A stretch of 64,000 bases of DNA from Rhodobacteraceae bacterium Alg238-R152. Its GTDB lineage: Bacteria; Pseudomonadota; Alphaproteobacteria; Rhodobacterales; Rhodobacteraceae. The stretch is taken from contig UNRJ01000002.1 in NCBI GenBank assembly GCA_900537125.1, positions 310,001 to 374,000 of the forward strand. Reading direction: 5' to 3'. This document shows, in pieces, positions 1 through 64,000 of this stretch. Position 1 is the stretch's first letter. Each line of letters starts with the position of its first letter. The position numbers were made by a program, and so were the translations under genes. The notes beneath the pieces are model-generated. The model saw only the letters and a list, made by a program, of their open reading frames with translations. It was not told the DNA's origin and ran no database searches.

Positions 1-2
1 CG

Positions 3-185
3 GAGAGGCATTTGAAGGAAACTGGTACGGCGGTGTTCCCAAAAGGCGCACGCTGGCAAAAAGAACTGCAAACCGCACAGGAATCGTGGTCATTTGATTG
101 CGAAGTGGTAAAAAGTATCACGGACCCAGAAGCGGTCATCCTGAAGATCGGAGATCTCACACGTGTCGGACCCCACTCGCCCTAA
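3..185 (+). CDS. rsmG: 16S rRNA (guanine-N7) methyltransferase RsmG, C-terminal end (5' truncated by window)
   Basis: An open frame runs in from the left edge and stops at a TAA at 183-185. The last 60 residues contain FPKGARWQKEL and end in VILKIGDLTRVG, which resembles the C-terminal strand region of RsmG (GidB), the SAM-dependent enzyme that methylates G527 of 16S rRNA. Its position directly before parA fits the common mnmG-rsmG-parA-parB order near alphaproteobacterial replication origins. The coding end overlaps parA by 23 bases, so the two are probably translated in succession. Only the tail is visible, so the catalytic SAM site cannot be checked. Confidence 0.8.
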   Translation, partial: ERHLKETGTAVFPKGARWQKELQTAQESWSFDCEVVKSITDPEAVILKIGDLTRVGPHSP

Positions 186-972
186 AGGGCCAAAAATCGT
201 TGCAGTGGCCAACCAAAAGGGTGGCGTGGGCAAAACAACAACCACAATCAATCTTGCCGCCGCTCTGGCAGAAGAAGGCTGTCGGGTGCTTTTGATTGAT
301 CTTGATCCCCAGGGGAACGCCTCTACTGGGCTTGGTGTTGATGTCGAAGACCGGGTTCACACGACATATGATCTCCTGACCGGTGATGTAGAGCTGGAAG
401 ATGTTGTTCAAGCTACGAGCTCGAATAACATGTCGATCGTACCAGCCACGGTGGATTTAAGCTCGGCTGACATCGAGCTTATGTCCAACGAAAAGCGGAG
501 CTTCCTTCTGCATGATGCACTGCGCCAAACGGCCATGGATAAATACGAATTTGATTACATTTTGATCGATTGTCCGCCCTCTTTGAGCCTCTTGACTGTC
601 AACGCGATGATTGCAGCAGACTCCGTTTTGATTCCGCTACAGAGCGAATTTTTTGCACTGGAAGGCCTCTCTCAGCTCATGTTGACCGTACGAGAAGTGC
701 GTCAGACCGCCAATTCTGACCTGCGTATCGAAGGTATTGTGCTGACCATGTTTGATGCCCGCAACAACCTGTCCCAACAGGTGGAGCAAGATGCGCGTGA
801 CAATTTGGGGGAACTGGTGTTTGAGACCAAGATTCCGCGAAACGTGCGTGTTTCCGAAGCCCCTTCTTTTGCGCAACCTGTATTGGATTACGATCCAAGC
901 TCTAAAGGGGCGGAAGCTTACCGCGCTTTGGCCAAAGAACTATTGGCCAAGAACTTGAAAATTGCTGCGTAA
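163..972 (+). CDS. parA: Chromosome-partitioning ATPase ParA
   Basis: 269 residues with a GTG start inside the end of rsmG. The deviant Walker A motif KGGVGKTT is at residues 19-26, a Walker A-prime motif (LLIDLDPQGN) near 43-52 and a Walker B-like ILIDCPPS near 130. This is the MinD/ParA family of dimerising, DNA-binding ATPases. ParA forms a nucleoid-bound gradient that moves the ParB-parS origin complex. There is no N-terminal HTH extension, as expected for chromosomal ParA. parB follows after 10 bases, so the two form an operon. No perfect parS site (TGTTTCACGTGAAACA) was found by eye in this window. Confidence 0.97.
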   Translation: MSDPTRPKGPKIVAVANQKGGVGKTTTTINLAAALAEEGCRVLLIDLDPQGNASTGLGVDVEDRVHTTYDLLTGDVELEDVVQATSSNNMSIVPATVDLSSADIELMSNEKRSFLLHDALRQTAMDKYEFDYILIDCPPSLSLLTVNAMIAADSVLIPLQSEFFALEGLSQLMLTVREVRQTANSDLRIEGIVLTMFDARNNLSQQVEQDARDNLGELVFETKIPRNVRVSEAPSFAQPVLDYDPSSKGAEAYRALAKELLAKNLKIAA

Positions 973-982
973 GGGGTAGATC

Positions 983-1876
983 ATGGCAGATAAGAAAAAA
1001 CAGCGTGGCCTCGGTCGCGGCCTCAGTGCCTTAATGGCTGATGTGACCGTGGATACCGCCCGTCAGAACAGTGACGCCGCGCCGAGGCGTGCTGACCTTC
1101 TGGTGCCCATCGAACGTATTGAGCCAAATCCGGATCAACCACGTCGTGATTTTACACCGGAACAGCTCGAAGATCTGGCCAACTCCATTCGTGAAAAAGG
1201 CGTGATTCAGCCGCTGATCGTGCGCAAGAAGCCTGACGATCGATATGAAATTGTTGCAGGGGAACGCCGCTGGCGCGCCTCTCAAATGGCACAACTTCAT
1301 GAGTTGCCAATTATTGTCCGTGACTATGACGATACCGAAGTGCTCGAAATTGCGATCATTGAGAACATTCAGCGCGCTGATCTGAACCCGGTTGAAGAGG
1401 CGATGGGGTATCGCCAGTTGATGCTCAAATTTGGTCATACACAGGAAAAGGTCTCAGAGGCACTTGGCAAAAGCCGCAGCCATATTGCCAACCTCATGCG
1501 CCTGCTCAACTTGCCGGATGATGTGCAGGGTATGTTGCGTGATGGCATATTGTCGGCGGGTCATGCACGGGCGCTGGTCACCTCTGATAACGCTTCAGAG
1601 CTCGCCCGCAAAGTAGTGAAAGATGGCCTCTCGGTGCGTCAGACTGAAAAACTGGCCAAAAAAACAGGCTCTCTCGTCGCGCAAACCAAAACATCTCGCC
1701 CAAAGACCCATAAGGACGCCGATACAGTCGCGCTGGAAGGCGATCTTTCGGCAAATTTGGGGATGAAAGTGGCGGTTGATCACGTTTCAGGTGGGGAAAG
1801 CGGAAAAATTACCATTTCATATCAAACGCTTGATGATCTTGATGAGCTTTGCCGAATTTTGTCTTCTACGAATTAG
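983..1876 (+). CDS. parB: Chromosome-partitioning protein ParB
   Basis: 297 residues. The N-terminus has the short basic ParA-stimulating stretch (KKKQRGLGRGLSAL). The CTP-binding ParB/Srx fold follows, with GERRWR at 93-98 and ENIQRADLNPVEE near 126-138. The HTH that reads parS lies near 152-175 (KVSEALGKSRSHIAN), and a C-terminal dimerisation region ends the protein. ParB loads on parS as a CTP-dependent clamp and is moved by ParA. An ATG with GGGGTAGATC upstream supports the start. Its 3' end overlaps by 11 bases the convergent DUF454 gene. Confidence 0.97.
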   Translation: MADKKKQRGLGRGLSALMADVTVDTARQNSDAAPRRADLLVPIERIEPNPDQPRRDFTPEQLEDLANSIREKGVIQPLIVRKKPDDRYEIVAGERRWRASQMAQLHELPIIVRDYDDTEVLEIAIIENIQRADLNPVEEAMGYRQLMLKFGHTQEKVSEALGKSRSHIANLMRLLNLPDDVQGMLRDGILSAGHARALVTSDNASELARKVVKDGLSVRQTEKLAKKTGSLVAQTKTSRPKTHKDADTVALEGDLSANLGMKVAVDHVSGGESGKITISYQTLDDLDELCRILSSTN

Positions 1877-2219
1877 GCCGCGTCCAGATGAAAAAAAGTA
1901 CCGCGCTCAAAACCACCATTTGAATGACAATCACGGTGGTTTTGACACCCAGAACCACCGAAATTCCAAAAACCAACAGAATAGACAGCGTTGCTGCCCT
2001 TTTGGCTGGCAGACGAATAGCGCCGCTGCTGTTCCAGTCTTGGATCATCGGGCCAAAGGTTTTGTGGGACAGGAGCCAATTGTGCATGCGCTCGGAAGAC
2101 CGGGCGAAACAGAAAGCCGCGAGTAACAGAAATGGCACCGTTGGTAAAAGTGGCAGCACCACCCCGACCACAGCCAGCGCAACACAAGTTAGTCCACAAA
2201 TCAGCCAAAGTGTGCGCAT
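1866..2219 (-). CDS. DUF454 (YbaN-like) inner-membrane protein
   Basis: 117 residues, almost all hydrophobic. A paired helix at residues 4-37 (ending LLLAAFCFARSSERMHNWLL) is followed by a short basic loop (PAKRAAT) and two more helices near 77-112. The FARSS.R...WL pattern is the recognisable core of the DUF454/YbaN family. The function of this family is unknown. The gene starts one base from the end of hemW on the same strand, so it is probably the last gene of the rph-rdgB-hemW transcript. Its 3' end overlaps the parB stop. Confidence 0.85.
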   Translation of the reverse strand: MRTLWLICGLTCVALAVVGVVLPLLPTVPFLLLAAFCFARSSERMHNWLLSHKTFGPMIQDWNSSGAIRLPAKRAATLSILLVFGISVVLGVKTTVIVIQMVVLSAVLFFIWTRPNS

Positions 2220-3377
2220 CTAATCTACCAACAGTTCCGACAGAACCGAGTTAAGCACCATGCGGCCTTGCGGCAAGACTCGCAGACAAGAATTCTCCAC
2301 CTCGATCATGCCGATGTCGATTAAGGTTTCAACACGTGTGCCAGCAAGTGGTTTTCCTGCCAAAGTTTGGTAGCGCGCCAGGTCAATGCCTTCGCTCAAG
2401 CGAAGTCCCATCAGCAACAGCTCCGTTGCTTGACCCTCCGGTGAAACTGCCTCACGTAGATTTTCACCGTTTCCGTCTTCCGCCGTCTCCAACCATTTTG
2501 TCGGATTGCGCCAATTCTCAATTGCGTGACGCTTGCCCTCAAATGTGAGCCGCGCATGCGCCCCAGGACCAATCCCGGCGTAGTCGCCATAACGCCAATA
2601 GATCTGATTGTGTCGCGATTCAGAGCCTATTGCCGCGTAATTTGACACCTCATACGGCAACATCCCGGCGTCGGCACAGATCGCCTGTGTGACCTCATAC
2701 ATGTCCGCTGCAAGATCATCTTCCGGCAAACCACGCAATTTACCACGGTTGTACCGGTCGCCAAAGGCTGTGCCTTGTTCAACGGTCAGTTGATAGAGGG
2801 ATAGATGGTCAATGGCCATTGAGAGCGCTTCTTTAAGCTCCGATTGCCAATCGTCAAGGGACTGCTCCTGGCGTGCGTAAATCAGGTCAAAACTCACTCG
2901 ACTAAAAGTTTTTCGTGCAATTTCAAAGGCCTGCTTAGCCTCAGAAACGGAGTGAATACGCCCCAGGCGCTGTAGGTCACGGTCATTGAGCGCCTGAATG
3001 CCCATCGATATCCGGTTCACGCCACCATCGCGATAGGCGGCAAAGCGGCCAGCCTCCACCGACCCAGGGTTCGCCTCAAGCGTGATTTCCATATCATTGG
3101 ACGTCGGCCACAATCTGCGCACCCGTTCCAGTATGGCGGCCACCACGTCGGGGTCCATCAAACTGGGCGTTCCACCACCAAAGAACACCGTGTTCAAAAC
3201 CCGTCCGGAGGTCTCCGCCGCAACACGATCCAATTCGCTTAGATAGGCTCTAAGCCAGCGGAATTGGTCAATTTCTCGGCTCACATGGCTGTTGAAATCG
3301 CAATAGGGGCATTTGGCCTGACAAAACGGCCAATGAATGTAGAGGCCAAAGCCGCCGTTTTGCCAATCTTCAGCCAA
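2220..3377 (-). CDS. hemW: Heme chaperone HemW (radical SAM, HemN-like)
   Basis: 385 residues from a TTG start that overlaps the rdgB stop. With this start the [4Fe-4S] cysteines of the radical SAM site are C19, C23 and C26 (HWPFCQAKCPYC), typical for this family. A 26-residue longer form from an ATG at 3455 is open but would be wholly inside rdgB. Further motifs are FFGGGTPS and a C-terminal HemN domain. Family members once called oxygen-independent coproporphyrinogen oxidases are now regarded as heme-trafficking chaperones. HemN proper usually has a distinct N-terminus with extra residues, not seen here. Pairing with rdgB and rph upstream is the usual arrangement in this group. Confidence 0.9.
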   Translation of the reverse strand: MAEDWQNGGFGLYIHWPFCQAKCPYCDFNSHVSREIDQFRWLRAYLSELDRVAAETSGRVLNTVFFGGGTPSLMDPDVVAAILERVRRLWPTSNDMEITLEANPGSVEAGRFAAYRDGGVNRISMGIQALNDRDLQRLGRIHSVSEAKQAFEIARKTFSRVSFDLIYARQEQSLDDWQSELKEALSMAIDHLSLYQLTVEQGTAFGDRYNRGKLRGLPEDDLAADMYEVTQAICADAGMLPYEVSNYAAIGSESRHNQIYWRYGDYAGIGPGAHARLTFEGKRHAIENWRNPTKWLETAEDGNGENLREAVSPEGQATELLLMGLRLSEGIDLARYQTLAGKPLAGTRVETLIDIGMIEVENSCLRVLPQGRMVLNSVLSELLVD

Positions 3378-3981
3378 AGCAACCTGCCATAAAGGCTTGA
3401 AGCGCGCGGCCTCGATGACTGATCTGGTTTTTCTGATCTTTGGGCATTTCTGCACATGTCATGTCGTACCCTTCTGGCATAAACATTGGATCGTAGCCAA
3501 ACCCAGCTGCGCCGCGAATGGGCCACACCAAATCACCCGGCATAACGCCTTCAAACACCTCGTCGTGTCCGTCAGGCCAGGCCAGGACCAGGGTGCAGCG
3601 GAACTGTGCAGAGCGTGGCGCATCTGGTCCTTTGGCGGTGATTTCATCGTTGGCGCGGATCATGGCTTTCATAAAATCCCGTCCATTGCCGGTCTCTGCC
3701 CAATCCGCTGTGTAAACGCCCGGTGCCCCGTCCAGCGCATCAATGGTGATGCCGCTGTCATCAGACAGGGCAGGGAGGCCAGTTGCCTTGGCCGCCGCAT
3801 GTGCTTTGATGCGGGCGTTGCCCACAAAGGTGTCTTCGGTTTCGTCCGGCTCCGGCAAATCCATGTCGCTGGCACCCACCACCGATACGCCAAAGGGGGC
3901 GAGGATTTCGGTGATCTCTGCTAATTTGCCGGCGTTGTGGGTGGCGACCAATAGTTGGTCGCCCTCAAATTTGCGGGTCAT
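3370..3981 (-). CDS. rdgB: dITP/XTP pyrophosphatase (RdgB/HAM1)
   Basis: 203 residues, the family's usual length. The substrate motif THNAGK is at 14-19, and the acidic catalytic/metal motif SDDSG is at 73-77 followed by ALDGAPG. The enzyme hydrolyses non-canonical purine triphosphates such as dITP, XTP and dUTP analogues to the monophosphate, keeping them out of DNA and RNA. The ATG overlaps the 3' end of rph by four bases (ATGA), which implies coupled translation, and its own stop overlaps hemW. Confidence 0.96.
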
Positions 3982-4691
3982 GCCACGGCTGCCAATTGCG
4001 CAGCAACCAACTCAGACACACCCTTTTCCGCCAGATCCAGCAGTTCGTTCATCTGCGCGCGGGAATAGGTGGAGCCTTCCGCAGACATCTGTGTTTCGAT
4101 CATCTGCCCATTTGCCAGCATAATGAAGTTGCCATCTACGCCAGCTTCGCTGTCTTCTGGGTAGTCCAGATCGAGCACAGGCTGCCCAGCGTAGATGCCA
4201 CAAGACACTGCAGAAACTGGAGAAATCAGTGGATCAGACACCACGTCACCAGCTTTCATCAGCTTGTTCACGGCCAAACGCAGTGCAACCCAACCACCAG
4301 TGATCGAGGCGCAACGTGTGCCGCCATCCGCTTGGATCACATCACAGTCAACCGTGATCTGACGCTCCCCAAGAGCCACGCGATCCACTCCGGCGCGCAG
4401 CGAGCGACCAATCAACCGCTGAATTTCCACGGTGCGCCCGCCTTGCTTACCTGCTGTGGCCTCACGGCGCATACGTGAGGAAGTGGAGCGGGGCAGCATG
4501 CCATATTCCGCGGTCACCCAGCCAAGGCCAGAGCCTTTGATAAATGGCGGTACACGGGCTTCCAGAGAGGCGGTGCACAGCACATGGGTGTCGCCCATCT
4601 TGATCAAACAGGAGCCTTCGGCGTGTTTGGTCACATTGGTTTCAATCGAGACTTCACGCATTTCATTAAGCTGACGGCCGGAAGGGCGCAT
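3978..4691 (-). CDS. rph: Ribonuclease PH
   Basis: 237 residues. It begins MRPSGRQ, the standard RNase PH N-terminus, with the phosphorolytic core ([44 protein letters not shown]). RNase PH trims the 3' ends of tRNA precursors using phosphate. It is the first gene of the rph-rdgB-hemW-DUF454 run and is divergent from hrcA with a 116-base gap. That pairing of rph with hrcA is common in alphaproteobacteria. Confidence 0.97.
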
Positions 4692-4756
4692 GACAAATAT
4701 CCTTGTTTAGGTTTGGGCTGGGGATAACCGCGGCATAAGGTTGGACGCAACCCCGA

Positions 4757-4787
4757 TTGACCTTTGCCTGTGAGGCTATTTTATTAG
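4757..4787 (+). promoter_or_regulatory. Possible sigma-70-type promoter for hrcA-grpE
   Basis: TTGACC (4757-4762) is followed at 17-19 bases by AT-rich hexamers (TTTATT at 4780 or TATTAG at 4782). It lies 20-50 bases before the hrcA start. No CIRCE inverted repeat (TTAGCACTC-N9-GAGTGCTAA) is visible here. The -10 match is weak, so this is a candidate only. Confidence 0.3.
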
Positions 4788-4807
4788 GGGCACAAAGGCA
4801 CGGGCGA

Positions 4808-5872
4808 ATGACAGACAGCAGCAAAATTCTCGAAGAAATGAATGACCGCAGCCGCGAGGTGTTCCGCCGCGTGGTTGAAGGTTATTTGGAAACCGGCGAT
4901 CCGGTGGGGTCACGGACCTTAACGCGCTCTTTGTCAGAAAAAGTGAGCGCCGCGACCATCCGCAATGTGATGCAGGATTTGGAGTATCTGGGCCTCTTGG
5001 ACAGCCCACATGTCTCCGCTGGGCGTATTCCTACGCAGCAGGGCCTGCGTATGTTTGTCGATGGTTTGCTTGAGGTTGGCGACCTCGATCAAGGCGATCG
5101 GCAAAAAATTGATGCCACGCTTGGGGACACTGGTGCCGATGTGGGCAACATGCTGGATCGCGTGTCCACCGCGCTGTCAGGCGTCACACAAGGTGCATCG
5201 CTTGTGCTGGCCCCAAAACACGAAGCCCCAATCAAACATATTGAGTTTGTCAGCCTGGGTGCGGACCGCGCCTTGGTAGTGCTTGTGTTTGCCGATGGTC
5301 ATGTGGAAAACCGTCTGTTCACACCCCCTGTTGGACAAACGCCAAGCTCGATGCGCGAAGCCGCCAATTTCCTCAATGCGGTTGCCGAAGGCCGCACGCT
5401 GAGCGAATTGGGCAGCGCCGTTCAGGAAGAAATCAAAAAGCGACGTCAGGAAATTGATAGTCTGGCGGCCGACATGGTTGAAAACGGTCTCGCTCTTTGG
5501 GCAGATGAGGGCGAACAGCAGGAGCGCTTGATTGTGCGCGGCCGCTCGAATCTGCTGGGCACGGATGAGGAAGAACAGGACCTCGAACGCATCCGCACGC
5601 TGTTTGATGACCTCGAACGTAAACGAGACATTGCTGATTTTCTTGAATTGGCGGAGCAGGGCGACGGTGTACGCATTTTTATTGGCTCTGAGAACAAACT
5701 TTTTTCACTTTCGGGTTCCTCTTTGGTGGTGTCTCCCTATATGAACGCTGATCGTAAGATCGTGGGTGCTGTCGGGGTCATCGGACCCAAGCGCCTGAAC
5801 TATGGACGCATCGTGCCGATTGTGGATTACACGGCACAGCTGGTCGGAAAACTGATCACCGACCGGGGTTAG
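4808..5872 (+). CDS. hrcA: Heat-inducible transcription repressor HrcA
   Basis: 354 residues from the ATG at 4808 (MTDSSKILEEMNDRS). An upstream in-frame start at 4757 adds 17 residues unlike the family and would overlap the likely promoter. The N-terminal winged helix contains VSAATIRNVMQDLEYLGLL, the DNA-reading segment of HrcA, followed by SPHVSAGRIPTQQGLRMFVD. The C-terminal GAF-like domain ends in GPKRLNYGRIVPIVDY. HrcA represses class I heat-shock genes such as groESL at CIRCE sites and is activated by GroEL. grpE follows after 9 bases, so they share a transcript. Confidence 0.96.
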   Translation: MTDSSKILEEMNDRSREVFRRVVEGYLETGDPVGSRTLTRSLSEKVSAATIRNVMQDLEYLGLLDSPHVSAGRIPTQQGLRMFVDGLLEVGDLDQGDRQKIDATLGDTGADVGNMLDRVSTALSGVTQGASLVLAPKHEAPIKHIEFVSLGADRALVVLVFADGHVENRLFTPPVGQTPSSMREAANFLNAVAEGRTLSELGSAVQEEIKKRRQEIDSLAADMVENGLALWADEGEQQERLIVRGRSNLLGTDEEEQDLERIRTLFDDLERKRDIADFLELAEQGDGVRIFIGSENKLFSLSGSSLVVSPYMNADRKIVGAVGVIGPKRLNYGRIVPIVDYTAQLVGKLITDRG

Positions 5873-5881
5873 AGGTGACAA

Positions 5882-6442
5882 ATGGCAGAGCCGAAAGAAA
5901 ACGAATTTCTGGACGACATCGCAGATGCCGAGGCCGAAGAATTTGCCCAAAGCTTGGATGAGCTGGATGATGAGGCAATTGAAATTGACGAGCTGCGCGC
6001 CGAACGTGACCAGCTAAAGGACCGCTGGATGCGCGCGTTGGCTGATGCCGAAAACGCCCGCAAGCGTGGCGACAAAGCCCGTCGTGAGGCGGAGCAATAC
6101 GGTGGTTCTAAACTGGCACGCGACATGCTGCCGGTGTTTGACAACATGAAACGTGCCGTTGAAACCATCACAGATGAGCAGAAAGAGGCCTCTGCTGCGT
6201 TGATCGAGGGTATCGAGCTCACCATGCGTGAGCTGTTAAAAACCTTTGCCAAACACGGCATGGAAGTCATTTCGCCAGAAGTTGGCGACAAGTTTGACCC
6301 CAATGTGCACGAAGCCATGTTTGAGGCGCCGGTGCCGGGCACCAAATCTGGTGAGATCATTCAGGTCTCTGCCCAGGGCTTCATGTTGCATGATCGCCTC
6401 CTACGGCCAGCCCAAGTGGGTGTGAGCTCCAACCCGGGCTAA
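5882..6442 (+). CDS. grpE: Nucleotide exchange factor GrpE
   Basis: 186 residues. The acidic, charged N-terminal third (EIDELRAERDQLKDRWMRA) is the long dimeric coiled coil. The C-terminal beta domain has MEVISPEVGDKFDPNVHEAM, the segment that contacts DnaK. GrpE releases ADP from DnaK. Its partners dnaK and dnaJ are in the same window, 51 kb away. The gene is the second of the hrcA-grpE operon and is followed by a strong intrinsic terminator. Confidence 0.97.
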   Translation: MAEPKENEFLDDIADAEAEEFAQSLDELDDEAIEIDELRAERDQLKDRWMRALADAENARKRGDKARREAEQYGGSKLARDMLPVFDNMKRAVETITDEQKEASAALIEGIELTMRELLKTFAKHGMEVISPEVGDKFDPNVHEAMFEAPVPGTKSGEIIQVSAQGFMLHDRLLRPAQVGVSSNPG

Positions 6443-6466
6443 ACAGATCGCAAATTGCTTGCTACA

Positions 6467-6499
6467 AAGCTCCCGAAGTTTTCGGGAGCTTTTCTTTTG
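6467..6499 (+). terminator. Intrinsic terminator after grpE
   Basis: An 11-bp perfect inverted repeat (AAGCTCCCGAA at 6467-6477 and its complement at 6481-6491) with a 3-base loop is followed by a T-rich run. The right arm contains GGGAG, eight bases before the likely TTG start of the next gene, so the same hairpin also covers that gene's ribosome-binding site. Confidence 0.9.
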
Positions 6500-7549
6500 C
6501 GTATTTTTCTAAGAGCAATTTTTGCCATTTATCTAATGGTGGCACCTGCTTGGGCGGAGACTTACCCAGAGCGCACGGATCGGTTTTTAAACGATTTTGC
6601 GGATGTCCTGACGCTCAATCAGGAGGCAGCTATCAGAGCCAAACTGGTGGAAGTCCATCGCAACAGCGACATTGAGTTTACGGTCCTTACCATCAACAGT
6701 CTGCAAGACTATGGCCACGGTGGCAAAATCGAACCCTACGCGACGACATTATTCAACACTTGGGGGATTGGCGATGGGTCCCGAAATGACGGCGTATTGA
6801 TGCTGGTTGCGGTCTCAGATCGTGTCATTCGCATCGAGGTTGGCTCAGGCTATGGTCTCGATCTCAATACACCCATGCAATTCATCATCGACAGAACAAT
6901 CTTACCGCGGTTTCGCGAAGGAGACATGCCCGAAGGCATCAGCGCCGGCGTTTCAGATGTCATTGGCGAGGTCACCGGACGCGATCGACGTGCACGGGAA
7001 GCCGCCAAGCGTGCTGAGGAAACTGTGTCGGTGCAACCCACTATATTTGAGAGGATCCCCGGTTGGCTTTACGGGGCTCTTGCCGCGTTTCTTGGTGCCG
7101 GAGGATTGCTGTTGCGCCGCTGGCTCCGACACCGCCCGCGTATTTGCCCCAATGACAGCTCAAAGATGGAGCGCATGTTGGAGGACTGGGATGATCAGCA
7201 CCTGCAACCGGGACAAATCACCGAAGAGAGACTTAAAAGCGTGGATTATGACGTGTGGAAGTGCATGCGCTGCGACCACATGACCATTGAAGCCTACAAA
7301 GGCTGGTTCTCGCGCTATAGCGCTTGCCGCTCCTGCGGCAACAAAACGGTGGAATCTGACAGCACAATCTTACAAAGCGCCACGCGCCATTCCTCGGGGT
7401 TGAAGCGCATAGATTACAACTGCCTGCATTGTCAGGATACGTGGAGCCTACGCAAAACCATCCCGCGCATTACGTCAAGTTCGTCGTCTTCCGGCGGGTC
7501 CTCCGGTGGAGGCAGCTCTTCCGGCGGCGGTGCCTCCGGAAGTTGGTGA
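6497..7549 (+). CDS. TPM-domain exported/membrane protein with zinc ribbons and Ser/Gly-rich tail
   Basis: 350 residues from a TTG at 6497, chosen because it gives a clean signal peptide (MRIFLRAIFAIYLMVAPAWA, cleavage before ETYPE) with GGGAG eight bases upstream. An in-frame TTG at 6455 would lie in the terminator. Residues about 22-160 form a TPM domain (TLNQEAAI, WGIGDGSRNDGVLM, IRIEVGSGYG). A single transmembrane helix near 190-210 follows. Then comes a cytoplasmic part with three cysteine pairs (CPND, CMRC, CRSCG, CLHC) and a tail of Ser and Gly ending SGSW. TPM proteins are of uncertain function; some are periplasmic phosphatase-like or assist membrane protein turnover. The zinc-ribbon extension is inferred from cysteine spacing. 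Confidence 0.75.
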   Translation: MRIFLRAIFAIYLMVAPAWAETYPERTDRFLNDFADVLTLNQEAAIRAKLVEVHRNSDIEFTVLTINSLQDYGHGGKIEPYATTLFNTWGIGDGSRNDGVLMLVAVSDRVIRIEVGSGYGLDLNTPMQFIIDRTILPRFREGDMPEGISAGVSDVIGEVTGRDRRAREAAKRAEETVSVQPTIFERIPGWLYGALAAFLGAGGLLLRRWLRHRPRICPNDSSKMERMLEDWDDQHLQPGQITEERLKSVDYDVWKCMRCDHMTIEAYKGWFSRYSACRSCGNKTVESDSTILQSATRHSSGLKRIDYNCLHCQDTWSLRKTIPRITSSSSSSGGSSGGGSSSGGGASGSW

Positions 7550-7560
7550 GGGCAGGGGTG

Positions 7561-10206
7561 TTACTCCCCTGCCAAGCCTTTTAACTCATAAATCAGGTTC
7601 AGCGCCTCACGCGGGCTGAGCGTATCGGGTGACACAGCCGCAAGCTTCTCCTGTAACGGCGACGGCCCGCTGGGCGCTGCCGCTATGGGCGGCGGTGCCA
7701 CGGCAAACAACGGCAGATCATCGATCAACGCCTTTTGTGCCTTACCTTCCCGCTCGCCTTTCTCCAGCGCATCCAAAACAACACGGGCCCGCGCCACAAC
7801 CGGAGCTGGTAGCCCTGCCAATTGCGCGACCTGCACACCATAGCTACGATCTGCGGCGCCCTGGGTGACCTCATGCAAGAAGATGACCTCACCTTCCCAC
7901 TCTCGCACTGTCACCGTCGCATTTTCCACACCAGCCATCTTTCCGGCCAGCTGGGTCATCTCGTGGTAATGCGTGGCAAACAGCGCACGGGATTTGTTCA
8001 CATCATGCAAGTGTTCCAGCGTTGCCCAGGCAATCGACAGACCATCGTACGTGGCTGTCCCTCGGCCGATTTCGTCCAAAATGACCAGCGCCCGATCGTC
8101 AGCCTGATTGAGAATGGCGGCAGTCTCCACCATTTCGACCATAAAGGTTGAGCGTCCGCGCGCCAGATCATCACTTGCGCCCACACGACTGAACAGCTGA
8201 CTCACAAGACCAATCCGCGCGCTGTCAGCGGGCACAAAGCTGCCCATCTGCGCCAGCAGTGCAATCAAAGCATTCTGCCGCAGGAAGGTTGATTTACCAG
8301 CCATGTTGGGGCCGGTCAGCATCCAAATGCTCGCGGCGTCGCCGCCAGACAGATCACAATCATTGGCCACAAACGGGTCACCTGACTTGCGCAGCGCAGC
8401 TTCCACCACCGGATGTCGTCCACCTTCGATGGCAAAGTCCCGGCTTTCATTAACATCCGGCCGCGTCCAGTTTTCATTGGCCGCAAGTTCCGCCATAGCG
8501 GCTGCCAGATCAAATTCCGCCAACGCCTTGGAGGCCGAAGCCACCTGTCCGGCGCGTTCCAAAACTGCGCTCTTTAGGCTGTCATAGAGCCGTTTTTCGA
8601 TCTCCAGCGCCCGGTTTCCTGCGTTCAGGATCTTGGTCTCCAGCTCGCTTAGCTCAACGGTTGTGAAGCGCACCTGATTGGCTGTGGTTTGCCGGTGAAT
8701 AAAGGTCTCATTGAGCGGCGGCGACATCATTGTGTCCGCATGTTTCGCCGTGGTCTCTATGAAGTAACCCAGCACATTGTTGTGCTTGATCTTCAGCGCG
8801 GCGATGCCGGTTTGTTCAGAATACTGCGCCTGCATTCCCGCGATTACGCCCCGGCCCTGGTCGCGCAACTCCCGGCTTTCATCAAGCTCCGGATCAAATC
8901 CCGGGGCAATAAATCCACCATCGCGCGCCAACAAAGGTGGCTCTGCAATCAACGCGTCGTCAAGAAGGCTGAGTAATTCCTCATGCCCCTGCAATGCGAT
9001 GCGCGCCTCTTTTAAGTCGTCCGGCAACTCCCCCGCATAAGCCTTCTCAGACAGCGCACCCGCCTGGCCCAGACCATTGCGCACCGCCGTCAAATCTCGC
9101 GGTCCACCGCGGTCTAGCGACAGTCGAGACAACGCGCGGTCCAAATCCGGCACTCCGCGCAAGGTGTCGCGCAAATCAGAGGCGTCGCCCCGATGTTCTG
9201 CCATGTAAGATACAGAATCCAACCGCCCGCGAATATGTGCCAACCGCAAGGAGGGAGACGACAAGCGTTGCTCCAGCAGACGAGCACCACCTGACGTGAC
9301 CGTCCGGTCAATGGTCGCCAAAAGTGACCCGGCGCGCCCACCGGACAGGCTGGCGGTCAGTTCCAGATTGCGCCGGGTTGCGGCGTCAATTTGCATCACG
9401 CCCTGTGTCGCTTCCCGCACCGGCGGCTGCAACAGCGGCAGCTTGCCTTTTTGCGTCAGTTCCAGGTAGTCCACGATGGCCCCAAGCGCCCCCGCTTCGG
9501 GACGCGAAAACGTGCCAAAGGCTTCCAGAGACGAGGCCTTGAACAGCGCAGACACCCGCTTTTCCGCCGAAACAGAGTCGAAACTTCCCCGTGCTACGGC
9601 TGTCAACGGCACTCCCATGTCTTCAACGATGGCGTCCACTTCCGCCTCACGGCCTTCGGCCACCAAAAGCTCACTTGGCGCCAATCGCGCCAACTCCGGC
9701 CCCAACCGAACCGGATGCAATGGCATCACATGCAACGCGCCGGTGGAGATATCCGCCCACGCCAGCGCCGCCTCGTCACGCACCACCGCATAAGCCCCAA
9801 GGAAGTTGTGCCGCCGCGCATCCAAAAGACTGTCTTCGGTTAGGGTACCCGGTGTCACCAGCCGCACAACGTCGCGTTTCACAACCGCTTTGTAACCACG
9901 CTTCTTGGCCTCTGCCGGGCTTTCCAATTGCTCACACACGGCGACGCGAAAGCCTTTGCGGATGAGCGTCAGGAAATACCCCTCGGCGGCATGATGCGGC
10001 ACGCCACACATCGGGATGTCATTGCCGTCATGTTTGCCACGTTTGGTCAGCGCAATATCAAGCGCCTCTGCCGCCGCCACTGCGTCGTCAAAAAACATCT
10101 CGTAGAAATCGCCCATACGGTAGAACAACAACGCATCCGGATACTGCGCCTTGATCTCCAGATATTGCGCCATCATCGGCGTGACGCTTGGCTTATCGCC
10201 TTTCAC
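7561..10206 (-). CDS. mutS: DNA mismatch repair protein MutS
   Basis: 881 residues, full length. The mismatch-reading Phe-X-Glu is in MGDFYEMFFDDA near residues 32-43. The core and clamp domains follow. The ATPase has Walker A GPNMAGKST, Walker B ILDEIGRGT and FATHYHEMT. MutS dimers recognise mispairs and recruit MutL. It stands alone here, with no mutL nearby. The gene is divergent from the ribokinase-like gene across 149 bases and convergent with the TPM gene. Confidence 0.98.
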   Translation of the reverse strand: MKGDKPSVTPMMAQYLEIKAQYPDALLFYRMGDFYEMFFDDAVAAAEALDIALTKRGKHDGNDIPMCGVPHHAAEGYFLTLIRKGFRVAVCEQLESPAEAKKRGYKAVVKRDVVRLVTPGTLTEDSLLDARRHNFLGAYAVVRDEAALAWADISTGALHVMPLHPVRLGPELARLAPSELLVAEGREAEVDAIVEDMGVPLTAVARGSFDSVSAEKRVSALFKASSLEAFGTFSRPEAGALGAIVDYLELTQKGKLPLLQPPVREATQGVMQIDAATRRNLELTASLSGGRAGSLLATIDRTVTSGGARLLEQRLSSPSLRLAHIRGRLDSVSYMAEHRGDASDLRDTLRGVPDLDRALSRLSLDRGGPRDLTAVRNGLGQAGALSEKAYAGELPDDLKEARIALQGHEELLSLLDDALIAEPPLLARDGGFIAPGFDPELDESRELRDQGRGVIAGMQAQYSEQTGIAALKIKHNNVLGYFIETTAKHADTMMSPPLNETFIHRQTTANQVRFTTVELSELETKILNAGNRALEIEKRLYDSLKSAVLERAGQVASASKALAEFDLAAAMAELAANENWTRPDVNESRDFAIEGGRHPVVEAALRKSGDPFVANDCDLSGGDAASIWMLTGPNMAGKSTFLRQNALIALLAQMGSFVPADSARIGLVSQLFSRVGASDDLARGRSTFMVEMVETAAILNQADDRALVILDEIGRGTATYDGLSIAWATLEHLHDVNKSRALFATHYHEMTQLAGKMAGVENATVTVREWEGEVIFLHEVTQGAADRSYGVQVAQLAGLPAPVVARARVVLDALEKGEREGKAQKALIDDLPLFAVAPPPIAAAPSGPSPLQEKLAAVSPDTLSPREALNLIYELKGLAGE

Positions 10207-10301
10207 TGCTCAGAACCCCCCAAGGTTTGCTTCCCTCCAGATAGCAAACCCCATCCCCTATCGGAAAGCGCAAAACGTGCATTATGGTGATTGGGCATAG
10301 A

Positions 10302-10327
10302 CAAGTGATGATAAAATTGATCACTTG
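10302..10327. promoter_or_regulatory. Operator-like inverted repeat between mutS and the ribokinase gene
   Basis: CAAGTGAT at 10302-10309 is repeated as its exact complement ATCACTTG at 10320-10327, with a 10-base A+T-rich spacer. It lies 29 bases before the kinase start, in a divergent promoter region. The symmetry and spacing suit a dimeric repressor. No U-run follows, so it is not a terminator. Confidence 0.5.
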
Positions 10328-10355
10328 ATAAAAAATCAAAGCGAAGCAGGGCCCC

Positions 10356-11225
10356 ATGGCGATCTACAACCTCGGCAGCATCAACGCGGATTACTTCTAC
10401 CATGTGCCGCATCTTCCCGGTCCAGGTGAGACATTGGCCGCCACCGACATGACCCGAGGCCTGGGGGGCAAAGGTGCCAATATGAGCGTTGCCGCCGCCC
10501 GAGCTGGGGCTCATGCGGCCCATATTGGCGCGGTTGGGGCGGATGGCAGCTGGGCAGTGGATCGACTGACCGAGTTTGGTGTTGACACCCGGCACATCAC
10601 ATCGCTTGCGGACAGCCCAATTGGACAGGCTCTGATCTGCGTCGATGACATCGGGGAAAACAGCATTGTGCTTCTGAATGGTGCCAACCACCGGATCCCT
10701 GAGAGCACCATTGCCAATGCCCTGTCAGAGGCCTCCCCCGGCGATACACTTCTGATGCAGAATGAGACCCTAAATCAGCCCGAAACTGCCAAAATTGCCC
10801 GCGACCTTGCCCTCTATGTTGCCTATGCAGCAGCCCCATTTGACGCAGCTGCCGCCACCGCTGTTCTGCCTTTCCTCGATTTCTTGATTCTCAACGAAGT
10901 TGAAGCGGCGCAGCTGCAAGAGGCCACTGGCAAAACCCCGGAGACGCTGGGCATCACCGATGTGATCATCACCCTTGGTGCCAACGGCGCGCGCTGGCTG
11001 CACAACGGCCATTCGCGGGATTTCCCCGCCATGCCGGTCACCCCGGTTGATACCACAGGTGCGGGGGACACATTTACTGGGTATGTTCTGGCTGCCCGCG
11101 ATCGCAACCTTCCAATGGAGCAGTGTATCGCGCTGGCCATGCGCGCTGCTGCCTTGATGGTCACGCGGCAAGGCACCGCGGATGTAATTCCAGACCTGAA
11201 AGACGTCGACGGGGCCCGCTTTTAA
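10356..11225 (+). CDS. rbsK: PfkB-family carbohydrate kinase, ribokinase-like
   Basis: 289 residues. PfkB signature 1 is represented by GGKGANMSVAAARAGA near residues 36-51, and signature 2 by DTTGAGDTFTGYVLAA near 235-250, with the catalytic Asp in GAGD. NEVEA near 180 matches the ribokinase NxxE motif. The enzyme should phosphorylate a sugar at a primary hydroxyl, ribose being the best guess. No ribose transporter or other pentose gene is nearby, so the substrate is not settled by context. An inverted repeat just upstream suggests its own repressor. Confidence 0.82.
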   Translation: MAIYNLGSINADYFYHVPHLPGPGETLAATDMTRGLGGKGANMSVAAARAGAHAAHIGAVGADGSWAVDRLTEFGVDTRHITSLADSPIGQALICVDDIGENSIVLLNGANHRIPESTIANALSEASPGDTLLMQNETLNQPETAKIARDLALYVAYAAAPFDAAAATAVLPFLDFLILNEVEAAQLQEATGKTPETLGITDVIITLGANGARWLHNGHSRDFPAMPVTPVDTTGAGDTFTGYVLAARDRNLPMEQCIALAMRAAALMVTRQGTADVIPDLKDVDGARF

Positions 11226-11260
11226 GCGCACCCTCGTCATTCACATTCCAAAAATATCCT

Positions 11261-11303
11261 GGGGGAGTCACAGCGTGCTGTGACGGGGGCAACGCCGCCT
11301 TAC
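11261..11303. terminator. Hairpin element between kinase and msrA
   Basis: Following AAAATATCCT is GGGGG, then GTCACAG (11267-11273), a 4-base loop and CTGTGAC (11278-11284), then GGGGGC. The 7-bp stem is perfect but has no T-run. It lies between convergent genes, so it may end transcription from both sides. From memory, hairpins beginning AAATATCC.GGGGG are frequent after genes in Rhodobacteraceae; I could not check this. Confidence 0.45.
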
Positions 11304-11304
11304 T

Positions 11305-11967
11305 TCAGTGGCCAACAAACGGCGCGTCTGATCCCCAAAGCGCCTTCACCCGCGCATCCCGACCACAGGCTTTGCGATACCGCTTATATGCTTCGCTTTG
11401 CTTTTTAGGCCCAAAGCGGGTCAGCACAATCTTGGAGCCTTTGTAGTAATCCTGATGATAGGCTTCTGCTTTGTAGAACTTCCCTTCGCGCAGGATTGGC
11501 GTCACGATGGTTTGCCCCAGTTGCGCTTGGGCTTTGGCCTTGGCGCTGTCTGCTAGACCCTGTTCCACCTTATTTGCGACAAAAATCGCTGTACGATAAC
11601 TGTCGCCACGGTCACAGAATTGCCCACCCGCATCCGTGGGATCGACGGACCGGAAAAACAAATCCAGCAAGGTTTCACGCGTCACAGTGTCCGGATCAAA
11701 GGTGATCTTCACCGCCTCATAGTGGCCAGAGCCGCCTTTGGTGACATCTTTGTAGCTTGGGTTTTTTGTGGATCCGCCCGTGTAGCCAGACACCACGCCG
11801 CGCACACCTGGCACGCTCTCAAAGTCACTCTCCACACACCAAAAACATCCACCTGCCACCACCAGCGTATCGGTACCCATGGCATGGGCACGGTGGCCAT
11901 GCACCACTCCTCCCAACAGGATCAATACGGACAGGGCCACGGTCTTCAGGTTCTGAAATCTGGTCAT
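11305..11967 (-). CDS. msrA: Peptide-methionine (S)-S-oxide reductase MsrA, exported
   Basis: 220 residues from the ATG at 11967, which has AAGGAG seven bases upstream; an in-frame extension of eight residues upstream lacks this. The first 30 residues form a signal peptide (VALSVLILLGGVVHGHRAHA). The active site GGCFWCVE has the catalytic C41 and C44. A further cysteine near the C-terminus (RKACGRD) could be a resolving residue. The enzyme reduces methionine-S-sulfoxide. The signal peptide places it in the periplasm, where it would need an outside electron donor, and no msrB is adjacent. Confidence 0.93.
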   Translation of the reverse strand: MTRFQNLKTVALSVLILLGGVVHGHRAHAMGTDTLVVAGGCFWCVESDFESVPGVRGVVSGYTGGSTKNPSYKDVTKGGSGHYEAVKITFDPDTVTRETLLDLFFRSVDPTDAGGQFCDRGDSYRTAIFVANKVEQGLADSAKAKAQAQLGQTIVTPILREGKFYKAEAYHQDYYKGSKIVLTRFGPKKQSEAYKRYRKACGRDARVKALWGSDAPFVGH

Positions 11968-12067
11968 AGCGACACTCCTTGTTGCCGCCACCCTGCGCGC
12001 AAGTTTAGTCCCGGCTCAATCCCTTGAAACCACATGTCACAGCTTGGTGAAATAAGGTGAAGTTCGG

Positions 12068-12724
12068 TTACAGCAGCCACTTGCTGCGGCCGGGGCGATA
12101 GACCGGCGCCACGCGCCGAAAAACCGTTGCCACCGTCAGCCGTTGATCAAACCCAAGTGTGCGTCGCTTGGAATAGAGCAAATCCAGCCGCGCTTTGCGG
12201 GGCACACAACGCCGCTCATACACGGCCTCGGTGTCTTCCGGCGTTTTACAAGCGTCCAGAAGCCGCTCTTCGGTGCGGTGGTAGATCAATGTCGCCAATC
12301 CGGTCACGCCCGGCCGATCTCTAAGCACCTCTGCATAGAGGTCTGGAAACCGGTCCACATAACGACGCAACGGGGGCCGTGGCCCCACAAAACTGATGTC
12401 ACCCCTGAGGATATTGACCAGCTGCGGCAATTCATCAAGTCGGTACCGGCGCAGAACCTTGCCGGTCTTGGTGATCCGATGCGACTTGTCCCCGCCAGAC
12501 ACGCCGCTGTCCTGATCCACGGTGTTCATGGTGCGGAATTTGTAGAGCTGAAAGCCCTGTTCCGGCGTTTTCATGCGCTCGGACACATAGAGGATTGGCC
12601 GCCCATCCCGGATTAGGATCATCCCGCAAACAACAAGCATCACTGGCCACAAGATCAGTAACAAAAACAATACCCAACCCAGGTCCATCATTCGCCGCCC
12701 AAAGGTGGTGCCGTGCCCAATCAT
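12068..12724 (-). CDS. Bacterial sugar transferase (phosphoglycosyl transferase)
   Basis: 218 residues from the ATG at 12724, which overlaps the stop of the upstream epimerase as ATGA. One N-terminal hydrophobic helix (WVLFLLLILWPVMLVV) is followed by the conserved transferase core: FQLYKFRTM, RRYRLDELPQLVNILRGDISFVGPRPP and RPGVTGLA. Such monotopic enzymes move a sugar phosphate from a UDP-sugar to undecaprenyl phosphate, starting O-antigen, capsule or exopolysaccharide units. The multi-helix N-terminal part of WcaJ-type enzymes is absent, so this is the minimal form. Confidence 0.9.
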   Translation of the reverse strand: MIGHGTTFGRRMMDLGWVLFLLLILWPVMLVVCGMILIRDGRPILYVSERMKTPEQGFQLYKFRTMNTVDQDSGVSGGDKSHRITKTGKVLRRYRLDELPQLVNILRGDISFVGPRPPLRRYVDRFPDLYAEVLRDRPGVTGLATLIYHRTEERLLDACKTPEDTEAVYERRCVPRKARLDLLYSKRRTLGFDQRLTVATVFRRVAPVYRPGRSKWLL

Positions 12725-13590
12725 TCTGCTGCCTTTAACAACTTGCGCCACTCCGCAATCATGTCTTCGGGCGGTATCACAAGTGTCTGTCCCGTCAAGC
12801 GGCGAAGCCGTGCCACCGATAGTGACACCTCCGCCACTGCCGTTTCTGGCGCTGGGCGCCACACAAACGAATGATTGGCGGCTTCAAGCAACTCGTGCAT
12901 CGCAACCGGGTTTGAGGCGGCGACATTTACAAGGTCTGGCAAGGTGTCCGCCTTCAGAAGAGTTGCCACGGCCTGCCACAATATCGATGGTGTCGCGTAG
13001 CTGCGGATTGGACTATGACCAATGCGAATGGCGTCCAATGTCACCGAGTGACCACTATTTATGGCGCCAAATAGGCTGTCTCCACCGACAACATTGGCAA
13101 GTCTCATCACACAGTGTGCGGGCTGCTGTGGATATTGGATTGCTGCGGAAAACAGGCTCTGTTCCATCTCAATTTTTGCTATTCCGTATGCATTGAGCGG
13201 CGTGAGCGCAGTGTTCTCTGAGGCTTCGCGCACTGGCCCATAGACCGCACTGCTTGAACAATGCAACACACGCGCCGCGCCGCATTCTTTAGCGATTTCC
13301 ATCGCTCGGAGTGCCAGTGTAATGTTGTCGGACAACTCCCCTTGCCCCGGCACGACACCCCACAATGCCAGAACTGCGTCGGCTTTGGGCGGCGTGCATT
13401 CAGAATAAATCCAATCCACGCCCTCACAGGCACGTCGGCCTCCCCAAACTATCCGCCAGCCGGACATCAGGCCTGGTGACATGTCTACGCTGGCCCGCAT
13501 CAAACGGCCAAGCTTGCCGGTGCTGCCTAGTACCAACAGTGTTTTTGGGGACGGTGTATCCGATAAATTCGGCGTAGGTTCAGCAGTCAA
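12721..13590 (-). CDS. NAD-dependent epimerase/dehydratase (extended SDR)
   Basis: 289 residues. The nucleotide-binding motif GSTGKLG lies near residues 22-28. The catalytic Ser region SSSAVYG is near 110, and YGIAK (Tyr-x-x-x-Lys) near 133-137. This is the extended short-chain dehydrogenase family that modifies nucleotide sugars. It overlaps the sugar transferase by four bases, which suggests that it makes or alters the sugar that enzyme uses. The exact reaction cannot be read from the sequence. Confidence 0.82.
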   Translation of the reverse strand: MTAEPTPNLSDTPSPKTLLVLGSTGKLGRLMRASVDMSPGLMSGWRIVWGGRRACEGVDWIYSECTPPKADAVLALWGVVPGQGELSDNITLALRAMEIAKECGAARVLHCSSSAVYGPVREASENTALTPLNAYGIAKIEMEQSLFSAAIQYPQQPAHCVMRLANVVGGDSLFGAINSGHSVTLDAIRIGHSPIRSYATPSILWQAVATLLKADTLPDLVNVAASNPVAMHELLEAANHSFVWRPAPETAVAEVSLSVARLRRLTGQTLVIPPEDMIAEWRKLLKAAE

Positions 13591-13741
13591 AAGTCAAATT
13601 TCCAATGCAATCTTGTGGCATAAAGCGCCCCTCAGGCACCGCCTGTCAACCGCTCCTAATGTATCCAATATGTAAAAATCAGCTTGGAAACCACTTCACA
13701 CAACGATAGCGTCCCGTGACTTTGCGAAGGGGAACGCATCC

Positions 13742-14653
13742 ATGACCGATCACGTCACCACACACCAGGCTACCGAAGATGCTCGGAACGAAGAGATCAA
13801 AATCTGGCTCAATGGCCGCGTTGTGCCCAAGGCAGAGGCGATGGTGTCGGTCTATGACAGCGGCTTCATGCTGGGAGACGGTGTGTGGGAAGGCCTGCGG
13901 CTCTATGATGGTCACTGGGCTTTCCTAGATGAACACATGGACCGCCTGTTTGAGGCCGCCAAAGCCATTGATCTGGACATTGGCATGGACAAATCTGGCG
14001 TGATCGCTGCCTTGGAAGCCACCCGTGCCGCCAATGAGATGACCACTAATGCCCATGCCCGCCTGATGGTCACACGCGGCGTAAAAACACGCCCGTTTCA
14101 ACACCCGTCGTTGAGTCAGCAAGGCCCAACGGTGACCATCATCATGGAACATTCCAAACCGTCGATCCCGCGCCCGATCCGGCTTGCCACCGTGCCGCAC
14201 ATTCGCGGCTTGCCGATGACGCAGGACCCCAAACTGAATTCGCATTCCAAACTCAACTGCATCCTTGCTTGTATCGCGGCGGAGAAAGCGGGTGCGGATG
14301 AGGCGCTGATGCTCGACATCAATGGCTTTGTGAACACCACCAACGCCTGCAACTTCTTCATTGTGCGCAAGGGCGCGGTTTGGACCTCCACCGGTGATTA
14401 CTGCATGAACGGCATCACCCGCCAAAAGGTGATCGACGTGTGCCGCGCCGATGGCATCCCGGTGTATGAGCGCAACTACTCACTGGTGGACACTTACGGT
14501 GCGGATGAAGCGTTTCTCACTGGCACGTTTGGTGCGCAGACCCCAGTTAGCGAGATTGACGGGCGGTCGATTGGCAGCGGGGAGATGGGCGAGATGACCA
14601 AGCACATCCGCAGTCTTTACAAAGATCTCGTTGTGCAAGACGCCAAGCCGTAA
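13742..14653 (+). CDS. Class IV aminotransferase (branched-chain/D-amino acid type)
   Basis: 303 residues with GAAGGGGA upstream of the ATG. Fold-type IV PLP features are visible: VSVYDSGFMLGDGVWEGLR near the N-terminus, the PLP lysine in DPKLNSHSKLNCILA, and EALMLDINGFVNTTNACNFF before the C-terminal GTFGAQTPV. It should transfer an amino group between an amino acid and a 2-oxo acid. It is not close enough to IlvE by eye to assign branched-chain substrates. The sulfotransferase-like gene follows 65 bases downstream, and the two look like a working pair. Confidence 0.85.
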   Translation: MTDHVTTHQATEDARNEEIKIWLNGRVVPKAEAMVSVYDSGFMLGDGVWEGLRLYDGHWAFLDEHMDRLFEAAKAIDLDIGMDKSGVIAALEATRAANEMTTNAHARLMVTRGVKTRPFQHPSLSQQGPTVTIIMEHSKPSIPRPIRLATVPHIRGLPMTQDPKLNSHSKLNCILACIAAEKAGADEALMLDINGFVNTTNACNFFIVRKGAVWTSTGDYCMNGITRQKVIDVCRADGIPVYERNYSLVDTYGADEAFLTGTFGAQTPVSEIDGRSIGSGEMGEMTKHIRSLYKDLVVQDAKP

Positions 14654-14671
14654 TCCCGAAATTCGCACTGT

Positions 14672-14704
14672 CGCGATACAGCCGCGATACCGATGCAAAA
14701 CCGA
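14672..14704 (+). repeat. Tandem 11-base repeat array (site 1)
   Basis: Units CGCGATACAGC (14672), CGCGATACCGA (14683) and a weaker TGCAAAACCGA (14694) follow each other without gaps. A near-copy, CGTAATCCCGA, spans the preceding aminotransferase stop at 14649-14659. The array ends two bases before the Shine-Dalgarno AGGAG (14706-14710) of the next gene. The same motif recurs at 27728 and 55666. Confidence 0.6.
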
Positions 14705-14718
14705 TAGGAGTTTGCCCC

Positions 14719-15432
14719 GTGAAAATTGCAATGTGGAGCGGCCCCCGCAACCTCTCAACCGCCATGATGTACGCCTTTGGCAATCGCGCCGATTGTGCCG
14801 TAGTAGACGAGCCTTTGTACGCCGCTTACCTCGCCATGACCGGGTTGGAGCACCCGATGGGCGAAGAGATTTTGGCGTCCCAAGATCAAGACCCGACCAA
14901 TGTGGTTGCTGACCTTGTTGGCGACACCCCCGGCGGCAAGTCTCACTTCTATCAAAAACACATGACGCAGCACATGATTGCTGGCGTGCCACGGGATTGG
15001 ATGCGTGAGGTCACCAACGTCTTCCTGTTGCGCCATCCCGCGCGCGTGATCGCGTCCTACGCCGCCAAACGTGAAAACCCCTCGCTCACCGACATCGGCT
15101 TTCCGCAGCAACTGGAGCTGATGCAGTTGGTTTCCAATTGGGGCCAGACACCGATCGTGATCGACAGCCATGACATTCGCGATGATCCGCGCGGCATGTT
15201 AGAAAAACTCTGTGATGCCATCGGGTTGGGATTTGATGACGCCATGTTGTCTTGGCCCAATGGTGGCCACAAAGATGACGGCGCATGGGCGCCGCATTGG
15301 TACAGCGCGGTCTGGGACTCTACCGGATTTGCCGGCGCTGAAGGCCGGTTGCCAGAGGTGCCTGAGACATTGCAGCCAGTGCTACAAGCGGCGTTGCCTC
15401 TTTATGAAGAGATGAAAGCGCATAAGCTTTAA
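14719..15432 (+). CDS. Sulfotransferase-like P-loop protein
   Basis: 237 residues from a GTG with AGGAG eight bases upstream. The N-terminus MWSGPRNLSTAMMYAF resembles the 5'-PSB loop of sulfotransferases. The second motif is LLRHPARVIASYAAKR, the usual 3'-phosphate binding segment. The protein is short and the exact acceptor is unknown. It follows the class IV aminotransferase, with which I recall related domains being fused in some plant proteins. The shared locus suggests a joint role in an amino- or sulfur-compound pathway, but this is inference. Confidence 0.7.
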   Translation: MKIAMWSGPRNLSTAMMYAFGNRADCAVVDEPLYAAYLAMTGLEHPMGEEILASQDQDPTNVVADLVGDTPGGKSHFYQKHMTQHMIAGVPRDWMREVTNVFLLRHPARVIASYAAKRENPSLTDIGFPQQLELMQLVSNWGQTPIVIDSHDIRDDPRGMLEKLCDAIGLGFDDAMLSWPNGGHKDDGAWAPHWYSAVWDSTGFAGAEGRLPEVPETLQPVLQAALPLYEEMKAHKL

Positions 15433-15437
15433 GGCAA

Positions 15438-15459
15438 AAGGCGGGGGTATCCCCGCCTT
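15438..15459. terminator. Terminator hairpin between convergent sulfotransferase-like and SCP2 genes
   Basis: AAGGCGGGG (15438-15446) pairs perfectly with CCCCGCCTT (15451-15459) across a 4-base loop. The TTTT run follows on the minus strand, so it serves the SCP2 gene best. Confidence 0.75.
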
Positions 15460-15465
15460 GCGTTC

Positions 15466-15747
15466 TTAGGTTAGCAATTGGCCCAGCTTCATTGCTGTGC
15501 CCATGTCACCAGACACCTTTAACTTGCCCAGCATCAGCGCTGTGGTGGGTTTCAGATCCCCGGCGAGCAGCTTCACAAGATTGTCTTCGGAAATCGACAC
15601 CGTGCAATCGGTCTCGCGATCTTCCTGCGTGGCGGTGTTATCCGCAAGCACCACAACCCCGGCATCGCCGCAGTCAAATTTCAATGTGCCGTCAAACGTC
15701 CGCTCTTTCAGCCCCTCGGCCATCTGCGCCGCAATCTGTTCCAACAT
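15466..15747 (-). CDS. SCP2 sterol-binding-domain protein
   Basis: 93 residues from the ATG at 15747, which has AGGGAAG upstream. An in-frame extension to 15807 is unlike the family. The whole protein is one SCP2 domain (LKFDCGDAGVVVLADN, DCTVSISEDNLVKLLAGDL, MLGKLKVSGDMGTAMKLGQLL). These small domains form a hydrophobic cavity that binds lipids or acyl-CoA. Bacteria seldom make sterols, so the ligand is probably a fatty acyl compound. A terminator follows directly. Confidence 0.88.
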   Translation of the reverse strand: MLEQIAAQMAEGLKERTFDGTLKFDCGDAGVVVLADNTATQEDRETDCTVSISEDNLVKLLAGDLKPTTALMLGKLKVSGDMGTAMKLGQLLT

Positions 15748-15810
15748 GTGATCTTCCCTAAGTAACCATTTCACCCAAGTGGTTGCAGCCAACCCTTGGT
15801 GGCGCAAGGG

Positions 15811-17211
15811 TTACGTGGGGCCACTTAACGAACCGTTAAAACTCCCGCCAAGCGCGACATTCAAATCCACAAAATCAACTGCTCTGTTGCGCACATCCAG
15901 AGCCGCTTGGTTTTGGGTCTCCAAAAAGCTCCGCTCCGCATCCAAAACCTGCAGAAAAGAGGCCTGTCCCGTTCCATAAGCTTCCCGCGCCAACCGGAGC
16001 ACCTCGGCAGAGGCCTCTACTGCTTTCTTGGACAATTCCACAGCCCGTGTGTTTTCCCGTAACGCAAACAGTGAACTGCGTACCTCCTCCACGGCCAAGA
16101 CAATCTCTTTTTCCCAGGCGGCTTTGCGCTCGGCCACCAGCCCTTTGGCAGTTTCCACTTTGCCGCGCCGCACCGGAAGATCATACCAAGGGATATCCAA
16201 ATCAATCCGCAGGAAGGCCGCCAAAGGATCAAACCCCGAACTGCCGCCAGACACATTGATGTTCCCGGTCAACCCCAAGCTTGGATACAGATCCGCCTCG
16301 GCCACCCCAACCAGAGCCACGGCCTCTGCCAGCTTTTTCTCCGCATAGACCACATCCGGCCGGTTGCGCAGCAGGTCCGCAGGCACCCCAGTTGAGACAA
16401 CACTGGTCTTGGGGCTGGGTTGCGGTGCCCGCACATCCAGATCGTCGCGTTCGGCCAATTCTGTGCTGCCGACCAAGGCGGTGAGACGATTGACCATGCG
16501 CACAAATAAGATCCGTGCGTCCGGCATAGTAGAGCTTGTGCGCAACACCAGCGCGTTGGCCTGCGCCACGTCCAACTCAGATGCGCCACCTTCTTTGGCC
16601 AGTGATTTGGTGGCCTTGAGCGTTTCCTCACGGCTCGTAAGCATACGTTGCAAAATACGGGCCAGTTCCTGCGCATAACGCATATCCAAATAGGCGGTCA
16701 CCACTTCATCAACATAAAGCAGGGTCCAGACGTCCAAGTCCGCATAGCTTGCTTCAAGTCGCGCAAGGGCGGCTTCTTTTTCCCGTTGCAGCTGCCCAAA
16801 CAGGTCCAATTTCCACTTGGCTTCCGCGCGCACAAACCCTGTGGTTTCTGAAGGGTCGCCCGCTCCGACACTGCGTTTTGCTTCGCTGACCCGGTTGGTG
16901 CCGCCAAATGGATAGCCTGCTGAGGCCAAAATGCCCTGCGATTGCTGAATACGGGCTGCGATCCGTTGAATGTCTTTATTGTTCTCCAACCCGTAGCCCA
17001 CGATGGTGTTCAGCAAGGAGTCGTTAAACGAAGCCCACCATTTGGCATCATGTTTACGGACCACGCCCACCGGTTGTTTGTTCAAAAAACTTTTGGCAAG
17101 TTTGGTTTCTGGCCGCTCAAAATTTGGCCCCGCCGGCGCAATGGCACAGCCGGACAGCAATCCAAGCATCATGCCGCGTCGTGTCAGGTTGCTTACAAAA
17201 GCTCTGCTCAT
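15811..17211 (-). CDS. NodT-type outer-membrane efflux lipoprotein
   Basis: 466 residues from the ATG at 17211, with AGGAACAAG just before it; a longer frame to 17340 overlaps the upstream gene. The N-terminus (MSRAFVSNLTRRGMMLGLLSGC) is a lipoprotein signal with a lipobox cysteine. The rest has two TolC-like repeats with alpha-helical coiled coils, including VYAEKKLAEAVALVGVAEAD and VLDAERSFLETQ. It should form the outer-membrane channel of a tripartite pump. No RND or membrane-fusion gene is adjacent; the neighbour is an MscS channel, so its inner-membrane partner is elsewhere. Confidence 0.87.
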   Translation of the reverse strand: MSRAFVSNLTRRGMMLGLLSGCAIAPAGPNFERPETKLAKSFLNKQPVGVVRKHDAKWWASFNDSLLNTIVGYGLENNKDIQRIAARIQQSQGILASAGYPFGGTNRVSEAKRSVGAGDPSETTGFVRAEAKWKLDLFGQLQREKEAALARLEASYADLDVWTLLYVDEVVTAYLDMRYAQELARILQRMLTSREETLKATKSLAKEGGASELDVAQANALVLRTSSTMPDARILFVRMVNRLTALVGSTELAERDDLDVRAPQPSPKTSVVSTGVPADLLRNRPDVVYAEKKLAEAVALVGVAEADLYPSLGLTGNINVSGGSSGFDPLAAFLRIDLDIPWYDLPVRRGKVETAKGLVAERKAAWEKEIVLAVEEVRSSLFALRENTRAVELSKKAVEASAEVLRLAREAYGTGQASFLQVLDAERSFLETQNQAALDVRNRAVDFVDLNVALGGSFNGSLSGPT

Positions 17212-17242
17212 CTTGTTCCTGCGGCGCCGTTGTTGCGATGCC

Positions 17243-18892
17243 TTATGTTTTTTGAGCGGCTGCTTCTGCCGCTGTTTCATGGGCCAATGGTTCGTCCCAC
17301 GCGACTTCCGAAATCTTGAGCTCCGGCGTGTCTGCTTCATAGTTGGGTGTCATAATTTGAACGCTGTTCTCATTAAACACATCGGTGATGTTTTTGTGTA
17401 GCTCACTTAACAACAGAGGCAAGGAGCTACCCCGCGTTGTAAAGGCGTTGATCTGGTAATTGGTGGCAAAGTCCAACAAACCAGTCACCAAAACAAACGG
17501 CGCTGGATTATTTTTCAAGCCTTTGGTGCGCCGTGCCGCCTCAATCAGCATGGCCTCCACCTTTTTGCGCGGCTCTTCATACCCAATGCCAACAGTTGTG
17601 TGCAGTAGCAGACCCTTGCCATCAATCTTGGAGGAGTAGTTGATCACCTCGGAAGACAACAACGTGGCATTTGGGATTGAGATCAGCTCATTTTTCACCG
17701 ACCGCAGATACGTCTCCATCAACCGGATTTGCATCACGTCACCATAGTGATCTCCCACCCGAATGCGGTCGCCAACGTTCATCGACCGCTTGTAGAGCAC
17801 AAACAGTCCGGCCAGCACGTTGGAAATCACCGAGTTTGATCCAAGCGAGACCATCACACCGACCAGAATGGTCAACCCCTGGAAGGCAGCGGAATCCGAT
17901 CCTGGAATATAGGGGAAACAAATCACCGCGGCTGTGAGAATGATCCCGCCCCGGATCAGGTTGTATGTCGGCCAGACCCAATGATCCTCAAATGTCTTGA
18001 GCTCGATCACCCCTTTGTCGACGCTTTCAAAAAACAGATACACAGCTTTGATCATCCAACGCGCGATGGCGGCGATGATCACGATTGTGATCAGGTTGGG
18101 CATGTAGCTGACAAAGCCCATCATCAACCCTATGATCGGGTCGGTCACATACCGGATCAAAAGTGCCGCGACCGGTCGTGTATTGGGGAACGAGTGCAGC
18201 ACAAACGACAGGTAGTAATAAAAGCCCGTGAACAGCGTGATATCGACCAGCAATCGGATCAGGAATTTGGAGATATTTGACACCGCTTGGCTCTGCACGA
18301 TGTCTCCGGTTGCTTCTTGGAGTCCGCGCGTTCGGTGCTCGACAATGCCAGCCAACAGGCGTGGAACCCGTTTTCGCAGCCAAAATAAAATTCCACAATA
18401 AAGCGCAAAAATCGCAGACCAGGCCAGCGCTGTCAGCGTGCTGTGAGAAAACGCTTCATCAGTACGGTTGGCGCGGTAGGTTAGGATGGCCGTTTCAATC
18501 GCTTCGGCATGTAATGAAGCGAGCACCGCCAATTCCATCTGCTCGTAATCTGCATCTGCCTGCGTGGTCACGCTGACCATCACGCCATCGGCAAAAATTG
18601 TTTGACCCAGTTCTCCGCGTTCAACGCCCATGACCACAATTGTGGCTTCACTGCGCTCCGCCACTTCGACAACCCGTTTGGCAACCAGCGCCGCGCGCTC
18701 CTCTGCGGGCAGGGCAGTGGACCCTCGAACCGCAAACAGCTGCTCGCCGTCCACTTCCACGGCCTGTACAAAGACGTCGTCATCAACCGCCGGTGGGCCA
18801 GAGTCCTCGACGACTTCTTCTTGCGCCCAGGCAAATCCAACGCTCAGCAGAAAGACCGACAAAATGCGCAAAAAATATGTGAGTGTCCCCAT
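17243..18892 (-). CDS. MscS-family mechanosensitive ion channel with periplasmic domain
   Basis: 549 residues. A signal peptide (FLRILSVFLLSVGFAWA) precedes about 120 periplasmic residues. Several transmembrane helices follow between roughly 145 and 330. The pore helix and MscS beta domain (LGSNSVISNVLAGLFVLY, VGDRIRVGDHYGDVMQI, ISIPNATLLSSEVINYS) come next, then the cytoplasmic alpha/beta end. The pore helix Gly/Ala pattern is weaker than in E. coli MscS, as in other larger homologues. Such channels release solutes on hypo-osmotic shock, though some large family members have other gating signals. It ends 32 bases before the efflux lipoprotein gene on the same strand. Confidence 0.9.
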   Translation of the reverse strand: MGTLTYFLRILSVFLLSVGFAWAQEEVVEDSGPPAVDDDVFVQAVEVDGEQLFAVRGSTALPAEERAALVAKRVVEVAERSEATIVVMGVERGELGQTIFADGVMVSVTTQADADYEQMELAVLASLHAEAIETAILTYRANRTDEAFSHSTLTALAWSAIFALYCGILFWLRKRVPRLLAGIVEHRTRGLQEATGDIVQSQAVSNISKFLIRLLVDITLFTGFYYYLSFVLHSFPNTRPVAALLIRYVTDPIIGLMMGFVSYMPNLITIVIIAAIARWMIKAVYLFFESVDKGVIELKTFEDHWVWPTYNLIRGGIILTAAVICFPYIPGSDSAAFQGLTILVGVMVSLGSNSVISNVLAGLFVLYKRSMNVGDRIRVGDHYGDVMQIRLMETYLRSVKNELISIPNATLLSSEVINYSSKIDGKGLLLHTTVGIGYEEPRKKVEAMLIEAARRTKGLKNNPAPFVLVTGLLDFATNYQINAFTTRGSSLPLLLSELHKNITDVFNENSVQIMTPNYEADTPELKISEVAWDEPLAHETAAEAAAQKT

Positions 18893-19002
18893 CCAACTGC
18901 CTCCCCGGCGCAGTCACGTTCCTGTCAAAACGTCTTTTAGAAACGCTAGCCGTCATCCTGCCCATCTCAAAGGGTTTTTTCGGATCGGCAAATGGGAGAC
19001 AC

Positions 19003-19029
19003 AAAAAAACCCGCCACATTGGGCGGGCT
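19003..19029 (-). terminator. Intrinsic terminator of argG
   Basis: On the minus strand CCCGCC/GGCGGG arms (19022-19027 with 19010-19015) are joined by a 6-base loop and followed by seven T residues. It starts 20 bases after the argG stop. Confidence 0.9.
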
Positions 19030-19048
19030 TTCTTGGAATTGGGTTGGC

Positions 19049-20275
19049 TTACTTATTGGTGCGTTTGTTGCGCATCGCAATCAGTTTTAGGCGCAGTGCT
19101 TGCAGCTGGATAAAGCCCGCCGCGTCTTTTTGATCATAGGCGCCCGCATCGTCTTCAAACGTCACGTGCTCTTCGGAGTAGAGCGAGTGGTCAGACCAGC
19201 GGCCCACGGTGGTGGCGCTGCCTTTGTAGAGTTTCACGCGTACGGTGCCGGTGACATGCTCTTGGCTTTTGTCGATGGCAGCCTGCAGCATTTCGCGCTC
19301 TGGGGAGTACCAGAAGCCGTTGTAGATCAGCTCTGCGTACTTCGGCATCAGCTCATCTTTCAGGTGCATCTCGCCACGGTCCATGGTGATGGACTCAATG
19401 CCACGGTGCGCCTCAAGCAGCACGGTGCCGCCTGGGGTTTCGTAGATGCCACGGGACTTCATGCCCACAAAGCGACCTTCCACCAGGTCCAGACGGCCAA
19501 TGCCGTGCTTGCCGCCATATTCGTTCAGCTTGGTGAGCATGGTGGCTGGGCTTATGGCCTCGCCATTGATGCTGACCGGATCACCTTTTTCAAAGCCAAT
19601 CTCGATGAATTCCGGCTCGTTTGGCGCGTCCTCAGGATGCACTGTGCGCTGATACACATAATCCGGCGCAGCAACGGCCGGATCTTCCAGAACTTTGCCT
19701 TCAGACGAGGTGTGCAGCAGGTTTGCGTCCACAGAGAACGGCGCCTCGCCTCGTTTGTCTTTGGCCACCGGGATCTGATGTTCCTCAGCAAACTCCAGCA
19801 GTTTGGTGCGCGAAGACAGGTCCCACTCCCGCCAAGGTGCAATCACCTTAATATCGGGGTTGAGCGCATAGGCGGCCAGCTCAAAGCGCACCTGATCGTT
19901 GCCTTTGCCGGTTGCGCCATGCGCCACGGCGTCTGCGCCGGTGGCTTCGGCAATCTCAACAAGACGCTTGGAGATCAGCGGACGCGCAATCGAGGTGCCC
20001 AGCAGGTACAGACCTTCATACACCGCGTTGGCGCGGAACATCGGGAAGACAAAGTCGCGCACAAACTCTTCTCGTACATCCTCGATGTAGATGTTTTCAG
20101 GCTTGATGCCCAAGAGTTCTGCCTTCGCGCGTGCGGGTTCAAGCTCTTCGCCTTGACCCAGGTCCGCGGTGAAGGTCACCACCTCACAGCCATATTCGGT
20201 TTGCAGCCACTTCAGGATGATCGAGGTATCCAGGCCACCGGAATAGGCCAGCACAACTTTCTTCGGAGCCGACAT
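19049..20275 (-). CDS. argG: Argininosuccinate synthase
   Basis: 408 residues from the ATG at 20275 ([19 protein letters not shown]), where the P-loop AYSGGLDTS of N-type ATP pyrophosphatases is at residues 10-18. An upstream extension to 20353 is not family-like. [12 protein letters not shown] and [16 protein letters not shown] are also typical. The enzyme joins citrulline and aspartate using ATP, the penultimate step of arginine synthesis. argJ lies elsewhere in this window, at 47161. The gene is single, with its own terminator. Confidence 0.98.
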
Positions 20276-20426
20276 GTTACTTCCCTTCGTCCATATATCG
20301 CCTGCGCGATAACGGTTTTTGTGCCTATGGGCAAGACAAGCGCATCGCCGCACTTGCTTTTGTTGGGTGATGTCTGCCAGATGCGGGCGAAATTGAATGA
20401 AAATACTATCTTTAAGAGGTACTCAC

Positions 20427-21161
20427 ATGCAGGGGTGGAAGCTATTTAAACATGCGGTGCGCATGGTTGGCGGCAATTGGCGCGAGGCGTTGCGGATTTT
20501 CCTGCTCCCCACCCTTCTTGGTATGGGCGTTCTGGTGGCTCTAGGTTACGCGCTGGCCTCACAATCTCCAGGCGCGATTGGAACACAGTTTCTCAGTGTG
20601 ATTGTGATCCTGGTTGTGGTGGGCTTTATAGCCATTTGGACGGTTGTCGCCTGGCACCGGTTTGTGATCCTCGAAGAGCGTCCCACCGGCTGGATACCCC
20701 CAATGAATCGGGACCGCATGGCCTCCTATTTTGGACATGGCATGTTGATGTGGTTGATGGCGTTTGGTCTCATGATCCCAATCGCAATGTTGTTTTTCCT
20801 AGCTCAAGCGGTAAACGCTGGCCTTCTGGTACTTGTGGTTGCTGTACCTTTGTTCCTTTTCTTGGCCGTGATGTGGCTCAGTATCTCCATCATCCTTCCA
20901 GCTGCCGCGATCGGTAAGCCGATCAAAATCCGCGAGGCACTGGACGCGACACGACACGCAGGTTTGTCCTTTCTGCTTCTGCTGCTCCTAGTTGGGCTGC
21001 TTCAGGGGGGAATCGAGTTTTTGGTCAGCGTTTTGCAGAACGTGAATGAGATCTTTGCGGTTGCTGTGAGTGTTGTCCTTTCAGCCTTTCTTGGTGTTCT
21101 GAATATCAGCATTCTCACCACGCTCTACGGACATTACATTGAAGGTCGCCCGATCGACTGA
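20427..21161 (+). CDS. Multi-pass membrane protein, function unknown
   Basis: 244 residues from the ATG at 20427, which has AAGAGGT six bases upstream; an in-frame ATG at 20397 lacks a site. I see about five to six hydrophobic segments, among them LLPTLLGMGVLVALGYALA, FLSVIVILVVVGFIAIWTVV and LLLLLLVGLLQGGIEFLVS. A charged segment with VAWHRFVILEERP follows the second helix. The layout resembles small glycerophosphoryl-diester or DUF-type membrane proteins of roseobacters but I cannot name a family. It lies between argG and ilvA without obvious linkage. Confidence 0.75.
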   Translation: MQGWKLFKHAVRMVGGNWREALRIFLLPTLLGMGVLVALGYALASQSPGAIGTQFLSVIVILVVVGFIAIWTVVAWHRFVILEERPTGWIPPMNRDRMASYFGHGMLMWLMAFGLMIPIAMLFFLAQAVNAGLLVLVVAVPLFLFLAVMWLSISIILPAAAIGKPIKIREALDATRHAGLSFLLLLLLVGLLQGGIEFLVSVLQNVNEIFAVAVSVVLSAFLGVLNISILTTLYGHYIEGRPID

Positions 21162-21199
21162 CCCTTGTCAAAACAATCGGTTTCGGCCACTGAGGGCAC

Positions 21200-22438
21200 A
21201 TGAGCGAATTTCGTAAATGTGCCCGCACTGCCGAAGCCGCCATGCGCAGCGTTTTCCCCGCCACGCCTCTGCAGCTGAATGCCCACCTCTCCGCCCGCTT
21301 TGGTGCCGATATCTGGCTCAAGCGCGAAGACCTCACGCCGGTGCGGTCTTACAAGCTGCGCGGCGCGTTTAATGCCATGCGCAAAGTGCGCGCCGACACA
21401 CCAGATCAGCGGATTTTTGTCTGTGCCAGTGCCGGCAACCACGCCCAAGGTGTCGCCTATATGTGTAAGCATTTTGGTGTGCAGGGTGTGATCTTTATGC
21501 CGGTCACGACGCCGCAACAGAAGATCTTCAAGACACAGGTTTTTGGCGACCAAAACGTCGAAATCCGCCTTGTTGGGGACTATTTTGACGACACCTTGGA
21601 AGCTGCGCAAACCTATTGCGCTGAAGTTGATGCTGCTTTCCTATCCCCGTTTGACGATGAAGATGTGATCGAGGGCCAAGCTTCCGTAGCGGTAGAAATT
21701 GAAGACCAACTGGGCCGTATCCCCGACCACATAATCTTGCCAGTGGGCGGTGGCGGTCTCTCGTCTGGCGTGCACAGCTATTTTGGCGAGGCGCTGGGCT
21801 ACACATTGGTGGAACCCGAAGGCGGTATGAGTCTTGCTGCTGCTTTGGAGGCTGGTCACCCGACCACTTTGGCGCATGTCGACAGCTTTGTGGACGGCGC
21901 TGCGGTGGCACGTATTGGCGACAAAACCTTTGCCCGGCTCGCTGATATGGCCCTCTCCGATGTTCTTGCCGCACCCGAAGACCGGATTTGCGCCACCATG
22001 CTGGAGATGCTGAATGTCGAGGGCATTGTGTTGGAACCTGCGGGTGCGTTGGCCGTTGATGCGCTTGTGGATGTGGCGGATCACATCAAGGGCAAAACTG
22101 TGGTCTGTGTTACCTCTGGTGGCAACTTTGATTTTGAACGTCTGCCAGAAGTAAAAGAGCGCGCGCAGCGCTATTCCGGTGTGAAAAAATACTTCATCCT
22201 TCGGATGCCACAACGCCCGGGTGCCCTGCGTGATTTTCTCGAAACACTGGGGCCGGAAGATGACATTGCGCGCTTTGAATATCTCAAAAAGTCAGCACGC
22301 AACTTTGGCTCGGTTCTGATCGGGATTGAGACCAAGAGGCCAGAGAATTTCGACGCGTTGTTTAAACGCATCGAGGCCGCTGGCATGACCTATACCGACA
22401 TCACAAATGACGAGACGCTTGGTCAGTTTGTGCTCTAA
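21200..22438 (+). CDS. ilvA: Threonine ammonia-lyase (threonine dehydratase)
   Basis: 412 residues. The PLP lysine is K52 in VRSYKLRGAFN, and the phosphate-binding glycine loop VGGGGLSSG is near residue 190. A C-terminal ACT-like regulatory domain covers about 330-412 (KYFILRMPQRPGALRDFL, SVLIGIETKRPENF). The enzyme deaminates threonine to 2-oxobutanoate for isoleucine synthesis. The single short regulatory domain is the compact arrangement and differs from the two-domain form of E. coli IlvA. Whether it is feedback-inhibited by isoleucine cannot be read from sequence. Confidence 0.93.
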   Translation: MSEFRKCARTAEAAMRSVFPATPLQLNAHLSARFGADIWLKREDLTPVRSYKLRGAFNAMRKVRADTPDQRIFVCASAGNHAQGVAYMCKHFGVQGVIFMPVTTPQQKIFKTQVFGDQNVEIRLVGDYFDDTLEAAQTYCAEVDAAFLSPFDDEDVIEGQASVAVEIEDQLGRIPDHIILPVGGGGLSSGVHSYFGEALGYTLVEPEGGMSLAAALEAGHPTTLAHVDSFVDGAAVARIGDKTFARLADMALSDVLAAPEDRICATMLEMLNVEGIVLEPAGALAVDALVDVADHIKGKTVVCVTSGGNFDFERLPEVKERAQRYSGVKKYFILRMPQRPGALRDFLETLGPEDDIARFEYLKKSARNFGSVLIGIETKRPENFDALFKRIEAAGMTYTDITNDETLGQFVL

Positions 22439-22594
22439 ATGCCCAAACCGGCAGGGCGCCGCGAAAAAGCCTGCTGAGTTGCGCCAGTAGGTCGACCAAA
22501 AACGTAAAAGGTACCGCCCAGGCAAAGCCCGTGGCGACCACATGTCCATTTGGATCTACAAAATCTGTTGAAGGTTCTAAAGCTGAGGGGGCTT

Positions 22595-22918
22595 TCAGGC
22601 TGCCGCAAGTTTTTGTTCAAAGACGCCTTTGCTGTCTTCAAACGATTGAAGGATTGCAGGGATATCCACGGTGTCGCCTTTTCCGGCGGCTGATGCGGCC
22701 TCACCTGCTTGGCACAGCTGTGAAAACGTCCGAAACCCAAGGTTCAACGCGCCACCTTTCAAGAAGTGTAAATCGGCTTCAAGATTGGCAATGTCCGGAT
22801 TGTCACGCAGGCGCGCAATGACTTCCTCAACCTCGTCAAGAAAGAGCTCCACAACTTCACCAAAGTCTTCCACGCCGATTTCGTCGCGCAGTTCTTCTAC
22901 TCGTTCCCAGTCAATCAT
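22595..22918 (-). CDS. HPt domain phosphotransfer protein
   Basis: 107 residues from the ATG at 22918, which has GAGGAA at proper spacing; an ATG six bases upstream is too close to it. The whole protein is one histidine phosphotransfer domain. The phospho-accepting residue is H51 in ADLHFLKGGALNLGF, matching the H-x-L-K-G-x-x-x-x-x-G signature. It would pass phosphate between receiver domains. The divergent neighbour, 168 bases away, is a receiver-PP2C phosphatase, an obvious partner. No histidine kinase is adjacent. Confidence 0.88.
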   Translation of the reverse strand: MIDWERVEELRDEIGVEDFGEVVELFLDEVEEVIARLRDNPDIANLEADLHFLKGGALNLGFRTFSQLCQAGEAASAAGKGDTVDIPAILQSFEDSKGVFEQKLAAA

Positions 22919-23008
22919 GGGCATTTCCTCATCAATCACCCCTAGACAGTGCCAGAAAAGTGTTAACAAATCCTAGACGATAAAATTTGAACTATCTCAT
23001 TTTTACTT

Positions 23009-23039
23009 TTGACGGCATGTTAAGTAGCAAGACCATAGT
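23009..23039 (+). promoter_or_regulatory. Possible promoter for the receiver-PP2C gene
   Basis: TTGACG at 23009-23014 is followed by weak -10 candidates ACCATA (17-base gap) or CATAGT (19-base gap). A start of transcription near 23045 would place the TTG at 23087, but not the one at 23039, inside the message. Confidence 0.3.
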
Positions 23040-23086
23040 TGTGTTACGAAAGAAGTCAAAATTTGTCCAAGGGCCAGGGAAGTTTG

Positions 23087-24355
23087 TTGACCACCTCTGT
23101 TCAATCTACTGAGAGCAATGATGCGCCTGATGTGGGCGTAATCAAACGTGTGTTGTTGGTCGACGACAGCCGCGTGCAACGTCGTATCCTCAGTCTATCA
23201 CTTAAGCGGGACGGCTACGATGTGATCGAAGCCGCCTCCGGCCAAGAAGCGCTCGACATCTGTCGCGAGGAGTTGCCTGACCTAATTCTGTCGGACTGGA
23301 TGATGCCTGGCATGTCTGGTTTGGAGTTCTGTCGCGCCTTCCGAGAGCTCAGCGCAGAGACCTATGGCTACTTCATTCTTTTGACTTCAAAGAGCGAAAA
23401 AACTGAGGTTGCTCAAGGGTTTGACGCGGGTGCGGATGACTTTCTAACCAAGCCTGTGAATGGTTACGAGCTGCGCGCCCGGATCTCCGCGGCGGAGCGC
23501 ATTCTGCGCATGGAACGCGAGCTGACCGACAAAAATAAAGTGATCTCTGAAACGCTGGATGAACTTCAGCGGGTGTATGATTCACTCGACAACGACCTGC
23601 TTGCCGCCAAGAAACTACAGCAGTCACTTGTGCCCGAACGGTTCAAAGAATTTGATCGCGCTGCGGTCTCCTTGCTGCTGCAATCCTCCGGGCATGTGGG
23701 CGGCGATCTTGTGGGGTATTACAAGATCAGCGACACGCGAATCGGTTTGTATGCGATTGATGTGTCGGGCCATGGAATCAGCTCTGCGTTGATTACTGCG
23801 CGTCTTGCCGGCTACCTTTCGGCGACGTCTCCGGAACATAATGTTGCGATGCAAGTGCTGCCGGATGGCACCACAACCCATCTTCCGCCCGCCGAAGTTG
23901 TTGCGCGCCTTAACGAAATCATCCTCGACGAGATGGAAACGGAGCATTATTTCACCATGCTGCTCGCCGATGTCGATCTGGCCACCGGACACGTGATCCT
24001 TGCGCAGGCAGGTCACCCCCATCCTGTGATTCAGCGCGCTGATGGCACCATCGTGCAAGAGGGCCCCGGTGGACTGCCCGTGGGGCTGATTCCGGGGGCG
24101 GAGTTCTCACAGTTTTGTATCGACCTGAAAAAAGGCGATCGCCTCTTCCTGTTGTCTGATGGCGTGACCGAATGTCCGGACACCGGCAACGGTCTGTTGG
24201 GCGAAGAAGGTCTTGAGGCGCTCATGGTGGATCTCGTCGGTCACGACCTTGAGGACACGTTACAAGCCATGGTCTGGAAACTCGATGAGTTCTCCGGCGG
24301 CAAAGGCTTCCCCGATGACGTGTCCGGCATCTTGATGGAATACCGCGGCGACTAA
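23087..24355 (+). CDS. Response regulator with PP2C (SpoIIE/RsbU-type) phosphatase domain, RbaY-like
   Basis: 422 residues from a TTG at 23087 with GGGA six bases upstream; a TTG at 23039 is open but has no ribosome-binding site. The receiver domain occupies residues 20-140 with acidic pair D26-D27 and phospho-acceptor D70 (LILSDWMMPGMSG). A coiled-coil linker (about 145-185) ends in LLAAKKLQQSLVP. The PP2C domain has GGDLVGYY, DVSGHG and LSDGVTECPD, the metal-binding aspartates. Such proteins dephosphorylate an anti-sigma-factor antagonist in partner switching. RbaY of Rhodobacter capsulatus has this architecture. No antagonist or anti-sigma gene is adjacent here. Confidence 0.9.
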   Translation: MTTSVQSTESNDAPDVGVIKRVLLVDDSRVQRRILSLSLKRDGYDVIEAASGQEALDICREELPDLILSDWMMPGMSGLEFCRAFRELSAETYGYFILLTSKSEKTEVAQGFDAGADDFLTKPVNGYELRARISAAERILRMERELTDKNKVISETLDELQRVYDSLDNDLLAAKKLQQSLVPERFKEFDRAAVSLLLQSSGHVGGDLVGYYKISDTRIGLYAIDVSGHGISSALITARLAGYLSATSPEHNVAMQVLPDGTTTHLPPAEVVARLNEIILDEMETEHYFTMLLADVDLATGHVILAQAGHPHPVIQRADGTIVQEGPGGLPVGLIPGAEFSQFCIDLKKGDRLFLLSDGVTECPDTGNGLLGEEGLEALMVDLVGHDLEDTLQAMVWKLDEFSGGKGFPDDVSGILMEYRGD

Positions 24356-24361
24356 ATCGGT

Positions 24362-24799
24362 TTACCGTAAAAACTTCGCCGAAAAATGCCGGTCACCGGC
24401 ATTGCCCAACTGCGCCACAGCGCTGTCTATATCCATCCAAACCGCTTCATGTCCCGCCTCCGTTGGCGGGCCGATCCGCAAAGTTGGCGTGGCAAGATAG
24501 ATGGTGCAGAGTTTCTCAGCCCAGAGGTCATACTCCGGCATAAAGGTAAACCGGCGAAAGGCACCCAACCGCCGTGGCTTGGCAATGCGATACCCGGTCT
24601 CCTCAAACACCTCCCGCATCAAAGCCACCACCGGGCTTTCTCCCGGATCAATCCCGCCACCAGGCAATTGGAATTCTGGCGTGGGGTCAGCCTGATGGGT
24701 GAGCAGCATCTGCTCCCCTTTAAGCAAAACCGCATAAGCCCCGGGGCGCATTTTATACTGCACATCTTTGCGTGGTGGTGTCCCGAAACGTGGTATCAT
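24362..24799 (-). CDS. Nudix hydrolase
   Basis: 145 residues. The Nudix box reads GGGIDPGESPVVALM then REVFEETGY, fitting G-x5-E-x7-REUxEExGU. The N-terminal segment RPGAYAVLLKGEQMLLTHQ is the first beta strand pair. The enzyme hydrolyses a nucleoside diphosphate linked to another group; the substrate cannot be deduced. It ends six bases from the convergent phosphatase gene and is divergent from hslO. Confidence 0.88.
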   Translation of the reverse strand: MIPRFGTPPRKDVQYKMRPGAYAVLLKGEQMLLTHQADPTPEFQLPGGGIDPGESPVVALMREVFEETGYRIAKPRRLGAFRRFTFMPEYDLWAEKLCTIYLATPTLRIGPPTEAGHEAVWMDIDSAVAQLGNAGDRHFSAKFLR

Positions 24800-24877
24800 G
24801 CGTGAAACCCCTTTTTCCTGCCCTTGCTGGCCCTATATAGTCGCGGTATGGCAAGGGAAGGCCGATAAGGAAACCCC

Positions 24878-25882
24878 ATGAAAGCTGCAAGCAACATTGC
24901 CTGGGACGACACAGTGCTGCCGTTCCAGCTGGACAACTCTGATATTCGCGGGCGCGTGGCCCGCCTTGATGGCGTGCTCTCCGGCGTGCTCAAACAACAT
25001 GCCTATCCGGAAACGGTGGAGGCCTTGGTGGCTGAAATGGCCCTGCTGACCGCATTGATCGGTCAGACCATCAGCCTGCGTTGGAAGCTGTCTTTACAGG
25101 TCCAGACCAATGGGCCTGTGCGCATGATTGCGACAGACTACTACGCGCCAACCAAAGAGGGTGAAGTGGGCCGCATCCGCGCCTATGCCAGCTTTGACGA
25201 AGAGCGCCTGACCGACGGTGCGCCGTTTGATCAATTGGGCAACGGCTACTTTGCTGTGCTGATTGACCAGGGCGAAGGCACCAAACCGTATCAAGGCATC
25301 TCTGGCCTGACCGGCGGCTCGCTTCAGGCCTCGGCTGAGGCCTATTTTGCGCAATCCGAACAGCTGGCCACACGCTTCTCTTTGAAGTTTGGCAAATCTG
25401 TTGAGCCTGGCGTGGGAGAGCATTGGCGTGCCGGTGGCATCATGCTGCAACACATGCCCAAGGCCAGCCCGCACGTCACCGGTGAAGGTGGCAGCGGCGA
25501 AGGTGGCATGCTCTTGGCCAAAGACGTGCTGAATGAGGATGACGAAGAGAACTGGAACCGCGTAAACATCCTATTGGACAGCGTCGAAGAGCTGGAAATG
25601 ATTGGCCCTTCCGTGCCGCCAACCGACCTTCTGGTGCGTTTGTTCCATGAGGAAGCACCCCGGGTGTATGATGCGCAGTCAGTCAAATTTGGATGTACCT
25701 GTTCTGAGGACCGCGTGCGTCAATCTTTGTCGATCTATTCAGCCAAAGACATCGCCACGATGACCAAGGAAAACGGGCGGGTGACAGCGGATTGTCAGTT
25801 CTGCGGCACGCATTATGACCTCGATCCAGCCACGGTTGGGTTTCAGGCCAAGACTCCGGACACAGATGCCAAAGGCGCCTGA
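24878..25882 (+). CDS. hslO: Redox-regulated chaperone Hsp33
   Basis: 334 residues. The C-terminal zinc/redox switch has C-x-C at about 271/273 (FGCTCSED) and C-x-x-C at about 306/309 (DCQFCGTHY), the Hsp33 pattern. The N-terminal domain shows LLTALIGQTISLRWKLSLQ and GTKPYQGI. Hsp33 becomes an ATP-independent holdase when the cysteines are oxidised. It starts the hslO-Nudix-cca run, with the next gene overlapping its end by 17 bases. Confidence 0.95.
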   Translation: MKAASNIAWDDTVLPFQLDNSDIRGRVARLDGVLSGVLKQHAYPETVEALVAEMALLTALIGQTISLRWKLSLQVQTNGPVRMIATDYYAPTKEGEVGRIRAYASFDEERLTDGAPFDQLGNGYFAVLIDQGEGTKPYQGISGLTGGSLQASAEAYFAQSEQLATRFSLKFGKSVEPGVGEHWRAGGIMLQHMPKASPHVTGEGGSGEGGMLLAKDVLNEDDEENWNRVNILLDSVEELEMIGPSVPPTDLLVRLFHEEAPRVYDAQSVKFGCTCSEDRVRQSLSIYSAKDIATMTKENGRVTADCQFCGTHYDLDPATVGFQAKTPDTDAKGA

Positions 25883-26474
25883 TCCACTCACACACATCAA
25901 GGCCGCGCTGTCTTGCGATAGCGCGGCCTCGTCTGATTTTGATCTCAACCCAGATGTGGTCCTGCCTAAGGGTCGTAAGCTGCGCCCCGCCGGTGTGCTT
26001 GTGCCCATCGAGATCAAACAAGGCATCCCTCACGTCATTCTCACCAAACGCGCCAGTCATCTGAAGCACCACCCGGGGCAGATCTCCTTTCCCGGTGGCA
26101 AGCAGGATGAGGGCGATGCAGATGTGATTGCCGCCGCGTTGCGAGAGGCGCGCGAAGAGATCGGCCTGCCGTCGGACAATGTCGAAGTTCTCGGCACATT
26201 GCCCACCCATGAAACGGTCACCAGCTTTCTGGTCACACCGGTTCTGGGCCATGTTAGAGACGTTTTTGACGTGATGCCGGAGCCTGGAGAGGTCGAGGAA
26301 GTCTTCTCCGTGCCTCTGTCTCACGTGACGGATCCAGCCTTCTTTTCGATCCAATCCCGCCGCTGGCAAGGGCAACGCCGTCACTACTTCACCGTGCCCT
26401 TTGGCCCCTATTACATCTGGGGTGCCACGGCCCGCATTCTGCGCGGTTTGGCGGAACAGGTGTCAGGCTCATGA
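25866..26474 (+). CDS. Nudix hydrolase, CoA pyrophosphatase-like (NudL type)
   Basis: 202 residues from the ATG at 25866 inside the end of hslO; an in-frame extension to 25815 is less likely. The segment LTKRASHLKHHPGQISFPGGKQ precedes the Nudix box (GGKQDEGD, then REAREEIGL). The upstream LxxRxxxLxxHxGQxxFPGG pattern is that of CoA-pyrophosphatase Nudix proteins. Activity would be splitting CoA to phosphopantetheine and 3',5'-ADP. cysQ in this window handles the latter kind of product, though the two are far apart. Confidence 0.85.
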   Translation: MPKAPDPLTHIKAALSCDSAASSDFDLNPDVVLPKGRKLRPAGVLVPIEIKQGIPHVILTKRASHLKHHPGQISFPGGKQDEGDADVIAAALREAREEIGLPSDNVEVLGTLPTHETVTSFLVTPVLGHVRDVFDVMPEPGEVEEVFSVPLSHVTDPAFFSIQSRRWQGQRRHYFTVPFGPYYIWGATARILRGLAEQVSGS

Positions 26475-27628
26475 AAGTCACCGGAGACTGGCTGACAGCT
26501 GCCCCAACACAGGCCGTTTGCGCCATGTTAGAGACACATGGACATCAAGCTTTGTTGGTTGGCGGCTGTGTACGTAACGCGCTTTTGGGCGTGCCGGTGA
26601 ATGACATCGACATCTCCACCGACGCCCACCCTGAGCGTGTCATGGAACTGGCCAAAAGCGCTGGGCTCAACGTCATTCCTACCGGTATTGAACATGGCAC
26701 AATTACCGTGGTGGCAGACGGCATCCCGCATGAGATCACCACATTCCGCCATGATGTGGAAACCGATGGCCGCCGTGCCGTGGTGGCCTTTTCCAACAAC
26801 GTCGAAGATGACGCCCGCCGCCGCGACTTCACCATGAACGCGCTTTATGCCACCTCCGATGGGACGGTGGTTGATCCGCTGGATGGCATCGCCGATCTAA
26901 AGGCCCGCCGCTTACGCTTCATCGACAACGCTGAAGACCGCATCCGCGAAGATTATCTGCGCATCCTGCGCTACTTCCGCTTTCACGCCTATTATGGCGA
27001 CCCATCTGAGGGCATGGACCCCGAAGCGCTCGCCGCCATTGCCAGCAACATCGACGGCCTTGCGTCCCTGTCCCGCGAACGTGTCGGCAGCGAGACTGTC
27101 AAACTTATGGCCGCCCCAGACCCGGCCCCCGCCGTGGCCGCCATGCGCCAAATCGGCGTGCTCACGGTAATCCTGCCCGGCACAGATGATCGCGCATTGG
27201 CCCCGTTGGTGCATCTGGAAGAGATGTCTGCCGTGCCCATCGATCCAATCCGTCGTCTGACGGTTTTGGGAGGCGAGGGCATCGCCGAAGCGCTGCGGTT
27301 GTCCAAGAAAACCGCCCGGCACCGTGATGTGTTGCGAAACGGGCTTGAATCGTCCGACTCCCCCGGTGCGCTGGGCTATCGTTTTGGCGAAGAGGCCGCG
27401 ACCTCGATCCTGCTCCTTCGGGCTGCAATGTTTGAATCGCCATTGATGCCAGATGCACTGACGGCCGCCAAAATCGGTGCAAGCGCCGAGTTTCCAATTC
27501 GGCCAGCTGACCTCATCGACCGGTTTCAAGGCGCGGCGCTGGGTAACGCTCTCAAGGAACTCGAATCAGCCTGGATTGCTTCAGAGTTCTCCTTGAGCAA
27601 GGCAGAGCTGCTCGAGACGCTTTCCTGA
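26471..27628 (+). CDS. cca: CCA tRNA nucleotidyltransferase
   Basis: 385 residues, starting ATGA over the stop of the Nudix gene. The class II nucleotidyltransferase head has GGCVRNALLG at 31-40 and metal-binding D45 and D47 (NDIDIST). Next come RRRDFTMNALY and the nucleotide-choosing EDRIREDYLRILRYFRFHA. The C-terminal half is shorter and more divergent than in E. coli and lacks an HD domain signature. It adds or repairs the CCA end of tRNAs. Confidence 0.93.
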   Translation: MKVTGDWLTAAPTQAVCAMLETHGHQALLVGGCVRNALLGVPVNDIDISTDAHPERVMELAKSAGLNVIPTGIEHGTITVVADGIPHEITTFRHDVETDGRRAVVAFSNNVEDDARRRDFTMNALYATSDGTVVDPLDGIADLKARRLRFIDNAEDRIREDYLRILRYFRFHAYYGDPSEGMDPEALAAIASNIDGLASLSRERVGSETVKLMAAPDPAPAVAAMRQIGVLTVILPGTDDRALAPLVHLEEMSAVPIDPIRRLTVLGGEGIAEALRLSKKTARHRDVLRNGLESSDSPGALGYRFGEEAATSILLLRAAMFESPLMPDALTAAKIGASAEFPIRPADLIDRFQGAALGNALKELESAWIASEFSLSKAELLETLS

Positions 27629-27651
27629 TACGGGGGGTTGGGTCGCTCAAT

Positions 27652-27678
27652 GTGTTGCGTTCTTTAAGGTCGCAACAC
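27652..27678 (+). terminator. Hairpin downstream of cca
   Basis: GTGTTGCG (27652-27659) and CGCAACAC (27671-27678) form a perfect 8-bp stem with an 11-base loop, 23 bases after the cca stop. There is no T-run after it, so termination is only a guess. Confidence 0.4.
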
Positions 27679-27727
27679 CCTGCGCGCGTTGTGTTTACCT
27701 GCTCTGGCACCACAAAACCCCCACCTC

Positions 27728-27760
27728 CGCGATACAGCCGTCATACTGACGTAATACCGA
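27728..27760 (+). repeat. Tandem 11-base repeat array (site 2)
   Basis: Three gapless units: CGCGATACAGC, CGTCATACTGA and CGTAATACCGA. All share CG..ATAC.G in the same phase. It lies 195-227 bases before the ABC exporter start. The first 13 bases equal those of site 1; the last unit plus its flank (CGACGTGCC, then AAGG) nearly matches site 3 read from the other strand. Confidence 0.7.
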
Positions 27761-27954
27761 CGTGCCAAAGGTCAGGTAAATCATAGGTTGACGCAAACGC
27801 AACGCTGCGCCAGCATGCCGACAGCTCAAACATGAGAAGGAGTGCAAGATGTATCGCGGGATCTGGTTTTCATAAGCCAATCTGACTGCCGTGGCAGCCA
27901 GAGATGGCGAGTCACTTCATTTTGCACAATCCACTGTATTTTCAGGACATTCTC

Positions 27955-29796
27955 ATGTTCAAGTTTTTCGAGACCCTTGTTGACCCCTATTGCGACTACA
28001 ACGAAGTAGATGCGCCCCCCACTAAGCTGTGGCCATTTATGCGTGAGTACGCCAAGCCGTTCCGCAAAGTCTTTGTTTTTGCAACGATAATGTCGATTAT
28101 CGTTGCCGCTGTAGAGATCGGAATGATCGCCTACATGGGCCGTATTGTGGACCTGTTGACCGGCGATCCCTCCCAAGTTTGGGCTGCCCATCGCACCGAG
28201 TTCATTCTGGTCATCCTTTTTGTGCTGATCCTGCGCCCGGCCCTACAAGCCTTCGACGTGCTGCTGCTCAACAACACCGTGCTGCCCAACTTCGGTACCC
28301 TGATCCGTTGGCGTGCCCATAAACATGTTTTGCGTCAATCGGTTGGCTGGTTTGAAAATGACTTCGCCGGCCGGATTGCAAATCGCATTATGCAAACCCC
28401 ACCAGCTGCTGGTGAAGCGGTGTTTCAGGTGTTTGACGCCATCACTTTTTCCCTTGCCTATGTGCTTGGTGCAGCTTTCCTTTTGGCTGATGCGGATCCA
28501 CGTTTGGTGTTGCCCATGTTGGGGTGGCTGGTGCTCTACGGCTGCTTGGTGCGTTGGACCGTGAAACGGGTTGGCCCGGCGTCTCAGAAAGCCTCAGATG
28601 CCCGGTCTCAGGTGACTGGCCGCGTGGTCGATGCCTACACCAATATTCACTCGGTGAAGCTCTTTGCCCATAACAAGCGCGAGCTGGACTATGCAAAGGA
28701 AGCCATTGAATACACACGTGAAACATTCCAACAGGAAATGCGCATCTTTACCCTGATGGATGTGATGTTGGTGACGCTCAATGGGCTTCTGGTAGTGAGT
28801 GTTGTTGGCTGGGCGATTTGGCTCTGGATGCAAGGTCTCGCCAGTGTTGGAGTGGTGGCGGCGGCAACTGCCTTGAGCTTACGACTCAATGCCATGACGG
28901 GTTGGATCATGTGGGCGTTGACCTCGTTCTTCCGTCAACTTGGTGTTGTGGCTGAAGGTATGGAAACCATCGCACAACCCATTGATTTGGTTGATTCTCG
29001 CGACGCCAAATCGCTGAGCTTCACCGATGGCAAAATAGAGCTGGATGGGTTGTCTCATCACTATGGTCGTGACAGCGGTGGCTTGGACAATGTCTCCCTG
29101 ACAATTGCACCAGGGGAGAAGATCGGCCTGATTGGTCGCTCGGGGGCCGGTAAGTCCACGCTGGTGAAGCTGCTTTTGAGATTTTATGACACCGAAAAGG
29201 GTCGCATCTTGATCGATGGCCAGGATATTTCTGCCATCACGCAAGACAGCCTGCGACATCTGATCGGCATGGTGCAACAGGACAGTTCGCTGATGCACCG
29301 GTCTGTTCGCGATAACCTGCTATACGGTCGTCCTGATGCGACAGAAGCGGAGATGGTCGAGGCGGCAAAGAAAGCAGAAGCGCATGAGTTCATCCTGGAA
29401 CTCGAAGATCCACAGGGGCGGACTGGCTATGATGCGCATGTGGGGGAGCGCGGTGTAAAATTGTCTGGAGGTCAGCGTCAGCGTATCACTTTGGCGCGTG
29501 TGATTCTGAAAGACGCGCCAATTTTGTTGCTAGACGAGGCCACCAGCGCGTTGGACAGTGAAGTAGAAGCTGCCATTCAACGCACACTGTACGGCATGAT
29601 GGCTGGTAAAACCGTGATTGCCATTGCGCACCGCCTGTCCACGATTGCCGAGATGGACCGTATTTTGGTTTTAGATCAGGGGCGTATCGTGGAGCAGGGC
29701 AGCCATAGGGAGTTGTTGGCGCAAAATGGTCTCTATGCAGGCTTCTGGGCGCGCCAGTCCGGCGGCTTCCTGAATGCAGATGAGGCGGCCGAGTAA
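27955..29796 (+). CDS. ABC exporter, fused permease and ATPase
   Basis: 613 residues from the ATG at 27955 with AGGA eight bases upstream; a start at 27904 adds 17 residues. The N-terminal half has six membrane helices of the exporter (type IV) fold, for example MSIIVAAVEIGMIAYM and LVVSVVGWAIWLWMQG. The ATPase half carries Walker A GRSGAGKST, the Q-loop MVQQDS, signature LSGGQRQR and Walker B ILLLDEATSALD. It resembles MsbA/LmrA-type homodimeric half-transporters. Substrate unknown; lipids, peptides or drugs are all possible. A terminator-like hairpin follows its stop. Confidence 0.92.
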   Translation: MFKFFETLVDPYCDYNEVDAPPTKLWPFMREYAKPFRKVFVFATIMSIIVAAVEIGMIAYMGRIVDLLTGDPSQVWAAHRTEFILVILFVLILRPALQAFDVLLLNNTVLPNFGTLIRWRAHKHVLRQSVGWFENDFAGRIANRIMQTPPAAGEAVFQVFDAITFSLAYVLGAAFLLADADPRLVLPMLGWLVLYGCLVRWTVKRVGPASQKASDARSQVTGRVVDAYTNIHSVKLFAHNKRELDYAKEAIEYTRETFQQEMRIFTLMDVMLVTLNGLLVVSVVGWAIWLWMQGLASVGVVAAATALSLRLNAMTGWIMWALTSFFRQLGVVAEGMETIAQPIDLVDSRDAKSLSFTDGKIELDGLSHHYGRDSGGLDNVSLTIAPGEKIGLIGRSGAGKSTLVKLLLRFYDTEKGRILIDGQDISAITQDSLRHLIGMVQQDSSLMHRSVRDNLLYGRPDATEAEMVEAAKKAEAHEFILELEDPQGRTGYDAHVGERGVKLSGGQRQRITLARVILKDAPILLLDEATSALDSEVEAAIQRTLYGMMAGKTVIAIAHRLSTIAEMDRILVLDQGRIVEQGSHRELLAQNGLYAGFWARQSGGFLNADEAAE

Positions 29797-29807
29797 GATT
29801 TGACCTT

Positions 29808-29836
29808 ATGCCCGTCCACCGCTAGGGGACGGGCAT
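29808..29836 (+). promoter_or_regulatory. Hairpin covering the start of the m5U methyltransferase gene
   Basis: ATGCCCGTCC (29808-29817) pairs perfectly over 10 bp with GGACGGGCAT (29827-29836), loop 9 bases. The right arm contains the GGGGAC Shine-Dalgarno and the first two bases of the ATG at 29835. No T-run follows, so hiding of the start site is more likely than termination. Confidence 0.6.
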
Positions 29837-31049
29837 GAGCCAGATAGATATCCAGCGTTTGGGCTTGCACGGCGACGGGATTGCCGACGGCCCCCTTTAT
29901 GTTCCATTGACCTTGCCCGGTGAGACTGTGGAGGGGGAAATTGACGGCAACCGCGTGACAAACATGCGTGTTGTGACACCGTCTGAACATCGGGTGAAGG
30001 CACCCTGCCGCCATTTCAAATCCTGCGGTGGCTGTCAGCTACAACATGTGTCCGATGCATATCTGGCGAATTGGAAGGTTGAGATTGTGCAGCAAGCGCT
30101 TGCAGCGCAGGGACTTGAGACTCACCTCCGTCCAATCCTAACGTCGCCATCCCAGTCCCGCCGTCGTGCCACCCTATCTGCACGGCGCACAAAGAAAGGC
30201 GCGCTGGTTGGATTTCACGCCCGTGCTTCTGACGTAATTGTTGATATTCCCGACTGCCAATTGCTGCACCCCGACCTGCTCCCTGCGCGAGAGGTGGTTG
30301 CCCATCTGTGCCAGATCGGCGGATCGCGCAAAGGCGAAATAAGCGCGACGGCCACCCTTTCAGGTGGCGGGCTGGATCTAGCGATTACTGGCGGAAAACC
30401 GGTGGATGGCCCATTGTTGGCGCGATTGGCGCACGAGGTTGAGCGCTTCAAATTGGCACGACTGACGTGGGACGGTGAGGTTATTGCAACCCGCGTACCA
30501 CCTGCGCAGAGCTTTGGTGCGGCTTCTGTTGTGCCGCCCCCGGGGGCCTTCTTACAGGCGACTAAGGATGGGGAAGCCGCCCTGCTGGGGGCTGTGAAAG
30601 AGGCCATCACGCAAGGCAACTCCGGAATCGACCTCTTTGCCGGTTGCGGGACGTTCACTTTGCCATTGGCATCGGACTATCGGATGCATGGCGTCGAGGG
30701 TGACAAAGCCATGGTCACCGCATTGGACGCAGGTTGGCGCATGGCGCACGGCTTGAAGCCAGTGACCGCCGAAGCGCGGGATTTGTTTCGAAATCCGGTT
30801 GTATCTCAGGATCTTAAGTATGATTTCGCTGTGATTGATCCGCCGCGTGCGGGGGCTGAGGCTCAGATAGCTGAGTTGGCAATGTCTCAGCTTTTAGAGA
30901 TCGCCTACGTCTCCTGTAATCCGGTCACTTTTGCGCGGGACGCATCGGTGCTGACCAAGGCTGGCTTTGAGCTTGATTGGGTGCAAACTGTCGATCAATT
31001 CCGCTGGTCATCCCACGTCGAATTGGCTTCAAGGTTTGTTCGGAAATAG
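29835..31049 (+). CDS. RNA m5U methyltransferase (RlmC/RlmD-TrmA family)
   Basis: 404 residues. The iron-sulfur cysteine motif CRHFKSCGGCQLQ lies near residues 56-68, after a short TRAM-like N-terminal domain. The SAM site is DLFAGCGTF, followed by IDPPRAGA and the catalytic-cysteine motif YVSCNPVTFARD near 360. These enzymes methylate uridine in 23S rRNA or tRNA via a covalent cysteine. The 4Fe-4S motif suggests RlmD- or RlmC-like specificity but the site cannot be fixed. Its start lies in a hairpin. Confidence 0.88.
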   Translation: MSQIDIQRLGLHGDGIADGPLYVPLTLPGETVEGEIDGNRVTNMRVVTPSEHRVKAPCRHFKSCGGCQLQHVSDAYLANWKVEIVQQALAAQGLETHLRPILTSPSQSRRRATLSARRTKKGALVGFHARASDVIVDIPDCQLLHPDLLPAREVVAHLCQIGGSRKGEISATATLSGGGLDLAITGGKPVDGPLLARLAHEVERFKLARLTWDGEVIATRVPPAQSFGAASVVPPPGAFLQATKDGEAALLGAVKEAITQGNSGIDLFAGCGTFTLPLASDYRMHGVEGDKAMVTALDAGWRMAHGLKPVTAEARDLFRNPVVSQDLKYDFAVIDPPRAGAEAQIAELAMSQLLEIAYVSCNPVTFARDASVLTKAGFELDWVQTVDQFRWSSHVELASRFVRK

Positions 31050-31138
31050 CTGATATCACGCAGCCGTGAGAGGCCAAAATGGTCGCAATCTGTTATGAGC
31101 CTTCAAAAAGAGGCAGTGGTACATAAAGGACCTAAAAG

Positions 31139-31633
31139 ATGCGTTTGATTTCCGCTTTGTTGTTTGCGGTTTTGGCGTTTGGATTGGCGAGCTGTTCAAG
31201 CAAATTCATGACGTACAATGGTCCGGAAGTGACCCGCGTTGCTGTGTTTAAGGAGCAACGCAAAATTTACTTAATGCACCATAATAAGGTGCTGAAGTCT
31301 TACGACATGCATCTTGGTTTTCAGCCAGTAGGGCATAAGCGCGTAGAAGGTGATGGGAAAACACCGGAAGGGGATTACTTCATTGATCGCCGCAATCCCA
31401 ACAGCCAGTTTTATCTCTCGATAGGTGTGTCCTATCCAAATAACACAGACCGCGCGCACGCAGCGTCTTTGGGGAAATCACCCGGCGGCGATATCTTTAT
31501 ACATGGCCGTCCCAAAAAATATCGCGACGGTAAAGATGACTGGACCGCGGGCTGTATTGCGGTCACGGATCGGGAAATTCGTGAGATTTATGCTATGGTA
31601 AACAATGGCACCGTGATCTCTATTTACCCCTGA
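31139..31633 (+). CDS. L,D-transpeptidase-family lipoprotein (YkuD)
   Basis: 164 residues. A lipoprotein signal (LISALLFAVLAFGLASC) has its lipobox cysteine near residue 19. The YkuD domain carries the catalytic H122 (IFIHGRP) and C139 (WTAGCIAV), with Thr rather than the usual Ser before the AGC. GKTPEGDYFIDRRNPNS is also a family pattern. It would crosslink peptidoglycan or attach proteins to it. Its 3' end overlaps by ten bases the CAP lipoprotein gene on the opposite strand. Confidence 0.88.
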   Translation: MRLISALLFAVLAFGLASCSSKFMTYNGPEVTRVAVFKEQRKIYLMHHNKVLKSYDMHLGFQPVGHKRVEGDGKTPEGDYFIDRRNPNSQFYLSIGVSYPNNTDRAHAASLGKSPGGDIFIHGRPKKYRDGKDDWTAGCIAVTDREIREIYAMVNNGTVISIYP

Positions 31634-32142
31634 TAGTCGCCGATCTGAATGACGCTTCGACTGCCCATAATGAGCGTCCACCAGATTTTTCCACTGCCTT
31701 CTTGGAACCAAGCAAAGCCCATGTCTTGGGCTTTCGGGTCAAGAATCACTGCACGTGTGTCGTCTTGCTGCATCCAGGCTGCCAGAGTTTCTACCTCTGA
31801 TTCGTAGGTCTCGCTGATGGTCTCCCCCGCCAGGGTGCCAGAATAGCCCACGCGCGCTACTCGGTCCAAAGGCGAAGACCCATCTGATCCAAAGTGCCAA
31901 GGTCGGTTCTGTAGCGACATATCCCGCGCGTGGGTTGCCGCTGCTGCGTTGAGCTGTCCGTTTAGCTCAACTGCTGGAGCTCCGGAGGCTGCGCGCAATG
32001 CGTTGATTGAATCCAATACCTGATATTGAACCCGGGAGGTGCTGTTGGCCGAAATCTTGTATTGTTTGGTGTTTGACCCGCCGCCAGGGCTGCAGGCTAC
32101 CAAGCCAAGAGTTGCTACCAGCAAAAGTGCAATTGCGCGCAT
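31624..32142 (-). CDS. CAP-domain lipoprotein
   Basis: 172 residues. It starts with a lipoprotein signal (ALLLVATLGLVACS). The CAP/SCP-like core shows LDSINALRAASGAPAVELN, AAAATHARDMSLQNRPWHFG and the ending WFQEGSGKIWWTLIMG. Catalytic residues of the family are not securely defined; bacterial members are secreted and of unknown activity. The gene sits between two L,D-transpeptidase genes, so a peptidoglycan-linked role is reasonable. Confidence 0.82.
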   Translation of the reverse strand: MRAIALLLVATLGLVACSPGGGSNTKQYKISANSTSRVQYQVLDSINALRAASGAPAVELNGQLNAAAATHARDMSLQNRPWHFGSDGSSPLDRVARVGYSGTLAGETISETYESEVETLAAWMQQDDTRAVILDPKAQDMGFAWFQEGSGKIWWTLIMGSRSVIQIGDYQG

Positions 32143-32308
32143 TGTGATCTCGTCCCGAAAAATCTATTGGCACAGTCCTACCTGCCCAACGTTGCCATGA
32201 AAACCCACATCGGCGTGACATCGCTCTTTGACACTTGATTGATTTGCGACTGCGGCTTTCCGGTCATATGATTACCCAGTTCATGTTACGAGGGTTCTGG
32301 AGGAACTT

Positions 32309-32905
32309 ATGGCTTTTGATCGGTCAGCTAGACTGGGTCGTCGTGCTTTTTTGGCAAGCGGTGCGGCATTTTTGAGTGCGCCGGCGATCGCGCAAACCGA
32401 GGTGGGTACCACTGAGGTGGAACGTGACTTGGATGAAAAAGTTGTCCGCAATATCTCGAGTTTTCGATCGCTCGATTGGGCACCGTATTTTGATACTCTT
32501 AGAAACGGTGCGGTCCTGGTCGATGTCACGTCGCGGGCCCTGCACTATTGGTCGGAAGATGAGACAGTTTATAAGCTGTACCCAACCTCGGTTCCTTTGA
32601 CCGAAGACCTTACACGCCGGGGGCGGACCAAAGTTGTTCGCAAGGTTGATGGTCCAAGTTGGCGTCCAACGCCCTCTATGAAAAAGCGCAATCCGGAGTG
32701 GCCAGACTATGTTGGCCCCGGTCCGGATAACCCGTTGGGAACTCACGCACTTTACCTGAGCTGGACCTATTACCGCATACACGGAACGCATGACACACGC
32801 AAAATCGGGCGCCGGTCTTCCAATGGGTGCATCGGATTGTACAACGAGCATATTTCCGAATTGTTTTCGTTGACAAAAGTTGGCACGCAAGTGTTGCTAA
32901 TTTGA
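32309..32905 (+). CDS. L,D-transpeptidase with Tat-type signal
   Basis: 198 residues from an ATG with GGAGGAA upstream. The signal is twin-arginine-like (RLGRRAFLASGAAFLSAPAIAQ), so export in folded form is expected. The YkuD site has H158 (YRIHGTHD) and C174 (SSNGCIGLYNEHI), matching the HG...SxGC pattern. PTPSMKKRNPEWP and GTHALYL are usual neighbours. It should form 3-3 crosslinks or anchor proteins in peptidoglycan. It is the second such enzyme within 2 kb. Confidence 0.93.
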   Translation: MAFDRSARLGRRAFLASGAAFLSAPAIAQTEVGTTEVERDLDEKVVRNISSFRSLDWAPYFDTLRNGAVLVDVTSRALHYWSEDETVYKLYPTSVPLTEDLTRRGRTKVVRKVDGPSWRPTPSMKKRNPEWPDYVGPGPDNPLGTHALYLSWTYYRIHGTHDTRKIGRRSSNGCIGLYNEHISELFSLTKVGTQVLLI

Positions 32906-33050
32906 CGACATTTGGACCTTGGTAGGTGGCTATTGGCAATCTTGGGTTTGCAAAACCGACGTTTTGCTGTTTAGACATTTCACGAGGTAAGTCTTGGGTG
33001 CTTGTCATCGCCCTCATTGTTATGGTGGCAAGCGAATTCTGGAGGATATT

Positions 33051-33233
33051 ATGAAGAAACTCGTTCTCGCTGCTGCTCTGACTGCTGCTGCTTCCACCGC
33101 ATTCGCGGGCTCCATGGCCGATCCGGTTGTTGAACCTGTTGTGATCGAAGAAGCTGCAAGTAGCTCTAGCAACGCCGTTTGGGTTCCGCTTCTGCTGCTG
33201 GTCATCGTGGCCGGCGCTGCAGCTGCATCCTAA
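33051..33233 (+). CDS. 60-residue exported or membrane-anchored protein
   Basis: A small gene with a strong ribosome-binding site (GGAGG seven bases before the ATG at 33051). A longer in-frame start at 32994 is unlikely. The first 20 residues ([20 protein letters not shown]) are a textbook signal peptide. A short acidic middle (PVVEPVVIEEA, then SSSS) follows. The C-terminal 20 residues are a membrane helix (VPLLLLVIVAGAAAAS). Function is unknown. It has its own terminator, so it is probably well expressed alone. Confidence 0.8.
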   Translation: MKKLVLAAALTAAASTAFAGSMADPVVEPVVIEEAASSSSNAVWVPLLLLVIVAGAAAAS

Positions 33234-33261
33234 GTCGCTTTAAGGCGATTTAAAATTCGGG

Positions 33262-33287
33262 AAGGCGGAGCTTTGCTCCGCCTTTTT
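33262..33287 (+). terminator. Intrinsic terminator of the 60-residue gene
   Basis: AAGGCGGAGC (33262-33271), a 3-base loop and GCTCCGCCTT (33275-33284) form a perfect 10-bp stem, followed by TTT to 33287. It may also limit reading out of hemH, which converges on it. Confidence 0.9.
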
Positions 33288-33334
33288 GACGTTTATGCCC
33301 TCCTGACATTTGAATTAGCCAGAAGTTGGTTGGG

Positions 33335-34387
33335 TTATTTCACCCAACCTCCTAGGTTATCATTGATAATCTGGCACAGCGCGCGGATGTGAACATCGTC
33401 AGAGTTGAGGCAGGGAATGTACAAGAAATCTTCCCCTCCAGCCTCTTCAAAGCTTTCTTTGATTTCCTCGTTGATCTCTTCTAGCGTCTCGATGCAATCG
33501 GCTGAAAACGCCGGAGCTATCACTGCAATGCTGGTTTTGCCTTCTTCTTTTGCTAGGCGGGCAACTTCTTCAACCGTGTATGGGCGTAGCCAGTCTTCTG
33601 GTCCAAACTGTGATTGAAAAGTTGTACGCAGTTCGGTGTTTTCCCATCCCAATCGCTCCTTAAGCAGGCGTGTGGTTTTTTGGCATTGGCAATGATAAGG
33701 ATCGCCTTCCTGCAAGTACCGTTTTGGCATGCCGTGGTAAGACACAACCAGCAGTTCAGGGCGCTTTGATGCTGAGGCGTAGGCGTCCTCAATGGATTTT
33801 GCCAATGCATCAATATAGCTGGGGTGATCAAAATACGCTGGTACGGTGCGCGCAGCTGGCTGCCATTTCTCTTCCATCAAGGCCCGGAAAAATTGGTCGT
33901 TCGCGGTCGCTGAGGTGGCGCCAGCATATTGCGGATAAAGTGGGAAAAACAGAATGCGCTCGCATCCGGCCGCCACCATTTCTTGCACTTTGGAAATGGT
34001 GGAAGGATTTCCGTAGCGCATGCAGAAATCCACCATAATCTGCTCGCCGTACTGGCCTTCCAAAACGGTTTTGATGTTGGCGGTTTGGTCTTTGGTGATC
34101 ACCATCAGCGGGCTTTCACCTTTTTCTTTGTCCCAGATGGATTCGTAAGCTTTGCCACTCGAAAACGGACGTTTGGTCAGAATTATCAACTGCAACAGTG
34201 GCTGCCATTTCCAGGACGGGTAGTCGATAACGCGTTTGTCGGAAAGAAACTCGTTCAAATAGCGACGCATGGGCCAGTAGGAGTAATCGTCCGGAGTGCC
34301 GAGATTAGCGAGAAGAATGCCAGTCTTGCCGCGAGCCACGTTTGGGTGGTCCTTGGGGGCGTGGGCTGGGCATGTAGCTTGAGTCAT
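33335..34387 (-). CDS. hemH: Ferrochelatase
   Basis: 350 residues. The start reads MTQATCPAHAPKDHPN and the family core begins ILLANLGTPDD. VSYHGMPKRYLQEGDPYHCQC holds the catalytic histidine and the segment near the metal site, and PAFSADCIETLEEI holds the conserved Glu. It inserts Fe2+ into protoporphyrin IX. Several cysteines (for example in DPYHCQC) could suggest an iron-sulfur cluster as in some alphaproteobacteria, but this is not proven. It stands apart from other heme genes, except hemW 30 kb away. Confidence 0.96.
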   Translation of the reverse strand: MTQATCPAHAPKDHPNVARGKTGILLANLGTPDDYSYWPMRRYLNEFLSDKRVIDYPSWKWQPLLQLIILTKRPFSSGKAYESIWDKEKGESPLMVITKDQTANIKTVLEGQYGEQIMVDFCMRYGNPSTISKVQEMVAAGCERILFFPLYPQYAGATSATANDQFFRALMEEKWQPAARTVPAYFDHPSYIDALAKSIEDAYASASKRPELLVVSYHGMPKRYLQEGDPYHCQCQKTTRLLKERLGWENTELRTTFQSQFGPEDWLRPYTVEEVARLAKEEGKTSIAVIAPAFSADCIETLEEINEEIKESFEEAGGEDFLYIPCLNSDDVHIRALCQIINDNLGGWVK

Positions 34388-34412
34388 GTGCTGAAGTCCG
34401 TTTAGAAGTTGG

Positions 34413-35231
34413 TCACTTTGGCAATTTGATTTCAGACGTGCTGAGCGCGTCTGCGAGTCGATTTGAAGCTGAGCCGGGGCGCAGCGGTTTCGGTTGGCTT
34501 ACATCTGGTGCCCAACCGGTCAGAAATATCATTTCAAACGTCGCGGGAATGCGACCGTTCTCCATGAAATTCTCTACGTAGATTTCGCTCGCCCGGATCA
34601 GAACGGAGCGACGTGTGGGGTGGCGAATGCGATCGTTCAGCGCATTGCCTTCACCCATGGCGCGGAGGTCTTTCATAAGCGCCCATGGACTTTCATAAGT
34701 AACTTTGAGCGGCACAGTATCGGCAACCGGTAGGGCCAATCCGGACCGTTGCAGAAGTGCGCCAAGATCACGAATCTCGCCCATAGGCGCGATACGTGGG
34801 GACAATCCACCGGTGATTTCCACCTCAGCCTGCGCCAATGATGCGCGCAACTCGTGTAACGTTTTGCCACCAAAGGTTACCGCAAGGAAAAGACCGTCGT
34901 CTTTCAGGGCGCGACGACATTGAATGATTTGGCCCACTGGATCATCAGCCCAATGCAGACCCAAACCATGAATGATTAGATCATGTGATTGAGGCTCGAC
35001 CTCCAAAACATCGGTGTCAGGTATGGGTTGGACATTGGGCACGCACTTACGCCAAGGTTTGGCAAAACCAGTCACAATTGCAGGCCGCGTAAACCCCCTG
35101 TTAACCATGCTGAGGCGATCCTGAACTTCGGCGATGGCTGCATCGTGCAGAAACATGCCGCTTGTTAGGTTGGCGCGCGCGCGGTTGCGGCGCAAAGCGT
35201 TTTTGTCAGTGAGGCGAGGGTTGTTTTGCAT
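34413..35231 (-). CDS. Methyltransferase-fold protein, NDUFAF5/BioC-like, degenerate SAM motif
   Basis: 272 residues from the ATG at 35231; a longer frame to 35585 runs through comF and is rejected. The second half fits the family (DLIIHGLGLHWADDPVGQI, ALKDDGLFLAVTFGGKTLHEL, SPRIAPMGEIRDLGALL). The usual glycine-rich SAM loop is missing: the region reads PAIVTGFAKPWRKC. Human NDUFAF5, an arginine hydroxylase assembly factor of complex I, belongs to this family, so a respiratory role is possible. The start overlaps that of divergent comF closely. Confidence 0.72.
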   Translation of the reverse strand: MQNNPRLTDKNALRRNRARANLTSGMFLHDAAIAEVQDRLSMVNRGFTRPAIVTGFAKPWRKCVPNVQPIPDTDVLEVEPQSHDLIIHGLGLHWADDPVGQIIQCRRALKDDGLFLAVTFGGKTLHELRASLAQAEVEITGGLSPRIAPMGEIRDLGALLQRSGLALPVADTVPLKVTYESPWALMKDLRAMGEGNALNDRIRHPTRRSVLIRASEIYVENFMENGRIPATFEMIFLTGWAPDVSQPKPLRPGSASNRLADALSTSEIKLPK

Positions 35232-35249
35232 GGTCCGGACAATAGGCAG

Positions 35250-35978
35250 GTGAAGGCAAAGATTCAAACCGCCATACACCTTTTGTTCCCGCCACGCTGT
35301 GTGGCCTGTGGTCTCATTGTCGAAAGCGACTTCGGGCTCTGCGCAGACTGTTGGGCCGAAACGGCGTTCATTGGCAAAGCCGTGTGTGATTTCTGCGGTA
35401 AACCTGTCACAACGGATTACACCGAACATCGTGTTGTGTGTGATGACTGCCTGTCGAACTCCCCCCCTTGGACGCAGGGTCGCGCTGCGATTTTGTATAG
35501 AGGTGCGGGTCGTCAGCTTGTCCTCGCATTCAAACACGGGGACCGCTCCGAAATTTCCCGCCCAGCTGCACGATGGCTCTTTCAAGCTGCGCGGCCACTT
35601 TTAATAGATGTTGATGTGATAGCGCCGGTGCCTTTGCATCGGATTCGGTTTCTGAAGCGACGTTACAACCAGGCGGCTCTTCTCGCAGCGAAGTTGGCGC
35701 AATTGTCGCAGGTTCCATACTGTCCGGACCTACTGTTGCGAACGAAGGGTTTTGGTAGCCTTGAAGGTCTGGGTGCTTTGGAGCGTGCTGAAAAGCTTCA
35801 GCAGGCAATTGAACCTCATCCAAAGCGGGCGCAACGTTTGAGTGGTGCCAAAGTTCTACTTGTTGATGATGTTTTGACCAGCGGTGCAACGTTACGTGCC
35901 GCCACGCAGGCGTGTCTCGCGGGAAATGCCAAAGAAGTGTGTGTGGTAACGCTGGCGCGCGTTGCAAAGGATGCTTAA
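35250..35978 (+). CDS. ComF-family phosphoribosyltransferase-like protein
   Basis: 242 residues from a GTG at 35250; a TTG at 35226 overlaps the neighbouring gene. Four cysteine pairs near the N-terminus (CVACG, CADCW, CDFCG, VCDDC) form a zinc site. The PRPP-binding motif is VLLVDDVLTSGATL near the end. ComF proteins take part in DNA uptake in naturally competent bacteria and act on imported DNA. No other competence gene is in the window. grxC follows 38 bases downstream. Confidence 0.88.
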   Translation: MKAKIQTAIHLLFPPRCVACGLIVESDFGLCADCWAETAFIGKAVCDFCGKPVTTDYTEHRVVCDDCLSNSPPWTQGRAAILYRGAGRQLVLAFKHGDRSEISRPAARWLFQAARPLLIDVDVIAPVPLHRIRFLKRRYNQAALLAAKLAQLSQVPYCPDLLLRTKGFGSLEGLGALERAEKLQQAIEPHPKRAQRLSGAKVLLVDDVLTSGATLRAATQACLAGNAKEVCVVTLARVAKDA

Positions 35979-36016
35979 ATGCCAGACAAACGAACAAGTA
36001 TAAAAAAGGACGCACC

Positions 36017-36274
36017 ATGCAGTCGGTTGAGATATACACAAGCCCCCTTTGTGGCTTCTGCCACGCCGCCAAACGGCTACTGACACAAAAGAACGTCTCG
36101 TTTGTGGAGATTGACGTCTTGCAAGACCCGGACCGCAAGCCGGAAATGATTGACCGTGCCAATGGTGGGCGAACTGTACCTCAAATTTTCGTTGGAGAAA
36201 CGCACGTTGGCGGTTGTGATGATCTCTTTGCGCTTGAGCGTGCTGGGCAGCTTGATCCGCTTCTGGCGGCCTAA
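36017..36274 (+). CDS. grxC: Glutaredoxin 3
   Basis: 85 residues from the ATG at 36017 (AAAAAGGA upstream). The active site is C12-G-F-C15, a variant of the usual CPYC in which the proline is replaced by glycine. NGGRTVPQIFVGETHVGGCDDL carries the glutathione-binding TVP and GG. It reduces disulfides with glutathione. Order comF-grxC-amidase-MarR is compact and same-strand, so these may be one transcript. Confidence 0.93.
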   Translation: MQSVEIYTSPLCGFCHAAKRLLTQKNVSFVEIDVLQDPDRKPEMIDRANGGRTVPQIFVGETHVGGCDDLFALERAGQLDPLLAA

Positions 36275-36280
36275 GTGATC

Positions 36281-37111
36281 ATGCGTGCTGCGTTGCTTCA
36301 GATGACATCTTCAGATCTTCCTGAGGATAACCTGGCCGTCGCCAGCTCAATGTTGCGTGAAGCCAAGGCCCAAGGTGCCGATTTTGCCTTTTTACCAGAA
36401 GTCATGAACTGCCTTTCTACCAGCCGAACCCATCAGGAAAGCGTACTGTCTTTGGAGGTTGACGATGCGACGCTTTCTGGACTGATGAGGCTGTGTGCCG
36501 AGCTTGATATCTGGCTTTTGATTGGCAGTTTGGGGTTGAAAACCAACGATACAGACGGCCGCTTTGCCAATCGATCTTTTGTCATTTCTTCTGACGGTGA
36601 AGTTGTCGCGCGCTATGATAAGATCCACATGTTTGACGTGGAGGTTTCACCTGAAGAGACCTACCGGGAATCAGATGGTTATCGACCAGGTGAAAACGCC
36701 GTTGTCGCAAAAACGCCGTTCGGAAACATTGGCTTGTCGATCTGCTATGATGTGCGCTTTGGCCGACTCCATCGAAAGCTTGCCCAAGCGGGAGCCGAGA
36801 TCCTGACGGTTCCGGCAGCATTTTCGCATGTCACCGGCGCTGCCCATTGGGAGACGCTACTGCGGGCGAGGGCCATCGAAACCGGGTGTTTTGTCGTAGC
36901 CCCGGCGCAGACCGGAAAGCACCCTGCTTCCCGGGGACAGTCACGCCGGACCCATGGGCATTCCATGGTTGTTGCACCTTGGGGCGAGGTTTTGGCCGAT
37001 GCGGGCACGGAACCCGGTGTCACGCTTGTTGAAATTGATCGGGCATTGGTTCAGAAGGCCCGCAGGCAAGTGCCGTCCCTACAACATGACCGAGATTTTA
37101 GCGGGCCCTAA
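36281..37111 (+). CDS. Carbon-nitrogen hydrolase (nitrilase-family amidase)
   Basis: 276 residues from the ATG at 36281; a GTG at 36275 immediately after the grxC stop is equally open. The catalytic triad is E40 (FLPEVMN), K114 (YDKIHMFDV) and C155 (SICYDVRF). The family includes Nit1-like enzymes that cut deaminated glutathione, which would fit the grxC neighbour. The substrate is not proven. Confidence 0.85.
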   Translation: MRAALLQMTSSDLPEDNLAVASSMLREAKAQGADFAFLPEVMNCLSTSRTHQESVLSLEVDDATLSGLMRLCAELDIWLLIGSLGLKTNDTDGRFANRSFVISSDGEVVARYDKIHMFDVEVSPEETYRESDGYRPGENAVVAKTPFGNIGLSICYDVRFGRLHRKLAQAGAEILTVPAAFSHVTGAAHWETLLRARAIETGCFVVAPAQTGKHPASRGQSRRTHGHSMVVAPWGEVLADAGTEPGVTLVEIDRALVQKARRQVPSLQHDRDFSGP

Positions 37112-37546
37112 ATGAACGACAAAAGCGGATTGGCGATTACGCTATTTGGCGAAATTCTGATGGTGGAGCAGCTCGCACGCTCTCGATTGTCCAAAGTGTT
37201 GCCTAAAGGTATGGAATTGTCGCATTTTTCGGTGCTCAATCATCTGGATCGCTCGAACGCTGAGCGCAGTCCGGCGCAACTTGCCAAGACGTTTCACCTC
37301 ACCCGTGGCGCGATGACAAATACGCTGCACAAGCTGGAAACAGCTGGATATGTTCATATTCGCCCCGATTGGGATGATGCGCGTCGCAAGATGGTTGCGA
37401 TCAGCCCAGCTGGTCGTCAGGCGCGTGATGCTGCGCTTGCCAGTATGGAGCCTATCATCAACGACATGGTCAGCCGTTTGGGTGATGATCGGGTGCGCGC
37501 CGCGCTCCCAATTTTGCGTGAGCTTCGTCTAAAGCTCGAAGAGTAG
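37112..37546 (+). CDS. MarR-family transcriptional regulator
   Basis: 144 residues, starting one base after the amidase stop. The winged helix lies near residues 50-110: RSPAQLAKTFHLTRGAMTNTLHKLE is the reading helix, and GYVHIRPDWDDARRKMVAISPAGR the wing. Long helices at each end form the dimer. It probably answers to a small aromatic or phenolic ligand. Its place at the end of the comF-grxC-amidase run suggests it could control those genes or itself. Confidence 0.88.
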   Translation: MNDKSGLAITLFGEILMVEQLARSRLSKVLPKGMELSHFSVLNHLDRSNAERSPAQLAKTFHLTRGAMTNTLHKLETAGYVHIRPDWDDARRKMVAISPAGRQARDAALASMEPIINDMVSRLGDDRVRAALPILRELRLKLEE

Positions 37547-37550
37547 CCTG

Positions 37551-38294
37551 TCAGGTTTTGGTGCTGGCGGTTACGTAGTTGACGCTCAGGTCTCTGTCCG
37601 AAATGGACCACTGCCAGCTGATCGGGTTGAAGACAAAGCCTTTTCGGTCCACCGGTGTCAGGCCGGATTGCTCAATCAATCCAAACAGCTCATCCGGGGT
37701 GATGAATTTGTGCCACTCATGGGTACCCTTGGGCAGCCAGCGCATGACATATTCAGCGCCAATAATGGCAACTGCAAAACTCTTTGGGTTGCGGTTGATG
37801 GTCGAGCAAATGTGCAAGCCGCCGGGTTTGAGCAGTTGCTGGCAGGCTGTCATGTAGCTCAATGGATCCGCGACATGCTCGACAACTTCCATGTTCAAAA
37901 CGACGTCAAATTGCTCGCCAGCCTCTGCCATGGCTTCAGCCGTTGTGTGGCGGTAGTCGATTTCCAAACTGGATTGTTCGGCGTGGATGCGCGCGACTGG
38001 CAGGTTGCCACCTGCAGCATCTGCGCCAACCACATCTGCGCCAAGGCGGGCCATTGGTTCCGACAGCAATCCACCGCCGCATCCGATATCGAGCAAGCGC
38101 AAACCCTCAAAAGGTCGGGCTTCGGTCAAGTCGCGATTGAACTCTGCGGCAATCTGCGTCGTAATGTAATCAAGACGACATGGGTTGAGCATATGCAACG
38201 GCTTAAACTTACCGTTGGGATCCCACCATTCGGCGGCCATGGCTTCGAATTTGGCCACTTCGGCAGGATCTACCGTGGTATTGGTGGCTTGCAT
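37551..38294 (-). CDS. ubiG: Ubiquinone biosynthesis O-methyltransferase UbiG
   Basis: 247 residues from the ATG at 38294 with GGAGAG six bases upstream. The SAM motif [25 protein letters not shown] lies near residues 54-78, and the [22 protein letters not shown] start is a UbiG signature. It methylates a hydroxyl group of the ubiquinone ring precursor, twice in the pathway. It ends four bases from the MarR stop on the other strand and is divergent from pip. Confidence 0.95.
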
Positions 38295-38343
38295 TTTGAA
38301 CTCTCCATGCTCATTTGGGCGTCGCAACCATTATAGGTCGGAC

Positions 38344-39318
38344 ATGGACAAAAACTCGGGCCAAAAGCGCGCAGTGCACTACCTTTACCCTCCGGTCGAG
38401 CCGTTTGACCAGAGGATGCTGGACGTGGGCGATGGGCACAGCATCTATGTCGAACAGTCGGGCAATCCAAGCGGTTTGCCAGTTGTTGTTGTGCACGGTG
38501 GTCCAGGTGGCGGGTCCAGCCCAGCCATGCGGCGCTATTTTGATCCCAATGTCTATCGTGTGATCCTTTTCGATCAGCGTGGCTGTGGCCATTCCCGGCC
38601 ACATGCCGAGGTGGCAAACAACACCAGCTGGCATCTTGTGGCGGACATGGAACGTATTCGGGATACGCTGGAGATCGACGAATGGATTGTCTTTGGTGGC
38701 AGCTGGGGCGCAACTTTGTCACTCCTTTATGCACAATCCCATCCAGCACAGACGGTTTGCTTGGTTTTGCGCGGCGTGTTTCTGATGACCCAGTCGGAGC
38801 TTGATTGGTTTTACGGAGGTGGTGCCGGCCATTTCTGGCCTGAACCTTGGTCGCGATTTTCTGACCTTGTGCCGGAAGAAGAGCGGAGCGACCTGATAGA
38901 GGCCTATCATCATCGCCTGTTCTGTGGTGACCGTGCCACTGAGATCAAATTTGCGCGCGCCTGGGCGAGTTGGGAAAATGCCTTGGCCTCGGTGTATTCC
39001 AATGGCCACGGGGGGGAAGCGCCAGCAGAGTATGCGCGCGCGTTTTCTCGGTTGGAGAATCACTACTTCCGCAATCGAGGTTTCCTTGAGGAAGACGGTC
39101 ATATTCTCGCAAATATGGCGGCTCTTAAAGAAATTCCCGGATACATTGTGCAAGGTAGGTACGACATGATTTGCCCGCCAAAAGCGGCGTACGATCTGGC
39201 GTCGGCTTGGGGCAACATGGCCGACTTGCGGATTATTCGCAACGCGGGCCATGCTTTGTCGGAGCCAGGGATCAGCGCCGAACTTGTGCGCATCATGGAT
39301 GATTTGGCGCGGATCTAG
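38344..39318 (+). CDS. pip: Prolyl aminopeptidase
   Basis: 324 residues from the ATG at 38344; the open frame extends further upstream but not in family fashion. HGGPGGGSSP is the oxyanion region. The nucleophile is the Ser of GGSWGATLSL near residue 120, and the His lies in NAGHALSEPG near the end. It cuts N-terminal proline from peptides. The start VHYLYPPVEPFDQRMLDV is typical of the family. Confidence 0.94.
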   Translation: MDKNSGQKRAVHYLYPPVEPFDQRMLDVGDGHSIYVEQSGNPSGLPVVVVHGGPGGGSSPAMRRYFDPNVYRVILFDQRGCGHSRPHAEVANNTSWHLVADMERIRDTLEIDEWIVFGGSWGATLSLLYAQSHPAQTVCLVLRGVFLMTQSELDWFYGGGAGHFWPEPWSRFSDLVPEEERSDLIEAYHHRLFCGDRATEIKFARAWASWENALASVYSNGHGGEAPAEYARAFSRLENHYFRNRGFLEEDGHILANMAALKEIPGYIVQGRYDMICPPKAAYDLASAWGNMADLRIIRNAGHALSEPGISAELVRIMDDLARI

Positions 39319-39383
39319 CAAAACGGCTGGACATTGGGACAAGATGGCTTTCTCATCTACCCCCGATCTACCGGAGTTTGACT

Positions 39384-40889
39384 TTGTCACGTATCAGCAG
39401 ACGTAGCCTTTTGACCACCGGTGCCGCAGCAGGTGTGCTGGCGGCATCTGGATTGGGCTTGACTGCGGCCACGCCAAAAACCGGCGGCACTCTGCTGGCA
39501 GCGTTGCCTGGCGGGCGGTCAAGCGACACATGGGATACGCGATCCCACGATAGCCTCTTTATGATGGCGGCTTGTCATGGCGCGGTTTTTGATTGTCTGA
39601 CTGAAATTGGGCCAGACGGTGCTTTGCGCGGCGAATTGGCGGAAAACTGGACGGCCGGCGCCGATGCGCGAACCTGGACGTTTGATCTGCGCGAAGGTGT
39701 GCAGTTTCACAATGGTAAGGCGTTTGTGGCTCAAGATGTGCTGGAGACCTTTGCTCTGCACATGGGGCAAAATACATCACCGGTTGAGCCGCTTCTGCGG
39801 AATGTTTCGGAGCTGAAGGCGCTTGGACCACATCAGGTGCAATTCACGTTGCATGCGCCCAATGCTGATTTCCCGTACCTTTTGTCGGACTATCATCTGG
39901 TAATCTATCCGGCCGGTTACGTTGAGCTTGCGATGCAAAACGGAATTGGTACGGGGTTGTATAAGGTGGAAGAGTTCTTGCCGGGGCAGGGGCTGCGCGC
40001 GTACCGCGTGCAGAGCCACTACAAGGGAACGAAGGCGGGTTTCTTTGAAGCGCTTCACCTTCTCTGTGACACAGACCCCTCCGCGCGCCTCAATGCGCTC
40101 CTTGAAGGGGCCGTTGATGTCGCGGCGCAGATCGCACCGGCACATGCACATCAGATAACGGCCCAGTCTGGGATGTCTCTTCAGAACCTGAGTGGAAATC
40201 AACACTACAGTTTTGCTGTTGGAGGCAACCTTGATCCGCAACAGGCAACGGCTGTACGGCGCGCGGTGAAATACGCCCTGGATCGACCGGCCTTTGTACA
40301 ACACAGCCTGCTGGGTTTTGGCCAAGTTGGTGGAGACACTCCTATTGGGCCCGCGAACCCATATTTTTCCGATGTGACTGCAACGCTGGTGCATGATCCA
40401 GAGCGGGCAAGATCGCTTTTGCGAGATGTTGGTGCAGATCGGTTGTCGGTTGGGGTGTCGCCGCAATCGATGCGGGACTTTGCCCCGGTGTTGGCATCCT
40501 TTGTCACACAGATGGCGCACGTTGGGCTGCATGTGGATGTCACAAGCAGCTACTCGAAGGCATCGCTGCATTTTTCCGCAGGGAGGGCCACGGAAGATTG
40601 GGCGATGTCGACATATCTGGCGCCAGGCGGGCGTTGGAACTACGCTGGCTGGCAGGATAGCAAAGCAGAGCAGCTTTTGTTTGATGCGCGATCTGAAATG
40701 GATGCGCAAAAGCGGCAAGGTCTCTATGGCGAGCTTCAACACCTAGTTCAGCAAGACGGCAGCCTTGTTGTGCCGGCGTTTACCAATCATTTGCAAGCAA
40801 CCTCAAAAGCCATCGTCACCCCCAAAACCATCGGTGCCCAATACGCGCTCGATAACGCGCGACTTGCGGAGCGCTGGTGGCGGGCTTAG
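39384..40889 (+). CDS. Tat-exported solute-binding protein (SBP_bac_5, peptide/nickel type)
   Basis: 501 residues from a TTG at 39384, which is seven bases after GGAG; the TTG six bases upstream is open as well. The signal is twin-arginine (SRISRRSLLTTGAAAGVLA). The mature protein has WTFDLREGVQFHNGKAFVAQDV, the usual family pattern, and a long C-terminal part. It should bind a peptide, opine or similar ligand for an ABC importer. No permease or ATPase genes are adjacent, so it is an orphan here. Confidence 0.88.
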   Translation: MSRISRRSLLTTGAAAGVLAASGLGLTAATPKTGGTLLAALPGGRSSDTWDTRSHDSLFMMAACHGAVFDCLTEIGPDGALRGELAENWTAGADARTWTFDLREGVQFHNGKAFVAQDVLETFALHMGQNTSPVEPLLRNVSELKALGPHQVQFTLHAPNADFPYLLSDYHLVIYPAGYVELAMQNGIGTGLYKVEEFLPGQGLRAYRVQSHYKGTKAGFFEALHLLCDTDPSARLNALLEGAVDVAAQIAPAHAHQITAQSGMSLQNLSGNQHYSFAVGGNLDPQQATAVRRAVKYALDRPAFVQHSLLGFGQVGGDTPIGPANPYFSDVTATLVHDPERARSLLRDVGADRLSVGVSPQSMRDFAPVLASFVTQMAHVGLHVDVTSSYSKASLHFSAGRATEDWAMSTYLAPGGRWNYAGWQDSKAEQLLFDARSEMDAQKRQGLYGELQHLVQQDGSLVVPAFTNHLQATSKAIVTPKTIGAQYALDNARLAERWWRA

Positions 40890-41030
40890 GCATATTTTCC
40901 AAGGGGGCTTGCAGACTCGCCTCTGCCGACGTATATCCCTCTCAACAGCGGCGCGGTCGGGTTAGCCTGAACGCTCCACCGGGAAAGATCGACGGGCCGC
41001 GGGCCCGTTTTTTTGTGCTTGGAATATGCC
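40889..41030 (+). promoter_or_regulatory. Structured leader before rimP-nusA-infB
   Basis: GGCATATTTTCCAAG at 40889-40903 (starting in the stop codon of the previous gene) pairs with CTTGGAATATGCC at 41018-41030 over 13 bp with a 2-base bulge. The right arm includes the GGA ribosome-binding site of rimP. Between them are small hairpins and the terminator at 40992. Any transcript reaching rimP must pass this terminator. Confidence 0.55.
40992..41014 (+). terminator. Intrinsic terminator in the rimP leader
   Basis: ACGGGC at 40992-40997 pairs with GCCCGT at 41003-41008, with a GC-rich loop and then seven T residues. It ends only 17 bases before the rimP ATG, so no promoter fits downstream of it. 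Confidence 0.85.
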
Positions 41031-41031
41031 T

Positions 41032-41625
41032 ATGAGTGACCTCATTGCCAAAGCGGCGATCGACCGCAAGCTGGCAGATATTGTTGCCCCAGTCATTGCT
41101 GACATGGGGTTTGAATTGGTGCGTCTGCGCCTAATGGGCGGGAAATCTCACACGCTGCAGATCATGGCCGAACGACCCGGTGGTGGCATCGAAGTGGATG
41201 AATGCGCCCAGATTTCGAATGCTATCAGCGCGGCGCTCGACGTAGAAGATCCGCTATCGGATTCCTATACGCTTGAGGTGGGTAGCCCTGGCGTGGACCG
41301 TCCTTTGACCCGTTTCAAAGACTTTGACGCGTACGAAGGATATGAAGCCAAAATCGAAACGGCTGAGTTGATTGACGGACGCAAACGCTTTCGCGGCATC
41401 TTGGCCGGCATCGAAGGCGAAGACGTATTGATCAATATTGAAGATCAAGGTGAGACCGTTACTGTGGGTTTGAATTTTGATTGGCTGGCGGATGCTAAGC
41501 TGATGCTGACTGACGATCTGATCAAAGAAATGCTGAAGGCGCGCAAAGATGCGGGCGTTTTGAACGAAGACGAATTTGACGACATTGAGACCGGCGACGA
41601 AAAGTCCGGCGAGTCCGAGGAGTAA
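41032..41625 (+). CDS. rimP: Ribosome maturation factor RimP
   Basis: 197 residues from the ATG at 41032 with GGA eight bases upstream; an ATG six bases earlier is also open. The N-terminal domain contains [20 protein letters not shown] and [20 protein letters not shown]. The hallmark [16 protein letters not shown] lies near residues 81-96. RimP assists 30S subunit maturation. It heads the rimP-nusA-ylxR-infB operon; nusA follows after four bases. Confidence 0.95.
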
Positions 41626-41629
41626 AGAC

Positions 41630-43240
41630 ATGGCAATCACCTCTGCAAACCAGCTTGAGCTGCTGCAAACCGCTGAAGCGGTCGCGCGTGAGAAGATGAT
41701 CGATCCGGGGCTTGTGGTCGATGCGATGGAAGAGTCTCTCGCTCGAGCGGCAAAAAGCCGCTATGGCGCGGAAATGGACATTCGCGTATCCATTGACCGC
41801 AAAACCGGCAAGGCCACCTTCACCCGTGTGCGTACGGTTGTTGAGGATGAGTTGCTGGAAAACTACCAAGCTGAGTTCACTGTAGAGCAGGCCAAGCAAT
41901 ACTTGGAAAACCCCGCAGTTGGCGACGCATTTGTGGAAGAAGTTCCGCCGGTAGAAATGGGCCGTATTGCGGCGCAGTCCGCAAAACAGGTGATTTTGCA
42001 GAAAGTTCGTGAAGCGGAACGTGACCGTCAGTACGAAGATTTCAAAGATCGCGCTGGCACCATCATCAATGGCGCCGTTAAGCGCGAAGAATTTGGCAAT
42101 GTGATTGTCGATGTGGGCGGAGCCGAAGCGGTGCTGCGCCGTAACGATAAGATCGGTCGCGAAAGCTATCGCTCCGGTGATCGCGTACGGGCCTTTATCA
42201 AAGAAGTGCGCCGCGAACCGCGTGGCCACCAGATTTTTCTGAGCCGTACGGCACCAGAATTCATGGCTGAGCTCTTCAAAATGGAAGTGCCAGAGATCTA
42301 TGACGGCATCATCGACATCAAAGCAGTGGCTCGTGATCCAGGGTCTCGTGCAAAAATTGCTGTAATCAGCCACGATGGGTCCATTGACCCGGTTGGGGCA
42401 TGTGTCGGTATGCGCGGTTCTCGTGTTCAAGCCGTGGTAAATGAATTGCAGGGTGAGAAGATTGATATCATCCCGTGGAATGAAGACCAGCCAACTTTCC
42501 TAGTGAATGCCCTGCAGCCAGCAGAAGTTTCAAAAGTTGTTCTGGATGAAGAAGCCGGTAAAATCGAAGTGGTTGTTCCAGATGAACAGCTGTCACTCGC
42601 AATTGGTCGTCGCGGTCAAAACGTGCGTCTGGCCAGCCAACTGACAGCGCTTGATATCGACATTATGACCGAATCGGATGAATCCGAGCGCCGCCAAAAA
42701 GAATTCGAAGAACGCACAAAGCTGTTTATGGAAACACTGGATCTGGACGAATTCTTTGCCCAACTTCTGGTGTCCGAAGGCTTCACCAACCTCGAAGAGG
42801 TTGCCTATGTGGAAGTCGATGAACTGTTGGTCATCGATGGTGTGGACGAAAGCACAGCTGGTGAGCTCCAGGCGCGTGCCCGTGATATTATTGATGCAAA
42901 GAACAAAGCCGCTCTGGACGCTGCCCGTGAGTTGGGCGTTCAGGACAGCCTGGTTGCATTCGAAGGTCTGACACCACAAATGATCGAGGCGTTGGCCAAA
43001 GATGGCGTGTTGAACCTCGAAGATTTTGCAACCTGTGCAGACTGGGAGTTGGCTGGTGGGTGGACGACCGACGGCGGTGAGCGCGTCAAGGACGACGGTG
43101 TTCTGGAACCCTTTGGTTTGTCGCTTGAAGAAGCGCAAGACATGGTGATGACCGCCCGTATTGTGTTGGGTTGGGTCGATCCTGCGGAGTTGGAAGCGGA
43201 AGAAAATGACGAAAACGCATCCGAGGAGTCTGAGGTCTGA
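41630..43240 (+). CDS. nusA: Transcription termination/antitermination factor NusA
   Basis: 536 residues from the ATG at 41630 (GAGGAG at eight bases). The N-terminal RNA-polymerase-binding domain is followed by an S1 domain (KREEFGNVIVDVGGAEAVL), two KH domains (VGACVGMRGSRVQAVVNEL, SLAIGRRGQNVRLASQL) and helical repeats near the C-terminus. NusA modulates pausing and termination. Since its own operon begins behind a terminator, it may affect its own expression. Confidence 0.97.
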   Translation: MAITSANQLELLQTAEAVAREKMIDPGLVVDAMEESLARAAKSRYGAEMDIRVSIDRKTGKATFTRVRTVVEDELLENYQAEFTVEQAKQYLENPAVGDAFVEEVPPVEMGRIAAQSAKQVILQKVREAERDRQYEDFKDRAGTIINGAVKREEFGNVIVDVGGAEAVLRRNDKIGRESYRSGDRVRAFIKEVRREPRGHQIFLSRTAPEFMAELFKMEVPEIYDGIIDIKAVARDPGSRAKIAVISHDGSIDPVGACVGMRGSRVQAVVNELQGEKIDIIPWNEDQPTFLVNALQPAEVSKVVLDEEAGKIEVVVPDEQLSLAIGRRGQNVRLASQLTALDIDIMTESDESERRQKEFEERTKLFMETLDLDEFFAQLLVSEGFTNLEEVAYVEVDELLVIDGVDESTAGELQARARDIIDAKNKAALDAARELGVQDSLVAFEGLTPQMIEALAKDGVLNLEDFATCADWELAGGWTTDGGERVKDDGVLEPFGLSLEEAQDMVMTARIVLGWVDPAELEAEENDENASEESEV

Positions 43241-43263
43241 TCTCAGGCCTCAGAGCGCGTGAA

Positions 43264-43896
43264 ATGAGCCGCGGTGGCCGTCCCGGCAAAAAGGGCGATA
43301 CGCCAGAGCGCAAGTGCATTGTCACTGGCGCGGTGACACCAAAAGAAGGGCTGCTACGCTTTGTTGTCGGCCCGGATGCGCACGTTGTGCCAGATGTTAT
43401 CGGCAAACTGCCCGGGCGTGGCATTTGGGTGACAGCTTCGGCATCGGTTTTGGAAAAGGCATCCAAGAAGGGTGTCTTCGCCCGTGCTGCCAAACAGCAG
43501 GTGACTGTGCCTGATGATTTGGTGAAAGAACTGTCCCGTCAGTTGGGGCGCCGCACCGTTGAGCTGATTAGCTTAGCGCGTAAATCGGGCTCGGCGGTAA
43601 CCGGGTATGAAAAAGTAAAGGACTGGCTGGTCAAAGACCAAGCTAAAGTTCTGCTGCAGGCGAGTGATGGCTCTGAACGCGGCAAATCGAAACTAAGGCC
43701 TCCAAGTGGGGGTCACCACATAGATTGGCTCACATCTGCCGAATTGGGTTTGGCATTTGGGAGACAAACTGTGATACATGGAGCGCTTGCGTCTGGTGGA
43801 CTCACAAAACGTGTTGTAGAGGAAGCCCTAAGATTAAAAGGCGTACGCGAGGAAACGGTGGCAGCGGCCTCCGGGAAGGACAAGACAGCCAGATGA
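43264..43896 (+). CDS. YlxR-type RNA-binding protein with C-terminal L7Ae-like extension
   Basis: 210 residues, about twice the length of plain YlxR. The YlxR domain covers residues 1-90 ([38 protein letters not shown]). The second half has [22 protein letters not shown], which resembles the L7Ae/YlxQ fold. YlxR and YlxQ are separate genes in Bacillus, so this is a fusion seen in alphaproteobacteria. The middle and end are less conserved. It lies in the nusA-infB operon, overlapping infB by four bases. Confidence 0.83.
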
Positions 43897-46382
43897 GCGA
43901 TAACGACGGTAAAAAAACCTTGGGTCTGCGCGGCGGCAATCGCCCCGGCAATGTAACGCAGAGCTTCAGCCATGGACGCAAGAAAAATGTCGTGGTGGAA
44001 ACCAAGCGTAAGCGCGTTGTGGTGCCCAAACCCGGTGCGGCCAAAACTGGTGGTGGTGCACCGAGAGCTGGTGGCGATCCTTCTCGCCGCCCGTCCGGCA
44101 TTTCTGATGCGGAAATGGAGCGTCGCCTGAAGGCATTGCAAGCTGCGAAAGCGCGCGAAGCCGAAGACACAGCCCGGCGCGAAGCCGAAGAAAAGGAACG
44201 CGCTGAAGCCCGTGAGCGGCGCCGTTTGGAGATCGAAGCCAAAGAGCGCGAGCAACGTGAAGCTGAGGAACGCGCCCAGAAAAAGGCTGAGGAAGAAGAA
44301 CGTAAGAAAAAAGAGGCGGAGCAGGCAGCATCTAAACGCACCGCCGAAGCCTCTGCGCCAACTACGACATCTACGCCGCAAGGCCGTGGGGCGCCAACCG
44401 GAAAACCCGCCCCATCGCCGACGCCACGCAAGGCGGACCGCGAGCGCGAACAGCGTGGTCGCGGTAAAGGACGTGATGATGGACGTCGTTCTGGCAAGCT
44501 GACGCTTGGTCAAGCGACGGGTGGCGAGAATAACCGTCACCGCTCAATGGCTGCAATGAAGCGTAAGCAAGAACGCGCGCGTCAGAAAGCCATGGGTGGT
44601 CAGGTCGAACGTGAAAAGGTCGTGCGCGACGTGCAACTGCCAGAAGCCATTGTGGTTTCTGAGCTTGCCAACCGTATGGCCGAACGTGTGGGTGAAGTCG
44701 TAAAATCACTCATGAATATGGGTATGATGGTAACGCAAAACCAAACCATTGATGCCGATACGGCCGAGCTGATCATCGAAGAATTTGGCCATAAAGTTGT
44801 GCGCGTTTCCGACAGTGATGTTGAAGATGTGATCAAAGAGGTCGACGACAAAGACGAAGAATTGAAAGATCGTCCGCCTGTCATCACCATCATGGGCCAC
44901 GTTGACCACGGCAAAACATCGCTGCTGGACGCCATTCGCGACGCGCGGGTTGTGGCTGGCGAAGCTGGTGGCATCACGCAACACATCGGCGCCTATCAGG
45001 TGACCACAGATGGTGGCAAAGTGCTGTCTTTCTTGGACACACCAGGTCACGCCGCGTTTACCTCAATGCGGTCTCGTGGTGCCCAAGTGACAGACATTGT
45101 CGTGTTGGTTGTTGCTGCCGATGATTCGGTCATGCCACAAACCATCGAAGCCATTAGCCATGCCAAAGCGGCTGGTGTGCCGATGATTGTGGCGATCAAC
45201 AAAATCGACAGACCCGCTGCGGATGCTAACAAAGTTCGTGCAGAACTCTTGCAACACGAAGTGATTGTGGAAGCGATGTCTGGTGACGTACAGGACGTCG
45301 AAGTATCCGCAATTACAGGTCAAGGCTTGGATGAATTGCTGGAAGCCATCGCGCTGCAGGCGGAAATTTTGGAGTTGAAAGCCAACCCAGATCGGGCAGC
45401 ACAAGGTGCGGTGATCGAAGCCCAACTTGATGTGGGACGTGGTCCGGTGGCTACGGTGCTGGTGCAAAACGGTACATTGCGCAAAGGTGATATCTTTGTT
45501 GTGGGTGAGCAATACGGTAAGGTTCGTGCGCTGATCAACGACCAGGGTGACCGAGTAAAAGAAGCTGGTCCGTCGGTGCCAGTAGAAGTTCTGGGTCTCA
45601 ATGGGACACCTGAAGCAGGCGACGTTCTCAACGTGGTCGATACGGATGCGCAGGCGCGCGAAATCGCGGAATACCGAGAGAAAGCTGCCAAGGATAAACG
45701 CGCCGCTGCCGGGGCTGCGACTACGCTGGAACAATTGATGGCCAAAGCGAAAGAAGACGAAAGTGTCTCTGAGCTGCCAATCATTTTGAAAGCCGACGTT
45801 CAGGGCTCAGCAGAAGCCATCGTTCAAGCGATGGAAAAAATCGGCAATGATGAGGTGCGTGTACGCGTGCTGCACTATGGTGTTGGCGCAATCACAGAAT
45901 CCGACGTCGGTCTGGCGGAGGCAAGTGGCGCACCAATTATGGGCTTTAACGTCCGAGCCAACGCCTCTGCGCGCAACACAGCCAATCAGAAAGGTGTGGA
46001 AATCCGTTATTACTCGGTGATCTACGATCTGGTTGATGACGTAAAAGCTGCGGCTTCTGGTCTACTGTCCGCTGAGATCCGTGAAAACTTCATCGGATAC
46101 GCTGCGATCAAAGAGGTCTTCAAGGTAACGGGCATTGGTAAAGTGGCGGGTTGTATTGTCACCGAAGGTGTGGCGCGCCGCTCCGCGGGTGTGCGCTTGC
46201 TACGCGACAACGTTGTTATCCACGAGGGTACGCTGAAAACATTGAAGCGCTTCAAAGACGAAGTCGCTGAGGTTCAGTCTGGCCAAGAATGCGGTATGGC
46301 GTTTGAAAACTACGATGATATTCGCGAAGGCGACGTTATCGAAATCTTCGAACGTGAAGAAGTAACAAGGACGCTGGATTAA
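43893..46382 (+). CDS. infB: Translation initiation factor IF-2
   Basis: 829 residues from the ATG at 43893 (ATGA over the previous stop). The long, charged N-terminal part contains runs of Glu, Arg and Ala forming a coiled coil (residues 60-200). The GTPase has G1 GHVDHGKTS near residue 335, DTPGHAAF and NKIDRP. IF-2 brings initiator tRNA to the 30S subunit. The operon ends here with a strong terminator. Confidence 0.97.
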
Positions 46383-46405
46383 TCCAGCGTCTCACGTGAA
46401 CAAAG

Positions 46406-46439
46406 AAAAAGGCCGCCTCAAAGAGAGGCGGCCTTTTTC
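46406..46439 (+). terminator. Intrinsic terminator after infB
   Basis: GGCCGCCTC and GAGGCGGCC form a 9-bp stem with a 5-base loop, with A-run before (46406-46410) and TTTTT after. It could work in both directions and also end the small minus-strand ORF at 46462. Confidence 0.93.
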
Positions 46440-46461
46440 TTTAGAATTTATGTACTTGCTG

Positions 46462-46587
46462 TTAGGAGATTGGTTTACCGGAGTACACGGTGTCTCCAAC
46501 GCGAATTGAAACACGGCCGTCGGGTAGGCTTTTTACCACCTGGCCCTGAATAGAAACGCAACTACCAACTGTGATTGTCTTAAGCAT
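46462..46587 (-). CDS. Small ORF, 41 residues, unknown
   Basis: An ATG at 46587 begins MLKTITVGSCVSIQGQVV and ends VGDTVYSGKPIS before a TAA. GGGGA lies eight bases upstream of the ATG. Starting at 46602 (MGIFD...) would add five residues but lacks a site. A balanced, beta-rich composition (Val, Gly, Ile, Ser), a single Cys and no hydrophobic helix suggest a small soluble protein. It ends next to the infB terminator. The frame is short, so coding is not certain; I have a vague recollection of similar small roseobacter proteins. Confidence 0.55.
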   Translation of the reverse strand: MLKTITVGSCVSIQGQVVKSLPDGRVSIRVGDTVYSGKPIS

Positions 46588-46640
46588 GTCAAAAATCCCC
46601 ATTTGATTGACATTGATGAAACAGAAAATTGGTTAACATT

Positions 46641-46656
46641 TGGTGCACATGCACCA
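46641..46656. promoter_or_regulatory. Palindrome, possible operator
   Basis: TGGTGCA-CA-TGCACCA, a perfect 7-bp inverted repeat with a 2-base spacer. It lies 54 bases upstream of the small ORF start, in the gap after mutT. The TGGT...ACCA ends are reminiscent of GntR-family sites but the regulator is unknown. Confidence 0.5.
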
Positions 46657-46765
46657 GATACATATGTTTCATGCTAGGATACAATACAGCTCAATAAAAG
46701 GTGTTGGTTTCGCAAACTGCCACAAAATGTTGCCCAATTGCCGAGTGTTTGCTCATTGGCTATCC

Positions 46766-47164
46766 TCAAAGCCAATCGCGTAGGATCGGTATCAGTGGAA
46801 TATCAGCTGGGGGCATTTCATAGTTTCGAAGATCTCTCGCCTTCACCCACGCCAAAGTTTGACCTTCTTGTGCGGAGGGGATGCCTTTCCATTTGCGGCA
46901 TGCAAATAGGGGCATCAACAGGTGAAAACTGTCGTAACTGTGTGATGCAAAGGTTAACGGAGCTAGACAGCTTTCCCAAGTGTCGATGCCCAATTCTTCT
47001 TTGAGTTCCCGGATCAGAGCGACCTCTGGCGTCTCGCCTGTTTCCATTTTGCCACCCGGAAACTCCCACAGACCCGCCATGGACTTCCCTTCAGGACGCT
47101 GGGCAAGCAAGATTCGGCCATCTACGTCGATGAGCGCAACCGCTGAAACTAGAACTGTCTTCAC
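46766..47164 (-). CDS. mutT: 8-oxo-dGTP diphosphatase MutT
   Basis: 132 residues, the usual MutT length. The Nudix box is GGKMETGETPEVALI followed by RELKEELGI; LLAQRPEGKSMAGLWEFPGG precedes it. It removes oxidised guanine nucleotides from the pool. It overlaps the end of argJ by four bases and follows it and ppiC on the minus strand. Confidence 0.92.
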   Translation of the reverse strand: MKTVLVSAVALIDVDGRILLAQRPEGKSMAGLWEFPGGKMETGETPEVALIRELKEELGIDTWESCLAPLTFASHSYDSFHLLMPLFACRKWKGIPSAQEGQTLAWVKARDLRNYEMPPADIPLIPILRDWL

Positions 47165-48390
47165 GAGCGATAATCTGCGTTGATGGTGATGTAACCATGG
47201 GTGAGATCACAGGTCCACATAGTGTCATCCCCAGTGCCAAGCCCCAAATCGACATGCAGAACAATATCCTGTTCTTTCATATAGCTAGCGCCTTCTTCTT
47301 CTTTGTAGGAAGGAGAAACCCATCCATCTTCGGCGACAATAATGTCGCCAAACCGAATGCTGAGGAGGTCCCGATCTGCCGCGGCACCAGACTTGCCGAT
47401 AGCCATGACAACACGCCCCCAATTTGGATCCTCTCCCGCAATCGCAGTTTTCACCAGCGGAGAGTTGGCAATCGCGTGAGCATGTGTACGTGCATCAGCT
47501 TTCGACAAGGCCCCGGTTACGCGGATTTCTACAAATTTTGTTGCGCCTTCACCGTCGCGTACGACCTGGTGTGCTAGATCAAGCATTACCTCATGCAAGG
47601 CGGATTTGAACAGTGGCGTGTTGGAAGTAACTTCGGTTCCAGAGGCACCTGTTGCTGCGACCAAGAGCGTGTCAGATGTTGAAGTATCGCTATCTACAGT
47701 AATGGCGTTGAAGGTGACATGATTTAGGTCGGAAACAAGAGACTGCAGCTCAGCGCGGCTGATTTGGGCGTCTGTAAATATATAGACCAACATCGTCGCC
47801 ATATCGGGCGCAATCATACCGGATCCTTTTGCGATCCCGGCAATGCTCACTGATTTTCCATTGATTTCAATGGTTTTGCCAGCCCCTTTTGCAAACGTAT
47901 CGGTCGTGCGAATGGCTTCGGCAGCTTGCTCCATACCGTCCGCGGACAATGACGCGCGCAACTCTTCCAGCTTCCCGGTGATGCGGTTATGCGGCAAGGG
48001 TTCCCCTATCACACCCGTTGAGGAGGAAAATACACGTTTCTCCGGCAAATCAACACAGTGCGCCACCGCTTGAGTGACAGCCCGAACAGACGCTTCTCCG
48101 TTTCGCCCGGTAAAGGCGTTGGCGTTGCCCGCGTTTACAATTATCGCAGCGCCAGATGGGTCATCGTATCCAATCTTTGACTGGCAATCTAAAACGGCGG
48201 CGGACCGTGTGGCAGACTTGGTGAAGACGCCGGCAACGGTGCTGCCAGGATCCAATAAAGCAAGCATGACATCGTTCCGCCCGCCGTATTTAATACCAGC
48301 TTCGACTGCGGAAAATGTTATGCCATTTATCATAGGCAATTTTGGAAAGGATTCCGGCGCCAGCGGAGAAACGTGTTCTATCTTAGCCAT
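47161..48390 (-). CDS. argJ: Bifunctional ornithine acetyltransferase / N-acetylglutamate synthase
   Basis: 409 residues. NAGNANAFTGRNG lies near residues 86-98. The self-cleavage region is GSGMIAPDMATMLVYI, in which the peptide bond before a Thr of the ATML segment is normally cut to give two chains. It recycles acetyl groups in arginine synthesis. It lies directly downstream of ppiC and starts one base after that gene's stop. Confidence 0.96.
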   Translation of the reverse strand: MAKIEHVSPLAPESFPKLPMINGITFSAVEAGIKYGGRNDVMLALLDPGSTVAGVFTKSATRSAAVLDCQSKIGYDDPSGAAIIVNAGNANAFTGRNGEASVRAVTQAVAHCVDLPEKRVFSSSTGVIGEPLPHNRITGKLEELRASLSADGMEQAAEAIRTTDTFAKGAGKTIEINGKSVSIAGIAKGSGMIAPDMATMLVYIFTDAQISRAELQSLVSDLNHVTFNAITVDSDTSTSDTLLVAATGASGTEVTSNTPLFKSALHEVMLDLAHQVVRDGEGATKFVEIRVTGALSKADARTHAHAIANSPLVKTAIAGEDPNWGRVVMAIGKSGAAADRDLLSIRFGDIIVAEDGWVSPSYKEEEGASYMKEQDIVLHVDLGLGTGDDTMWTCDLTHGYITINADYRS

Positions 48391-49263
48391 TTACTGGTCC
48401 TGCATTGCGTTTGGATTCAGTAGTTGAATTTGGGTCAGGATGTTGGGGTCAATATCTTCAGATCCGGTCTGATCTACTTCCGCAGTGGACGTTGTCTGGG
48501 CAATGAACGCTTCTACAGCGCGACGTTGAGCGTCATTTTCGAGTTCTGTTCTTGCACTTTCAAACGATGGTGCAAGGGATTTGCGCGCGTCGTTCAGAAG
48601 GATCAGGTGCCATCCAAATTTTGTCTGAACAGGTTGGGAAATCTGCCCAACAGCGAGCTCCATCACGGCCGCTTCAAATGGCTTAACCATCTGACCCATC
48701 CCAAACCAGCCCAGGCTGCCTCCGGAAGCTCCAGACGGGCCGGTTGATTTGGCCTTTGCGGTCGCCGCGAAATCGGCCCCGTCTGTCAAATCTTTCCGAA
48801 TGGCTTGAGCTTCTTCCTCGGTGGCAACGAGGATGTGGCTTGCACTGAACTCGTCGTCACCCACAAAACCCTGATATTTGTCGTCGTAAGCAGCCTTGAG
48901 TTCGTCTTCGCTCAAATTATTTTGAAGGACAAAAGCTTCAAGGGCCTCAGCGGCTAAGAGAGTTCGGCGTTCGTTGTTGAGTGCAATTTCGACACGCTGT
49001 GGTATCGCGTCCCCCAAGCTTTGTGCCAATGCGGTTTGTTGGACCAGCTGCTCAAGGATGCTGCCAAACAGAACGTCGCCGGGAATAGATTGATACTGCT
49101 CAGGTAATCCTGCCCGAACTGAGATCATTTCTCCGAGTGTGATCACTTCGCCATTTACAGTGGCAACGACGGTGTCAAGCGATGGAGAATCCTCGGCAAT
49201 TGCAGGCAATGCGCAGCTGATTGCGAGCATGCCTGCGCACAGGAAATTGAGGTGTTTTGACAT
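48391..49263 (-). CDS. PpiC-type peptidyl-prolyl isomerase (SurA/PrsA-like)
   Basis: 290 residues from the ATG at 49263; a longer start adds 15 residues. The signal peptide is SKHLNFLCAGMLAISCALPAIA. The parvulin domain occupies about 135-230 (FSASHILVATEEEAQAIRKDL, STGPSGASGGSLGWFGMGQMVKPF, TKFGWHLILLND). It should fold or escort proteins in the periplasm. It is divergent from secA, a pairing that fits a role in export. Confidence 0.93.
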   Translation of the reverse strand: MSKHLNFLCAGMLAISCALPAIAEDSPSLDTVVATVNGEVITLGEMISVRAGLPEQYQSIPGDVLFGSILEQLVQQTALAQSLGDAIPQRVEIALNNERRTLLAAEALEAFVLQNNLSEDELKAAYDDKYQGFVGDDEFSASHILVATEEEAQAIRKDLTDGADFAATAKAKSTGPSGASGGSLGWFGMGQMVKPFEAAVMELAVGQISQPVQTKFGWHLILLNDARKSLAPSFESARTELENDAQRRAVEAFIAQTTSTAEVDQTGSEDIDPNILTQIQLLNPNAMQDQ

Positions 49264-49301
49264 CGTTTGGTCCTTGGCTAGTGCCGCACGGGATGGCGGC
49301 G

Positions 49302-49330
49302 TTGACACTGTTCCTGACGCCCCTTACATC
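49302..49330 (+). promoter_or_regulatory. Sigma-70-type promoter for secA
   Basis: TTGACA (49302-49307), an exact 17-base gap, then TACATC (49325-49330). The -35 is a perfect match; the -10 is 4 of 6. It lies about 105 bases before the secA ATG and faces away from ppiC. Confidence 0.6.
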
Positions 49331-49434
49331 GCTTTGAGGTCAAGGCAAACAGGCTGTATCCCCGTTTCTAGGAGCACAGAGCCGGGACAGCAAGAATTAG
49401 CCACGCTCCAAAGCGTCAACGAAGGACAAGTTAT

Positions 49435-52146
49435 ATGCTCGGTTTCGGAAAAATCGCCAAAAAAGTCTTTGGCACGCCTAACGATCGAAAGGTCAAGGCG
49501 ACACGTCCGATCGTTGAAAAGATCAACGCCCTTGAAGCTGAGTTTGAAAAGCTGACTGATGAGGGCATCAAGGACAAAACCAAAGCTTTGTCTGAGCGGG
49601 CGAAGGGTGGTGAAGCTCTAGACGACTTGTTGCCAGAAGCTTTTGCCAATTGCCGTGAAGCTGCAAAGCGGGCTCTTGGTCTGCGGGCATTTGACGTTCA
49701 GTTGATGGGCGGAATTTTCCTTCACCAAGGCAATATTTCAGAAATGAAAACTGGCGAGGGGAAAACTCTCGTAGCAACCTTCCCGGCCTATCTGAATGCG
49801 TTGACTGGAAAAGGCGTGCACGTGGTGACGGTGAACGACTACCTAGCCAAACGTGATGCGGAATGGATGAGCAATGTTTTTGGTGCCCTGGGTATGACAA
49901 CCGGAGTTGTTTACCCTCAACAGCCAGACGGCGAGAAGCAGGCGGCTTATGCCAGCGATGTGACCTATGCCACCAACAATGAGTTGGGTTTTGACTATCT
50001 CCGCGACAACATGAAAAGCGAATTGGCAGAGATGTCGCAGCGTAAGCATAATTACGCGATTGTAGATGAGGTCGACAGTATTCTGGTCGACGAAGCGCGC
50101 ACACCCCTGATCATTTCCGGGCCATCGCAAGATCGCACCGACATGTATGTCGCAGTTGATAAGCTGATCCCGGACCTGAAAGATGATCACTATTCGCTCG
50201 ATGAAAAGTCCAAAAATGTGACCTTTACAGACGAAGGTAATGAGTTTCTGGAAGAGCACCTTCTGGCCCGTGGTCTGCTACCAGAAGGCCAGAGTCTGTA
50301 TGACCCGGAAAGCACCACCATTGTTCACCACGTGAACCAGGGTTTGCGGGCGCACAAGCTTTTCACCAAAGACAAAGATTACATTGTACGCGATAGTCAG
50401 GTTGTTCTGATTGATGAATTCACCGGCCGTATGATGGCTGGCCGTCGCCTTTCTGATGGGTTGCATCAGGCGATTGAAGCCAAAGAAAATTGCGACATTC
50501 AGCCAGAGAATGTCACTTTGGCTCAGGTTACGTTTCAAAATTATTTCCGTCTCTACGATAAGCTGGGAGGAATGACCGGTACAGCGGCGACCGAGGCGGA
50601 TGAATTCCAGGAGATTTACGGGTTGGGTGTTGTAGAAGTGCCCACCAACCGTGGCGTAGCCCGTGTTGATGACGACGACGCTGTGTATCGTACCGCGCGT
50701 GAAAAATTTGACGCAATTGTCGAGACCATCAAGGAGTCCAACGAAAAGGGACAGCCGATTTTGGTTGGCACCACATCCATCGAAAAGTCAGAGTTCTTGT
50801 CTGGCATGTTGGATAAGGCCGGTGTGAAGCACAATGTACTAAATGCACGCCAGCATGAACAAGAAGCTCAGATCGTTGCGGATGCCGGCAAATTGGGTGC
50901 GGTAACAATTGCAACCAATATGGCTGGCCGTGGTACCGACATTAAGCTTGGCGGAAACGTCGAGTTTAAAGTGCTGGAAGCGATTGCAGCGAACCCAGAT
51001 GGTGATCACGAAAAACTTCGCGACGATATTGAAGAAGCTCACAAAAATGATGAGCAGGCTGTCAAAGACGCAGGTGGATTGTTTGTATTGGCCACGGAGC
51101 GTCATGAAAGCCGACGGATTGATAACCAGCTGCGAGGCCGTTCTGGCCGTCAAGGTGATCCAGGACGGTCCTCCTTCTTCCTGAGCCTTGAAGATGATCT
51201 GATGCGTATCTTTGGGTCGGATCGGTTGGACAAAGTCTTGTCTTCACTTGGTATGAAAGAGGGAGAGGCGATTGTGCACCCATGGGTGAACAAATCCCTG
51301 GAGCGTGCCCAAGCCAAGGTCGAAGGTCGCAACTTCGACATGCGCAAACAGCTTTTGAAGTTTGACGACGTGATGAACGACCAGCGCAAGGTGGTTTTCT
51401 CTCAGCGCCGCGAGATTATGGAAGCAGCGGACCTGTCTGAGATCGTTCAGGACATGCGGCACGAGGTGATCGGCGACTTTGTAGAACAGTACCTGCCGCC
51501 AAAGACATACGCAGACCAGTGGGATACCGAAGGCCTCTATGCAGCGTCTATCGAGCACTTGGGTATTGATGTCCCGGTGATCGAATGGGCAGCAGAAGAG
51601 GGTGTGGATGACGACAATATCCGTGAGCGCCTAGAAGACGCAGCTGACGAAATGATGGCGGCTAAGGCTACTAACTTTGGTCCTGAAGCTATGCGCATGA
51701 TTGAAAAGCAAATCTTGCTGCAAACCATCGACACCAAATGGCGTGAGCATCTTTTGACGCTCGAGCACCTGCGCTCGGTTGTTGGGTTCCGTGGGTATGC
51801 TCAACGAGACCCTCTAAACGAGTACAAAAACGAATCGTTCCAGCTGTTTGAAAGCATGCTCGATAGCTTGCGTTCTGACGTGACTACGACCCTGTCCCGC
51901 GTGCGCCCAATTTCCGAAGAAGAGCAACAGCAGATGCAACAGGAAATGGTGATGCGTCAGCAAGCCCTGATGGCGCAGGCGCAAGCTGGCAGCGCCCCTG
52001 TGCAGACCTCCTCGGAGGCAGTAGGGGAAGCCAAGGCCGGGTTTGATGAGAATGATCCCACAACTTGGGGCAACCCTGGTAGAAACGAAGTCTGTCCTTG
52101 CGGGTCTGGTAAAAAGTTCAAACATTGTCACGGTCGTTTGGCCTGA
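49435..52146 (+). CDS. secA: Protein translocase ATPase SecA
   Basis: 903 residues. The nucleotide-binding fold has [12 protein letters not shown] near 102-113 and [15 protein letters not shown]. The second fold carries [13 protein letters not shown] and [13 protein letters not shown]. The C-terminal SEC-C zinc motif [14 protein letters not shown] ends the protein. SecA drives unfolded proteins through SecYEG. A strong terminator follows. Confidence 0.98.
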
Positions 52147-52174
52147 TGTAGGGCAAAGCTGACAGACAAAGATC

Positions 52175-52207
52175 AAAAGGGTGCCTTATGGGCGCCCTTT
52201 TTCTTTG
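52175..52207 (+). terminator. Intrinsic terminator of secA
   Basis: AGGGTGCC (52178-52185) pairs with GGCGCCCT, with one G-U pair and a TTAT loop, and is followed by TTTTTTC. It lies 30 bases after the secA stop. Confidence 0.85.
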
Positions 52208-52249
52208 TGAATTTGCTCCCATACGCAGTATCCAGCAGCAGGAGCAAAC

Positions 52250-53254
52250 ATGCGGGACCTAAAGAATGTAAGTCGCCGGTATGCATTGTCATTTGCGACG
52301 GCGTCATTGGCAATTTGTATCGGTTTTGTAATGCAAACCTCTGAGGCTGCAATTCTGGTAATTGATGAGGACGCAGAGCGCTACAATTCCACTGAGCACG
52401 TCCCTACACCAAATGGCTTTGTGGGACCCCAGTTGTCTGGAGGCAGGGTCATACCCAACCTACCGTCCGATCATGGACATGGAGCGGCCCTTGTGCAGGA
52501 GCCTGTGTTAATTGCCGTTGCTGATGACATCCCCGTTGGGCTGCTGCCTGCGGAAGAGACGTCGCCCCGACTGGGGTGTGCACCGGTGCTTTCAGCAGAA
52601 ACAGCAGCCGGGGCGCTGATTGACGTACGACTTTCGGCGACCTGCCATGCCAACAATACCGTGCTCCTGGAGCATGAGGGTTTGGTTTTTCATATGAAGA
52701 TGCCTCCGGAAGGTATGTTGAGGGTTCAGGTTCCAGCGCTTTCCGAAGCGGCAGTTGTGAAGGCCTCGTTTGCGGATGGGGATACGGCGCAAGCTTCAAC
52801 AGTTGTTGACAGTCTCGCGTTTTACGACCGGGTCGTGATCTCGTGGCGTGGACAAAGCGGTGCAGAGCTGCATGCGCGGGAGTTCGACGCCCAGTACGGG
52901 GAGGCAGGTCATGTGTGGCGCGGGCAGCCTCGGGATGTTGGTGCTCTAGTGGGAGGGACAGGCGGCTTCTTAATAACTTTGGGCGATTCTGAGCTTTCGA
53001 TTGCTGCTCAGGCGGAGGTCTATACGTTTCCGACCGGGATTTCGCAGCGGGTGGGAAATGTGGAAGTCAGTGTAGAAACTGAAGTTACAAAGACAAATTG
53101 TGATAGGGCTTTGAGTGTGCAGAGCAACGCACTACGCCAGGGCCAACTCAAAGATCAGCATGAAGTCACGATGCAAATGCCGGACTGTTCGGCAATTGGT
53201 GAATTTCTGGTGTTGAAAAACCTCGTGGAAGACCTGACAATCGCGCAAAACTAA
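52250..53254 (+). CDS. Exported protein of unknown function
   Basis: 334 residues. The N-terminal segment YALSFATASLAICIGFVMQTSEA is a signal peptide or anchor. The mature part is rich in Val, Ala and Gly with predicted beta strands (AGALIDVRLSATCHANNTVLL, VEVSVETEVTKTNCDRAL) and at least four cysteines. I recognise no family. It is followed 21 bases later by the PstS-like/OmpA fusion gene on the same strand, so the two probably work together at the cell surface. Confidence 0.72.
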   Translation: MRDLKNVSRRYALSFATASLAICIGFVMQTSEAAILVIDEDAERYNSTEHVPTPNGFVGPQLSGGRVIPNLPSDHGHGAALVQEPVLIAVADDIPVGLLPAEETSPRLGCAPVLSAETAAGALIDVRLSATCHANNTVLLEHEGLVFHMKMPPEGMLRVQVPALSEAAVVKASFADGDTAQASTVVDSLAFYDRVVISWRGQSGAELHAREFDAQYGEAGHVWRGQPRDVGALVGGTGGFLITLGDSELSIAAQAEVYTFPTGISQRVGNVEVSVETEVTKTNCDRALSVQSNALRQGQLKDQHEVTMQMPDCSAIGEFLVLKNLVEDLTIAQN

Positions 53255-53275
53255 ACTGGCAGTCAGGACATCATC

Positions 53276-54835
53276 ATGATGCTATTTCGTGCGGCGGTTT
53301 GCGCCGCACTTTTCGTTTTGGTTGGCGTCGCGTCTGGCAACGCGCAGGACGTGCTCTTGAAATCGCACGACGGAGAGGTCGAGATTTCGGGCACACTCCT
53401 GGGGTTTGATGGTGAGTTTTACCGCGTTGAAACCGTCTATGGTGAACTCACTATTGATGGCTCCGGCGTCTGGTGTGAGGGGCCTGGATGCCCCAACCTT
53501 ATCAATTATGTAGCAGAGATCTCGATATCGGGATCCTCGACAATGGCCGAGGTTTTGATGCCCGCGCTGTTGGAAGCTTTTGCGCTCAACAAAGGGTATG
53601 TGGTTACACGCGAAAGTGAGACAGTACATCGGTTCACGTATCACCTGAGTGCACCAGAGGGGATGCAGAGACTGGCGACGTTTCAGTTCCATGCCAGTAA
53701 TGCTGACGAAGGGTTTGCGGACCTGCTTGCCGATGAGGCGGACATTGCCATGTCGTTGCGTGAGATTCGACCAAGGGAGGCGCAGCTGGGCTATGAGGCC
53801 GGGTTGGGGGACATGGGGGACGTCAATCGCAGTCGGGTGTTGGCACTGGATGGGATGGTGCCGGTGGTTTCCGCAGTGAATCCGATTTCCTCGCTGTCTC
53901 TCAATCAACTAGCGCATGTTTTTTCTGGGAAAATTGGCAACTGGAGCGAAGTTGGCGGGCCTGATGCTGCGATCACATTGCACCTCTTGTCACCCCGGTC
54001 GGGATTTGCGCAGGCCGTTGAGGACCAATTGATGGAGCCGTCGAAAATGTCTTTGGCTGCGGAGATTGTCCGACATGAACGAAATCTGGCAATGGTCAAT
54101 GCAGTGGAACGGGATCCGTTTGCGATTGGGATCGCCTCTTATGCCGAGACAGGAAACACCAAACATCTCACGCTGACCGGGCAGTGTGGGTTCTCTCTGG
54201 CGGCCTCAAGGCGCACAATTAAGACAGAGGACTTTCCGCTTAACGCCCCGATGTTCCTATACTTTCCTGCTCGGCGCCTGCCGAAACTGGCCCGTGACTT
54301 TCTAAGTTACACGCGTAGTCCCTCGGCTCAAATTGTGATCCGTCGGGCTGGTTTTGTTGATCAGACAGCTGAAGAGATCGCTATCAACTTCCAAGGAGAC
54401 CGCTTTGCCAATGCCATTGCCTCGGCGGGTAAAGAGGTGTCGGTGGAGACGTTGCAGGGGATGGTAGGGACGCTGTCTGGTATGAAACGCCTATCGACGT
54501 CTTTCCGGTTTCAAACCGGATCCACCAAACTGGATGCGCAATCTCGTTCTAATGTTCAGCAGCTGGCCCGTGCCTTAGAAGCTGGCATGTATGACGCCAG
54601 AAGCCTCTATTTTGTTGGGTTTTCTGACGGGGAAGGGCCAGCGACGGGCAACCTTCAGATTGCTCAGAAACGAGCGAAGGTTGTGAAAGACGCGGTGCTT
54701 TCGGCGGCGGAAACGGCAAACTCGGAGCGGATCGATTTGCAGGTGCATGCTTTTGGCGAAGCGATGCCGATGGCCTGCGATGACAGCGCTTGGGGGCGGC
54801 AGGTGAACCGGCGGGTGGAAGTTTGGGTGAAATAG
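53276..54835 (+). CDS. PstS-like binding protein fused to an OmpA peptidoglycan-binding domain
   Basis: 519 residues. A signal peptide (RAAVCAALFVLVGVASGNA) is followed by a short beta domain. A PstS-like periplasmic binding domain covers about 80-370: ISISGSSTMAEVLMPAL is the phosphate-loop-like segment, and NQLAHVFSGKIGNWSEVGG is also typical. The last 130 residues form an OmpA-C domain (FRFQTGSTKLDAQSR, FVGFSDGEGP, RQVNRRVEVWV). This would tie a ligand-binding domain to peptidoglycan. Whether it still binds phosphate is unknown. Confidence 0.85.
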   Translation: MMLFRAAVCAALFVLVGVASGNAQDVLLKSHDGEVEISGTLLGFDGEFYRVETVYGELTIDGSGVWCEGPGCPNLINYVAEISISGSSTMAEVLMPALLEAFALNKGYVVTRESETVHRFTYHLSAPEGMQRLATFQFHASNADEGFADLLADEADIAMSLREIRPREAQLGYEAGLGDMGDVNRSRVLALDGMVPVVSAVNPISSLSLNQLAHVFSGKIGNWSEVGGPDAAITLHLLSPRSGFAQAVEDQLMEPSKMSLAAEIVRHERNLAMVNAVERDPFAIGIASYAETGNTKHLTLTGQCGFSLAASRRTIKTEDFPLNAPMFLYFPARRLPKLARDFLSYTRSPSAQIVIRRAGFVDQTAEEIAINFQGDRFANAIASAGKEVSVETLQGMVGTLSGMKRLSTSFRFQTGSTKLDAQSRSNVQQLARALEAGMYDARSLYFVGFSDGEGPATGNLQIAQKRAKVVKDAVLSAAETANSERIDLQVHAFGEAMPMACDDSAWGRQVNRRVEVWVK

Positions 54836-54836
54836 C

Positions 54837-55598
54837 CTAGAGGAGACCTTCGCTGCGGAAGCTGAGTTCCTGAGATTTTCCAATGATAATATGGTCATGC
54901 AAGGTCAGGCACAGCGCCTGGCAGGCCAAGTTGATCTGTTGGGTCATGGTGATGTCGGTCTCTGAGGGCGTGGGATCCCCTGACGGGTGATTGTGCACCA
55001 GAATCAAGGCACTGGCATTGAGTTCTAGCGCGCGTTTGGCCACTTCGCGGGGGTAAACCGGGACATGGTTTACGGTGCCTTGCGCTTGGGCCTCGTCCGC
55101 GATCAGCGTGTTTTTGGTGTCCAAAAACAACACTCTAAACTGTTCCGTGTCGCGGTGCGCCATGGTGGTATGACAATAGTCCAGCAGGGTTTGCCAATTC
55201 GAGAGCACGCGGCGGTTCATGACACGGGCGCGGGCGAGGCGGTGGGCGGCGGCTTCGACCACTTTCAACTCACAGATCACAGCATCACCAACGCCTTTGA
55301 CGGCGTTCAATCGTGCAATTGGCGCGCTGACCACGTTGTTGAAATCTCCAAATATTTCAATGAGCTTGTGGGCAAGTGGTTTCACATCCTGACGCGGGAT
55401 GGCGCGAAAAAGCAGGAGTTCGAGCAGCTCATAATCCGGCAGTGCGTCGGCGCCGCCGGAGAGAAACCGCGTGCGCAGTCGCTTGCGATGATCAGTCAGG
55501 TAAGACGGGAGTTTCCCTGAAGGAAGGGGGGCAATAGGGGCCTCATCCGCTTCAAATAGCGGCAATGGCCTTTCTTTAAAGTCACCTGCCTTGGACAT
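54837..55598 (-). CDS. radC: RadC-family JAB1/MPN-domain protein
   Basis: 253 residues. The N-terminal helix-hairpin-helix part (FNNVVSAPIARLNAVKGVG) precedes the JAB domain. Zinc is held by HNHPSGDPTPSETD, the H-x-H-x7-S-x2-D motif, with a Glu upstream. The old DNA-repair role of RadC is disputed; the activity of this family is unknown. The convergent neighbour stops one base away. Confidence 0.93.
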   Translation of the reverse strand: MSKAGDFKERPLPLFEADEAPIAPLPSGKLPSYLTDHRKRLRTRFLSGGADALPDYELLELLLFRAIPRQDVKPLAHKLIEIFGDFNNVVSAPIARLNAVKGVGDAVICELKVVEAAAHRLARARVMNRRVLSNWQTLLDYCHTTMAHRDTEQFRVLFLDTKNTLIADEAQAQGTVNHVPVYPREVAKRALELNASALILVHNHPSGDPTPSETDITMTQQINLACQALCLTLHDHIIIGKSQELSFRSEGLL

Positions 55599-55665
55599 GT
55601 CTTAAGTTTGTCCAAACATGGTGAACCAAAGGTTAATGGGCTGCCCAAATTGGCCCTTAGGGACG

Positions 55666-55698
55666 TCGGTATTACGTCTGTATTGCGACTGTATGGCG
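55666..55698 (-). repeat. Tandem 11-base repeat array (site 3)
   Basis: Read on the minus strand: CGCCATACAGT, CGCAATACAGA, CGTAATACCGA, again gapless and in phase. The orientation is toward radC, 68 bases away, while the binding-protein gene starts 105 bases away on the other side. The array and its CGACGTCCC flank nearly match site 2. Confidence 0.7.
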
Positions 55699-55802
55699 GA
55701 GGTCCCAATTTTGTTAACATTTGGGCTGAGATACGCGGTTGTGATGGCTGGGTGAACCTGAGAGTGTGGCTGCAACGAAAATTGAGTTTGGCAGGATAAG
55801 TG

Positions 55803-56642
55803 ATGAAACGTTTTTTGATGCCCTTTCTGGCCGGGGTATTTCTGGCTGGCGCTGCCCATGCACAGACAATCGACCGTATCAAGGAAACCGGACTGCTGAA
55901 ATTGGGCTATCGGTTGGATGCTGCGCCGCTGTCATTTCAAACAGAAGAGGGTGGACCCGCGGGCTATTCGCCAATGGTGTGTGCGGAGCTGGCGCAGGGT
56001 ATTTTAAACGCGCTGCAGATACCAAATCTCGACGTCGAATTTGTGCCGGTTGGCATGCAAGATCAGTTTGAGAAAGTGGCGGCTGGTGAGATTGACCTTT
56101 TGTGTGGGGCTTCTTCTATTACGTTGGCACGTCGCGAGATTGTGGATTTCTCGATTCCCACTTTTGCAGATGGCACAACGGTGATGCTTCCTCTGAACGG
56201 GTCAGAGAGTTTTGCCGACCTCTCGGGCAAAAAACTGGGTGTGCGGCGCGACAGCACCACGGAAACCGCGCTGAACAACACCTTGGCCTCAACGGCGACC
56301 TTTGCCGAGGTTGTGCGTTTTAACGATCACGGTGCCGCTATGAAGGCCATGGAAAACGGGGAATTGGACGCCTACTTTGGCGACCAGTCCATTTTGGCCA
56401 GCCTGTGGATCAACAGCCCGCAACGCGACAATATGAAAGTCAGCAACAATCTCTTGACGATTGAAAAACACGGATTGGCAATGGCGCGCGGTGATACGGA
56501 ATTCCGGCTGTTGATCGACCGCCTGCTGTCTACCATGTATGCGATTGGTGCGATGCAGGGTATTTTCCAACAGACCCTGCCGGGTGTGCAGCCAGGAGAC
56601 ATTCACCGAGCAATCTTCACCATGGCGCCAATTGTTGAGTAA
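55803..56642 (+). CDS. Amino-acid-type ABC transporter substrate-binding protein
   Basis: 279 residues from the ATG at 55803. The signal peptide is MKRFLMPFLAGVFLAGAAHA. The mature part shows IKETGLLKLGYRLDAAPLSF, AGYSPMVCAELAQ and AGEIDLLCGASSITLARR, the type II (GltI-like) amino-acid binding fold. The ligand should be an amino acid such as glutamate or aspartate. No permease or ATPase gene is next to it, so it serves a transporter coded elsewhere. Confidence 0.9.
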   Translation: MKRFLMPFLAGVFLAGAAHAQTIDRIKETGLLKLGYRLDAAPLSFQTEEGGPAGYSPMVCAELAQGILNALQIPNLDVEFVPVGMQDQFEKVAAGEIDLLCGASSITLARREIVDFSIPTFADGTTVMLPLNGSESFADLSGKKLGVRRDSTTETALNNTLASTATFAEVVRFNDHGAAMKAMENGELDAYFGDQSILASLWINSPQRDNMKVSNNLLTIEKHGLAMARGDTEFRLLIDRLLSTMYAIGAMQGIFQQTLPGVQPGDIHRAIFTMAPIVE

Positions 56643-56661
56643 GTTTGCGTTACCCGTAAGA

Positions 56662-56697
56662 TAAAAAAGAGCGCCAAATTGGCGCTCTTTTCTTTTA
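56662..56697. terminator. Bidirectional terminator between binding-protein gene and dnaJ
   Basis: AGAGCGCC (56668-56675) pairs with GGCGCTCT (56681-56688), loop 5 bases; A-run before and TTTT after make it work in both directions. It lies between convergent genes. Confidence 0.93.
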
Positions 56698-56713
56698 TGG
56701 AGCTGGATAAAAG

Positions 56714-57871
56714 TTAGCCCTTCATCGAATCCCAAAAGCCTTTCACGGAGCTGAAGAAGCTGCTGCTTTCCGGGTTGTTGTCGGAAGACAATTCTTCGAA
56801 CTCGCGCAGAAGCTCTTTTTGACGGCTTGTCAGGTTCACCGGGGTTTCCACCGCCAGTTCGATCATCATGTCACCAGAGCCGCCGCCACGCAGGGCAGGC
56901 ATGCCTTTGGAGCGCAAGCGCATCTGACGGCCGGATTGCGAGCCCGCCGGGATCTTCACACGCGAGCGGCCACCGTCGATGGTGGGCACTTCGATGTCGC
57001 CTCCCAGCGCGGCACTGGACATGGACACAGGCACGCGGCAGTAGAGGTTCACACCGTCACGTTCAAAGATCTTATGCGGGCTGACCTCGATGAAGATGTA
57101 GAGGTCGCCGGACGGGCCGCCACGCATGCCTGCTTCGCCTTCGCCTGCAAGACGAATGCGGGTGCCGGTTTCGACGCCTGCAGGGATGTTCACGGACAGG
57201 GCGCGGTCTTTCTCGACGCGACCTTGGCCAGAACAGCTCTTACAAGGATTTTTGATGATCTGGCCGAGACCCGAACAGGTTGGGCAGGTGCGTTCCACGG
57301 TGAAGAAGCCCTGTTGCGCGCGGACCTTACCCATACCAGAACAGGTTGGGCAGGTGGCGGGCTCAGCCCCACCTTCGGCGCCGGAGCCTGAGCAGCTGTC
57401 ACAACCGACGGAGGTTGGCACGTTGATGGTCTTTTGCAGGCCGCTAAAGGCCTCTTCGAGCGACACACGCAGGTTGTAACGCAGGTCGGCACCGCGGGAC
57501 GCGCGTTGGCGTCCGCCGCCGCGTTGACCGCCGCCGCCACCCATGAAGTCACCAAACAGGTCGTCAAACACGTCTGAGAAGGCAGAGGAGAAGTCGCCGC
57601 CTGGATGGCCGCCACGTTGTCCGCCACCGCCGCCGCCCATGCTGCCGTCAAAGGCGGCGTGGCCGAAGCGGTCATAGGCTGCTTTTTTCTCAGCGTCTTT
57701 GAGAATTTCGTGGGCCTCATTGGCCTCTTTGAACTGTGCTTCGGCGTCCGGATTGTCCGCGTTGCGGTCCGGATGTAGTTCTTTGGCTTTCTTGCGATAG
57801 CCTTTTTTGATTTCGTCTGCCGAGGCCCCTTTGCTGACGCCAAGCACCTCGTAGAAGTCACGTTTTGCCAT
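56714..57871 (-). CDS. dnaJ: Chaperone DnaJ
   Basis: 385 residues. The J domain has the catalytic HPD ([11 protein letters not shown]). A long Gly-rich region follows ([13 protein letters not shown]). Four CxxCxGxG zinc units are intact: [24 protein letters not shown] and CKSCSGQG. It stimulates DnaK ATPase and delivers substrates. It follows dnaK by 80 bases on the minus strand. Confidence 0.97.
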
Positions 57872-57951
57872 GGGGGTACTCCTTTGGCCGGATTGAAAAG
57901 GGCCGATCCGGAAGTCGGACCGGCCCGATTTTCAGTTCCGTTACGCTGTGA

Positions 57952-59868
57952 TTAGCGCTGTTTGTCGTCCAGGTCTTCGAAGTCTGCGTCAACGATGTCA
58001 TCGTCGGCCGCTGGACCTGCATCCATGTCAGGCGCCTCTTCGCCAGCGTCTTCCTGAGCGTTCTTGTAGATCGCTTCACCCAGACGCATGGCCACTTCCA
58101 TGACGTTCTGGATGCCGGCTTTCAGCTTCTCAGCTGTGACCTCTTCATTTTCCAGTTCGTCTTTCAGCGCGGCCACGGCCAGCTCGATGGCTTCGACAGT
58201 GGATGGGTCCACTTTGTCGCCATGCTCAGCCACCTGTTTCTCGGTGTCGTGCACGAGGCTTTCGGCCTGGTTGCGGGCTTCGATCATCTCGCGACGATCC
58301 TTGTCCGCCTCGGCGTTGTCTTCGGCGTCCTGAACCATCTTTTCGATGTCCGCGTCAGACAGGCCACCAGAGGCCTGGATGGTGATCTTCTGCTCTTTGC
58401 CGGTGCCTTTGTCTGCGGCGCCCACAGACACGATGCCGTTGGCGTCGATGTCAAAGGTCACTTCGATCTGAGGCATGCCACGTGGGGCAGGCGGGATGTC
58501 TTCGAGGTTGAACTGGCCAAGGATCTTGTTGTCCGCAGCCATTTCGCGCTCACCCTGGAACACACGGATGGTCACGGCGTTCTGGTTGTCTTCGGCAGTG
58601 GAGAACACCTGAGACTTTTTGGTCGGGATCGTGGTGTTGCGGTCGATCAGACGGGTGAACACGCCGCCGAGGGTTTCGATACCCAAGGACAGTGGGGTCA
58701 CGTCCAGCAGAACCACGTCTTTCACGTCACCCTGCAGAACACCGGCCTGAATGGCGGCGCCCATGGCCACAACTTCGTCAGGGTTCACACCTTTGTGTGG
58801 TTCCTTGCCGAAGAATTTGGTCACTTCCGCGATGACTTTTGGCATGCGGGTCATACCACCCACAAGAACCACTTCGTCGATTTCGTTGGCAGACAGGCCA
58901 GCGTCTTTCAGAGCGGCGGCGCAAGGCTTGAGCGACGCTTTGATCAGGTCGTTGACCAGGCTTTCCAGCTTTGCACGGGTCAGTTTGATGACCATGTGCA
59001 GCGGGGTGCCGGTGGCTGGGTCCATGGAGATAAACGGCTGGTTGATCTCAGTCTGGGACGAGGAGGACAGCTCGATCTTGGCTTTTTCAGCGGCTTCTTT
59101 CAGGCGCTGCAGGGCCATCTTGTCTTTGGTCAGATCGACGTTGTGCTCTTTTTTGAACTGCTCCGCGAGGTAGTTCACGATGCGCATGTCGAAGTCTTCA
59201 CCGCCGAGGAAGGTGTCACCGTTGGTGGACTTCACTTCAAACAGGCCGTCGTCGATTTCGAGAATGGTCACGTCGAAGGTCCCGCCGCCGAGGTCATAGA
59301 CCGCGATGGTTTGGGTTTCTTCTTTGTCCAGACCGTAGGCCAGAGCGGCAGCGGTTGGCTCGTTGATGATGCGCAGCACTTCGAGGCCAGCGATTTTGCC
59401 GGCATCTTTGGTGGCCTGACGCTGGGCGTCGTTGAAGTAGGCAGGCACGGTGATGACCGCTTGGGTCACGTCCTCGCCGAGATAGCTCTCAGCGGTTTCT
59501 TTCATTTTTCCGAGAATGAACGCGGACAGTTGCGACGGGGAGTATTTCTCACCCTTGGCTTCGACCCATGCGTCGCCGTTGCCGCCATTGATTACGGAGA
59601 ACGGCATGTTCTTCAGATCTTTGGCCAGGGCAGCGTCATCGCGACGACGGCCGATCAAGCGCTTCACACCAAAGACGGTGTTTTCCGGGTTGGTGACAGC
59701 CTGGCGTTTGGCCGGCTGGCCAACAAGGCGTTCGTCATCAGTGAACGCAACGATGGACGGCGTGGTGCGCGCACCTTCGGCGTTTTCGATCACTTTTGGC
59801 TGGGAACCATCCATGATGGCTACGCAGGAGTTTGTTGTACCGAGATCGATACCAATAACTTTGCTCAT
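57952..59868 (-). CDS. dnaK: Chaperone DnaK (Hsp70)
   Basis: 638 residues. The start [20 protein letters not shown] is the phosphate-1 motif; [14 protein letters not shown] and the C-terminal [12 protein letters not shown] are typical. It is the ATP-dependent chaperone working with DnaJ here and GrpE at 5882. A heat-shock-type promoter lies 107 bases upstream. A long opposite-strand frame across it is a shadow. Confidence 0.98.
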
Positions 59869-59974
59869 ATTTGATCCCTTTCACGTAAGGCGATTTTCAA
59901 GGTCGGACCCGTTGTGGCATCCAAGCCTCGATCCAGTTGCATACCAACAGTGTGCCGCTATGCGCTTCGGAGCG

Positions 59975-60004
59975 TATATAGGGAGCATAATTTTGTGCTG
60001 CAAG
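59975..60004 (-). promoter_or_regulatory. Candidate sigma-32 (RpoH) promoter for dnaK
   Basis: On the minus strand CTTGCAG is followed after 14 bases by CCCTATATA, close to the sigma-32 pattern CTTGAA-N13-17-CCCCATNTA. It is 107-136 bases before the dnaK ATG. Confidence 0.55.
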
Positions 60005-60048
60005 CATCTCGGTTGGAGGATTGTGGCGGATTCGCTACAAATTATGCT
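59984..60048. promoter_or_regulatory. Inverted repeat between dnaK and alkB
   Basis: AGCATAATTTTGT (59984-59996) and ACAAATTATGCT (60037-60048) are complementary over 12 bases with one T extra. The left copy lies exactly between the -10 and -35 of the dnaK promoter. Confidence 0.5.
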
Positions 60049-60059
60049 GCATTTTAGAT

Positions 60060-60689
60060 ATGAGGGCCGAAATTCTGCGTTTGCCAATAAAAGTTGCCGG
60101 TTTTGAGGTCTTCAAAGGCCATTTGGATGTCTCTGCGCAAGTGGAAGCGCTGGAAGAGCTGCGAGATGTTGCCCGCATTGCGCCAATGCGGCATCCCATC
60201 ACCCGATTTGGAAAACAGATGAGTGTGCGCATGACCAGTGCGGGGCGGCTTGGATGGATCAGCGATGCGCGTGGGTACCGCTATGAGTCGCGCCATCCAG
60301 ATGGCATGGCGTGGCCTGCGATTCCTGCGGGTATCCTGTCGCTATGGCGAGATATCACAGGTCTAGAGCGCCTGCCGGATTGTTGCCTAATCAATTTTTA
60401 CGGGGAAGGCGCACGTATGGGGCTGCATCAGGATAATGATGAGGGAGATTTTTCCTACCCGGTGGTATCGATCTCGCTTGGAGATGATGGTCTGTTTCGT
60501 ATGGGCGGCACAGAACGGGGTGGCAAGACCCAGTCGCTCTGGCTCAACTCTGGTGATGTGGTGGTCATGGACGGGGAGGCGCGGTTGGCCTATCACGGGG
60601 TGGATCGCATCCGGTTTGGGTCGTCCTCGCTGCTGCCAGATGGGGGGCGGATCAACGTCACGCTGCGGGTTGTTGCTGATTTGGATTAG
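60060..60689 (+). CDS. alkB: AlkB-type DNA/RNA dealkylase
   Basis: 209 residues from the ATG at 60060; a TTG at 60021 is too near GGAGG to be used well. The iron site is H123-x-D125 (GLHQDNDEGD) and H179 (AYHGVDRI). The 2-oxoglutarate arginines are in RINVTLR (R197, R203). INFYGEGARMG is also typical. The enzyme removes methyl groups from 1-meA and 3-meC in DNA. It is divergent from dnaK across a regulatory region. Confidence 0.95.
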   Translation: MRAEILRLPIKVAGFEVFKGHLDVSAQVEALEELRDVARIAPMRHPITRFGKQMSVRMTSAGRLGWISDARGYRYESRHPDGMAWPAIPAGILSLWRDITGLERLPDCCLINFYGEGARMGLHQDNDEGDFSYPVVSISLGDDGLFRMGGTERGGKTQSLWLNSGDVVVMDGEARLAYHGVDRIRFGSSSLLPDGGRINVTLRVVADLD

Positions 60690-60700
60690 TCTGACCACGC

Positions 60701-61297
60701 TCAGTGCATGGCGATGGAGCAACATCCTGAATAGAGTGTGGCGCTGTGATCGTGGCGCAAAAACAGCCCAATTTGTAAGCCAAACTCCCGGTCTGACATG
60801 CCGTCATTACATTCAGCGCGGCGTACCTGTGCAGAAGAGTCCGCGAACCCAATGGCAAATAGATCGCTCCTACCGTTGGCCGGGATGAACAGGCCAGCGC
60901 CGGGGATGTCGACATTGGTTTCAGGGGTTATGACGGTTACCCCTTGGCCCTGCGTGATTTCAGCGGACCAAAAGGGTTCGGTGCCAAAACAGCTCAAAGC
61001 GTGCGCAAGGGCGTAATCGGGGTTGTCTTCGTGCCGATTGAGGTAACGCATGGACACCCAGCCAGAGCCTTCTCCAATATTGATGCGGCCCCAAGTTCCG
61101 GCATCGTTTAATACGGTGACTTCGATATCCTGCGCCGTCGCGGCAAGTTCCCCATATTTTTCAGCGTTACCGGACGGTGCTGCGCGCACATTTAGAACAT
61201 CGCCCACTGCAACACCGGTGACATCATAGAGGGCAGGGAGCGGTTCCGCGAGAAGAGTGACCGGCCAAAATAGGGCGATCAAAAACCACCGGATCAT
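60701..61297 (-). CDS. SH3-domain exported protein
   Basis: 198 residues from the ATG at 61297, overlapping the permease stop as ATGA. The signal peptide is RWFLIALFWPVTLLAEPLPA. An SH3b domain follows (GDVLNVRAAPSGNAEKYGEL, TWGRINIGEGSGWVSMRYL). The second half (LSCFGTEPFWSAEI, ECNDGMSDREFG, GCCSIAMH) has several cysteines and resembles the COG3650-type lipoprotein end. SH3b domains usually bind cell wall. Function unknown. Confidence 0.8.
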   Translation of the reverse strand: MIRWFLIALFWPVTLLAEPLPALYDVTGVAVGDVLNVRAAPSGNAEKYGELAATAQDIEVTVLNDAGTWGRINIGEGSGWVSMRYLNRHEDNPDYALAHALSCFGTEPFWSAEITQGQGVTVITPETNVDIPGAGLFIPANGRSDLFAIGFADSSAQVRRAECNDGMSDREFGLQIGLFLRHDHSATLYSGCCSIAMH

Positions 61298-62115
61298 CGA
61301 CGCGCGCTCCAAGAGAGGGACGCGTGTTTGCGGGTGTAGAATTCCCCCATCAGCCCAACCATGAGGAGTACAACACCCACGATGATTGGATACTCGATGG
61401 ATGAGTTGCGGGGGAAGTAGTTGATAAAGGCAAAGCCACGGGCCTGATCAATGCTGTGAAAAAGGGGATTCCAGTCAAACATCGTCAACATAAAGGGGGG
61501 CAAAGTATTGGCGACAAACATTTTGCCTGAGGCGATCATGTTGGCGCGGGCATAGATTGTGTTGGCGATACCTACAAAGGTTGGGAACCAGGGTTTGAGC
61601 GCCAAAAACACAGTGCCGATGGCCAAGCCGGTGAACCAAGCAACCAGCAACATGCCAAACGTTGGAATGGGTTGGTCGATGTCGAACGGCGTGAATGCCA
61701 CGTGGTAGACAAACAGGACCGCAGCCAAAGACAAAACCTGAATGTAGAGGGAGCCAAGAGCTGCGGAGAGAATGGCGATGATGGTGTTCATCGGTGCGTG
61801 TTTCATCATTGGCGATGCTGGCCCCTCAGAGTTGACCACAGCCGACATGGTTTTGGTGTGGGTCATAAAGAGAAAGATGCCAGACATGATATAAATCAGG
61901 AAGTCGCCACGCAGGGCGGAGCCGCGCAGGCCAAGTACGGAGAACAGGACATAGAATGCCATTACAAAAATCACGGTTTGCAGCATGTTCATGGCAATCG
62001 ACATGAGCGCGTTGCCATGAGTTTTGCGCACACTGCGAACAATCGCGTGATAGATCAGTTCGAGGAGATTTAACGCCGAAGCGAAGGTTGTTTTGGGTGC
62101 GGTTTGTTGAAACAT
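61294..62115 (-). CDS. ABC-2-type polysaccharide export permease (KpsM/Wzm-like)
   Basis: 273 residues with about six membrane helices (MLQTVIFVMAFYVLFSVLG, VLSLAAVLFVYHVAF, GMLLVAWFTGLAIGTVFLAL, PIIVGVVLLMVGLMGEFY). WNPLFHSIDQARGFAF is the usual NPL.H..D..R segment of these permeases. It would pass a capsule or O-antigen chain across the inner membrane with a separate ATPase (KpsT). No such ATPase gene is adjacent. Nearby kdsB and a glycosyltransferase support a polysaccharide role. Confidence 0.87.
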   Translation of the reverse strand: MFQQTAPKTTFASALNLLELIYHAIVRSVRKTHGNALMSIAMNMLQTVIFVMAFYVLFSVLGLRGSALRGDFLIYIMSGIFLFMTHTKTMSAVVNSEGPASPMMKHAPMNTIIAILSAALGSLYIQVLSLAAVLFVYHVAFTPFDIDQPIPTFGMLLVAWFTGLAIGTVFLALKPWFPTFVGIANTIYARANMIASGKMFVANTLPPFMLTMFDWNPLFHSIDQARGFAFINYFPRNSSIEYPIIVGVVLLMVGLMGEFYTRKHASLSWSARR

Positions 62116-62233
62116 TCACTATGCCGATTGCGGAGCATTCCCAAGATAACAGGGAAATCTTGCCGTTCTGTTACGCAGGGAGCATAAGGGGCGCGACGGA
62201 AATAAACAACAAATGCCTTTTAGGAGAAATCCA

Positions 62234-63031
62234 TTGAATTATGACGTTCTGATTCCGCTTATTCGTAAATTGTCCATCGAAGCTGGTTCTAAAATTATGG
62301 AAATTTATCAAGCAGATGACTTTGATGTGAAGGTCAAAAGTGACGATAGCCCGGTGACAGCCGCTGATGAGGCTGCGGATGCGCTGATTTCTGCAGGTTT
62401 GCGTGCGGCATTTCCGGATGTGATGCTGGTCACCGAAGAGCAAGCGGACAGCCACACAGCAAAAGGCGAAACATTTCTGATCGTCGACCCGCTGGATGGC
62501 ACCAAAGAGTTCATTCACCGCCGTGGCGACTTCACCGTGAACATTGCGTATGTCGAAAACGGCGTGCCGCAGCGTGGCGTGGTTTATGCGCCAGCGCGGG
62601 AGCGGATGTTTTTCACACAGGCGGATGGGCAAGCGGTGGAAGAGACCGGTGCGTTTGATCCGGACACCGTGGGTGACGTGAAAGCCATTAACGTGGCGGA
62701 CAGCGACAATGCCGCGCTTTACGTGGTGGCATCCAAATCACACCGCGATCAGGCGACGGATGATTACATCAACAAATACAATGTCAAAGACATGAAGAGC
62801 GCGGGCTCTTCGCTGAAGTTCTGTCTAGTGGCGACCGGTGAGGCGGATGTGTATCCGCGTGTGGGTCGCACCATGGAGTGGGACACCGCAGCCGGTCATG
62901 CGGTCTTGTTGGGCGCAGGCGGCGATGTTGTGCGGTTTGACGACCACACGCCGCTGAAATACGGCAAAGAAGACTTCGCCAACCCGTTTTTCATTGCTTA
63001 CGCGCCCAAAGTGGATCTGAAGGAAGCCTAA
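62234..63031 (+). CDS. cysQ: 3'(2'),5'-bisphosphate nucleotidase CysQ
   Basis: 265 residues from a TTG at 62234, which has AGGAG seven bases upstream; the ATG at 62213 would place this site inside the gene. The metal-binding motif DPLDGTKEFIHRRGDF is near residue 85, and the second motif WDTAAGHAVLLGAGG near 216. It removes the 3' phosphate from PAP made by sulfotransferases, and could serve the gene at 14719. It is coupled to kdsB by TAATG. Confidence 0.93.
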   Translation: MNYDVLIPLIRKLSIEAGSKIMEIYQADDFDVKVKSDDSPVTAADEAADALISAGLRAAFPDVMLVTEEQADSHTAKGETFLIVDPLDGTKEFIHRRGDFTVNIAYVENGVPQRGVVYAPARERMFFTQADGQAVEETGAFDPDTVGDVKAINVADSDNAALYVVASKSHRDQATDDYINKYNVKDMKSAGSSLKFCLVATGEADVYPRVGRTMEWDTAAGHAVLLGAGGDVVRFDDHTPLKYGKEDFANPFFIAYAPKVDLKEA

Positions 63032-63831
63032 TGTCTGTATTGATCGTCATTCCGGCGCGCTACGCGTCCACGCGGTATCCTGGCAAACCACTGGCCGAAC
63101 TCACAGGTGCGACAGGGGAGGCGAAGAGCCTGATCCGACGCAGTTGGGAAGCGGCCAGCGTGGTGAAAGGCGTGGATCGTGTGGTTGTGGCGACGGATGA
63201 CGATCGCATCAAGGCCGCAAGCGAAGCTTTTGGCGCAGAGGTGGTGATGACTTCGCCCGACTGTGCCAATGGCACCGAACGCTGTGCAGAGGCGTTTGAC
63301 GTGCTGGGCGGCGGCTATGAGATTGTGGTGAACCTGCAAGGCGATGCGCCGCTGACACCGGCGTGGTTTGTTGAGGACTTGGTTGCAGGCCTCAAAAGGG
63401 ATCCAATGGCGGAGGTGGCGACACCTGTGCTGCGCTGTGACGGGCGGGCGCTTAATGGCTTTTTGGAAGATCGTAAGGCGGGGCGCGTAGGTGGCACAAC
63501 AGCGGTGTTCACCAAAGATCGTCATGCGCTGTATTTCTCCAAAGAAGTGGTGCCGTTTACGGAAGCCAGCTTTGCAGACGGCGACGAGACGCCGGTGTTT
63601 CATCATGTTGGTGTCTATGCCTATCGACCCTCGGCGCTGGGCGCGTATCCACGCTGGCAGGCCGGACCACTGGAGCAGCTTGAAGGGCTAGAACAGTTGC
63701 GGTTTATGGAGCACGGGCGGCAGGTGCTCTGTGTTGAGGTTGAGGCGCGCGGGCGGCAGTTCTGGGAGCTCAACAACCCCGAAGACGTGCCGCGCATTGA
63801 GATGATGATGGCGCAGATGGGCACTGCATGA
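63031..63831 (+). CDS. kdsB: 3-deoxy-manno-octulosonate cytidylyltransferase
   Basis: 266 residues. IPARYASTRYPGKPLAEL near residues 7-24 is the CTP-binding start, and VVVATDDDRIKAASEAFG, NGTERCAEA and NLQGDAPLTP follow. It activates KDO as CMP-KDO for lipopolysaccharide or capsule. Its ATG shares a base with the cysQ stop. The glycosyltransferase gene overlaps its end by four bases. Confidence 0.93.
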   Translation: MSVLIVIPARYASTRYPGKPLAELTGATGEAKSLIRRSWEAASVVKGVDRVVVATDDDRIKAASEAFGAEVVMTSPDCANGTERCAEAFDVLGGGYEIVVNLQGDAPLTPAWFVEDLVAGLKRDPMAEVATPVLRCDGRALNGFLEDRKAGRVGGTTAVFTKDRHALYFSKEVVPFTEASFADGDETPVFHHVGVYAYRPSALGAYPRWQAGPLEQLEGLEQLRFMEHGRQVLCVEVEARGRQFWELNNPEDVPRIEMMMAQMGTA

Positions 63832-64000
63832 GTTTGCCCGCCGGACAGCCAACCATCAGTGTGGTGGTGGTGAGCCGGCGACGCCCGGAGGCGTTAAAAC
63901 GCGCTTTGATGGGCATTTCACAGCTGCGCTATCCGGCCTTTGAAGTTGTGGTTGTGGCGGATGCTGTGGGGCTTGAAGCCGCAACATCTCTGCCTTTTGG
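63828..64000 (+). CDS. Family 2 glycosyltransferase, N-terminus only (3' end outside window)
   Basis: 57 residues are visible. The start is ATGA over the kdsB stop. ISVVVVSRRRPEALKRAL then LRYPAFEVVVVAD are the first beta-alpha-beta units of a GT-A (GT2) fold. Acceptor and sugar cannot be deduced. It continues the kdsB operon. Confidence 0.75.
   Translation, partial: MSLPAGQPTISVVVVSRRRPEALKRALMGISQLRYPAFEVVVVADAVGLEAATSLPF

Follow-up and report, generated by a model that had tools for sequence, protein, structure and literature searches.

In Rhodobacteraceae bacterium Alg238-R152, three gapless 11-base units, CGCGATACAGC, CGTCATACTGA and CGTAATACCGA, occupy positions 27728-27760 of the window, by which we mean the whole stretch of 64,000 nucleotides analysed here; they fall in the gap that separates a CCA tRNA nucleotidyltransferase-like gene from an ABC exporter gene. 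An earlier note on this DNA had reported these units, which are present as written, and had pointed to similar arrays at 14672 and, reversed, near 55666. Both of the latter were recovered on searching the window: the two-unit pattern CGNNATACNGNCGNNATACNG, at no more than one mismatch, gave five matches (14672, 27728 and 27739 on the plus strand, 55667 and 55678 on the minus strand), and a three-unit pattern gave four matches, one of them overlapping, at the same three places, with 0.00 matches expected from 100 shuffles in each case. The description of the element as an exact tandem repeat holds for its period, which is exactly 11, but not for its units, which are not identical; at 14672 two good units are followed by a degenerate third (TGCAAAACCGA). 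The window thus contains three arrays, two on the plus and one on the minus strand, which are given here with their neighbouring genes:

13742-14653, plus strand: aminotransferase class IV gene
14665-14708, plus strand: array B, units GCACTGTCGCG, ATACAGCCGCG, ATACCGATGCA and AAACCGATAGG; the weakest of the three arrays in the window
14719-15432, plus strand: Sulfotransfer_5 gene
26471-27628, plus strand: CCA tRNA nucleotidyltransferase-like gene
27721-27764, plus strand: array A, degenerate unit CCACCTCCGCG (27721-27731), then ATACAGCCGTC (27732-27742), ATACTGACGTA (27743-27753) and ATACCGACGTG (27754-27764); no mismatches to the three-unit pattern, frame and left unit set from the 77-site profile described below
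27955-29796, plus strand: ABC exporter gene
54837-55598, minus strand: radC, forming a divergent gap with the SBP_bac_3 gene
55662-55705, minus strand: array C, degenerate ACCTCCGCC with the two bases preceding it (55705-55695), then ATACAGTCGCA, ATACAGACGTA and ATACCGACGTC
55803-56642, plus strand: SBP_bac_3 gene

The final unit of array B overlaps the likely ribosome-binding site on the side of the Sulfotransfer_5 gene. Ahead of the ABC exporter gene, a short upstream ORF (MYRGIWFS*, 27849-27875) follows a promoter-like TTGACG..CAGCAT and looks like a leader-peptide attenuator; similar MYRGIW-type upstream ORFs are seen in several Shimia and related loci. A known structured RNA was rejected as an identity for the arrays, as an Rfam scan of the window placed no family at them. 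The sole match of that scan was Cis2_sRNA (RF02645, the Ruegeria cis2 sRNA), at 61405-61548 with 80.6 bits.

Number, anatomy and placement of the element

The genome under study (G000; 4.27 Mb in 14 contigs) is placed in or beside Shimia, its best protein matches in one protein search being 92% identical and coming from Shimia and another Rhodobacteraceae. A search of this genome with the three-unit pattern AWACNGNCGNNAWACNGACGNNAWACCGACG at up to three mismatches gave 83 matches, against none for the reversed-pattern control, in agreement with the earlier claim that the element is not a one-off. These correspond to 79 loci, four of which carry two overlapping matches, and none of the 79 overlaps a gene called by a simple codon-usage ORF scorer. 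Random occurrence across coding DNA, which the earlier note had asked about, is therefore not what is observed.

A profile of 77 of the 79 loci (L086 and L087, two copies of a contig-end repeat, being omitted) reveals an element of about 44 bp, composed of one degenerate and three further head-to-tail units of 11 bp. The leftmost, degenerate unit has the consensus GCACCTCCGCA, and the three main slots, in the best frame, read AAACAGYCGYR, ATACMGACGYA and ATACCGACGTG; as each slot has its own consensus, the element is directional. Weaker A/T-rich stretches flank it on both sides, and the two-base joints between units are often pyrimidine-purine (in 72, 66, 53 and 47 of the 77 sites at the four joints, respectively). 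The rhythm is specific to the 11-bp period, with 48 matches at 16/22 in the lag-11 self-similarity of the 79 loci against none at lags 10 and 13. Head-to-tail 11-bp repeats are the layout of OmpR/PhoB-type sites, such as the Pho box, and the likeness drawn in the earlier note is borne out in this respect by both the lag-11 similarity and the profile. The arrays are not palindromic, and no clear hairpin was found on folding the two consensus strands (z of -0.29 and -1.61). Three of the arrays at contig ends (L082, L086 and L087) are near-identical to each other and have near-identical flanks, and probably represent a repeated genomic region.

Read in the orientation of the array, the flanking genes of the 79 loci form 32 convergent, 19 ++, 18 -- and 6 divergent pairs, with four loci at contig ends. 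The baseline comprised 435 gaps no shorter than 60 bp, taken from the window, from 400 kb of the relative G004 and from another 400 kb of the relative G009; most of it thus comes from relatives, and an array itself lengthens its own gap. With these caveats, convergent gaps are enriched (32/75 versus 59/435; Fisher p 3e-8) and divergent gaps are depleted (6/75 versus 124/435; Fisher p 8e-5). Gene direction at the tandem loci is unbiased, and in 7 of the 32 convergent loci the array lies 0-6 bp from a stop codon. In a simple scan, 13 of 29 array-bearing convergent gaps contained an intrinsic terminator, while the figures for array-free gaps in two relatives were 19 of 31 and 11 of 18; terminators are thus about as frequent beside arrays as elsewhere, or somewhat rarer. 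No functional theme emerged among the flanking proteins (150 of 151 made), which fall into 242 Pfam families, the largest being ABC_tran with 9 members.

Orientation along the replichores

We scored the polarity of the G000 arrays in 3-kb loci from which the element itself had been masked out, and found 70 of the 79 on the C-rich strand. By class of gene pair, this strand carries the array in 30 of 32 convergent, 18 of 18 --, 16 of 19 ++ and 6 of 6 divergent loci, and in none of the 4 at contig ends. With 30 of the 32 convergent loci polar, gene direction cannot account for the polarity. Four of the nine exceptions are the contig-end loci, three of which have the near-identical flanks noted above. 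Arrays of five relatives show the same preference for the C-rich strand (G010 29/30, G013 18/20, G023 19/20, G004 13/15 and G017 13/15) in samples drawn from among the best-matching loci and not at random, and in G094, from another genus, 14 of 18 arrays match the local skew, several of the skew values being near zero.

The long contig C1 of G004 (2.38 Mb) allows the arrays to be followed across a skew transition. Here 23 of the 25 arrays that precede 1.45 Mb occupy the minus strand and 14 of the 18 beyond 1.5 Mb the plus strand (Fisher 3.5e-6), and the GC skew, in 20-kb samples, is +0.079 at 1.44 Mb but -0.121 at 1.56 Mb, so that array strand flips where the skew flips. The two plus-strand arrays at 832 and 849 kb fall where samples gave a skew close to zero. 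The density of arrays along the contig is even, at about 8-10 per 0.5 Mb, and does not rise toward the terminus, with 8, 9 and 8 arrays in the intervals 0-0.5, 0.5-1.0 and 1.0-1.45 Mb approaching the switch. In the window, the cumulative GC skew has its minimum at about 18-30 kb, the arrays before or within this interval being on the plus strand and the one after it on the minus strand; a replication origin or an inversion boundary may accordingly be situated within the window or close to it. If the G-rich strand is the leading one, the arrays point toward the origin and their complement reads from origin to terminus. Their orientation tracks replication rather than genes.

Conservation, dialects and phyletic spread

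Among 23 other genomes of the genus, 21 have at least one match and 20 have at least 45, with none in G005 and G012 and a single one in G009. A hidden dialect in the last of these was considered and rejected: a pattern-free lag-11 test on 400 kb of G009 detected no period-11 array, its single match at 16/22 not being an array. The existence of such genomes implies that the function of the arrays is dispensable or replaceable.

Where arrays are present their positions are stable. Of the 90 matches in the close relative G010 the best 30 were compared with G000: 29 of them have one or both flanking genes in common with a G000 array locus, 27 of them both, and all the shared sites have the same orientation. 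In these loci, which were picked for good matches and hence favour the array in comparisons of identity and constraint, G000 and G010 arrays are on average 90% identical at orthologous and 81% at non-orthologous sites, and the intergenic flanks are 80% identical in a generous alignment; substitutions between the two genomes amount to 0.17-0.41 at the two spacer bases of each unit, 0.21-0.28 at three other degenerate positions and 0-0.14 at the rest. The sites are thus both old and constrained. For the more distant G013 and G023, 20 array loci each were compared, of which 11 and 9, respectively, have a flanking gene in common with an array locus of G000, the array being on the same side and strand. 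The earlier note had looked to conservation before orthologous genes, and beside orthologues of the ABC exporter gene this holds in part: among the 12 loci listed from Shimia or its nearest relative, an array is present in 7, degenerate in 1 and not found in 4, and one is also present in Thiosulfatihalobacter.

At orthologous sites each genome nevertheless has its own unit sequence, that of G023 being, for instance, ATACCGACGCA ATACCGACGTG ATACCGACGTG. Such 'dialects' are to be expected if the sites drift together with the specificity of a protein. In the wider family, sampled with one genome per genus, 8 of 148 other genomes have a match, and 5 of these have at least 16, whereas 16 genomes from other families of the class gave no matches. 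Of 390 genomes in the order, 37 contain an exact core of three successive CCGACG-N5 repeats, which is strong in several genera (for example 80, 82, 69 and 42 matches) but absent from G000, whose dialect differs. A looser pattern gave 28 matches in G529 (control 0) and 22 in G467 (control 3), these looser family-wide patterns being noisy, as their reversed control matches many genomes; in G181 the control outnumbers the forward matches, the control pattern itself fitting the array of that genome. Arrays of this kind therefore extend beyond the genus in a patchy fashion, and lack of one pattern is not lack of the kind. Other dialects of 11-bp-phased arrays were observed in G467 (repeats of CAGACGCNNGC), G250 (CCGACGTTTTGCCGACGCAAATCCGACG), G549 and others.

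In three relatives (loci L212 of G023, L213 of G002 and L214 of G013) an array lies in frame within the coding sequence of valS, where it replaces a loop; among the 14 of 25 loci that lent themselves to parsing, the others retain a remnant of two units or nothing at all.

Comparison with known dispersed elements

A search of the open-licence literature yielded no description of these arrays, and three long array strings were absent from the papers listed. The closest parallels in orientation are KOPS and AIMS, which are strand-biased in each replichore, switch at the terminus and are thought to guide DNA translocation (PMC5993296, PMC13342612; KOPS, AIMS and dif are also covered in PMC7901474). 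The arrays resemble them in strand bias along the replichores and in the switch at the terminus. However, KOPS and AIMS are 8-bp words, the former biased to the leading strand and read by FtsK, against about 44 bp in four unequal units for the far rarer arrays, and the abundance of AIMS (and also KOPS) rises toward the terminus, unlike that of the arrays on G004:C1. In 400 kb of the latter contig, canonical KOPS (GGGNAGGG), a word that the arrays do not contain, is distributed 60:1 between leading and lagging strands. A normal KOPS set hence exists beside the arrays, and we rejected their interpretation as a KOPS substitute.

Several other systems share individual properties with the arrays. 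Tus/Ter and RTP/Ter fork traps are polar protein-binding sites with one orientation per replichore, a polarity that the arrays share, but the arrays number scores across the chromosome and have a direct-repeat anatomy. The palindromic matS sites of MatP are limited to the Ter region, whereas the arrays are neither palindromic nor confined to one region. The DNA uptake sequences of Neisseriaceae come in species-specific dialects of about 10-12 bp with many sites, and recall the arrays as 'dialects' of a dispersed signal, but are shorter and far more numerous, and are not known to be replication-polar. REP/BIME elements are short intergenic sequences, frequently at the 3' end of a gene, that reach dozens to hundreds of copies and are homogeneous per genome. 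The arrays are like them in their many short intergenic copies and homogeneity within a genome, but differ in lacking a strong palindrome, in their stable orthologous positions and direct-repeat units, and in that G000 has no Y1 transposase. The RAYT/REP identification was rejected on this absence (PF01797) together with the weak folding. OmpR-family operators, namely the Pho box and the CenR site, share the head-to-tail direct repeats and 11-bp period; the latter is described as an 11-bp-phased direct repeat TGA-N8-TGA, and in R. sphaeroides as lying upstream of promoters and mostly co-directional with the gene (PMC9275681). The arrays have a different core and a placement and orientation that are not promoter-like, and the CenR site was rejected as the 77-site consensus differs from TGA-N8-TGA.

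A putative direction mark on the chromosome

From the anatomy, number, placement, polarity, positional conservation and base-level constraint established above, we infer that the arrays might be binding sites for one sequence-specific protein that marks chromosome direction, serving maintenance rather than regulation of neighbouring genes; we favour this reading while giving it somewhat less than an even chance. Three aspects of the data point this way: 1) unequal 11-bp units on one helical face, with base-specific constraint and free spacers, fit a protein binding head to tail; 2) a genome-wide change of dialect at fixed positions fits a protein drifting in specificity together with its sites; and 3) a rule of orientation that does not depend on genes would suit a role in replication, in segregation or in the folding of the chromosome. 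The proposed protein would assemble head to tail on the three to four unequal units, one protomer per helical turn, giving a nucleoprotein complex that is asymmetric and points one way, at sites mostly in the transcription-light gaps between genes. The sites are orientated such that, along the C-rich strand, an array is read in the direction of the origin, its complement on the leading, G-rich strand being read from the origin toward the terminus. The complex could act as a direction mark that guides or gates something moving along the DNA, or that organises the replichores. Against this stand the imperfect polarity (9 of 79 loci fail, and only 14 of 18 arrays agree in G094), the array-poor G005, G012 and G009, the lack of a terminus enrichment of the KOPS or AIMS type, and the arrays in valS coding sequence of relatives.

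A specific form of the direction-mark explanation is a polar barrier to forks or translocases, comparable to Tus/Ter or RTP/Ter, which would permit passage from one face and stop it from the other all along the chromosome. An asymmetric multi-unit site, mostly outside genes, with one orientation per replichore and a flip at the skew switch is what such a barrier would present, but the arrays are evenly spread and do not cluster round the terminus, and neither Tus (PF05472) nor RTP (PF02334) was detected in any of 25 genomes of the genus, the E. coli and B. subtilis controls being positive. A Tus or RTP system as such was rejected on this result, and we consider the barrier in general unlikely. 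We also judge it unlikely that the arrays are an old mobile, REP-like repeat that spread by favouring the lagging-strand template and later became frozen in place, any later use being optional. Their many near-identical, mostly intergenic copies in a version homogeneous per genome would suit such an origin, as would the copies even in valS coding DNA, and a replication-strand bias is expected of single-strand (Y1) transposition. But the Y1 family is absent from G000 and from 17 of 24 Shimia genomes, and its matches in the other 7 are unrelated to the arrays (array-less G012 has one, G010, G013 and G023 none); further, 29 of the 30 sampled G010 sites are common to G000, no clear hairpin is formed, and frozen copies would lose the base-specific constraint with its 11-bp rhythm.

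The placement of the arrays raises two further alternatives centred on transcription. A bound array might act as a roadblock or insulator between neighbouring, especially convergent, transcription units, and the enrichment in convergent gaps and the frequent location a few bases from a stop codon speak for this; yet a transcription boundary explains neither the polarity within symmetric convergent gaps nor the 37 tandem loci without direction preference, and 13 of 29 array-bearing gaps still hold an intrinsic terminator; we consider it rather improbable. The least likely of the rivals, to which we attach very little weight, is that the arrays are operators of an OmpR/PhoB-type regulon. The head-to-tail units with slot-specific consensus are in its favour, as are arrays close to gene starts, as with array B (14665-14708) and the one ahead of the ABC exporter gene. 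The suggestion in the earlier note that the nearby genes could belong to one regulon is nevertheless not supported, in view of the convergent enrichment and avoidance of divergent gaps, the unbiased gene direction at tandem loci, the lack of a common function among the neighbours and the replication polarity of the arrays.

Returning to the direction mark, a more elaborate version of it, which we advance as possible but rather doubtful, is a novel maintenance system of Shimia and some other Rhodobacteraceae, in which a dedicated protein would read 44-bp arrays placed tens of kilobases apart on both replichores, independently of FtsK/KOPS, the protein and its arrays co-drifting into dialects at fixed sites. 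If this were true, an abundant group of marine bacteria would possess, in addition to KOPS, another system of direction marks whose sites are far longer, and replication or chromosome segregation would gain a DNA-binding protein and a process not described before. The arrays would, in addition, illustrate clearly how a protein can change in step with some eighty sites scattered over a genome. With some Shimia lacking arrays and dialects differing at shared loci, comparison of genomes should lead to the cognate protein, which could then be tested directly.

Plasmid and viral records

A search of PLSDB with the G000 consensus gave a partial match of 25 bases in 1 of 72,556 plasmid records, from Burkholderia, and a phage comparison of L359 yielded no lead. 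Among viral contigs in IMG/VR, a two-unit pattern gave five matches, four of which are not of this kind. The sole real array is one of four units at 7489-7508 of L358, a contig filed as viral, and is possibly host DNA beside a prophage.
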